DNA of 36,480 nt. Source: Hyphomicrobiales bacterium. Its GTDB lineage: Bacteria; Pseudomonadota; Alphaproteobacteria; Rhizobiales; OSC116. Below the pieces are notes generated by a model that worked only from the letters and a program-made list of their open reading frames with translations, was not told where the DNA came from and did not search any database. The stretch covers positions 1-36,480 of the forward strand of contig JADGDI010000002.1 of the NCBI GenBank assembly GCA_016744975.1. Direction: 5' to 3'. Positions 1-36,480 of the stretch are shown here, piece after piece. Made by a program: the position numbers and the translations under genes. Each line of letters opens with the position of its first letter. The stretch's first letter is position 1.

Positions 1-111
1 GGTCTGAAATATGAACGTTCTCGCTTTGCGGTGTTGCAAGCAACACAGGATAAAGCCGAGGGCATGGCAGCTTTTTTAGCCAAACGCCCGCCTGAATTTG
101 TTGGCAAATAG
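1..111 (+). CDS. Enoyl-CoA hydratase/isomerase, C-terminal end (partial)
   Basis: An open frame enters from the left edge and ends at TAG (109-111), giving 36 residues. They contain the run EGMAAFLAKRPPEF, which matches the closing helix and tail of crotonase-family enoyl-CoA hydratases (consensus about EGxxAFLxKRxPxF). These enzymes hydrate trans-2-enoyl-CoA in fatty acid or branched-chain degradation. The catalytic part lies outside the window, so the substrate cannot be judged. The next gene starts 131 bp downstream with its own regulatory site, so this is probably a separate transcription unit. Confidence 0.75.
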   Translation, partial: GLKYERSRFAVLQATQDKAEGMAAFLAKRPPEFVGK

Positions 112-186
112 AGTAAAATCAACTGAATTGACACTTTTGTGAGGTTATAACTGATACATTCTGTCGCATGCGGCAAATTGTCTAAT

Positions 187-200
187 TTGACTAAAATCAA
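187..200 (+). promoter_or_regulatory. FNR-like box upstream of fnrL
   Basis: TTGAC-TAAA-ATCAA matches the FNR/FixK consensus TTGAT-N4-ATCAA in 9 of 10 conserved positions. Its centre is about 49 bp before the fnrL ATG. The following gene encodes an Fnr-type protein with intact recognition residues, so autoregulation is the simplest reading. Activation or repression cannot be told because the transcription start is unknown. Confidence 0.65.
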
Positions 201-242
201 ACTTAGCTTAAGATTGAACAAACAATAATCGGACGTTTCACG

Positions 243-956
243 ATGAATCAGTATAATAACCACTTCATAGAGTCACTCAATCTTGACAAATGTAACAGCT
301 GCCCAGTCAGTACAATTTCATTTTGCACGATATTGGATGAACATGGTCTAGAAGAATTTTCGGCCATGTCGACCACCAAAATATATTCTGATAGCGAGTT
401 AATTTTTACAGAGGGTAAAGTAAACCAATATGTCGGGTCTATTATTGAAGGAATAGTAAAAATTTATAAATTATTGGATGATGGCCGCCAACAAATTGTA
501 TCTTTGGCTTTTCCGGGTGATCTTTTGGGCAATATCATTGATCCTGAATATAGCTATTTTGCTGAGGCGATTGGGCAATGTAAAATTTGTTTTTACCAAG
601 TATCCCGTATTAACAACTTTGCTGAAAGCAACCCTTTGATTTACCGCTCAATCCTTACCAAAACCAACGAGCAATTATCCGATGCTCGGGACTGGCTGTT
701 ATTGTTAGGGCGTAAATCTGCTAAAGAAAAAATTGCATCTTTTTTACTTTTATTGGCCGATCGCAACAATGCAAAATCTACACAACCTCGCTTTAAAATC
801 CCGCTAAAGCGACAAGAGATTGCTGATTTTCTTGGTTTAACAATCGAAACGGTTAGTCGTAATTTTTCTAATTTTAAAAATCAGCAAATTATTCGCGAGC
901 AGGTTGGTCATATGGTGACCATCGTCGATTTTAACTTACTTAAGTCCATCTCTTAA
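243..956 (+). CDS. fnrL: FnrL-type oxygen-sensing transcriptional regulator (Crp/Fnr family)
   Basis: This 237-residue Crp/Fnr regulator has an N-terminal cyclic-nucleotide-like beta-roll, a dimer helix and a C-terminal winged helix. Cys17, Cys20, Cys28 and Cys113 reproduce the CxxC-x7-C plus distal Cys pattern of FnrL proteins, which bind an oxygen-labile [4Fe-4S] cluster; heme-independent FixK proteins lack it. The recognition helix carries ETVSR, the E-x-x-S-R contacts that read TTGAT half-sites. An FNR-like box lies upstream of this gene and another between it and ccoN, 145 bp downstream. Under low oxygen it should switch on the cbb3 oxidase operon and probably tune its own expression. 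FixK is the alternative name, but the four cysteines favour FnrL. Confidence 0.9.
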   Translation: MNQYNNHFIESLNLDKCNSCPVSTISFCTILDEHGLEEFSAMSTTKIYSDSELIFTEGKVNQYVGSIIEGIVKIYKLLDDGRQQIVSLAFPGDLLGNIIDPEYSYFAEAIGQCKICFYQVSRINNFAESNPLIYRSILTKTNEQLSDARDWLLLLGRKSAKEKIASFLLLLADRNNAKSTQPRFKIPLKRQEIADFLGLTIETVSRNFSNFKNQQIIREQVGHMVTIVDFNLLKSIS

Positions 957-1012
957 ATCGCAAAATAGTATCCACTCTTATTTTATTTAATTAGTCTATC
1001 GAGAACTGAAAA

Positions 1013-1026
1013 TTGATCTAAGTCAA
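1013..1026 (+). promoter_or_regulatory. FNR-like box upstream of ccoN
   Basis: TTGAT-CTAA-GTCAA differs from the FNR consensus TTGAT-N4-ATCAA at one position. It is centred about 81 bp before the ccoN start. A TATACT hexamer at 1068-1073 could be a -10 element, placing the box near -60; TACACT at 1053-1058 would place it near -45. Either arrangement fits FnrL activation of the cco operon at low oxygen. Confidence 0.75.
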
Positions 1027-1100
1027 AGATTGTTTTTAAAATAAATCTAAGTTACACTTAATTTAACTATACTTAAGGGTAATCAACAATACGGGGCAAT

Positions 1101-2681
1101 ATGAGTATTTATTCAATAGCATTTTTAGCGTTTATGGCGCTGTGCGGACTTGTTGGGGCAGCATTTGCTGTCGACAGTGTTTTTGCATTTCACTCTTGGC
1201 TAACGGTTGCGCTGAGCTTAGGTTTTTTATTCTGGGGAATAAAAAACTACACGACCGAGCCTGCGGATCAATCACGTTATTTAGACAGTGTTGTTAGGTG
1301 GGGTATCATTGCTACCATCGCATGGGGGTTGGTCGGCTTTTTAGTAGGCATTATCATTGCGACCGAGTTGGCTTTTCCAGAAGTGAATTTATTCCGCCAA
1401 ATGAATTTTGGTCGATTGCGCCCATTGCATACATCAGCAGTTATTTTTGCTTTTGGCGGCAATGCTTTAATTGCCTCAAGCTTTTATGTTGTTCAGCGCA
1501 CCACGGGCGCACGCTTGGCCTTGGGTAATTTGGCATGGTTTGTATTTTGGGGTTATCAATTCTTTATTTTGCTTGCCGCATCTGGCTATGTTTTAGGTGT
1601 TACTCAGGCCAAAGAATATGCCGAGCCTGAATGGTATGCTGATATTTGGCTTACCATAGTATGGGTTGCTTATCTGTTGGTATTCTTAGGCACACTTTAC
1701 AAGCGTAAAGAGCCACATATTTTTGTTGCAAACTGGTTTTATTTATCATTCATTGTAACGGTTGCTATGTTGCATATTGTTAACAATCTTAACTTGCCAG
1801 TATCTTGGTTTGGCACGCAGAGCTACCCATTATTTGCTGGTGTGCAAGGTGCGCTTACGCAGTGGTGGTATGGTCATAATGCGGTTGGGTTTTTCTTAAC
1901 GGCGGCGTTTTTGGGCATCATGTATTATTTTGTGCCAAAACGGGCGAACCGACCTATTTATTCTTATCGCTTATCCATCGTGCATTTTTGGTCATTAATC
2001 TTCCTTTATATTTGGGCGGGGCCACATCATCTTCAATATACTGCGCTGCCCGATTGGGCGCAAACTTTGGGCATGGTGTTCTCTATCATGTTATGGATGC
2101 CAAGTTGGGGCGGCATGATTAATGGTTTGATGACTCTACAAGGCGCTTGGGATAAAATCCGCACCGATCCAATTATTCGTATGTTTGTTTTGTCACTGGC
2201 ATTTTATGGTATGGGCACATTTGAAGGGCCTTTAATGGCGATTAAGGAAGTGAATAGCCTTAGTCATTATACCGACTGGACAATTGGCCACGTGCATAGT
2301 GCAGCCTTGGGGTGGAATGGTATGGTAACCTTTGCAATGGTTTATTATATCGTGCCAAAACTTTGGGGTAAAAAAGAAATTTACAGCCTCAAATGGGTTG
2401 GTTGGCATTTTTGGCTAGCAACCATTGGCATTGTATTTTATATCAGCGCCATGTGGGTATCGGGCATTATGCAGGGCGTCATGTGGAAGTCTTATAATGC
2501 AGCTGGTTTCCTAGAATATAGCTTTGCGGAGACTGTTGCGGCCATGTTCCCATATTATCTGATCAGAACACTTGGCGGCTTACTGTTCTTCTTGGGTGCT
2601 TGTTTGATGGCTTACAATGTGTATCGCACCATTGTGATGACCAAAGAAGAAGAATCTAATATTGAAACCGTACCGGCATAG
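1101..2681 (+). CDS. ccoN: cbb3-type cytochrome c oxidase subunit I
   Basis: CcoN is the catalytic, heme b/b3-CuB-binding membrane subunit of the high-affinity terminal oxidase that reduces O2 to water in micro-oxic respiration. The 526-residue protein is almost entirely hydrophobic helices. Visible signatures include the His of [14 protein letters not shown] (low-spin heme ligand region), YGHNAVGFF (CuB/His region), the GPHHL pair and [15 protein letters not shown] with its two heme-ligating histidines. Length is normal for the family. It heads ccoNOQP, with ccoO starting 11 bp after its stop, and the FNR-like box at 1013-1026 is its likely control site. Confidence 0.97.
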
Positions 2682-2692
2682 GGGAGAATAAT

Positions 2693-3418
2693 ATGTTTAA
2701 ACATGAATTAATTGAAAAAAATGCCACTCTTTTGCTGGTGGGTTCGCTCATTGTGGTTACCATTGGTGGTATTGTTGAGATTGCGCCATTGTTTTATCTT
2801 AACTCGACCATTGAAAAAGTAGCAGGAATGCGCCCTTATACACCGCTTGAGCTTAAAGGGCGTGAAATTTATATGCGTGAAGGTTGTTATAACTGCCATA
2901 GCCAGATGATTCGTCCCTTGCGTGATGAGGTTGAGCGCTATGGCCATTATAGTTTGGCTGCTGAAAGCATGTATGACCACCCATTCCAATGGGGTTCAAA
3001 ACGTACAGGGCCAGATTTGGCGCGTGTTGGCGGGCGTTATAGTGACGAGTGGCATGTTGCGCATTTAACTGACCCTGAAGCACTTGTGCCAGAGACGGTT
3101 ATGCCTGAATATGGCTTTTTAAGCGAGAATGAGTTGGATTATAAGCTGATCGAAGATACGCTTAAAACCAACCGGCTTGTCGGTGTGCCTTATACCGATG
3201 CGCAAATTAGCAATGCAAAAATGGATTTAGAAACCCAAGCTGAATTAGATGGCGATAATTTAGATGGGTTTAAAGAACGCTATAAAAAAGCCTCTGCTCG
3301 AGATTGGGATAATAACCCTAATCGTATTAGTGAGATGGATGCATTGGTAGCATATTTGCAGATGCTTGGCACATTGGTTGATTTTGACCTTTATGATGCC
3401 AATGCAAATAGAAGATAG
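2693..3418 (+). CDS. ccoO: cbb3-type cytochrome c oxidase subunit II (monoheme cytochrome c)
   Basis: CcoO carries one heme c and passes electrons from CcoP toward the CcoN active site. One N-terminal membrane anchor (about residues 13-36) is followed by a periplasmic domain with a single CxxCH (Cys65, Cys68, His69) in [13 protein letters not shown], a strongly conserved CcoO segment. The 241-residue length is typical. A GGAG-type ribosome site precedes the ATG, and ccoQ begins 7 bp after the stop. Confidence 0.97.
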
Positions 3419-3425
3419 GTGATTT

Positions 3426-3590
3426 ATGATTGACTATGAGAGCTTTAGACAATTTGCTGACAGTTGGGGATTGCTTTATTTGACAGTGGTATTTGTCATT
3501 GTTGTGCTATTTGTGTTTCGCCCTGGCAGTAAAAAAACCTATGATGAATTGAGTAGATTACCGTTAAAGGATGATGATCATGTCCAATAA
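3426..3590 (+). CDS. ccoQ: cbb3-type oxidase assembly/stability subunit CcoQ
   Basis: A 54-residue small protein beginning MIDYESFRQFADSW has one central transmembrane helix (about residues 16-31) and a charged cytoplasmic tail with FRPGSKKTYDELS. The position between ccoO and ccoP, the size and the FRPG-x-K motif after the helix match CcoQ/FixQ, which stabilises the CcoP interaction and protects the complex. Its last 11 bases overlap the start of ccoP, indicating translational coupling. Confidence 0.92.
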   Translation: MIDYESFRQFADSWGLLYLTVVFVIVVLFVFRPGSKKTYDELSRLPLKDDDHVQ

Positions 3591-4521
3591 ATATAATGGC
3601 TCCAACCACGACGCTTATAAAGCTCAAGAAACCATTTTAGATGTTCTGCCTGAGCATGAAAAATCAAAAATAGCAGATGATGACCATGCAACCACAGGCC
3701 ATGAGTGGGATGGCATTCGCGAATTTGATAAACCGATTCCACGTTGGTGGTTGTGGACCTATTATCTGTCAATCATTTTCTCAATTGGTTATGTGATCGC
3801 TTACCCAGCCATTCCGTTGGTCAACGACTATACCAAGGGCTTGCTTAATTGGTCCAGCCGAGACGCTGTAGCATCTGAAATATCAGTTGCAAAGCTTGCT
3901 CAGTCAAAATATGTTTCTGCACTTAGAGCTGCAAGTTTTGATGACATTAATAGCAATGAAGAATTGCGTATATTTGCCATTGAAGGCGGTAAATCGGCTT
4001 ATGCGGTTAATTGTATACAATGTCATGCATCTGGTGCGGTTGGAAGTGTTGGTTATCCAAACCTAATTGACGACGAGTGGTTGTGGGGCGGTAAATTAGA
4101 AGATATCTATACCACCATTTCTCACGGTATTCGTTTTGAAGAAGATGATGATACTCGCTTTTCTGAAATGCCAGCATTCTTGACTGATGAATTGTTAGAA
4201 AAACCTGAAATTATTCAAGTGGCAGATTATGTTCGTGCATTTTCAGGGCTTAAACATGACGCAGCCTCCGCAGCAGCGGGCGCCACTGTTTTTGCTGATA
4301 ATTGCGCATCTTGTCATGGTGATGACGGCAAGGGTGACCAAGAACAAGGCGCACCGGACTTAACCGATGCCGTTTGGCTTTATGGCTCTACTAAAGAGAC
4401 CATTATCAAAACCATATCCAACTCACGCAAAGGCGTTATGCCTGCATGGGCGCACCGCTTAGATGATACGATTATAAAACAATTGACCATGTTCATACAT
4501 TCTCGTGGTGGTGGTCAATAA
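3580..4521 (+). CDS. ccoP: cbb3-type cytochrome c oxidase subunit III (diheme cytochrome c)
   Basis: CcoP is the membrane-anchored diheme cytochrome c that accepts electrons from soluble cytochrome c and feeds CcoO. With the start at 3580 it has 313 residues: a soluble N-terminus with DKPIPRWWLWTYY leading into a transmembrane helix (about 58-76), then two cytochrome c domains with CIQCH (145-149) and CASCH (242-246). The ATG at 3580 is preferred over in-frame ATGs at 3571 and 3574 because AAAGG at 3566-3570 gives a 9-nt spacing. The start overlaps ccoQ by 11 bp. Confidence 0.97.
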   Translation: MSNKYNGSNHDAYKAQETILDVLPEHEKSKIADDDHATTGHEWDGIREFDKPIPRWWLWTYYLSIIFSIGYVIAYPAIPLVNDYTKGLLNWSSRDAVASEISVAKLAQSKYVSALRAASFDDINSNEELRIFAIEGGKSAYAVNCIQCHASGAVGSVGYPNLIDDEWLWGGKLEDIYTTISHGIRFEEDDDTRFSEMPAFLTDELLEKPEIIQVADYVRAFSGLKHDAASAAAGATVFADNCASCHGDDGKGDQEQGAPDLTDAVWLYGSTKETIIKTISNSRKGVMPAWAHRLDDTIIKQLTMFIHSRGGGQ

Positions 4522-4541
4522 ATTTGGGGATCTCCCTAAAC

Positions 4542-4569
4542 GGTGGTGTGGTTTGCCGGCTACGCCACC
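4542..4569 (+). terminator. Hairpin after ccoP (possible attenuator)
   Basis: GGTGGTGTGG (4542-4551) can pair with CTACGCCACC (4560-4569), giving ten pairs including two G-U wobbles and an 8-nt loop. No clear T-run follows, so it may be a partial terminator or an mRNA-stabilising stem that separates ccoNOQP from ccoGHIS rather than a strict stop. Confidence 0.45.
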
Positions 4570-4584
4570 AACTAATTTAGAGCA

Positions 4585-4628
4585 TGACTTTATTGACCCT
4601 CACATTTTGACTTTATTGACCCTCACAT
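4585..4628. repeat. 21-bp direct repeat upstream of ccoG
   Basis: TGACTTTATTGACCCTCACAT occurs at 4585-4605 and again, identical, at 4608-4628, with a 2-bp spacer (23-bp period). The second copy ends 11 bp before the ccoG ATG. Each copy contains TTGAC but no FNR-like dyad. It may be a recent slippage duplication or a tandem protein-binding site or doubled -35 element for ccoG. Confidence 0.9.
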
Positions 4629-4639
4629 AAAGAAAAATT

Positions 4640-6187
4640 ATGGCAAACTTAATTAATAACATTCCTAGCCCCCCTCCAGATTCTGAACAACCATTACACC
4701 CTAGTGTTGATAATGTTGAAGCCGTAACAGGGCCGCTTAACCGAGAGTTGTTTGAAGCCAAGAAGAAAATTTACCCAAAACGTACTAAAGGCAATTTTCG
4801 TAATTTTAAATCACTGAGTATGTTTTTACTTCTGGCATTTTATTATATCGGGCCTTGGTTGCGTTATGACCGCGGCCCAACGGCACCAAACCAAGCTATA
4901 TTGGTGGATTTTACCCATAGCCGTTTTTACTTTTTTTCAATCGAGATCTGGCCGCAAGAATTATACTATATTGCGGGTTTGCTCATCATGTCGGCCTTTG
5001 CTTTGTTTTTGGTGACGGCCTCTGTTGGCCGAGCTTGGTGTGGTTATGCTTGCCCACAAACAGTATGGGTTGATCTATTCATTGCAGTTGAGCGGCTTAT
5101 TGAGGGCGACCGTAATGCTCGGATGCGCCTTGATAAAAGCAAATGGACACTTAAAAAAATCTATCTGAGGTTTATCAAACACACCGTTTGGCTGCTTATT
5201 GCCATTGCAACGGGCGGTGCGTGGATTTTTTATTTTATGGATGCGCCAACATTACTAAACCAGCTTTGGCATTTTGAAGCAGCCTTTGTTGCTTATGGCA
5301 CCATATTATTCTTTACCATTTTCACCTATATGTTTGGTGGGCATTTACGTGAGCAAGTTTGCACTTACATGTGCCCTTGGCCACGTATTCAAGCCGTTAT
5401 GATGGATGTTGACAGTCTAGTGGTTACCTATCATGGCACACGTGGTGAACCGCGTATGAGTGTTAAAAAACAGAAAAAGGCCATTGCTGCCAATTTACCT
5501 GTGGGTGATTGTGTGGACTGTAATATGTGTGTTGTGGTATGCCCAATGGGTATCGATATTCGCGATGGTATTCAGCTTGAATGCATTACTTGTGGCTTAT
5601 GCATCGATGCCTGTAATGACGTGATGGACAAGGTGAGTAAACCGCGAGGGCTTATTGCTTATGACACCATTAATAATGAAAAAATTCGCGCTGGAAAAAC
5701 CAATGCTGAGCATATAGACGGCATCAGATGGCCTTGGCATAATTACCGAAATTATGTTTATCTTGGTTTGTTTTTAGCCGTTGGTTTCACCATGCTTTAT
5801 AGCTTACAAACCCGTGATCGCTTTGCGATTAGTGCATTGCATGACCGCAACCCGCTCTATGTGACCCTGTCTAATGGCAGTATACGCAATAGCTTTGAAA
5901 TTAAACTGCTCAACATGCAGCCAAAGGCGCGACGTTTTATCCTATATACTGAAGGCCTTGAGAATGCTACATTCACCACAGGTGGCACCAGTGACGATTT
6001 TACCGAAGTGATTTTTGTTGAAATTGAACCTGATAGAGTAAAGGCCATGCGGGTGTTTGTAAATGTACCAAAAACGCATTTGCCCGATGCACAACAGCAG
6101 AATTTTAAAATTATTGCCAAGGAAGTTCGCGGCTCAGAGATTGGCGTTTACGAAGCCAAATTCCATTCCCCACCCAAAAATAAATAG
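4640..6187 (+). CDS. ccoG: cbb3 oxidase biogenesis ferredoxin-like protein CcoG (FixG/RdxA)
   Basis: CcoG is a membrane iron-sulfur protein that supports copper reduction and delivery during cbb3 oxidase assembly. The 515 residues show several transmembrane helices and cysteine sets at CGYACP (134/138), CTYMCP (241/245), CVDCNMC-x3-C (291-301) and CITCGLC-x3-C (315-325). The last two are classic ferredoxin [4Fe-4S] motifs. The YHGTRGEPR segment and the C-terminal immunoglobulin-like periplasmic domain are also characteristic. It is separated from ccoP by a 118-bp gap with a hairpin and direct repeat, and followed by ccoH 28 bp later. Confidence 0.96.
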   Translation: MANLINNIPSPPPDSEQPLHPSVDNVEAVTGPLNRELFEAKKKIYPKRTKGNFRNFKSLSMFLLLAFYYIGPWLRYDRGPTAPNQAILVDFTHSRFYFFSIEIWPQELYYIAGLLIMSAFALFLVTASVGRAWCGYACPQTVWVDLFIAVERLIEGDRNARMRLDKSKWTLKKIYLRFIKHTVWLLIAIATGGAWIFYFMDAPTLLNQLWHFEAAFVAYGTILFFTIFTYMFGGHLREQVCTYMCPWPRIQAVMMDVDSLVVTYHGTRGEPRMSVKKQKKAIAANLPVGDCVDCNMCVVVCPMGIDIRDGIQLECITCGLCIDACNDVMDKVSKPRGLIAYDTINNEKIRAGKTNAEHIDGIRWPWHNYRNYVYLGLFLAVGFTMLYSLQTRDRFAISALHDRNPLYVTLSNGSIRNSFEIKLLNMQPKARRFILYTEGLENATFTTGGTSDDFTEVIFVEIEPDRVKAMRVFVNVPKTHLPDAQQQNFKIIAKEVRGSEIGVYEAKFHSPPKNK

Positions 6188-6215
6188 CCATTTGGCTTAG
6201 TCTTAGGGATCTAAT

Positions 6216-6731
6216 ATGTCGGATATACAAATTAAAAATAGTCAAAAAAAGCCATTTAAACTATCAGGATGGCACTTTCTTGGCATTATGCTGAGTTTTT
6301 TTGGTGTTATTATCATAGTCAATATTGTTTTTGTTACTCGTGCACTTGATGCATTTTCGGGTCTGGTGGTAAAAAACTCTTACGTTGCCAGCCAAGAATA
6401 TAATGAAAAAATAGAACAGGCTGATGCTCAAAAGTCACTTAACTGGAAGCTTGACCTTCTGGTTAATGCCAAAGGCGCTGATTTTATTTTGAATGATAAG
6501 ACTGGGAAACCTGTCAGTAAAATGTTGGTCACGGTAAATTTACGAATGAATAAAAACACCGATAATGATATGGTATTGATATTAAATGAGCAGAACCCCG
6601 GGCATTATATTGCATCTTTACCCAAAGGCGCGACACCGCCTAATGGCTCATGGATCATCACCATGGATATTTTGCAAAAGGGTAAGTTACTTTACCATTA
6701 TGAAGAATTTCGTGGCTTGAATTTCGACTAA
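6216..6731 (+). CDS. ccoH: cbb3 oxidase assembly protein CcoH (FixH)
   Basis: The 171-residue protein has a cytoplasmic lysine-rich start, a single transmembrane helix (about 18-42: GWHFLGIMLSFFGVIIIVNI) and a periplasmic beta-rich domain. The segment NSYVASQEYNEKI just after the helix is typical of FixH. CcoH interacts with CcoN and is needed for stable assembly of the cbb3 complex. Its place between ccoG and ccoI confirms the call. Confidence 0.93.
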   Translation: MSDIQIKNSQKKPFKLSGWHFLGIMLSFFGVIIIVNIVFVTRALDAFSGLVVKNSYVASQEYNEKIEQADAQKSLNWKLDLLVNAKGADFILNDKTGKPVSKMLVTVNLRMNKNTDNDMVLILNEQNPGHYIASLPKGATPPNGSWIITMDILQKGKLLYHYEEFRGLNFD

Positions 6732-6752
6732 ACTTAAATTAAAGAGGCCACC

Positions 6753-9053
6753 ATGCTTGCTTGTTGCCCTGTCGATTATGCGTTAAACGACATTACGCCT
6801 ATGCGCGAGTCCAAAGGTTTAAATTGGAGTGGCGATCTGGTCGCTGACCCTAGCCCATGGGTGCGTTATACAAATGACGGCATTGTTTTTGTAGATGCTG
6901 ATAAAAAGACAGCCACAGATTGGGCACAGCTTGATATATTAGTGCCTGAAGTCTATTGCGCAGCTTGTATTGGTGCAATAGAGGCAAATTTTAAAAAACT
7001 TAAATCGGTTAAATATGCACGGCTGAATTTAACCCGAAAACGCCTGACCATCCGCTGGGATGAACAGTTGAACAGCGCAAAAGATATGATGGTGGTGCTT
7101 GAATGGCTTGGTTATCACGGTCAGCCGTTTGATCGGAAGAGTTTTGACAGTAACCAAAGTGACAAACAGCTAAAGCATTTGCTGACTGCCTTGGGCGTAG
7201 CGGGTTTTGCTGCCAGTAATGTTATGCTTTTTTCGGTTTCTGTTTGGGCTGGAGCAGATGCATCTACTCGGGTGTTTTTTCATTGGATTTCTGCACTAAT
7301 TGCATTACCAGCATTGGCATTTAGCGGTCAGACTTTTTTTAAATCTGCTTTTTACGCCCTTCGCGCTGGACGCTTGAATATGGATGTGCCGATTGCTTTG
7401 GCGGTTTTATTGGCAGTTTATGTATCGGTCAGCGAAACCCTATCGGGCGGTGCCCATGCCTATTTTGACGCAGCGATTACGCTGCTTTTCTTCTTGCTGG
7501 CCGGCCGCTATTTGGACATGTCAATGCGCCAACGTGCGCGCAGTGCTGCAGAGCAACTCATAAGCATGTCAGCGACTGCAGCTACCATCATCTTGGCCAA
7601 TGGCGAGCGCCAAAGCATAAAGTTAGCCAACATCAATCTAGGCGATAAAATTTTTGTTGCTATCGGTGAAAAAATTCCCGTTGATGGTCAAGTCATTGAA
7701 GGTAAAAGCGATATTGATCGCGCTTTTTTGACGGGGGAGTCCATTCCGGAAACCACCCACATTGGCGAAACCGTCCATGCGGGCAGTATAAATTTAACAG
7801 GCTCCCTCACTTTAAAAGTCACTGCCATTGGGCAAGACACCTTACTGGCAGACATTATTCGGCTGATGGAAGAGGCGGAGCGCACCGATGCAAAATATGT
7901 CCGCTTGGCTGACCGTGTGGCAAAATTATACGCGCCTGCTGTGCATGTTTTGGCCCTTGTCACGCTGATTGGTTGGCTGATTTATGGCCTATCATTCACC
8001 CCTGCACTTTTTATCGCGACCAGTGTTTTAATCATCACCTGCCCATGTGCACTGGGTTTAGCGGTGCCTGCGGTGCAAGTGGTTGCATCGGGCATATTAT
8101 TGCGCTTAGGAATTCTGCTTAAAGATGGAATTGCACTTGAGAAATTGGCAGATGTTAATATGGTTATATTTGATAAAACAGGCACATTGACCCTTGGGCG
8201 ACCTGTGTTAGTGAACCAAGCACAAATTTCAGACCAACATATAAAGCAGGCTGCATCGCTTGCGGTCAATAGCAAGCATCCGCTATCGCAGGCCATTGTT
8301 AGAACCGCAACTGAGCGTGGTTTGACATTTGTTACCAATGATACAATTACCGAGGAAGTTGGCAAAGGTTTAAAAGGCTTAGATGATAAGGGACGGGTGG
8401 TTTTATTGGGAAAACAAGATTATGTCGCCCCCGAAATAAAACCAACGCTCAACTATAATGCCGAATTTTACCTGTCCGTTGCTGGTCAAAGCCCTATTTC
8501 GTTTATATTTGAAGATAGTTTGCGCCCAGACGCCAAGTTAACCATTGATAAATTTAGAAATGCAGGGTTAGAAGTGGCCATACTTTCTGGCGACCGTCAG
8601 CTTGTTGTTGAAAATATTGCCGATCAATTACAAATAGATAATTGGCAAGCCAATTGCAGCCCACAAGATAAGTTAAACCATGTGAATGGCTATCAAAAGC
8701 TTGGTAAAAAAGTCTTTGTAGTTGGTGATGGTAGTAATGATGCCCCTGCCCTTGCTGCGGCTTATGTTTCTATGTCCCCTGGTAGCGCGACTGATATTAG
8801 CCAATTGTCGGCCGATTTGATTTTTCAAAGCCAAAGCCTATTATCTACCTATAAAGTATGGCAAATATCCAAATTCTCACGTGGGCTGATTAAGCAAAAT
8901 ATTGGCCTTGCAATTGGTTATAATATGTTTGCTGTGCCGATCGCGATATTGGGATTTGCAACACCTTTTGTTGCGGCTATCGCCATGTCTACATCATCCA
9001 TGATTGTTACGTTAAATGCGTTACGTCTACGCCTTAAGGAAAAATCATTATGA
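6753..9053 (+). CDS. ccoI: Copper-translocating P1B-type ATPase CcoI (FixI)
   Basis: CcoI exports copper to supply CuB of cbb3 oxidase. The 766-residue protein has an N-terminal metal-binding ferredoxin-like domain with CAAC (69-72), eight predicted membrane helices, the actuator TGES (327-330), the transport motif CPC (430-432), the phosphorylation site DKTGT (Asp474), the P1B-specific HP pair (508-509) and the hinge GDGSNDAP (657-664). All catalytic motifs are intact. An extra Cys-Cys pair at residues 4-5 is common in FixI. The stop overlaps the ccoS start by 4 bp (ATGA). Confidence 0.96.
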   Translation: MLACCPVDYALNDITPMRESKGLNWSGDLVADPSPWVRYTNDGIVFVDADKKTATDWAQLDILVPEVYCAACIGAIEANFKKLKSVKYARLNLTRKRLTIRWDEQLNSAKDMMVVLEWLGYHGQPFDRKSFDSNQSDKQLKHLLTALGVAGFAASNVMLFSVSVWAGADASTRVFFHWISALIALPALAFSGQTFFKSAFYALRAGRLNMDVPIALAVLLAVYVSVSETLSGGAHAYFDAAITLLFFLLAGRYLDMSMRQRARSAAEQLISMSATAATIILANGERQSIKLANINLGDKIFVAIGEKIPVDGQVIEGKSDIDRAFLTGESIPETTHIGETVHAGSINLTGSLTLKVTAIGQDTLLADIIRLMEEAERTDAKYVRLADRVAKLYAPAVHVLALVTLIGWLIYGLSFTPALFIATSVLIITCPCALGLAVPAVQVVASGILLRLGILLKDGIALEKLADVNMVIFDKTGTLTLGRPVLVNQAQISDQHIKQAASLAVNSKHPLSQAIVRTATERGLTFVTNDTITEEVGKGLKGLDDKGRVVLLGKQDYVAPEIKPTLNYNAEFYLSVAGQSPISFIFEDSLRPDAKLTIDKFRNAGLEVAILSGDRQLVVENIADQLQIDNWQANCSPQDKLNHVNGYQKLGKKVFVVGDGSNDAPALAAAYVSMSPGSATDISQLSADLIFQSQSLLSTYKVWQISKFSRGLIKQNIGLAIGYNMFAVPIAILGFATPFVAAIAMSTSSMIVTLNALRLRLKEKSL

Positions 9054-9235
9054 GCGGTTTGGTGTTTTTAATTCCCATTGCATTATTGCTTGGTGCCATT
9101 GGTTTGGCCGGCTTTTTATGGACATTGCGTAGCGGCCAATATGATGATATAGAAGGTGCTTCTGAGCGCATTTTAGACACACGTTTTGATGAAAAGCCCG
9201 AGCAAGAAGGCGATAGCCAGGAAGAGAATAAATGA
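9050..9235 (+). CDS. ccoS: cbb3 oxidase maturation protein CcoS
   Basis: A 61-residue single-span protein. The N-terminal helix reads LVFLIPIALLLGAIGLAGFLW and is followed by TLRSGQYDDIEGASERIL, the FxWxxxxGQYDD-type signature of CcoS. The family is required for cofactor insertion (heme and CuB) into the cbb3 oxidase. It is coupled by ATGA overlaps to ccoI upstream and to the next small gene downstream. Confidence 0.95.
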   Translation: MSGLVFLIPIALLLGAIGLAGFLWTLRSGQYDDIEGASERILDTRFDEKPEQEGDSQEENK

Positions 9236-9504
9236 CTGTAATTTTAGCCAACTTAACTTGGACAGACGGAGTTGGCAGTTTTGGGACGTTTATCATCGCA
9301 ATGTCTTATTTTGCCACACAAATGCGTTATTTAAATTCTGAGCATATTCTATTTCCGCTGAGTAATTTAATTGGCTCACTCCTGATTTCATTTTCATTAT
9401 ATTTTAGTTTTAATTTTCCGTCAGCATTAATGGAGCTTGTCTGGATTGTGATTAGCATTGTTGGTATTTTCCAATGGTTCAAATGCCGCGCAAATAGCAA
9501 TTAG
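9232..9504 (+). CDS. CBU_0592-type small membrane protein coupled to ccoS
   Basis: A 90-residue protein with three hydrophobic segments (about 13-29, 39-60 and 65-82). The pattern G-T-x5-YF followed by a helix-rich NLIGSLLISFSLYFSFNFPS and VWIVISIVGIFQW resembles the CBU_0592 family of small membrane proteins, whose function I do not know to be established. Its start codon lies inside the ccoS stop (ATGA), so it is very likely the last cistron of the cco operon and co-regulated with it. A role in oxidase assembly is an inference from position only. It ends 30 bp from a convergent gene. Confidence 0.75.
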   Translation: MTVILANLTWTDGVGSFGTFIIAMSYFATQMRYLNSEHILFPLSNLIGSLLISFSLYFSFNFPSALMELVWIVISIVGIFQWFKCRANSN

Positions 9505-9534
9505 AAATGGCTTAAATACAACAAAAACCTGTAT

Positions 9535-10212
9535 CTAATCATTGTCACCATTACGATATTTGCGCAGCACATCGACAATATCATCATCATTAAATCGCTC
9601 GTTAGCTGTGTTTGTCGCTGGTTGATTTTCTTGCTGTATATTTGATATTTTACTTTCAATTTTAGATTTTTTAACAATGGTTGATGCCGATTTTTGACCG
9701 TTCTTATATATAACATCACCGCTTAGCTCAACATTGCTAATTGGCGTTTGTATGATGCTTTTCTCTACATGCGACACCAAATAGCTAGCGGCTAAAATGC
9801 CAATATATGTGCTATGCTCTAGCAGTTCTGCACGGTCACCCGCAACCACATCAAAGGCGCAGAAGCCTATGAATATTAATATTGAAAATTTTATACCAAT
9901 TTCATAAATTTTGACATATGTGTTTTTAGCTTGGTTTTTATTAAACAGTTGAATGGCAACAAATATTGCAAAAATAAGCGACAATAATATCTCTAATGTA
10001 CCTGCAAATAACAATATGGGCGCAACCATTTCGGTTGGAATATTCATATTGGTTAAATATACTGAAAACTGCCAATCTCGGTCTTTACCATACCATATAA
10101 ATAGCCCCAAATTGCTATGGAATACAAATTTGTCTAAGCCGTTAAAAAGCCAAAACACTGCCCAATATAAGGCAAAATAAGTGGTAAAATTGCTGTTTTT
10201 TAAATTATTCAT
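9535..10212 (-). CDS. Unrecognised four-helix membrane protein with charged tail
   Basis: I do not recognise this 225-residue protein. Four hydrophobic stretches are visible (roughly 12-27, 61-87, 104-125 and 133-147), with YWAVFWLFNGLDKF in the first, faintly like DoxX-type small membrane proteins. The last 75 residues are hydrophilic, low in complexity and acidic at the very end (FNDDDIVDVLRKYRNGDND). It sits 24 bp downstream of a secreted-protein gene on the same strand, so the two probably form an operon. An AGAGA ribosome site precedes the start. It converges with the cco operon. Confidence 0.7.
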   Translation of the reverse strand: MNNLKNSNFTTYFALYWAVFWLFNGLDKFVFHSNLGLFIWYGKDRDWQFSVYLTNMNIPTEMVAPILLFAGTLEILLSLIFAIFVAIQLFNKNQAKNTYVKIYEIGIKFSILIFIGFCAFDVVAGDRAELLEHSTYIGILAASYLVSHVEKSIIQTPISNVELSGDVIYKNGQKSASTIVKKSKIESKISNIQQENQPATNTANERFNDDDIVDVLRKYRNGDND

Positions 10213-10236
10213 AATCGTTTCTCTATAGATTTAATG

Positions 10237-10956
10237 CTATATATTTTTTAAAATTATCAAAGCGTTAGGAATGTCTTCACTCATAACTCGAATTGCATAT
10301 TCTGTAAAGTCCGTAAGTTTTTTACAGTCCTTGGGAATAGCGCTAATTTGGCCTTCTTTACGGCGCTTGTTCAAACCTGCAATCTGGCCTGGCCTAAAAA
10401 AATGTTCCAAATCATATTGGGTTTTCTTCATTAACTTAAAAAACTCTTGCCGTGCTAGCTCACTTAAATTATGGCATTGCCGCTCATAATACCAAGCCTG
10501 CCTTGCTTGGAGGTAACTTGCAAAAATAAAAGCCTGATTGGGTTTTGGGTTTTTGGGGTGATTAGCAACCATTTCGTCATTAAGACTTGAATTAATGCGA
10601 AATTGATTGAGCAATAATTCGGTCTGACTAATGGTTTCAGCAATATTCTTATTACATTTTTTACCAAAATTTGTAGCTTGTTTTGCCAATACTTCTTGGT
10701 GCTTTTTTATCAATTTATAAGCGCCTGCATGTTCAAATTTAATTAACCGCTCTGCACGAATTAGGTTTTCAGTGAAGCGGATATAATCTTGTGCCACATT
10801 AAAAGGGCAGAATTTTGTTAGCGCGGTTCCGTAAGAAATTTCTCGCACTTGCTTAATGATTTGTAATTGGTCATTCGCCATTGCCGAGCTCAGGGTTGCA
10901 AAGCACAGCCCAAGCATAAACAAGAGTTTAGATAAATTTGAAATTAAATAACGCAA
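10237..10956 (-). CDS. Unrecognised secreted protein with four cysteines
   Basis: The 239-residue product begins with a Sec signal peptide (about residues 1-27, ending SSAMA before NDQ). The mature part is mainly helical and has exactly four cysteines at 50, 101, 161 and 211. The spacing of about 110 residues between the first and second pair suggests two copies of one helical unit, each perhaps closed by a disulfide. The start is a TTG with a GGA site 8 nt upstream; the in-frame ATG 39 bases later would leave a signal peptide without basic residues. It is probably co-transcribed with the membrane-protein gene that follows. No family recognised. Confidence 0.7.
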   Translation of the reverse strand: MRYLISNLSKLLFMLGLCFATLSSAMANDQLQIIKQVREISYGTALTKFCPFNVAQDYIRFTENLIRAERLIKFEHAGAYKLIKKHQEVLAKQATNFGKKCNKNIAETISQTELLLNQFRINSSLNDEMVANHPKNPKPNQAFIFASYLQARQAWYYERQCHNLSELARQEFFKLMKKTQYDLEHFFRPGQIAGLNKRRKEGQISAIPKDCKKLTDFTEYAIRVMSEDIPNALIILKNI

Positions 10957-10994
10957 TGATTTTCCATAACTATAATTTGACGATTTTGGACATT

Positions 10995-11010
10995 ATCACA
11001 TTTACGTGAT
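10995..11010. promoter_or_regulatory. Palindrome in the divergent promoter region before the LysR gene
   Basis: ATCAC-N6-GTGAT lies between the secreted-protein gene (minus) and the LysR regulator (plus). LysR proteins usually bind a T-N11-A dyad next to their own divergent promoter, and this dyad fits in size. The binding partner is inferred from position only. Confidence 0.35.
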
Positions 11011-11184
11011 GAGGTCTGTGATTAACTGAATAAATGGTTAATCTTACTACTATAGTCTCTAACTATTTATGAGTATTTATTAACAAGGCTTAATCCACCG
11101 CAAATCTTGGCCTAGCTGCTAAAGCAATTGCCTAATTGAGACGGGCTTGATACCCTTTATAAATGGCTAATGAGGGTACTTGTT

Positions 11185-12096
11185 ATGGAATTAAAATGGC
11201 TAGAAGATTTTTTAAGCTTGGTCGAAACGGGTAATTTCTCGAAATCTGCAGAGTTAAGGCATGTAACGCAACCTGCTTTTTCAAGGCGGATAAAATCTCT
11301 AGAACATTGGATTGGCACTGATCTAGTTGACCGAAATAAATTCCCCATTACCATGACCAATGCAGGGCGTGATTTTCGTGCTACAGCTGAAGAGATTTTG
11401 CGCCTTTTATATTCAAGCCGTGATGAGATTAGAGATGGTCAGCATGCGCATAAATCTAGCTTAAATATTGCAGCATTGCATTCTTTAGCAATATGTTTTT
11501 TCCCTAAATGGCTCACTGAAATTAAACCGAGCCTTGGTGATATTTCAATTAAAGTCAAAGCCCGAGATTTGGCTGAATGTATGCAAGCATTAACCGATGG
11601 GAGCAGTGACTTTTTCTTAGCTTTTGGACACCCAAAAGTACCGGTCTTACTTGACAGTAGTGACTATCCGCATATTGTTCTTTCTACTGACCGTATGGTA
11701 CCTGTTTCTAAATTAAATGACAAAGGCAAGCCCATTCATAAATGGCCAGGATCTGCAAAAAAACCTGCAACTATTTTAGCCTATACACCTGGCAGCATGT
11801 TGTCTAAAATTGTCGACCATGTTTGGCGGGTTAATGATATGCCTGAATATAATATTGTCTATGAAAACTCGATGGCTGAAGCCCTAAAAGGGATGGTTGA
11901 AGAAGGCCACGGTATTGCTTGGTTGCCACTGTCTAATATTGAAAATGAGTTGGCTTCAGGCAAACTTGGTTACGCCATTAATGTCGACCAGCCTAAACAC
12001 AAATCTTGGTCTTCACAAATTGAAGTTCGGCTTTACAGGTTGAAAAATCATAACCGAGCCAGTGTCGAGAATCTTTGGAAAATTGCCCAAAAATAA
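11185..12096 (+). CDS. LysR-family transcriptional regulator, HypT-like
   Basis: The 303-residue protein has an N-terminal LysR helix-turn-helix (about 3-62) and a periplasmic-binding-protein-like effector domain. The opening ELKWLEDFLSLVETGNFSKSA, the VTQPAFSRRIKSLEHWIG helix and the later NIAALHSLA-x4-P match the HypT (YjiE) subgroup, whose E. coli member responds to hypochlorite through methionine oxidation. The start at 11185 is preferred over an in-frame ATG at 11170 because GAGGG sits 8-12 nt upstream. A strong hairpin follows the stop. Its target is not evident; the divergent unknown gene pair is a candidate. Confidence 0.85.
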   Translation: MELKWLEDFLSLVETGNFSKSAELRHVTQPAFSRRIKSLEHWIGTDLVDRNKFPITMTNAGRDFRATAEEILRLLYSSRDEIRDGQHAHKSSLNIAALHSLAICFFPKWLTEIKPSLGDISIKVKARDLAECMQALTDGSSDFFLAFGHPKVPVLLDSSDYPHIVLSTDRMVPVSKLNDKGKPIHKWPGSAKKPATILAYTPGSMLSKIVDHVWRVNDMPEYNIVYENSMAEALKGMVEEGHGIAWLPLSNIENELASGKLGYAINVDQPKHKSWSSQIEVRLYRLKNHNRASVENLWKIAQK

Positions 12097-12113
12097 AACC
12101 GTATGTTTATAAT

Positions 12114-12146
12114 CCGCACCGCCATTCTTTAAAGAATGTGGTGCGG
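12114..12146 (+). terminator. Strong hairpin after the LysR gene
   Basis: CCGCACCGCCATTCTTT (12114-12130) pairs with AAAGAATGTGGTGCGG (12131-12146) through 15 or more pairs with one small bulge. It starts 17 bp after the LysR stop. A T-run is not obvious downstream, so it may be a terminator of the extended-stem type or an RNA 3'-end stabiliser. Confidence 0.6.
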
Positions 12147-12629
12147 TTAAAGGGCCAACCATAGGTAGGAACCGTAAAAATTTGACCGCTCATGCATTGC
12201 AAGGGCTTAGTCTATAACAAAATTGGGCGAATGTTATAATGCCAGATATAAATTGGGCGTGCGCCATAACAGCGCTCTGACAAAGCCAGCCTTAATTTCT
12301 ACAATTACCACTATAATCAAAACAGAAACCAATGCAATACCTTTAAGGATTTGATCCCTAAATATTTAATTTTTGTTGAACTATTTTCTATTGCTATATG
12401 AAATATATTTTATAAACACATGTATTTATTGGGTAAATATGATTTTCCACAAGATAGAACCAATCCTTATATTGGTATTGTAATGGTATTGCAATTCTTT
12501 ATCTTTTCCGTTAAGTTGACCTAAAGCGTAATTTTTTTTAAAATTGGACTCATTCATAAATGTCTCAATTTCTTGCAAATGGCCTTACATCTGATAATTC
12601 CTTTTCTATGTTGATGGGGGTTGTTTAAA
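12147..12629. other. Gene-free region before the amino-sugar regulator, with operator-like repeats
   Basis: No convincing coding sequence is seen in this A/T-rich 480-bp stretch. It holds an inverted repeat ACCAAT-N6-ATTGGT (12459-12476). Overlapping it are two direct copies of TGGTATTG (12473-12480 and 12484-12491) set 11 bp apart, one helical turn. TGGT-type half-sites are typical of GntR/HutC regulators, so this is the best candidate operator for the adjacent GntR/UTRA protein. Two AAATTGGGCG copies (near 12220 and 12252) are also visible, with no assigned role. Confidence 0.5.
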
Positions 12630-13415
12630 ATGGATAAAATAGAAGGCACAGTATTTTCTACATTCAAACTAAAGGCTAGTAGCCCTACGCCGCTTTATCG
12701 CCAATTGCAGCAATTAATTCGTGAAGCTGTGGAGCTTGGTAATATTGCGGTTAATGATGCCATTCCAGCCGAGCGAGACATTGCTGCTGAGTTGGGCATT
12801 TCACGCGTTACAGTGCGCAAGGCAGTGCGAGAATTGGTGGATGAAGGCCTATTGGTACAACGCCAAGGCGCGGGCACATTTGTGAAGGGCCGAATGGAAA
12901 TGCCAATGTCAAAACTGACCGGCTTTACCGAAGAAATGGCCAAGCGCGGCATGACGCCAGAGGTCAAATGGCTTGACAGATCCGTTGGCATTGCAAGCCC
13001 TGAAGAAGCCATGGCGCTCAACATTTCGCCGGGCACCGAGGTTTCTCGTTTAGCACGCATTCGTTATGGCGGAGATAAACCTGTAGCGGTCGAATATACC
13101 ACAGTGCCGCGTATGTTTTTGCCAACGCCAAATTTAGTGAGTCTGTCTTTATATGATATATTAACCACGACAAACCACCGCCCATACCGCGCATTACAAC
13201 GCTTAAGGGCCGAGTTGTTCAGCAGTGAAATGGCTGGTTTACTTGGCTTAGATGAATTAAGTGTGACGCTTTATATAGAGCGCCGTTCATTTTTGTATGA
13301 TGGCCGAGCGGTCGAGTTTACCCGCTCCTACTATCGTGGTGATAGTTATGACTTTGTTGCCGAATTACAAATTGACTTACAGCCCAACCAATATTCAAAC
13401 AAAGCGGAACAATAA
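12630..13415 (+). CDS. nagR: GntR/HutC-family regulator of amino-sugar use
   Basis: The 261-residue regulator has a GntR winged helix (about 13-80; PLYRQLQQLIREA, PAERDIAAELGISRVTVRKAV) and a C-terminal UTRA ligand-binding domain (about 95-245). NagR/YvoA-type proteins bind GlcN-6-P or GlcNAc-6-P and release operators of GlcNAc genes. A GGGGG site 9 nt before the ATG at 12630 supports this start over an in-frame TTG at 12621. The SIS deaminase gene begins 1 bp after its stop, so regulator and enzymes form one operon, with likely autoregulation through the repeats at 12459-12491. The exact ligand is inferred from the neighbours. Confidence 0.85.
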   Translation: MDKIEGTVFSTFKLKASSPTPLYRQLQQLIREAVELGNIAVNDAIPAERDIAAELGISRVTVRKAVRELVDEGLLVQRQGAGTFVKGRMEMPMSKLTGFTEEMAKRGMTPEVKWLDRSVGIASPEEAMALNISPGTEVSRLARIRYGGDKPVAVEYTTVPRMFLPTPNLVSLSLYDILTTTNHRPYRALQRLRAELFSSEMAGLLGLDELSVTLYIERRSFLYDGRAVEFTRSYYRGDSYDFVAELQIDLQPNQYSNKAEQ

Positions 13416-13416
13416 G

Positions 13417-14475
13417 ATGAGTGATATAATAACCCGCAGCAATCAGAGTCTGATGTTTTCTGAAACCATGCAAGCGCCTGACGTTGTGGCCAAACAATTA
13501 ACTGACAATAAAGCCGCTTTAACCGCATTGGTTGCACGGTTTAAGAATAAACCGCCTTCTGCCATTGTGACTTGTGCAAGAGGCTCGTCCGACCATGCAT
13601 CGGTTTATGGTAAATATCTCACTCAAATTTTGCTAGGTATTCCTGTAATGAGTTTTGCGCCGTCTATTGGCTCTATATATGGCAAAGGGCTTAATTTTGA
13701 CAATGCGCTTTTCCTTTGTATTTCACAATCAGGAAAGAGCCCTGACTTGCTGATTAATGCTGAGATTGCCAAGCAAAGTGGTGCCTACATTGTTGCATTT
13801 GTTAATGACACTTGCTCCCCTTTGGCTGGCCTAGCGGACTTGGTTATCCCTCTACATGCTGGGCCTGAAATTTCAGTTGCTGCAACCAAAAGCTATATTG
13901 CGACATTGAGCGCATTTGCCCAATTGATCGCTATTTGGTCAAATGATCAGCAATTGCTGGAAGGTCTGGCTGCATTACCAGATCAATTAGCGCAATCTTG
14001 CACGCTTAATTGGGACGTGGCGAGCCAAATGCTAAAACCCACCACCAATATGTTTGTACTAGCGCGTGGTATTGGTTATGGGATCGCGATGGAAAGCGCA
14101 TTAAAGTTCAAAGAAACCAGCACCTTACACGGTGAGGCTTTTTCGATCGCCGAGGTGATGCATGGCCCGATGGCACTGATTGAGCCTGATTTTCCGATGA
14201 TGGCTTATGTGCAAGATGATGAAACCAAGCGTGGTAGTTTAGACATTATCAACCAATTACGCGACAAGGGTGCGCGTATTTTACTAGCACAGACTGGTGA
14301 CATTAACGGCCAATATGCCGAAGATCACCTGCCGGTGGTAGGCGATATTCACCCTTTATTGCAGCCAATTGGTATGATTCAAAGTTTTTATATAATGGCC
14401 AATAAACTTTCATTTGAGCGCGGCCTTAACCCTGACACGCCCGATCATTTAAACAAGGTGACTGAAACAAGATAA
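13417..14475 (+). CDS. nagB-II: Glucosamine-6-phosphate deaminase, SIS-domain type (NagB-II)
   Basis: The product has 352 residues and two SIS (sugar isomerase) domains, like the isomerase half of GlmS without the glutaminase half. Visible features are CARGSSDHA, the phosphate-binding SQSGKSPDLL loop, GPEISVAATKSYIA in the first domain, and ARGIGYGIAMESALKFKETS plus HGPMALI in the second. NagB-II enzymes convert glucosamine-6-P to fructose-6-P and ammonia. The start at 13417 (MSDIITRS) lies 1 bp after the regulator stop. AgaS (galactosamine-6-P deaminase) is a sister family, but the adjacent nagA favours glucosamine. Confidence 0.88.
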   Translation: MSDIITRSNQSLMFSETMQAPDVVAKQLTDNKAALTALVARFKNKPPSAIVTCARGSSDHASVYGKYLTQILLGIPVMSFAPSIGSIYGKGLNFDNALFLCISQSGKSPDLLINAEIAKQSGAYIVAFVNDTCSPLAGLADLVIPLHAGPEISVAATKSYIATLSAFAQLIAIWSNDQQLLEGLAALPDQLAQSCTLNWDVASQMLKPTTNMFVLARGIGYGIAMESALKFKETSTLHGEAFSIAEVMHGPMALIEPDFPMMAYVQDDETKRGSLDIINQLRDKGARILLAQTGDINGQYAEDHLPVVGDIHPLLQPIGMIQSFYIMANKLSFERGLNPDTPDHLNKVTETR

Positions 14476-14511
14476 AAATCGCCATCTCAACATTAAAATG
14501 AAATCTATAAA

Positions 14512-15669
14512 ATGACCCAAGCCATTCAAATCATCACTGGTGCAACCTTGTTCAACGGGGCAGAGTTTTTATACAATCATGCCATATTGATTAAGGGCGA
14601 AATAATAGCCAAAATTTTACCTGAATATCAGTTGAATATTAATGATTACCCAGAAGCTAAATTGCTAAAATTTGATGGCGGCACCATTAGTGCTGGTTTT
14701 ATTGACATACAGGTTAATGGCGGGGGCGGTATATTATTGAACAATCAACCCAGCGTTGAAGGCATTAAAACCATTATGGCTGGACATCGTAAATTTGGCA
14801 CAACCGCCATGTTACCAACTCTAATGAGTGATCGCTTTGAAGTGATGCAACAGGCCGTTAAGGCAGTATCACAAGCCATTGAGCAAAATGTTGCTGGCAT
14901 CATTGGCTTGCATTTAGAGGGGCCATTTTTTAGCATGAATCGCCGCGGCGTACATCAAGCTCAAATGATTAGAGAACCAGATGAAGCCGCTTTTAACCTT
15001 TATAAAAGCTTTAAAGCCGGGGTTTTAATGGTTACGCTTGCACCAGAACATGCGCCAAAAAATTATATTAAACGCTTAAGAAATGAAAATATTTTGGTTT
15101 ATGCTGGCCATAGCGATGGCAGCTATGAACAAATGCAAGCCGCGCTAAAAGAAGGTTTGAGCGGTTTTACCCACCTGCATAATGCCATGACACCCATCAC
15201 TGCGCGCGAACCTGGGGTGGTTGGAGCAGCCCTTGAGGATGAAGATAGTTTCGTGGGCCTTATTCTTGATGACATTCATGTCGCTGCGGCCACGGCTAAA
15301 ATTACTATCAACGCCAAAAAACAGGGTAAGGTTTGCATCATCACCGATGCCATGTCATCGGTTGGTACTGAAGATAACAGCTTTGAATTATATGGAGAAA
15401 CTATTTTGGTGAAAAATGGAAAATGCCAAAATAGCGAAGGCAGCTTGGCTGGCAGTGCGCTTGATATGGCGGGCGCGGTGCGTCATTGCCACAATAGTTT
15501 AGGGTTTCCACTGGCCGAAGCTTTAAGAATGGCATCTATTTATCCCGCGACTGCATTGGGGCTTGAGAAACAGATGGGTCTTGTAGTAGAAGGGTATCAG
15601 GCAGACCTTGTACATCTAAACACAGATCTAATGGTTACCCAAACCGCCATTAGGGGCCAATGGGAATAA
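14512..15669 (+). CDS. nagA: N-acetylglucosamine-6-phosphate deacetylase
   Basis: NagA removes acetate from GlcNAc-6-P to give glucosamine-6-P, the substrate of the preceding enzyme. The 385 residues show amidohydrolase-fold signatures: GFIDIQVNGGGG, HLEGPF (metal-binding Glu), AGHSDG and HLHNAMTP (metal-ligand histidines) and the catalytic Asp region ITDAMSSVG. The length is normal. The gene follows nagB-II by 36 bp. No GlcNAc kinase, PTS component or transporter is in the window, so the source of GlcNAc-6-P is unknown. Confidence 0.93.
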   Translation: MTQAIQIITGATLFNGAEFLYNHAILIKGEIIAKILPEYQLNINDYPEAKLLKFDGGTISAGFIDIQVNGGGGILLNNQPSVEGIKTIMAGHRKFGTTAMLPTLMSDRFEVMQQAVKAVSQAIEQNVAGIIGLHLEGPFFSMNRRGVHQAQMIREPDEAAFNLYKSFKAGVLMVTLAPEHAPKNYIKRLRNENILVYAGHSDGSYEQMQAALKEGLSGFTHLHNAMTPITAREPGVVGAALEDEDSFVGLILDDIHVAAATAKITINAKKQGKVCIITDAMSSVGTEDNSFELYGETILVKNGKCQNSEGSLAGSALDMAGAVRHCHNSLGFPLAEALRMASIYPATALGLEKQMGLVVEGYQADLVHLNTDLMVTQTAIRGQWE

Positions 15670-15700
15670 CCGACTAACAAGGTTACCAACCATAGTAAAT

Positions 15701-15728
15701 GTTTGGTTTATATGGGCATAAACCAAAC
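15701..15728. promoter_or_regulatory. Perfect 11-bp inverted repeat before fba
   Basis: GTTTGGTTTAT and ATAAACCAAAC flank a 6-bp centre (ATGGGC). The stem is perfect but has no following T-run, so it could be an RNA hairpin between nagA and fba or a protein operator. The left arm recurs exactly at 18081-18091, just after the PfkB gene. Confidence 0.55.
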
Positions 15729-15774
15729 CGTCAACAATGACATATGAATTACAAATTTATACAGAGGAATTAAA

Positions 15775-16851
15775 ATGGCTACAAACACTCTCAAACCAGG
15801 CGTTGTAACTGGCAAGGCATATTTCGAATTGGTCGATGCTTGTAAATCGGGCGGGTATGCATTACCTGCGGTGAATATCACCTCATCGAGCACGGCTAAT
15901 GCAGCGCTTGAAGCTGCTGCAAAAGCTAATAGTGACATTATCATTCAAATGTCCAATGGCGGGGCGGCATTTTGGGGCGGTCCATCACTTGCCGACAGCC
16001 ATAATGCGCGCGTAAAAGGTGGTGTTGCAGCCTGTCAGCACATTCATATGATGGCAGAACATTATGGCGTTGCGGTGGTATTGCATACCGACCATGCCAA
16101 CCGTAAATTTTTACCGTGGATTGATGATTTGCTTAATTTTGGTGAAGATTATTATAAATTACACGGCCATCCATTATTCTCTAGCCATATGCTTGACCTA
16201 TCTGAAGAAGATTTAAAAGACAATATCGAAACCTCGGCGCGTTATTTGGAACGTATGGCTAAAATCGATATGAGCATTGAAATTGAATTGGGTATTACTG
16301 GCGGTGAAGAAGATGGCGTTGGTCATGACTTAGCAGAAGGCGCTAATACCGACCATTTATACACTCAGCCTGAAGATGTGTTAGCCGCTTATGATCTACT
16401 AACGCCAATTGGCCATTTTAGTGTTGCAGCGAGTTTTGGCAATGTGCATGGCGTTTATAAACCTGGTAATGTGGCGCTGCGCCCTGAGATTCTTAAACAT
16501 TCTCAAGCTTTAGTGCAGTCTACTCATAGCCTTGCCAACAACCCTTTACACTTGGTTTTCCATGGTGGTTCTGGCTCAGAAAAAGCCAAAATTGCCGAGG
16601 CATTGAGCTATGGTGTATTTAAAATGAATATTGATACCGATACCCAATTTGCCTATTCAGAACCTGTTGGTAATTATGTTGATGCCCATTCAATTGCGTT
16701 TAAACATCAGATCGACCCAAAAGATGGCACGCCTTATAAAAAATTCTATGACCCACGCAAATGGGTACGGGCCTGTGAAGTGGGTTTTGCAGATCGCTTG
16801 GTTGAAGCGTTTAAAGACCTTGAATCATATGGCAAGTCCATCGCCAAATAA
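15775..16851 (+). CDS. fba: Class II fructose-1,6-bisphosphate aldolase (FbaA type)
   Basis: The enzyme cleaves fructose-1,6-bisphosphate to DHAP and glyceraldehyde-3-P using a zinc ion. The 358-residue length and segments such as GGAAFWGGPS, HTDHANRKFLPW and VFHGGSGS place it in class IIA, the E. coli FbaA/yeast Fba1 group. Asp106 and His107 correspond to the catalytic Asp and a zinc ligand; the NVHGVYKPGN and FHGGSGS histidines complete the site. Tagatose-bisphosphate aldolases (KbaY/GatY) are shorter class IIB proteins and fit less well. AGAGGAA precedes the ATG. Confidence 0.93.
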   Translation: MATNTLKPGVVTGKAYFELVDACKSGGYALPAVNITSSSTANAALEAAAKANSDIIIQMSNGGAAFWGGPSLADSHNARVKGGVAACQHIHMMAEHYGVAVVLHTDHANRKFLPWIDDLLNFGEDYYKLHGHPLFSSHMLDLSEEDLKDNIETSARYLERMAKIDMSIEIELGITGGEEDGVGHDLAEGANTDHLYTQPEDVLAAYDLLTPIGHFSVAASFGNVHGVYKPGNVALRPEILKHSQALVQSTHSLANNPLHLVFHGGSGSEKAKIAEALSYGVFKMNIDTDTQFAYSEPVGNYVDAHSIAFKHQIDPKDGTPYKKFYDPRKWVRACEVGFADRLVEAFKDLESYGKSIAK

Positions 16852-16861
16852 CATTATGTAG

Positions 16862-16901
16862 CGGCTAAGAAAGTTGAAATATAAATTTTGTTTCTTAGCC
16901 G
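16862..16901 (+). terminator. Hairpin between fba and the PfkB gene
   Basis: CGGCTAAGAAA (16862-16872) and TTTCTTAGCCG (16891-16901) form a perfect 11-bp stem with an 18-nt loop, starting 10 bp after the fba stop. There is no strong T-run, so readthrough into the kinase gene is possible. Confidence 0.5.
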
Positions 16902-16946
16902 TTATGATTAGCAATATCAAATTAAATTCAATAATGGAGAAACCCT

Positions 16947-18074
16947 ATGAAAGCACTAACCATCGGCGGTGCAACCAATGATTTTATTGCCATTATTGAA
17001 GATGATTTAATCGAACGCATGACCATGCATAATGCTACTTCATCATTTTTATTGTTTGAAGAGGGTAAAAAAGTGGATGCCACCTCTATCGAGGCATTTG
17101 TAGGCGGGGGGGCAACCAATGGTGCTGTGGCTATGGCGCGCTTAGGCTTTGAGGCCAAGGCAATTGTAAAGGTTGGCAATGACCATGCAGGGCATAATGT
17201 GCTTAACGTGTTTAAGGATGAGGGTGTTGATACAAGTTTAGTGATCTGCACGGATGAGGCTGCTACTGGCCGCGCGGTGATGGTATCATCACATGTTAAA
17301 AACCCTACCATATTTGTTTGCCGTGGTGCCAACACGCTGCTGCGCGGCGATGAGGTTAATGAGCAAGATTTTAAAGATATGGATTTAATTTATATCACTG
17401 GTCTTTCAGGCCAGTCTAGTGCGGCATTCCCGCATATTGTATCATTGGCTCATAAATCGGGCGCAAAAGTTGCTGCCAACCCTGGCATTCGACAATTATC
17501 ATCGCGCAGTCAAGATTTTTATAAAAGTTTGGAAATGATTGATATTTTATCTCTAAATGCCACCGAAAGCGCCCAACTTGTTCCGATGATAATTAACAAT
17601 GTCAAAAAGGCCAAATTAGTCGCTATGGATGCGCAAAATAGCCGCAATAACAACCACCAAAGCGACGCCCCAGAGCTGGTGCATGACGGCCTCACATCTG
17701 GCGGTTTTAACATGGGGCTTGGGGACTTTTTTGCCACAATTATAAGTTTGGGCATAGAAACATTTGTGTTAACCAATGGCAAAGAGGGGGCATATATTGC
17801 CAATAAGGACAGTGTTTACTTCTGCAATGCCTTACAAGTGGATGTAAAAGGCACTGCAGGTGCAGGTGATGCGTTTTTTTCTACCTTTGCATCATTATTA
17901 GCCGATGGTGCCACAGTGCAATCTGCCGCCCATGCTGCTACTATTAACTCAGCATCGGTGGTTGCTAAAGTCGATACCCAAGCAGGACTGCTTAAACGCG
18001 ACGTGCTCAAAAGCCAGTTGAAAGACTTTGATCGTTCAAAATGTCAGCTTTTTAAATATAGTAAAATTAAATAA
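16947..18074 (+). CDS. PfkB-family carbohydrate kinase
   Basis: A 375-residue ribokinase-fold kinase. The first PfkB signature is FVGGGATNGAVAMARLG near residues 51-67; the second is GTAGAGDAFFSTF near residue 305, containing the catalytic Asp and anion hole. It is longer than most PfkB proteins (about 310-330), with an insertion around 195-245 that includes an asparagine/histidine-rich NSRNNNHQSD stretch. Next to fba and nagB-II, phosphorylation of fructose-6-P to fructose-1,6-bisphosphate would close the route from GlcN-6-P to triose phosphates. Adenosine-kinase-like or other sugar specificity is equally possible from sequence alone. Confidence 0.82.
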   Translation: MKALTIGGATNDFIAIIEDDLIERMTMHNATSSFLLFEEGKKVDATSIEAFVGGGATNGAVAMARLGFEAKAIVKVGNDHAGHNVLNVFKDEGVDTSLVICTDEAATGRAVMVSSHVKNPTIFVCRGANTLLRGDEVNEQDFKDMDLIYITGLSGQSSAAFPHIVSLAHKSGAKVAANPGIRQLSSRSQDFYKSLEMIDILSLNATESAQLVPMIINNVKKAKLVAMDAQNSRNNNHQSDAPELVHDGLTSGGFNMGLGDFFATIISLGIETFVLTNGKEGAYIANKDSVYFCNALQVDVKGTAGAGDAFFSTFASLLADGATVQSAAHAATINSASVVAKVDTQAGLLKRDVLKSQLKDFDRSKCQLFKYSKIK

Positions 18075-18097
18075 TCGACTGTTTGGTTTATTTGTGT

Positions 18098-18134
18098 ATG
18101 CTTAAATATATACTCATTATATTTTTTTAAGCAT
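18098..18134. repeat. Inverted repeat overlapping the 5' end of the LuxR-hydrolase gene
   Basis: ATGCTTAAA (18098-18106) and TTTAAGCAT (18126-18134) form a 9-bp dyad with a 19-nt spacer ending 3 bp before the ATG. The right arm is preceded by a T-run. No ribosome site is visible between it and the start. It may end the PfkB transcript, serve as an operator, or fold over the start codon to limit translation. Confidence 0.5.
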
Positions 18135-18137
18135 TTT

Positions 18138-19658
18138 ATGACCAAAATTGATAATAAAAAAGAACAATTTGATATTGAAGAAGTAATTGGCTGGCTTGGC
18201 GATGAATCGTTAGATGAATTTCAATATTCTTTTAACTCTGCTAACGAATTTGTACAGCTAGACTGTGCTACAATTGCTGAAAATGGACAATTTACTAAGA
18301 TTAATGGAGATATTGACCCATTTTTAGAATTACGCCAAGGTGCTGCATTACAGAATTTGTTCAGCCAGAATCTATCAATCTTACGATATAAAGACGGCCT
18401 AATCATTTCTCGACAATCTAAGGCCATTGACGCTATGAAGACGCGCAAGTTAATTCATGTCGGTAAGTACATCATTCGTGCTGCAATTGATAGCTTGCAA
18501 TTACTGGACAAAATCACTGATGCTGAATTTAGTTTGGTGGTTGATCTGATTTCTGGCTTATCAACAAAGGAGTCTGCGACAAAGAGCGGCGCTTCTTACC
18601 ATACAAGACGCAATCAAGTGAAGTCTATATTAGAAAAAACGGGGGTTAAAAGCCAAACCGAATTGGTTCGTAATGTCACGGCTATGATTTATGCTCAAAT
18701 TCAAACGATTGAGCAAGAACCAGAGAATAGTCAAAATGAAGCCAGTGACTTTTCAGATTATCTAAATGGTGTATTTGGTTTAGATTACAGGTTTCATAAC
18801 ATTAAAAACTTTGATGGCAGCAATTTACGGGTGATTGATATAGGGCCAGTTTCTGGACGACCCGTGATATATTGCCATGGACTAATAACCATTGTTGGTT
18901 TTTTTGATCTAGATTGGATGTATGACAATAATATTCGCATTCTAATCCCTTTAAGGGCGGGATGCTTTCAAAAACTTGACGACATTCTCAGCAGTGAAGA
19001 ATATTTACAAAAATCTATTTTGGAAATCCAACGATTGGTTGCAATTTGGGGGCTTGAAAAACCTACCATACTGGCTTCTACTTCTGGCTGTGCCTCTGCT
19101 GTAGGTTATGCGAAAATAGCCAGTTCCAATATTGAAACTTTGATTATAGTATCTGGGGTTTATGTAAAAGGTTCAAACAATCGTTTTTTAAACAAATTTA
19201 GAAAAATTTTTCTAAATGTGAATATGAAAAATCAATATATTCGAGAAAAAGTTATTAATTTTTATCTTTATAAAATGCGAGATTCTAAAATAACGATTAA
19301 GCTATATGATTTTATTTATAAGGGCTCTGTTTCAGATAGAAAGTTTATTCGCAATGCCTTGTCAAATGCTAATGTTTTTCAATATATGCACAATCAAACC
19401 ACTAATTCTTGGCAATCGGTTATTATGGAAGTCTGTTTAGAGCATTCACATGTTTGGCAAGATTTAAATAAAATTTCATGCTCGACAGTTTTTCTACATG
19501 GCACTGAAAACCCCACGACGAGCCTTGACGCTATTAGGTCTGTTCAACAAAAAATAGCCAATAGTCGATTGCTAATTGCTGAAAACAAAGGCCAGATTGT
19601 GGGGGTTGACTTCACATTGGATGCGGTTTTAAAGTCGGTAAATGGAAAAGCTTCATAG
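18138..19658 (+). CDS. LuxR-type HTH fused to a degenerate alpha/beta-hydrolase domain
   Basis: A 506-residue protein in three parts. Residues 1-120 are a PAS-sized sensory-like region of uncertain fold. Residues 127-185 are a LuxR/NarL-type helix-turn-helix (DAEFSLVVDLISGLSTKESA, then a recognition helix with YHTRRNQVKSIL). Residues 225-500 are an alpha/beta-hydrolase fold with PVIYCHG at 243-249. By hand alignment the nucleophile elbow is A-S-T-S-G (Thr315 where Ser is expected), the acid position in HGTENP is Asn, and the usual terminal Gly-His is Gly-Gln in ENKGQIVG. All three catalytic positions thus appear lost, suggesting a ligand-sensing rather than enzymatic domain. It lies directly upstream of a TbpB-like lipoprotein and Slam. 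DNA binding is inferred from the HTH. Confidence 0.8.
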   Translation: MTKIDNKKEQFDIEEVIGWLGDESLDEFQYSFNSANEFVQLDCATIAENGQFTKINGDIDPFLELRQGAALQNLFSQNLSILRYKDGLIISRQSKAIDAMKTRKLIHVGKYIIRAAIDSLQLLDKITDAEFSLVVDLISGLSTKESATKSGASYHTRRNQVKSILEKTGVKSQTELVRNVTAMIYAQIQTIEQEPENSQNEASDFSDYLNGVFGLDYRFHNIKNFDGSNLRVIDIGPVSGRPVIYCHGLITIVGFFDLDWMYDNNIRILIPLRAGCFQKLDDILSSEEYLQKSILEIQRLVAIWGLEKPTILASTSGCASAVGYAKIASSNIETLIIVSGVYVKGSNNRFLNKFRKIFLNVNMKNQYIREKVINFYLYKMRDSKITIKLYDFIYKGSVSDRKFIRNALSNANVFQYMHNQTTNSWQSVIMEVCLEHSHVWQDLNKISCSTVFLHGTENPTTSLDAIRSVQQKIANSRLLIAENKGQIVGVDFTLDAVLKSVNGKAS

Positions 19659-19668
19659 CTTGTTGATA

Positions 19669-19686
19669 ATGATACGATTGTATCAT
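19669..19686. promoter_or_regulatory. Palindrome 1 upstream of the TbpB-like lipoprotein
   Basis: ATGATAC-GATT-GTATCAT is a perfect 7-bp dyad of 18 bp, 10 bp after the LuxR-hydrolase stop and 60 bp before the lipoprotein ATG. LuxR/NarL-type dimers bind dyads of about this size, so the adjacent regulator is a candidate binder. A short terminator hairpin is the alternative. Confidence 0.5.
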
Positions 19687-19706
19687 GCGGCAACTTCTCT
19701 CGCTTG

Positions 19707-19727
19707 TTATTAACTTTGTGTTAATAA
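19707..19727. promoter_or_regulatory. Palindrome 2 upstream of the TbpB-like lipoprotein
   Basis: TTATTAAC-TTTGT-GTTAATAA is a perfect 8-bp dyad ending 19 bp before the lipoprotein ATG. Its position is where a repressor operator or promoter core would lie. It shares no obvious half-site with palindrome 1, so a second factor, for example an iron regulator, is possible. Confidence 0.5.
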
Positions 19728-19746
19728 ATTTAAGACGGGATATATT

Positions 19747-20637
19747 ATGAAAAAGATTATTAAGACATTACTGATAACAACCAGCTGTTTGGGCCTTGTT
19801 GCATGTACTCAAACAACGAGTACAGTACCAAAAGAAGAGTATAATACTCTAACTTATAATAGTAAGGTAGTCGCAACGAGTAAAGCAAAGGCAAAGATTG
19901 AGCGCGTTGGCAAAAATGCGGTTAATTTAACCTATGAAGGAAAAACTTACAAATTTACTAAAGCAGATTTGAGAGATCCAACGAGAGACGATCGATTTAA
20001 AATCTATATTCAAGATGGTAAAAGAGTTAAGAAGGCCGACTTAAAAAAAGGCGTTAAATATGAACAATTTAATCTTACCCTTGCCACAGGAAACCACATG
20101 AAGCGTGTCACGCAATGGCAAATTGGGCATTATGTAGATGACGTCAAGGGTAAGGTTGATAATTCTGTCTATAAATATGGATTTTTAGCAAATGGCGAAA
20201 CGCCTCAAAAATTGCCAACTAAAGGCACAGCAACCTACGAAGGCGGGTTTGGCTGGGGTAGTTTAAGAACTAAAGTCAAACCTTGGGATAGTGATAGAAA
20301 AGACTTTTGGGGCGATATAAAGCTAGATGTTAATTTTGATAAATCTACCTTATCTGGAAAATTACATGAGCTAAAAACTGAAGATAAAAACAATAATGAA
20401 ATAAAACTAAAAGGTGAAATTGACATTTCTAGTGGTAAAATCACCAAAAATGATTTCGCAGCCGATCTAAAAACCAATGCTACTTTAAATACTGAAATGG
20501 GTTTAACAGAAAGCGCAACAGGCAAGTTAAACGGTGCGTTTTATGGTTATTATGGCAGCGAAATGGCTGGAACCATTGATATGGAAAATAAAGATTATAT
20601 CGGAAAATTTAGTTTTGATGGCAAAGTTCGTGATTAA
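19747..20637 (+). CDS. TbpB-like surface lipoprotein (probable Slam cargo)
   Basis: A 296-residue lipoprotein precursor: basic start, hydrophobic helix, and lipobox LVAC with the acylated Cys20. The mature protein is lysine-rich and beta-rich. The C-terminal half shows the pattern of the TbpB-type lipoprotein barrel: GTATYEGGFGWGS, alternating strands in DIKLDVNFDKSTLSGKL, then GAFYGYYGSEMAGTID close to the C-terminus, the G-x-FYG-x-x-(A/G)-x-E-x-x-G signature. Such proteins sit on the outer-membrane surface and bind host or environmental iron or heme carriers. A Slam translocator follows 95 bp downstream, the usual genetic partner. The ligand is unknown and no TonB receptor is in the window. 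Confidence 0.82.
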   Translation: MKKIIKTLLITTSCLGLVACTQTTSTVPKEEYNTLTYNSKVVATSKAKAKIERVGKNAVNLTYEGKTYKFTKADLRDPTRDDRFKIYIQDGKRVKKADLKKGVKYEQFNLTLATGNHMKRVTQWQIGHYVDDVKGKVDNSVYKYGFLANGETPQKLPTKGTATYEGGFGWGSLRTKVKPWDSDRKDFWGDIKLDVNFDKSTLSGKLHELKTEDKNNNEIKLKGEIDISSGKITKNDFAADLKTNATLNTEMGLTESATGKLNGAFYGYYGSEMAGTIDMENKDYIGKFSFDGKVRD

Positions 20638-20653
20638 ATAGCGTACCAACCTT

Positions 20654-20679
20654 GGTTGGCAGCTTCATAGCCGCCAACC
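20654..20679 (+). terminator. Hairpin between lipoprotein and Slam genes
   Basis: GGTTGGC (20654-20660) pairs with GCCAACC (20673-20679) across a 12-nt loop that can add a GC/GC pair. TAACCTTTT follows. It may lower expression of the translocator relative to its cargo. Confidence 0.5.
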
Positions 20680-20732
20680 TAACCTTTTAGCTCTATGTTA
20701 TAAAATTGAAATTTTTACTTTTTGGTACCTGT

Positions 20733-21962
20733 ATGCGTCAATTTCTCTTATTCTTGTCACTCATTTCATTATTTCTATTTATTTCAACTGCTCATGCTGA
20801 AGATTCTGTGCAAGTTAAAATAGATCAAACCACCAAGCAAGAAACCATTGGTAGATTATTTTCTGCTGTAGAGCTGTCAATTGAGCAAAAACAGTATAAG
20901 AAGGCAATCGAATTATACCATCATATATTAGACCTTGATCCAACATTGGTTCAGATACGGTTTTCTTTGGCGGAAACTTATTTATTGCTTAAAAAATATG
21001 ACCAAGCGCATTATCATTTTAAATTGGTATTGGCTCAGGAAATTCCTGCTCAAATAAGCCAAATAATTCGCAGACATTTAGCGTTTATTAATCGACAGAA
21101 AATTTGGCAATTTAGTTATGGGTTTAATGTCACTCCAGAAAGCAATATCAACCAAGGCTCAAATAATAAAGTCATATTTTTAGGCGGCCTACCTTTTACG
21201 TTAAATGACGATGCATTGGCTCAAAGCGGCGTTAATATAAATGCACATGGTGCTTTGCTTATTTCACCTAAATTAAGTGACAGTCTTTATGGCCATTTTA
21301 AAATATCTGCGTCAGGTAATTTTTTATCGGCCAGTAAGCAATTAAATTATAACCTTGGCAGTGAGCTGGGTTTAACCATTAAACAAAAAAGCGATAAATT
21401 TGGTGCTGGCTTGGCTTATAACGCACAATTTTTTAATCAAAAGCCATATTCTCAAAAACTTGGCATTTGGGCATTATGGGATAAATTGTTAACCGATAAA
21501 CTAACTTGGGAAGGCCATATCTCGGCGAGTAATACCAGTTATAATAATGTTGTAGGCACAGATTATAATTTTAGACTTTACCAATCGATTCAATATGAAC
21601 ATAATGCCCAACTTGGCTTTAATCTCTCGCCAACCATCAGTTATAAAAAGTCACTTAGCCCACTAAATAGTAAACTAGGCTTCGGTTTGACGCTGGGTAG
21701 CCGCCATAGTTTAGCCTATGGTTTTACCATTAACACCAACTTATCAGCAGATTATAGCCAATATTTTGCCCAAAATACATTGTTTAACAAAAAGCGCAAA
21801 GACCTGGATATTGGCATCGGGCTTAAAGTTGCCAATAGCAAATTACGCATTTTTGATTTTGCACCTTATATACAATATCGGTTTCAATTGCGTAAAAGCA
21901 ATATTGAATTGTATAATTACACCAATCACTCAGTCAGCTTTGGCCTTACGGCTCGCTTTTAG
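20733..21962 (+). CDS. Slam (DUF560) surface lipoprotein translocator, type XI secretion
   Basis: Slam proteins move lipoproteins such as TbpB across the outer membrane to the cell surface. With the ATG at 20733 the product has 409 residues: a signal peptide ending STAHA before EDS, a periplasmic TPR region (about 25-120, with QYKKAIELYHHILDLDPT and KKYDQAHYHFKLVL), then a beta-barrel. The barrel opens with the Slam-type FSYGFNVTPESNINQGS and consists of alternating strands ending in a terminal aromatic, SFGLTARF, the expected BAM signal. The in-frame TTG at 20706 is less likely as it would precede the signal peptide with extra residues. It is somewhat shorter than neisserial Slam1. Confidence 0.85.
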   Translation: MRQFLLFLSLISLFLFISTAHAEDSVQVKIDQTTKQETIGRLFSAVELSIEQKQYKKAIELYHHILDLDPTLVQIRFSLAETYLLLKKYDQAHYHFKLVLAQEIPAQISQIIRRHLAFINRQKIWQFSYGFNVTPESNINQGSNNKVIFLGGLPFTLNDDALAQSGVNINAHGALLISPKLSDSLYGHFKISASGNFLSASKQLNYNLGSELGLTIKQKSDKFGAGLAYNAQFFNQKPYSQKLGIWALWDKLLTDKLTWEGHISASNTSYNNVVGTDYNFRLYQSIQYEHNAQLGFNLSPTISYKKSLSPLNSKLGFGLTLGSRHSLAYGFTINTNLSADYSQYFAQNTLFNKKRKDLDIGIGLKVANSKLRIFDFAPYIQYRFQLRKSNIELYNYTNHSVSFGLTARF

Positions 21963-21977
21963 TGATTTGTAAAAACT

Positions 21978-22027
21978 TAAGGGACAGTTCGAATGGCTTT
22001 AAAAAATAATATAATACGAACTGGCCT
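21978..22027. terminator. Bidirectional hairpin between Slam and the chemoreceptor gene
   Basis: CAGTTCG (21985-21991) and CGAACTG (22017-22023) pair, extended by AAGG/CTT outside a 2-nt mismatch. The loop is long and A/T-rich, and the two genes converge here. It probably serves both transcripts. Confidence 0.45.
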
Positions 22028-22037
22028 TAATTCAACA

Positions 22038-24113
22038 TTATGCGGCTTCTTCGGTATTGACTTTGGCGCTTTGTTGTAGGCTGCCGATCACGTCATTCAT
22101 TCGGTCACCCAAATTGCCGATCTGTTCACCGGTTTTATCGGCTTCACTAAGAACCGTAGATGAAATTTCACCAACTGTGCTGGTTTGATCGGACACGGAT
22201 TGTAAAATTTGAGTAAATTCATTGGTGCTTTGCGCCGCTTCTTGCACATTTCGGCTAATTTCAGCAGTGGCTGCACTTTGTTGCTCAATCGCGCGCTGAA
22301 TTTCTCCGGTAATATTACCCATATCATCAACAATATCACCGATTTCACCGATCGAATTAACGGTGTCATTGGTTACCTGCTGAATGGTGGTAATTTGGTT
22401 CGAAATTTCGACCGTTGCATTGGCCGTTTGGTTAGCAAGATTTTTAACCTCAGATGCCACCACAGCAAAGCCTTTGCCAGCATCTCCAGCACGGGCGGCC
22501 TCAATTGTTGCGTTTAAAGCTAGCAAGTTCGTTTGTTCGGCAATGTCTGAAATCAATTTAACCACATCGCCAATTGCAGTAGCGCTAGAAGCCAATGTTT
22601 TAACGGTTTCATTGGTTTGTGTTGATTGTGATACTGCATTTTTGCTAATCACAGTCGAGCGCTCTACTTGTGTTGAAACTTCATTTAGTGAGCAAGATAA
22701 TTCTTCCGAGGCCGATGCAATCATATTAATTTGCGATGAGATATTGGTAGCGTTGGTGTTGGCATTGTCTGTATGATCGGCCAAAATATCAATTACCCCA
22801 TCAAGCCGAGTTGATTCGCTGCTCATATTGGTTGACTGTTTGGATACATTTGAAACCACTGACTGAACCTGATTTTCCAAATCATTGGCAATGGTGTTTA
22901 ATTCTTCTGATCTATCTTTTGACGCTTGAATGCGATTGTTTTCATCCTGTTGCTTCAATTTTGCAACTTCTGCATTATTTCGGTCAAATACCTCCAAAGC
23001 ACGCGCCATATCTCCGACTTCGTCTTTTTGTTCTTTCGCAGGAATGTTGAAGCCTATTTCACCTTCTGCACTTCGTTCCATTAGCGCAACCATCGCCGAT
23101 AGGGGTTTTGAAATAGAGCGGCCAATCACCAAACCAAAGCCAACAATAACAAGTAAAATAATACCAATTCCACCTAATATTAGTATGGTAAGTTGTTCAT
23201 CGCTTTGTAATCTAACTTTTGCAACTTCAGTCAATTTAACATCTGCAGCGACATGTAACTTTTGGAAGTTTGGTTTTAGCATTGCAAATTTTGTTTCAAA
23301 ATCAGCCAATATTTCATCGAGAATAACAGCCTCTTTAGTATAGGCTTTAAATCCTCTAAAATAACCGTCTAAAAACTTTCCAAGTTCTTTACGTTGGGTT
23401 TTTTCTAAACCGCGGCTATAAAAATATCCCTTAGCGTCAGACCTTGCAGCAGCAACACGCCCAATATATTTCTTAGTATGAGTAACCAAATAATAGGCTT
23501 CATAACGCCTCATCCGATTAAGCGCTGCATTAATTTTAGGCAACCGACCAATTTTCAAAACTTTATTTTCAAATATTGTCGCTGCTTCGACAAAACTTTT
23601 ATGCATGCCTTCAGTTTCATTGAAGCCTAATTTTGTTTGTTGCTCAACCAGTCTTGCAAAGGCTTCATCAATGGCCTTGCCATTTTCAACCAAAATGTTA
23701 ATTTCATTATCAACCGCCTCTGCCCCAGGTAGGTTTTTCATCCGCTCAAGTGATTTAATTAGTTTTTGCAGCTTTGCTTTAACCATATCGGCAAAGCCAA
23801 TTTCTTTTTTAACAAAAAATGCTTGGCTAAGATTGGCAAATTCTAAAAACTCTTTATTTAAATTAATGGTTTGAGTACCTAAAAAATTAACCTGCTTTTC
23901 TTGTTCTGCAAATTTTTCTGTTTCGATTTTTTGAAAATATGTCAAACCCGAAATGGCAAACATTGCAATGATTGCAATCACTACAAGGGCATTAATTCGC
24001 GTTGCAATTTTAAAAGATGAAAAAAGCGCAGGTTTAGGCCCTTGCCTCTTTTTTAGAGGCAATTTTAACTTGCTAGCCATATCCATTAACTTTTTAAAAA
24101 ACATATTAGACAT
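22038..24113 (-). CDS. Methyl-accepting chemotaxis protein with long helical sensor domain
   Basis: A 691-residue transmembrane chemoreceptor. TM1 is at about 39-60, a periplasmic region at 61-306 and TM2 at about 308-331, followed by HAMP (331-385) and a coiled-coil signalling domain. The hairpin tip carries the conserved [35 protein letters not shown] region (split here: the E-x-x-N-x-LALNA and AGDAGRGFAVVA-like blocks). The 245-residue periplasmic part is all helical, the size of a helical bimodular (HBM) domain rather than a four-helix bundle. HBM receptors sense small organic acids, but the ligand here is unknown. No che genes are adjacent. Confidence 0.9.
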
Positions 24114-24318
24114 TTACAAATCCAAACTAGTGGTTAATTGGTTCTAAAGAATTAGACCTAACTTTGGATCAATAAAGTTAATGATTTGCTACTATTGGAT
24201 AAGAAATTGCCAAAATGGCCTAATTAATAGCCATAAACGTATAATCCACTAAAATATTAGCAAATTAACTCGATTTACTAGAAGATATTCCCATAACAAC
24301 CCAATATTATAGCAATAA

Positions 24319-24864
24319 TTATTTAGGTGCACGTTTGGATAGTATGCGTTGCAAGGTTCTTCTATGCATATTTAGCCGCCTTGCAGTTTCGGAAACGTTA
24401 CGATTGCACAATTCATATACCCGCTGAATATGTTCCCATCGAACACGGTCAGCGCTCATTGGATTGATTGGCGCAACTGCATTTTCACCAGGTAATGCCA
24501 TTAGCGCCGTATAAACCTCATCGGCATCCGCAGGTTTCGCTAAATAATCAATAGCACCAAGCTTTACTGCACTAACTGCCGTTGCCAAATTGCCATAACC
24601 TGTCAGCATAATGGTTTTACTGTCTGGTCTCATTTCCTTCAGCTCGGCAATAACATCCAATCCGTTGCCATCACCTAAGCGCATATCTACTACCGCAAAG
24701 GCTGGTGGGTTTTGCTTTATCATTACTAAGGCTGCTGCAACCGTGTCGGCGCTTTGGGTTTTAAACCCACGTTGCTCCATTGCCCTTGCAAATCGGTTTA
24801 AAAACGGCAAGTCATCATCAACCAATAACAGCGTTTTGTCTTCCAATGTGTCTATATTTCTCAT
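24319..24864 (-). CDS. regA: Redox response regulator RegA (PrrA/ActR)
   Basis: The 181-residue protein has a receiver domain with acidic residues Asp16-18, phosphoacceptor Asp60 (VVDMRLGDGNG), Thr88 and Lys110, a proline linker (APINPMSAD) and a Fis-type HTH at the end. The last 40 residues, ERVYELCNRNVSETARRLNMHRR-like, are the nearly invariant RegA/PrrA/ActR DNA-binding region. RegA controls respiration, carbon and nitrogen fixation and oxidase genes in response to RegB. It lies 47 bp downstream of regB on the same strand. It may also act on the cco operon in this window. Confidence 0.95.
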   Translation of the reverse strand: MRNIDTLEDKTLLLVDDDLPFLNRFARAMEQRGFKTQSADTVAAALVMIKQNPPAFAVVDMRLGDGNGLDVIAELKEMRPDSKTIMLTGYGNLATAVSAVKLGAIDYLAKPADADEVYTALMALPGENAVAPINPMSADRVRWEHIQRVYELCNRNVSETARRLNMHRRTLQRILSKRAPK

Positions 24865-24911
24865 ACTCTTTACCTATCTTTATGCCTTAACGATTTTTAT
24901 ATCGCTTGCAT

Positions 24912-26291
24912 CTAAGCCTGACCAATCAGCTCAAAGTCACTACGGCGCCATTTTAAATTTATATGCGCACCTGGCAATTGTCCATATTTTTTACCAAATT
25001 CAATCATTGGTTTGCTCGAAATTTTATTCCCTACTAGCATTCTTGCGCCTGACCTTTCAAGCACTGTTTTTGCAATAAAAAAACCAAGTCCCATGCCATG
25101 ATATTCACCACTTTGCATACTTGTTGTGCTAGCTTTACGACTTGAAATAAACGGCTCGCCTAATTGGTCTAGAATCTCGTCACTAAAACCTGCCCCGTCA
25201 TCTGCAATATGAATGCACACGGCTTTATCAGACCATGCAAGCTCAATAATAACTTTTGAGTTGGCGAACTCAGCAGCATTATTTATCAAATTACCCAAGG
25301 CATATAAAAATGCTGGATTCTGGCAAAGAGTTGGCGCTGGAGAATCATTTTCTATATATATCTCAACTGCAATATCAATTTCTGCCATGCGATGACTTGA
25401 AATTAAATTATCCATCATTTCAGTGATTTCAAAGTCTAAAAAACTATCATTAATTTCATTTTTGCGCAATTGCAAGTCGGCCAATATACTGCGACATCTG
25501 GTTGCTTGGCTCATTAACAGCTCAAGATCTTCATTGACTTCAGGGCGGTCTTTCAGCTCTATCTTTAACTCTTTAGCGACTAAGGTTATGGTTGATAGCG
25601 GTGTGCCTAATTCATGCGCTGCGGCAGATGCCAACCCATCTAATGCCGATAATTTTTGCTCACGCTCTAGCATGAGTTCCGTTGCGCTTAATGCTGCAAA
25701 CATGGCATGAGATTCATTTGAAATTTGCCGAATATAGATGGCTAAAAATAGCATAACCAGTATAACCGAACTCCATAAGCCGATCAAATATAGATCTGGC
25801 ACCGAAAATGCACCAGTATTTGACCAAGGTAACGGCTCATAATAAATGCCTAAAATAGAGATCACAAAAACTGCTAGTAACCCTAAAAATATGGTAAAGT
25901 TTCGTGGTAATATGGTTGCTGAAACACAAACTGGCACAATGAACAAGAAAATAAACGGGTTTTGCAAACCGCCAGTAAAGTAAAATATGGTAGATAATTG
26001 CAAAATATCATAGGCCAACAATGATGTTGCATAAACTGGCTTTAAGCGATTGCTGGATGGGAATAATAACGCCAGTGTAATGTTTAAATTAGCTGATAAA
26101 ATGATTGGCACAAAGCACCAAATTATAGGTAACTCAAACTTTAAAAAGTAATAAACAAAGATAATGGCACCAGTTTGTCCAAAAACAGCAAGCCAGCGCA
26201 AACGAATTGATGTCGCCAATTTTAGATGGCGGCTGGTTTCAAATTTTTCATCACTATTATTGGTTTGATCGGGCCAGATAATCGACACCAT
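24912..26291 (-). CDS. regB: Redox sensor histidine kinase RegB (PrrB/ActS)
   Basis: A 459-residue sensor kinase with six N-terminal transmembrane segments (about 34-190), a dimerisation helix with His226 (SAAAHELGTPLSTI) and an ATP-binding domain (N box near LGNLINNAAEFA, G boxes DDGAGF and GMGLGFFIAK). Two redox features of RegB are present: the quinone-binding loop GGLQNPF (107-113) and the redox-active cysteine at Cys266 in ATRCRSIL, equivalent to RegB Cys265. Both inputs therefore look intact. It is divergent from senC, as in Rhodobacter, with regA directly downstream. Confidence 0.95.
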   Translation of the reverse strand: MVSIIWPDQTNNSDEKFETSRHLKLATSIRLRWLAVFGQTGAIIFVYYFLKFELPIIWCFVPIILSANLNITLALLFPSSNRLKPVYATSLLAYDILQLSTIFYFTGGLQNPFIFLFIVPVCVSATILPRNFTIFLGLLAVFVISILGIYYEPLPWSNTGAFSVPDLYLIGLWSSVILVMLFLAIYIRQISNESHAMFAALSATELMLEREQKLSALDGLASAAAHELGTPLSTITLVAKELKIELKDRPEVNEDLELLMSQATRCRSILADLQLRKNEINDSFLDFEITEMMDNLISSHRMAEIDIAVEIYIENDSPAPTLCQNPAFLYALGNLINNAAEFANSKVIIELAWSDKAVCIHIADDGAGFSDEILDQLGEPFISSRKASTTSMQSGEYHGMGLGFFIAKTVLERSGARMLVGNKISSKPMIEFGKKYGQLPGAHINLKWRRSDFELIGQA

Positions 26292-26402
26292 TTTGTTTCA
26301 CTTTGTCAGTTACTTCATATCGTGTGATGATACGGGGGTCTAATGGTTTGAGCAAGTTATTTACCATTAAACATGTGTATATTTAGACAAAATTAATAAG
26401 TT

Positions 26403-26415
26403 GCGACAAGCTGTC
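26403..26415. promoter_or_regulatory. Possible RegA/PrrA-type site between regB and senC
   Basis: GCGAC-AAGCT-GTC resembles the degenerate GCGNC-N5-GNCGC pattern described for PrrA/RegA, with the right half incomplete (GTCAT). It also contains the dyad GACA-AGC-TGTC. Its place in the divergent regB/senC promoter region fits autoregulation, but the motif is weak. Confidence 0.35.
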
Positions 26416-26480
26416 ATCTTGCAAAATATCAATTTATTGCCTATTTTAAAAACTGAATTTAACCAATGTGGGAAATGACG

Positions 26481-27080
26481 ATGTCCAAAACAAAAGTAAT
26501 TACATCTTTGGTGGCAATATTAGTAATATTAGTAGGTGCAGGGCTTTATGTTAGCTTTACCCCTAAATTATTTGATAAGCCTGTTGCAACAAGTGCCTCA
26601 ATTGGTGGTGATTTCACTTTGGTTGATCATCACGGTAAAATTGTTACTCAGGATGATTATAAAGGCATTAAAAAAATTATATTTTTTGGCTTTACCAACT
26701 GTCCAGCGGTTTGCCCAACCGAACTTTATAATATTGCAACAAGTATGGAAGAAATTGGCGCGGAGAATGCTAAAAAATTCCAAGTATTATTTGTATCAAT
26801 CGACCCCGAATATGATACACCTGAGAGAATGAAAGAATATGTCACGGCTTTTGATGATCGCTTTATTGGTCTGGTTGGAGATGTGGCTCAAACCTCAAAA
26901 ATTGCCAAAGCTTTTAGAATTTATTATGCTAAGGTGCCTGTTAAGGATAGTGAGCTTGGTTACACGATGGATCACAGCGCCTATACTTATATAATGGATG
27001 AGAATAACAACTATCTTGCCCATATGTCTCCCAATAGTGAAATTGAGGATATGGTCAAAATATTAAAAAAGTTTCTATAA
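26481..27080 (+). CDS. senC: SenC/PrrC (Sco1-type) copper chaperone
   Basis: Sco proteins deliver copper to terminal oxidases and, as SenC/PrrC, are linked to RegB signalling. The 199-residue product has an N-terminal membrane anchor (about 6-26) and a thioredoxin-fold domain with the CPAVCP copper site (Cys74, Cys78) and the distal ligand His165 in YTMDHSAY. GGGAA placed 6 nt before the ATG at 26481 supports this start over an in-frame ATG at 26466. It is divergent from regB and about 17 kb from cco. Loading copper into cbb3 oxidase is the likely job, together with CcoI. Confidence 0.93.
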   Translation: MSKTKVITSLVAILVILVGAGLYVSFTPKLFDKPVATSASIGGDFTLVDHHGKIVTQDDYKGIKKIIFFGFTNCPAVCPTELYNIATSMEEIGAENAKKFQVLFVSIDPEYDTPERMKEYVTAFDDRFIGLVGDVAQTSKIAKAFRIYYAKVPVKDSELGYTMDHSAYTYIMDENNNYLAHMSPNSEIEDMVKILKKFL

Positions 27081-27120
27081 TTCAAATTAGAAGCCCATTA
27101 AGAGAATAGAGTGACTATTT

Positions 27121-27879
27121 GTGATAAAATTACCCGATTTTCTGTTTAACAATCAAAAGAATAGTAAATCATCTCGTAAAGTTACTGAGTTTAACATCGA
27201 AAGTGAAGATCGGGTCTTTCAGATATCATTGCGGCGTCATAAATCTGCAAAGCGCATGATTTTACGCCAAGATGTTGCTCATGGTGGGTTTAAATTAACC
27301 ATACCCGAACGGGGCACTATCGCGGCTGCCAAACAATTTTGTTATCAAAACTTAACTTGGATTGAAAATAAGTCACTCAACAACCAAGATATTGTAAAGT
27401 TTCAGCATGGGAAATCAATTCCCTTACGTGGACAGCCCTATAATTTGATATTCTTATCACAATTGCGCGGTAAAACCCAAATATCTGATGATAGCATTAC
27501 CGTCACTGGCGGTACTGAATTTGCACCACGGCGCTTGCTAAATTTTCTCAAAGCTGAGGCTAAAACAGACATTATGCGAGCCATTGAAAAATATGAGCCG
27601 CTGCTGAATGTCAAGCATAACAAGGTAACTGTGCGTGACACCACAAGCCGCTGGGGCTCCTGCTCTGCCTCAAAGGCATTGTCCTTCTCGTGGCGGCTGG
27701 TTATGGCGCCAAGCCCTGTACTGGATTATGTGGTCGCGCACGAGCTTGCGCATATATTAGAGATGAACCATTCAACCAAATTTTGGGCGCATGTTGCGCG
27801 CGTTTGCCCTGATATGAAGCAAAGTCAAACTTGGTTAAAAGTTAGGGGTGGTCAATTGCACCAATTTCATGTTAAGTAG
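27121..27879 (+). CDS. YgjP-like (SprT/WLM-related) zinc metallopeptidase
   Basis: The 252-residue protein belongs to the YgjP/DUF45 family. The C-terminal half has the family's TSRWGSCSASKALSFSWRL block, then HELAH (His207, Glu208, His211) and His217 in MNHSTKFW, together a gluzincin-like metal site. The N-terminal half has the IRLxLRRHKSAKRM-like start of the family. The in vivo substrate is unclear. The start is GTG at 27121, 40 bp after senC, with a GAGAAT-type site upstream. It is probably in the same transcription unit as senC and the efflux gene that follows. Confidence 0.88.
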   Translation: MIKLPDFLFNNQKNSKSSRKVTEFNIESEDRVFQISLRRHKSAKRMILRQDVAHGGFKLTIPERGTIAAAKQFCYQNLTWIENKSLNNQDIVKFQHGKSIPLRGQPYNLIFLSQLRGKTQISDDSITVTGGTEFAPRRLLNFLKAEAKTDIMRAIEKYEPLLNVKHNKVTVRDTTSRWGSCSASKALSFSWRLVMAPSPVLDYVVAHELAHILEMNHSTKFWAHVARVCPDMKQSQTWLKVRGGQLHQFHVK

Positions 27880-27909
27880 TTTTACTTTGCAACTATTACC
27901 GAATGAATT

Positions 27910-29106
27910 ATGACCAAACTTAAAGCCATTGTTCCTGGCTTGGGCCTGACTATTTTGTTGGCCGCCCTTACCGCCTTACAACCCCTGTCGACAGACATGT
28001 ATTTACCATCCTTATTAAATATTGCAGCGGCCTTCAATACCGACATGGCACATGTTCAGCTAACTTTATCATTATTTCTAGTTGGGTTTGCAGTGGGGCA
28101 AATATTTTATGGGCCATTTGCTGATAAATATGGCCGAAAACCTGTATTATTGGTTGGAATGGCCATTTACATGGTTGGCACTTTGGTTTGCATCAACGCC
28201 GCTACAATTGAATATTTGGTGATTGGTCGGTTGTTACAGGCTTTTGGTGGTAGCGGGCCAATCGTCTTAGCGCGCACCATTGTCCGCGATATGTTGAAAG
28301 GGCCTGCTGCAGGTAAAATGCTTAGTCTTATGGGGTTTATTTTGGGTTTTGTACCGATGATTGCACCTATATTTGGTGGCTATCTAGAAACTGCTTTTGG
28401 GTGGCAGTCGCATTTTTATGTGTTTTTAATTTGTGCAACACTTCTAGGGATTGCCGTTATCTTATTTCTGCCTGAAACCAATCAACATAAGACCCGCGAA
28501 ACCCTCACCCCCATTGCTTTTTTTAAAATATATAATGGCTTGCTTTCAAGCAGTGTTTATCGCTTTTTTATCTCGCGCATTGCATTAACTTATGGCGGTA
28601 TGTTTGCCTTTATTTCAGGCTCTTCATATTATGTCCAAACACGTTTTGAATTGACGCCTGAGCAATATGGTTTTACCTTTGCTAGTGTGGTTGTTGGTTA
28701 CATGTTTGGCACATTAGCTGGTGCAAATTTGGCCATGAAATTGGGCACCTACAAGGCCATTTATTATGGCACTTGTCTTCAAGCCATTGGTGGCATATTG
28801 ATGGTTGGTTTACATTTAATTGGCGTTTATCATGTGGCGCAAGTCGCCGTTCCAATGTTTTTGTTTCTAGCTGGTGCTGGGTTTGTATTGCCACAATCCC
28901 AAGCAGGTAGCATGAGCGACTTTCCGCATAAGGCTGGTGCAGCATCGTCACTTGCGGGGGTGTTTCAAGTTGGGGTTGCAGCAATATTTGGCACTTTAAC
29001 AGGTGTGTTGATTGAAGATTATATCCTAATCATGCCAAGTATTATAGTCGTGCTTGGAATCATCAACTTTATACCGAGCTTTACAAGTCGGAACAAACAA
29101 CTTTAA
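27910..29106 (+). CDS. Bcr/CflA-family multidrug efflux MFS transporter
   Basis: A 398-residue protein with 12 predicted helices. The start LQPLSTDMYLPSLLNIAAAF with the membrane-embedded STDMYLP motif is the Bcr/CflA (DHA1) signature. MFS motif A appears as GPFADKYGRKPVLL in the loop after helix 2, and motif C-like GFVPMIAPIFGGYLE in helix 5. Relatives export bicyclomycin, chloramphenicol or other small molecules, and some are implicated in cysteine or peptide export. The substrate cannot be assigned. Confidence 0.9.
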   Translation: MTKLKAIVPGLGLTILLAALTALQPLSTDMYLPSLLNIAAAFNTDMAHVQLTLSLFLVGFAVGQIFYGPFADKYGRKPVLLVGMAIYMVGTLVCINAATIEYLVIGRLLQAFGGSGPIVLARTIVRDMLKGPAAGKMLSLMGFILGFVPMIAPIFGGYLETAFGWQSHFYVFLICATLLGIAVILFLPETNQHKTRETLTPIAFFKIYNGLLSSSVYRFFISRIALTYGGMFAFISGSSYYVQTRFELTPEQYGFTFASVVVGYMFGTLAGANLAMKLGTYKAIYYGTCLQAIGGILMVGLHLIGVYHVAQVAVPMFLFLAGAGFVLPQSQAGSMSDFPHKAGAASSLAGVFQVGVAAIFGTLTGVLIEDYILIMPSIIVVLGIINFIPSFTSRNKQL

Positions 29107-29237
29107 TTCAGTTTTTAAACAAACTTTATTTATATGACTTAAAGATTGAAGGACTGGTCGATTGATCAAAATCTTTGATTGGACGGCCTGTTTAATCCGC
29201 GATATTGATCTATTTTGGCTGAAGTTTAGAGAAATAG

Positions 29238-30134
29238 ATGAACAGATTTTTAAGCTATGGTGCACTGCATTTTGCAGTGTTTAATTGGGGTGCATCGGGC
29301 ATTATGGCGCAGTTACTTTCTCTGCCATCAGCAGGTTTGGTAGTTTACCGCTCCTTCATTGCCTTAGCAATATTGTTGATCTTCAATCAAGTTATCAAAT
29401 CTAATTCTGCCCTTAGCACGCGCGATCGGCTTTATATGCTGTTTACAGGGTTGATATTGGGCATCCATTGGTGGTGCTTTTTCTCAGCCATTCAATATTC
29501 TACCGTATCTATCGGCCTTATTTGCATTTCTTCTGCACCTATTTTTATCGCTTTCATTCAGCCTTTGGTTAGCCGGACATCACTTAAAGGATCGCAACTA
29601 ATCTTGGGCATAGTCTCGGTTTTGGCACTGATCATCATTTATAAATTTGAAACGAATTACACTTTGGGCATCTTGCTGGGCATTGCTGCGGGGTTTTTAG
29701 ACGCTGTCTATACCGTGCTTGCTAGTAAAACCAACCGCAATATTTCAAGCACCAGCGCCACGCAATATCATATGGCAGGTTCTGGCTTGATAATCTTTGT
29801 ATTTTACAGCTTTAGTGAGCCGAATTGGCAGTGGCTGGCGCTTCAAAATATGACCGATATTTGGGGTGTATTATTTCTGGGTGTCATCTGCTCTGCTATG
29901 GCGCTGTCACTTTATATCTATGCCATCAAACATCTCAGCGCATTCACTGCTGCGTTGTCGCTCAATTTAGAGGCGGTTTATGGCATCATCTTAGCGCTTA
30001 TTATTTTTGGTGAACGCGAATATATGTCAGCAGGTCTTTATTTTGGTGCGAGCATTTTAATTGGCTGTGTGGTGATTGACGGGCTTTTAAGTCGGAAAAC
30101 TGTGTCAAATATATCAGCATCCAAATCCATTTAA
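29238..30134 (+). CDS. EamA/DMT-family transporter
   Basis: A 298-residue membrane protein with ten predicted helices in two EamA repeats (about 8-135 and 147-284). Typical features are the FNWGASGIMAQLLSLPSAG first helix, LIFNQ after helix 2, GLILGIHWWCFFSAIQYSTVS in the first repeat and LSLNLEAVYGIILALIIFGE in the second. DMT proteins export metabolites or amino acids. The upstream 130 bp contain dyads around ATCAAA-ATC-TTTGAT (near 29167) that may end the MFS transcript. Confidence 0.88.
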   Translation: MNRFLSYGALHFAVFNWGASGIMAQLLSLPSAGLVVYRSFIALAILLIFNQVIKSNSALSTRDRLYMLFTGLILGIHWWCFFSAIQYSTVSIGLICISSAPIFIAFIQPLVSRTSLKGSQLILGIVSVLALIIIYKFETNYTLGILLGIAAGFLDAVYTVLASKTNRNISSTSATQYHMAGSGLIIFVFYSFSEPNWQWLALQNMTDIWGVLFLGVICSAMALSLYIYAIKHLSAFTAALSLNLEAVYGIILALIIFGEREYMSAGLYFGASILIGCVVIDGLLSRKTVSNISASKSI

Positions 30135-30214
30135 GATAAACTTAGGCAACAACTTGAATTATAAATATATTCATCCTTTACTAGCTTATATTTTTATATA
30201 TTTAGGCAGTAATT

Positions 30215-31951
30215 ATGATTAGAAGCTTTTTTGAATATTATAAACCTCATAAAATATTGTTCTTTTTAGATTTTAGCAGCTCGGTATTATTGGGTATTTT
30301 TGAGTTGGCCTTTCCAATTGCGGTTATCTGGTTTTTAGATAACCTGCTACCGACGGGTGACTGGCCGCTTATTATTCTAATTGCTGTGGGTTTGTTTGGC
30401 GTATATTGCTTTAACGCATTTCTGCTTTATGTGGTTAATTATTGGGGGCATGTGCTGGGTATTTTGATTGAAACAGAAATGCGCCGAAAATGCTTTGAAC
30501 ATTTGCAAAAGCTTTCATTCAGCTTTTACGACAGCCAAAAAACTGGCCATTTATTGGCACGTTCTACCAAGGATTTAGAGCAAATAGGCGAGCTTGCCCA
30601 TCATGGTCCTGAAGATGTCTTCACCGCCTTAATGACTTTTTTTGGGGCGTTTATTTTAATGCTATATACCAATGTGCAATTGGCTATGTTGTTATTTTGC
30701 GTCGTGCCTGTCATTGTTTGGACAACCGCCCGTTTTGGCAATAAACTAAAATCCACATGGTTGCAAATATTGGCAAAGATTGGGGTTTTTAACGAGCGGA
30801 TAGAAGATAATATTGGCGGCATGCGGGTGGTGCAATCTTTTGCCAATGAAAGCCATGAAAAAGCATCCTTCGCCAAAGACAATATCCATTATAAAGACTT
30901 AAAGTTGGATGCTTATCGCCATATTGGTATAAGCGCATCGGTATTTTATGCCAGCACGCGAATCGTACAATTAATTGTGCTGCTATTTGGCAGTTATTTG
31001 GTAATAGAAGGCAATTTAACCCATGGTGAATTTGTTGGTTTCCTGCTGTTGGTTGGCGTTTTCATTCGCCCAGTGGAGAAAATTTCTTCTGTATTAGAAT
31101 CCTATACCAATGGCATTGCGGGCTTTATCCGCTATAAAAACTTGCTTGACATCCAGCCCGATATTATTGATCAGCCAGATGCTAAAGATTTGGTTGATAT
31201 TAGAAATAGCATTATATATGACAATGTAAATTTCACTTATGATGGCAACTCAGACATTTCTGATGGCAACTCAGATATTTTGCAAAATATTAACCTTGAG
31301 CTTGAAATTGGTAAAACCACCGCCTTTGTTGGCCCATCTGGTGCAGGCAAAACCACAATTTGCAGCCTATTGCCACGTTTTTATGAGGCAACCAGCGGCA
31401 CTATAAGCATTGATGGCGTTGATATTCAAAAGCTTACTTTGGCAAGCCTGCGTAAGAAAGTTGGGGTTGTTTCACAAGACACATTTTTATTTGGCGGCAC
31501 GATAGGGGAGAATATCGCTTATGGTAAACTAGACGCGACCAAAGCTGAAATTATGCAAGCCGTTGAAAAAGCTAGACTTAGTGATGTAATTGCAAAATTA
31601 GAAAATGGCCTTGATACAGTGGTTGGTGAGCGCGGGGTGAAATTATCGGGCGGTCAAAAACAACGGGTTGCCATTGCGCGAATATTTTTAAAAAATCCAA
31701 ATATTTTAATATTAGATGAGGCCACTTCGGCGCTTGATAGCGTGACTGAAGCGGAGATTCAAAAATCATTGTTAGAGCTATCAAGTGGCCGCACGACCTT
31801 GATCATCGCACACCGTCTGGCAACCATTAGCCATGCCGATAAGATTATTGTAGTTGACAATAGTAAGATTGTCGAGATGGGCAATCATGCAGAATTGTTG
31901 GCCAACCAAAGCGCCTATAGCAGATTGTATGGGGCGCAAAATTTCGGTTAA
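30215..31951 (+). CDS. MsbA-like ABC exporter (fused membrane and ATPase domains)
   Basis: A 578-residue half-transporter with a six-helix membrane domain (about 1-310) and an ATPase domain (about 340-575). Walker A is GPSGAGKT, the Q-loop is in VSQDTFLFGG, the signature is LSGGQKQR, Walker B is ILILDEATSALDS and the switch His is in IAHRLATI. It should act as a homodimer exporting a lipid, peptide or drug. A tandem 7-residue duplication (DGNSDIS/DGNSDIL, residues about 343-356) sits at the front of the ATPase domain just before the first strand. This is a recent in-frame insertion relative to the family. Confidence 0.92.
   Translation: MIRSFFEYYKPHKILFFLDFSSSVLLGIFELAFPIAVIWFLDNLLPTGDWPLIILIAVGLFGVYCFNAFLLYVVNYWGHVLGILIETEMRRKCFEHLQKLSFSFYDSQKTGHLLARSTKDLEQIGELAHHGPEDVFTALMTFFGAFILMLYTNVQLAMLLFCVVPVIVWTTARFGNKLKSTWLQILAKIGVFNERIEDNIGGMRVVQSFANESHEKASFAKDNIHYKDLKLDAYRHIGISASVFYASTRIVQLIVLLFGSYLVIEGNLTHGEFVGFLLLVGVFIRPVEKISSVLESYTNGIAGFIRYKNLLDIQPDIIDQPDAKDLVDIRNSIIYDNVNFTYDGNSDISDGNSDILQNINLELEIGKTTAFVGPSGAGKTTICSLLPRFYEATSGTISIDGVDIQKLTLASLRKKVGVVSQDTFLFGGTIGENIAYGKLDATKAEIMQAVEKARLSDVIAKLENGLDTVVGERGVKLSGGQKQRVAIARIFLKNPNILILDEATSALDSVTEAEIQKSLLELSSGRTTLIIAHRLATISHADKIIVVDNSKIVEMGNHAELLANQSAYSRLYGAQNFG
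31240..31281 (+). repeat. 21-bp tandem duplication inside the ABC exporter gene
   Basis: Two adjacent 21-bp units (31240-31260 and 31261-31281) begin TGATGGCAACTCAGA and differ at two positions near their ends (C/T and C/T). Both keep the reading frame and add seven residues (DGNSDI plus one). The near identity points to recent slippage. Confidence 0.9.
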
Positions 31952-31969
31952 TTTGCCAATATTTTATAT

Positions 31970-31987
31970 ATTGATTTTCAAATCAAT
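31970..31987. other. Palindrome ATTGATTT-TC-AAATCAAT after the ABC gene
   Basis: A perfect 18-bp symmetric sequence, 18 bp after the ABC stop and 58 bp before the MAPEG start. It contains TTGAT and ATCAA arms but separated by 6 bp, not the 4 bp of an FNR box. No T-run follows, so an operator for the MAPEG gene or a weak hairpin are both possible. Confidence 0.4.
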
Positions 31988-32045
31988 AGCCCCCACAATG
32001 GCATGGATTTAATGCAAACTCACTTTTATCAAATAGGAATGTCTC

Positions 32046-32426
32046 ATGTTATTTTGGATTTTTGCTGGCTTGGCTGTTTTTTTAATCAATATTTATTTGC
32101 CCGCAGCACTTTATTTGCCAACCGAGGGTTTTAAACGTCACATTGGGCCTAGAGATGAGATGCCAGAGCCTGGCATTATGGCCAATCGCGCTAGACGTGC
32201 ATTAAAAAATTATCAAGAGAATATTCCATTTTTCCTTACCTTTGGTATTTTAGCACTGATCATTGAGGATGCCAATATGCAATATGCCATTTGGGGTGCA
32301 CAAGCATTTGTAATTTCAAGGTTTTTCTATACCCTATTTTATCTGTACCCAATATCGCTAATGCGTTCCACCATGTTCACAATCGGGTTTTTAGGTATGA
32401 TGCTTATGGCTTATGCGTTAATTTAG
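32046..32426 (+). CDS. MAPEG-family membrane protein
   Basis: A 126-residue protein with four predicted helices. NRARRALKNYQENIPFFLTFGILAL is the MAPEG signature region (R-A-x-R-A-x-x-N-x-x-E-x-x-PFF; it is quoted here as two pieces), with a later FYTLFYLYPISLMRS block. MAPEG proteins include glutathione-dependent eicosanoid enzymes; bacterial members are mostly of unknown function and may detoxify hydrophobic compounds. It has its own spacing from neighbours, with a palindrome upstream. Confidence 0.85.
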   Translation: MLFWIFAGLAVFLINIYLPAALYLPTEGFKRHIGPRDEMPEPGIMANRARRALKNYQENIPFFLTFGILALIIEDANMQYAIWGAQAFVISRFFYTLFYLYPISLMRSTMFTIGFLGMMLMAYALI

Positions 32427-32452
32427 CATATTATGAATTTCTTGTATGCTAA
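32423..32452. terminator. Inverted repeat over the MAPEG stop codon
   Basis: TTAGCATA (32423-32430) and TATGCTAA (32445-32452) form an 8-bp dyad with a 14-nt loop; the left arm includes the stop codon. Only a weak A/T stretch follows, so termination is uncertain. Confidence 0.4.
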
Positions 32453-32497
32453 TTATATAAACTTGAACTCTAACCCCTAGGTCTTATCTTTGCTCAA

Positions 32498-33610
32498 ATG
32501 AAAAAAATTAAAATTACCGCCTATGCAATAATGGGCCTGTTAATTCTGTTAGTAGCGGGCGGAATTAGCATCGATTATTATATCAAAAGTAGCCATGCGA
32601 TGAATAAAGATCAAATTCAAAAGTCAGCACAATTTAATGGCAAAATATTCGTCAACGCCACCCCAGCAGCGCCTGAGGGCATTGGGTTATTGCCTAAAAT
32701 AATCAAACAAATGATGTTTGATAAACAACAACCAACCATTCCGCAAAGCCCAGTTCCTGTGGTGGAAATAACCCGCGCTCAACTTGACAACCTGCCTAAA
32801 GACGAGACTGTTTTCTTTAAACTTGGGCATTCAACCTTATTATTATGGCTTGAGAATGAATTTTGGCTGATTGACCCAATGTTTTCTGACCGCGCATCGC
32901 CTTTTGGCTTTATAGGACCTAAAAGATTTCACCCAACGCCAATAAATGTAAATGCATTGCCCGCAATTAAAGGGGTTATCTTATCGCACAACCATTATGA
33001 CCATTTGGATGAGGCCAGCATTAAAAAGCTGCATAAAATCACCGAGGCTTTCTATATGCCATTGGGCATTGGTGCGGATTTGATAAAGTGGGGCGTCCCC
33101 AGTGCCAAAGTACGTGAATATGATTGGCATGAGGGGGTAACGATAGGCGATATTAGCCTGACGGCGACCCCTGCTCAGCATTTTTCTGGCCGTGGATTAT
33201 CAGACCGCAACCAAAGCCTTTGGGCAAGTTGGGTTATTAAAACCAGTAAAAGCACTCTATTTTATAGTGGGGATAGTGGATATTTTGATGGTTTTAAAAC
33301 CATTGGTAAAACCTATGGCCCATTTGATTTGGCCTTTATGGAAGCTGGTGCTTATAATACGCTTTGGCCTGATGTTCATATGACGCCAGAACAAACCGTT
33401 CAGGCATATTTGGACTTAAACGCAAAGCTGTTGGTACCAATTCACAATAGTACATTTGACCTGTCAGTGCATACTTGGTTTGACCCTTTAGAGCAAGTTA
33501 CAAAAATCTCCGCCAATAAAGGCGTCAACTTATTGGTGCCAAAAATGGGTGATGCGGTTCGTCTGAATAATTTGCCAACACTCGAATATTGGTGGCGCGA
33601 TATTATGTAG
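32498..33610 (+). CDS. NAPE-PLD/UlaG-like metallo-beta-lactamase-fold hydrolase, membrane-anchored
   Basis: The 370-residue protein has an N-terminal transmembrane helix (about 7-27) followed by an MBL-fold domain. LGHSTLLLWLEN begins the fold, SHNHYDHLD supplies the metal ligands (His164, His166, Asp168, His169), and further ligands are in PAQHFSGRG, YSGDSGYF and PIHNSTF. The layout fits the NAPE-PLD-like/UlaG-like group, whose bacterial members may be phosphodiesterases; the substrate is not known. A terminator follows at 33692. A truncated, decayed copy of its last third lies 2.2 kb downstream (35684-35793). Confidence 0.87.
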   Translation: MKKIKITAYAIMGLLILLVAGGISIDYYIKSSHAMNKDQIQKSAQFNGKIFVNATPAAPEGIGLLPKIIKQMMFDKQQPTIPQSPVPVVEITRAQLDNLPKDETVFFKLGHSTLLLWLENEFWLIDPMFSDRASPFGFIGPKRFHPTPINVNALPAIKGVILSHNHYDHLDEASIKKLHKITEAFYMPLGIGADLIKWGVPSAKVREYDWHEGVTIGDISLTATPAQHFSGRGLSDRNQSLWASWVIKTSKSTLFYSGDSGYFDGFKTIGKTYGPFDLAFMEAGAYNTLWPDVHMTPEQTVQAYLDLNAKLLVPIHNSTFDLSVHTWFDPLEQVTKISANKGVNLLVPKMGDAVRLNNLPTLEYWWRDIM

Positions 33611-33691
33611 GGCGCCATAAAGCCATATATACAGGTGGTTTGAGCAATTATTGGAGATTTTTGATTAACCTATTAACCATTATTCTTTGTT

Positions 33692-33720
33692 AGCGAGCAG
33701 TGATTCTTGCTCGCTGTTTA
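33692..33720. terminator. Intrinsic terminator between the MBL and dehydrogenase genes
   Basis: AGCGAGCA (33692-33699) pairs with TGCTCGCT (33708-33715) over an 8-nt loop, and GTTTATCTTTC follows. The flanking genes converge. The T-rich side fits termination of the plus-strand MBL transcript. Confidence 0.65.
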
Positions 33721-33765
33721 TCTTTCATTAACCATGTTAAAATGGATAATAACTCCTGTTTACTG

Positions 33766-34737
33766 TTAAACTTTAGCAACTTCAATAATTACATTACCCA
33801 CTTTGTGGCCTTGACCAACATATCTAAACGCATTGACAATTTGCTCTAATGGATATGCTCTATCGATAATTATTTTATAGACACCTGCCTCAAATAACGT
33901 GGTTAGGTGCTTCAAGTCAGCCACTTTATCTGCCACGGGCCGCATTCCTGCAGGAAAAAATACAGCCTTTTTGCCATTAAACATTTTAGTCCATAACATT
34001 GTTATTAAAATACCGACGGACGGTTTGGTTGTCATATAAAGGCCATTTTTTACTAGAATTTTTTTACATTGACTGAAAGACGATTTAAATACCACATCAA
34101 AAACCACATCATAACATTGGTTCATTTTGACGAAATTCTGTTTTTTATAATCAATCACATGGTCAGCACCTAAGGATTTAACCAAATCAACATTTTTACT
34201 ACTGCATACAGCTGTAACCTCGGCACCATAATATTTAGCGAGTTGCACTGCTAGTGTGCCGATGGAACCTGACGCACCAATGATGAGTATTTTTTGCCCT
34301 GCTTTTATTTTAGCCATATCGCGTAAAAATGGCAATGCAGTCAGCCCCGCATAACAAAAAGACGCGGCTTCATGAATGCTAAGGGATGGGGGTTTTATGC
34401 TGATAATGCGTTGCTCAGAAATACAGATATACTCACAGTAACAACCATTGCAAGTTGCGATAATCTGATCATCAACTTTAAAATTTTCAACGCCTGTACC
34501 AACGGCCTCGACAATGCCCACCAATTCACAACCGAGCAAGGTGTTTTTGGGTTTGAACAACCCATTATTTAGACGAATAGCCCACATGGATGCGCTTAAA
34601 TAGAAGCAATCCGCAGGGGTAACCGTTGTAGCAATAACCTTTATCAACAGCTCACCTGCTTTGGGTGTTGGCTTATTCATGTCGGTAAATTCAAGATTAT
34701 CTGGTGTGCCATAGTTTTTATAGATAACTGCTTTCAT
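33766..34737 (-). CDS. Medium-chain dehydrogenase/reductase, quinone-oxidoreductase-like
   Basis: A 323-residue MDR protein: an N-terminal GroES-like substrate domain (MKAVIYKNYGTPDNLEF, TVTPADCF, LGCELVGIVEAVG) and a Rossmann domain with IIGASGSIGTLAVQLAKYYGAEVTA (NADPH-binding GxxGxxG) and the SLGADHVIDYKKQNF stretch. It lacks the full zinc-ligand set of alcohol dehydrogenases and resembles zinc-independent reductases, which reduce quinones or activated alkenes with NADPH. Of two adjacent ATGs the second (34737) has the better spacing from GGAG; the first at 34740 would add one Met. Confidence 0.87.
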   Translation of the reverse strand: MKAVIYKNYGTPDNLEFTDMNKPTPKAGELLIKVIATTVTPADCFYLSASMWAIRLNNGLFKPKNTLLGCELVGIVEAVGTGVENFKVDDQIIATCNGCYCEYICISEQRIISIKPPSLSIHEAASFCYAGLTALPFLRDMAKIKAGQKILIIGASGSIGTLAVQLAKYYGAEVTAVCSSKNVDLVKSLGADHVIDYKKQNFVKMNQCYDVVFDVVFKSSFSQCKKILVKNGLYMTTKPSVGILITMLWTKMFNGKKAVFFPAGMRPVADKVADLKHLTTLFEAGVYKIIIDRAYPLEQIVNAFRYVGQGHKVGNVIIEVAKV

Positions 34738-34827
34738 CATTTCTCCTTTGAAATTTTAAACATAGAAACCCCTTCACAGCCCATATATGGGTGTGATAAT
34801 TTTTATAGGTGGTCAAATTAATACGGG

Positions 34828-35046
34828 CTAATCTGTAGGGTCGTAAATAAATACGTCATCAAGTGGCACGGCAAATATGTGAGCGATGTGAAACGCAAGC
34901 TCTAACGAAGGGGCATATTTGGCTTGTTCTATCGCAATGATGGTTTGCCTTGCCACGCCGACCTTTTCGGCCAAGGTTTTTTGAGTCATTTCACCAGCCA
35001 TAAAGCGTAATTTGCGAATGTTATTACTAACGCGTTGTGTGGCCAT
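34828..35046 (-). CDS. Small XRE-family transcriptional regulator
   Basis: A 72-residue protein that is essentially one HTH domain: NNIRKLRFMAGEMTQKTLAE, then KVGVARQTIIAIEQAKYAPS and LELAFHIAHIFAVPLDDVF. This is the stand-alone Cro/CI-like group that is often paired with a small membrane protein. The ATG at 35046 lies one base after the stop of the upstream membrane-protein gene (TAAGATG), so translation is coupled. It probably represses its own operon through the repeats at 35546-35599; there is no effector domain, so the partner may provide the signal. Confidence 0.9.
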   Translation of the reverse strand: MATQRVSNNIRKLRFMAGEMTQKTLAEKVGVARQTIIAIEQAKYAPSLELAFHIAHIFAVPLDDVFIYDPTD

Positions 35047-35047
35047 C

Positions 35048-35500
35048 TTAAAAACCCTGCCGGTAAAAATAAAGTTTGGCAACATCGCCTAGAATATTGG
35101 CAACAAACATTGACAATATAATACCGACAAACACCATATAGGCCACTGAACCATAAGCCAAAAACCCCATGCAAACAACCATTCCAATGCTAAAAGCTAC
35201 CAAGATTAATTGCATGCCTTTTAGCTCAATCTGTTTGTCGCGCTCATCGCTTAAATAATCCGCCTTACTGTTGTCTGGGTTGATAATGGCATAAATGATG
35301 CTAAACAGAATTTGAGCAATGATTGAGACAATAATACTGCCGCCAATCAGCCAGAATGTGCTTTGACCGACCAACGCATTGGCACCTTGCCCATTAAACT
35401 CACCTGCTAAATAATAGTCATACATATAATAGCAATAAATCCCCATCGCAATGAAGGCGGTGATTAGTGAAACATAAATTCGTTTTTCTTGATAGGACAT
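35048..35500 (-). CDS. DUF2178-like four-helix membrane protein, partner of XRE regulator
   Basis: A 150-residue protein with four hydrophobic helices (about 9-28, 44-64, 90-110 and 112-130). The cytoplasmic loop between helices 2 and 3 reads YLSDERDKQIELKGMQ, the DERD-x-x-I motif seen in DUF2178-type proteins. The start at 35500 is chosen because AAGGG lies 7 nt upstream. It is the first gene of a two-gene unit with the XRE regulator. Sequestering or modulating the regulator at the membrane is an inference from repeated pairing of such genes, not a demonstrated role. Confidence 0.8.
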   Translation of the reverse strand: MSYQEKRIYVSLITAFIAMGIYCYYMYDYYLAGEFNGQGANALVGQSTFWLIGGSIIVSIIAQILFSIIYAIINPDNSKADYLSDERDKQIELKGMQLILVAFSIGMVVCMGFLAYGSVAYMVFVGIILSMFVANILGDVAKLYFYRQGF

Positions 35501-35545
35501 ATTTAACCCTTGTAAAGACGGCATAATACCAGTTGAGATTTAGTC

Positions 35546-35599
35546 AATGTAATGTTTAAGTTACACATTGTCAAGTTTAGATTACATCAAAATTGTAAT
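35546..35599 (-). promoter_or_regulatory. Promoter of the XRE/DUF2178 unit with operator-like repeats
   Basis: On the minus strand a -35 TTGACA (35574-35569) and -10 TACATT (35551-35546) are 17 bp apart. The spacer contains TGTAACTTAAAC and the sequence just upstream of -35 is TGTAATCTAAAC, two direct copies 21 bp apart, or two helical turns. TGTAAT half-sites occur again at 35548-35553 and 35594-35599 (plus strand). Repressor binding here would block the promoter, consistent with autorepression by the small XRE protein. Confidence 0.65.
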
Positions 35600-35683
35600 T
35601 TTACTCTTAACCTGACACTAGCCAAGCTATTTTAAATTAGTTCTGAGTTTTTTTACCTCCCTGCATTACAGTGAGCGCGAGCA

Positions 35684-35793
35684 GTTCAGGCATATTTAGA
35701 CTTAAACGCAAAGCTGTTGGTACCAAAAATGGGGGATGCGGTTTGTCTGAATAATTTGCCAACACTCGAATATTAGTGGCGCGATATTATGTA
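35684..35793 (+). pseudogene. Decayed partial copy of the MBL hydrolase gene
   Basis: 110 bp match the 3' end of the intact MBL gene (33398-33609) almost base for base, starting GTTCAGGCATATTT and ending CGATATTATGTA. The copy lacks 102 bp (34 codons) between the imperfect repeats TTGGTACCAA (33431) and TTGGTGCCAA (33533), as if they recombined. It also has a TGG-to-TAG nonsense change near 35775. There is no start codon or upstream part. It is a non-functional remnant of a duplicated gene in an otherwise gene-free stretch (35501-35864). Confidence 0.9.
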
Positions 35794-35864
35794 AGCAATT
35801 CATGTTTCAATCTTTTTAAAATTGAATTACGGCTGCTTGCAAGAAAGTAACCAAGCATTATTGA

Positions 35865-36236
35865 TTAACGATGCTGGTCGATTAAAATTGGATTGCCATC
35901 TGGGTCAATTAGCGTAAAGCTTGCGGGGCCTTGGCTATTTGTTTCTGCTTCACTGGTTAGCTCAATACCTGCTTGTTTAAATGAAGTTTGAATATCTCTG
36001 ATATCGTCAAATTCGGCCAGCTCTGCGCAATCAGAATCCCAACCTGGATTAAAAGTCAGCATGTTTTTTTCAAACATCCCTTGATACAGACCAATAAGGG
36101 TGGTGCCATTGCGCATGACTACATAATTTTGTTCTATGTTGCCGCCCGATTGTGTAAAACCAAGTTTTTCATAAAATGCTTTTGAGATATCAAGGTCTTT
36201 GACCGTTAAGCTGGTTGAAAATGCACCTAATTCCAT
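35865..36236 (-). CDS. VOC-superfamily (glyoxalase-like) protein
   Basis: A 123-residue single-module VOC protein: MELGAFSTSLTVKDLDISKAFYEKLGF at the start (F-S-x-S-L-x-V-x-D, FYEKLGF) and FTLIDPDGNPILIDQH at the end (DPDGN-x-I), the two ends of the beta-alpha-beta-beta-beta repeat. Such proteins bind a metal and act in ring-cleavage, glyoxalase or resistance reactions; the substrate is unknown. AGGAGAG just upstream supports this start. An ArsR-type regulator gene lies upstream on the same strand, as is common for VOC genes. Confidence 0.85.
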   Translation of the reverse strand: MELGAFSTSLTVKDLDISKAFYEKLGFTQSGGNIEQNYVVMRNGTTLIGLYQGMFEKNMLTFNPGWDSDCAELAEFDDIRDIQTSFKQAGIELTSEAETNSQGPASFTLIDPDGNPILIDQHR

Positions 36237-36270
36237 TATTCTCTCCTGTAAATTATGAGTGCTCACATAA

Positions 36271-36310
36271 CGCCTAAAAAGCCGCATATACAAGCAGTTT
36301 TGAGTAATCA
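36271..36310. repeat. Sequence similar to the region just after the MBL gene
   Basis: CGCCTAAAAAGCCGCATATA and the 20 bases after it resemble 33613-33650, which directly follows the MBL stop. Shared blocks are CGCC, AAAGCC, ATATACA, GTT and TGAG, with a few substitutions and two single-base gaps. In the MBL locus this block is adjacent to the gene end; here it lies 477 bp beyond the end of the MBL remnant, with the VOC gene in between. The homology is imperfect. Confidence 0.5.
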
Positions 36311-36332
36311 TATTATAAAATATGGTTTAGTC

Positions 36333-36480
36333 TTAATGAAATGCCATAAAATTCAACAGCTTTTCTTCACCAAATTTGCTAAATTTTACGATGCGGGATT
36401 TTTCGGATCGCGTTGCCCAGCCCAGCGTTTCAAATTTGGTTAATAATGCCGCGCCTAACCCACCTGCAAGATGAGGCCGT
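36333..36480 (-). CDS. ArsR-family transcriptional regulator, C-terminal part (partial)
   Basis: An open frame runs in from the right edge on the minus strand and ends at TAA (36335-36333), giving 48 residues. It begins RPHLAGGLGAALLTKFETLG and ends with a wing-like WATRSEKSRIVKFSKFGEEKL. The RPHLAG-x-LGAALL run is characteristic of the C-terminal region of a class of ArsR-type winged-helix regulators with a second, DNA-binding-like segment. The HTH itself lies outside the window. It is probably co-transcribed with the VOC gene, 97 bp downstream. Confidence 0.75.
   Translation of the reverse strand, partial: RPHLAGGLGAALLTKFETLGWATRSEKSRIVKFSKFGEEKLLNFMAFH

Follow-up and report, generated by a model that had tools for sequence, protein, structure and literature searches.

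Does a one-protein regulator encoded immediately upstream of a surface lipoprotein gene and a Slam translocator gene form a working unit with them, or is it just a neighbour? This question is raised by a locus in the window, a 36,480-nucleotide stretch from the genome of a Hyphomicrobiales bacterium (G000; 2.77 Mb, 95% complete), the features of which are collected in Table 1. A ccoN-type gene of the window is closest to Rhizobium/Sinorhizobium genes, as would suit an alphaproteobacterium. Our reading, to which we assign a probability of about 0.6 on the basis of sequence comparison, is that of a self-contained, locally regulated surface-display cassette, in which a one-component regulator would bind a palindrome and control both the cargo and its Slam, and a pseudohydrolase domain would sense a ligand.

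Table 1. Features of the regulator–lipoprotein–Slam locus (positions in the window).
Feature	Position	Strand	Details and basis
HTH/alpha-beta-pseudohydrolase one-component regulator	18138–19658	+	506 aa; Pfam, NCBIfam, family alignment and profile
LuxR-like HTH, aa 125–185	18510–18692	+	Recognition helix HTRRNQVKS; family alignment, NCBIfam LuxR-type matches
Degenerate alpha/beta-hydrolase domain, aa ~217–490	18786–19607	+	Alignment; fold from profile
Triad positions of the regulator	19083–19085 (Ser316, kept); 19509–19511 (Asn458 for Asp); 19593–19595 (Gln486 for His)	+	Alignment
Candidate operator, 18-bp perfect palindrome ATGATACGATTGTATCAT	19669–19686	.	60 bp 5' of the lipoprotein ATG
TbpB-like surface lipoprotein, putative Slam cargo	19747–20637	+	296 aa; TbpB_B_D at 20212–20613
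Hairpin in the cargo/Slam gap, possible attenuator	20654–20679	+	z −3.05, 0 of 200 shuffles; congeneric copies
Slam/T11SS outer-membrane translocator	20706–21962	+	TPR part, then SlipAM barrel at 21105–21944; Pfam

All three open reading frames were intact and lie where the initial annotation had placed them, and its identification of an HTH/hydrolase fusion, a TbpB-like lipoprotein and a Slam protein held in Pfam, NCBIfam and profile comparisons. The lipoprotein showed, by eye, a signal peptide and an LVAC lipobox with Cys20, and matched TbpB_B_D (PF01298; 1.3e-12, 48.7 bits against a cut-off of 26). A profile built from this protein and nine relatives of two families matched solved TbpB, LbpB, and hemophilin structures, with values down to 3.6e-14, its positions 46–275 aligning to residues 292–526 of TbpB. 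Against the NCBIfam model slam_lipo (NF041636), the lipoprotein reached 49.2 bits, under the curated cut-off of 80, so it is kin to this family and not an equivalog. The translocator matched SlipAM (PF04575, DUF560; 1.5e-19, 71 bits against a cut-off of 22), preceded by an N-terminal TPR region (TPR_19, 29.7 bits against 25; TPR_Slam, 28.9 bits, under its 35.2). By eye, it starts at TTG 20706 or at ATG 20733, which may be the actual start codon. A strong hairpin of different sequence occupies the same position between cargo and Slam in the copies of the congeneric genomes G003, G004 (two loci), and G005, and it possibly limits Slam relative to its cargo. The first cargo gene of G003 and G005 (L042 1–840, L040 8314–9159) encodes VASG instead of a lipobox Cys, so this product may be non-lipidated and secreted. 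No Slam was found on phages.

Slam–cargo pairs had been described in the initial annotation as mainly gamma- and betaproteobacterial, which did not agree with their detection in 43 of 385 species of the class and with the “cluster 3” T11SS of Rhodobacteraceae (PMC12282271). The same annotation supposed that the regulator takes the place of a missing TonB-dependent receptor. The receptor is indeed missing, as searches with PF00593 and PF07715 gave no match in six congeneric genomes, with positive controls, and thus the partner receptor of a TbpAB-type TonB co-receptor was found in none of them. The idea of a replacement fared worse: a receptor-like gene appeared within ~5.5 kb at 1 of ~60 other Alphaproteobacterial Slam loci, a count that is a lower bound, as it comes from a three-query phmmer search of low sensitivity. 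Together, both results indicate that receptor absence is the rule and not the outcome of a replacement by the regulator.

The regulator is a divergent protein. Taken alone, it stayed under every Pfam cut-off (Hydrolase_4, 0.0065), missed GerE/LuxR (PF00196), and gave weak matches to LuxR-type NCBIfam models (1.9e-4 and 0.008). A profile of its 19-member family, in turn, matched PDB alpha/beta hydrolases at 1e-22, and PF00196 was matched by seven of the 19 members, so the HTH–hydrolase fusion is real but divergent. Single-sequence structure predictions were unusable for fold assignment (mean pLDDT 32 for the regulator and 36 for the lipoprotein). Near-full, strong matches to the window regulator were confined to the genus in our sample (3 of 397 genomes), and the sole match in the related-locus search of genome contigs was the HTH of an unrelated response-regulator-like protein. 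Pfam detected no Autoind_bind domain in the regulator, and no LuxI (PF00765) was found in G000. HTH–hydrolase genes repeatedly adjoin a gene for an autoinducer-binding LuxR, divergent or collinear (L051 6027–10388 in G000:C44; L057 4377–6910 in G003:C49; L217 2904–5140 in Maritalea), a pair that, with no LuxI in G000, is a possible two-regulator unit.

Comparison of six congeneric genomes (G000–G005) located window-type loci in G000, G003, G004, and G005, G003 and G004 being incomplete assemblies, and none in the near-complete G001 and G002. A LuxR-type gene lies beside the locus in all four genomes that have it. HTH–hydrolase genes were present at the locus in G000, G003 (two copies), and G005 (broken), with an additional LuxR gene in G003 and G005. 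The G004 locus showed three LuxR/PAS-like genes and lacks a fusion with a hydrolase, which makes this domain dispensable for the cassette. Two contigs, joined by inference, carry the regulators and the cargo–Slam pair of G003, their ends matching the gene order of G005. In this last genome, the regulator presented two stops, Slam a large internal deletion, and the palindrome one damaged half. This joint damage counts in favour of a linked unit; the locus looks to be decaying, and assembly error may account for the damage as well. A second Slam locus of the genus, without regulator, consists of a lipoprotein, Slam, and a phosphotransferase-like gene, and is located between ffh/rpsP/trmD and lpd genes (G000:C124, L049 4951–7559; counterparts L045, L046, L048, L050, and L047); in G002 it seems to have kept Slam without cargo. 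In addition, a gene resembling those of THUMP-type methyltransferases lies next to Slam in G003 and G005 (L042 3001–4152, L040 5353–6477) and next to a Slam fragment of family f6 (L111 7147–8446, G275), perhaps marking an old location of the locus.

The 88-bp gap between the regulator and lipoprotein genes contains the palindrome, which lies just 5' of a TATTAA at 19708, followed by a ribosome-binding stretch and the ATG at 19747, a position that would suit a LuxR-type activator. Four exact copies of the 18-bp palindrome ATGATRCNNNNGYATCAT were found in 11 genomes, all of them at a window-type locus (G000, G003, and twice in G004), and the copy at the G005 locus carries one mismatch. The comparable intergenic sites are ATGATGCAATTGTATCAT in G003, ATGATACAAATGAATCAT in G005, and ATGATGCATTTGCATCAT, twice, in G004, for ATGATACGATTGTATCAT in the window; outside the palindrome, the intergenic stretches of G000, G004, and G003 align weakly. 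Among 5000 Markov-chain shuffles each, preserving dinucleotide frequencies, 0 (G003), 2 (G005), and 26 (G004) reached the observed similarity, statistics that are partly post hoc, as the palindrome was first found in these loci, and in which G003 and G005 count as one, their intergenic regions being homologous overall. A role as terminator of the regulator gene was rejected from its location in divergent intergenic regions in G003–G005. Regarding the protein that would bind it, G000 and G004 lack an ortholog of the autoinducer-type LuxR of G003 and G005, and regulators with an R-N-Q recognition helix are present at all four loci of the genus, which makes an HTH with the helix ...RNQ... the common candidate.

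Two iron-related boxes, that of Fur (TGATAATNATTATCA) and the IRO box of rhizobia (TGA-N9-TCA), resemble this palindrome, which reads TGA-N10-TCA. The cassette could therefore answer to a global regulator of iron genes (Fur, RirA, or Irr), with the palindrome as its box and the LuxR-type neighbours unrelated, all the more as TbpB-like cargo is linked to iron elsewhere (PMC8406197). We consider this unlikely: a global box would be expected at many genes, but exact copies were found at the window-type locus only in the 11 genomes, and its spacing is one base off, with an even centre. Furthermore, the genus yielded no TonB-dependent receptor in the searches above, and LuxR-type genes adjoin every congeneric copy with enough visible flank.

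Slam was detected in 30 of 397 genomes of the order. Outside the genus, fetched loci of family f45 (G315, G329) presented lipoprotein, Slam, and PAS–HTH–hydrolase genes side by side, and in those of f6 (G129, G344, G391) Slam and a homologous TbpB-like lipoprotein are accompanied by a LuxR/PAS-like gene; no shared palindromic site was found in the f45 and f6 loci. The window regulator, used as query against annotated plasmid records without regard to Slam, gave matches in seven of them. In one of these, Sinorhizobium meliloti CP090106.1 (labelled pSymB, although its size and gene content, with priA and atpH, look chromosomal), the regulator gene (UIJ94750.1, “alpha/beta hydrolase”) is transcribed divergently from the genes for a “transferrin-binding protein-like” product and Slam (UIJ94751.1, UIJ94752.1). 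This unit has the same three adjacent gene types and a His to Gln change, as in the window, but it is divergent instead of collinear, and its regulator shows 23% identity. The palindrome of the genus is not shared either, S. meliloti and f45 having other palindromes or no clear ones. In the regulator tree, Slam adjacency appears in three separate places, with starred branches forcing three changes, and in the Slam tree, the label of a LuxR-type neighbour also needs three changes on supported branches (0 of 500 shuffles as low). A single common origin of the LuxR–Slam linkage was thus rejected. Separately, Sagittula and Sulfitobacter plasmids (L213, L214) showed Slam beside a kinase-like ATP-binding protein and response-regulator pair, which hints at a wider occurrence of locally encoded Slam regulators.

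It could still be argued that in G000 the adjacency is accidental, the regulator belonging to the upstream fba/pfkB sugar genes or being a relic, with cargo and Slam expressed constitutively. The regulator does start 63 bp 3' of pfkB on the same strand, downstream of an amino-sugar use cluster (13297–18074) with consecutive genes for a NagB-II type deaminase, NagA, class II fructose-bisphosphate aldolase, and PfkB kinase, and many HTH–hydrolases are located elsewhere, most of them not adjacent to Slam. Nevertheless, the regulator stays with cargo and Slam in G003/G005 and in S. meliloti, in different surroundings, and the palindrome is conserved, so we find an accidental adjacency improbable. 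The link between regulator and cassette appears well supported by these comparisons: the shared role, which the initial annotation had drawn from adjacency alone, now has behind it LuxR-type neighbours at all four window-type loci of the genus, a locus-specific palindrome, and recurrence in other lineages, with the regulator conserved beside lipoprotein and slam in the genus, f45, and S. meliloti.

Concerning the sensor, the family alignment revealed Ser–Asn–Gln at the triad positions of the window regulator (D to N and H to Q), in agreement with the pseudohydrolase first proposed. The best congeneric homologue (G003) has the same three residues, the f45 copies Ser, Asp, and Glu, and the S. 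meliloti copy Ser, Asp, and Gln, so that in all Slam-adjacent copies readable to the end the catalytic His is replaced (Gln, Gln, Glu, Gln) and Ser retained. A complete Ser–Asp–His triad was found in five relatives from other families (e.g., GNSxGG, HGxxDPLT, GGGHF), which form one separate clade; this and the Asn/Gln in the acid and base positions support the term pseudohydrolase. An enzyme with altered chemistry, which would modify or degrade the signal besides sensing it, would fit with the nucleophile Ser316, retained in the window regulator and in its near relatives, with the presence of Asp in the f45 and S. meliloti copies, and with the complete triad of the separate clade. The loss of His in every readable Slam-adjacent copy argues against it, as does the absence of Ser too in several paralogues of one and the same genome, and we regard such an activity as very unlikely.

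A locally regulated cassette thus remains our preferred reading. The LuxR-like HTH would bind the palindrome as a dimer and control the cargo gene, with the Slam gene reached by read-through past the hairpin, and the C-terminal alpha/beta-hydrolase fold, its catalysis lost, would act as receptor for a small molecule, probably ester-, lactone-, or acyl-like. The lipoprotein would be exported through the Lol pathway and then flipped to the surface by the adjacent Slam, and, as the genome yielded no TonB-dependent receptor, its role may be that of an adhesin or surface binder rather than that of a TonB co-receptor. As related bacteria, S. meliloti included, have retained this type of regulator beside the export pair and the palindrome is found again in the related species, the switch is probably part of the export system. 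With somewhat less than even confidence, we extend this to a recurrent, TonB-independent Alphaproteobacterial class, arisen up to three times by the joining of HTH–pseudohydrolases to cargo–Slam pairs, in which a pseudohydrolase one-component receptor would sense a diffusible acyl-type signal and switch a Slam-exported binding protein. As the same three gene types exist in S. meliloti, regulator, ligand, and surface protein are directly testable there.

T11SS studies have dealt mainly with Slam pairs that are host-associated and linked to iron; the window locus uncouples Slam export from TonB uptake and offers a defined candidate operator. Neither PMC8406197 nor PMC12282271 mentions LuxR, and in the open-licence literature we found no dedicated LuxR-type regulator for T11SS and no report of LuxR together with DUF560. 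Provisionally, given this coverage, the locus presents known families in a regulated arrangement for which we found no description among T11SS. With the Slam/T11SS systems carrying TbpB-domain cargo (Neisseria Slam1–TbpB, Xenorhabdus HrpB–HrpC, and NilB–NilC), it shares the SlipAM barrel and TPR part beside a lipoprotein with a C-terminal TbpB beta-barrel; it differs from them in the LuxR-type/HTH–pseudohydrolase regulator and the palindrome, in a genus where the searches turned up no TonB-dependent receptor. The cluster-3 T11SS of Rhodobacteraceae/Roseobacteraceae are also Alphaproteobacterial Slam homologues with TonB receptors rarely nearby, but their cargo is rarely TbpB-like and their neighbours are DUF1194 proteins (PMC12282271), whereas in the window a TbpB-like cargo gene adjoins Slam. 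Like LuxR solos and PAS–LuxR one-component regulators, which have a GerE-type HTH, the window regulator is a putative single-protein sensor with a LuxR-like HTH, no LuxI, and a candidate palindromic site; its sensor part, however, follows the HTH on the C-terminal side and has an alpha/beta-hydrolase fold instead of Autoind_bind. Finally, an enzyme fold is used for perception in the alpha/beta-hydrolase-fold signal receptors RsbQ, KAI2/D14, and GID1, to which the window protein is likened by its proposed use of the fold. In contrast to them, it is fused to its own HTH and has triad residues replaced. It thus offers an example of a putative transcription-factor sensor derived from a catalytic domain, which can be compared with relatives that have the complete triad.
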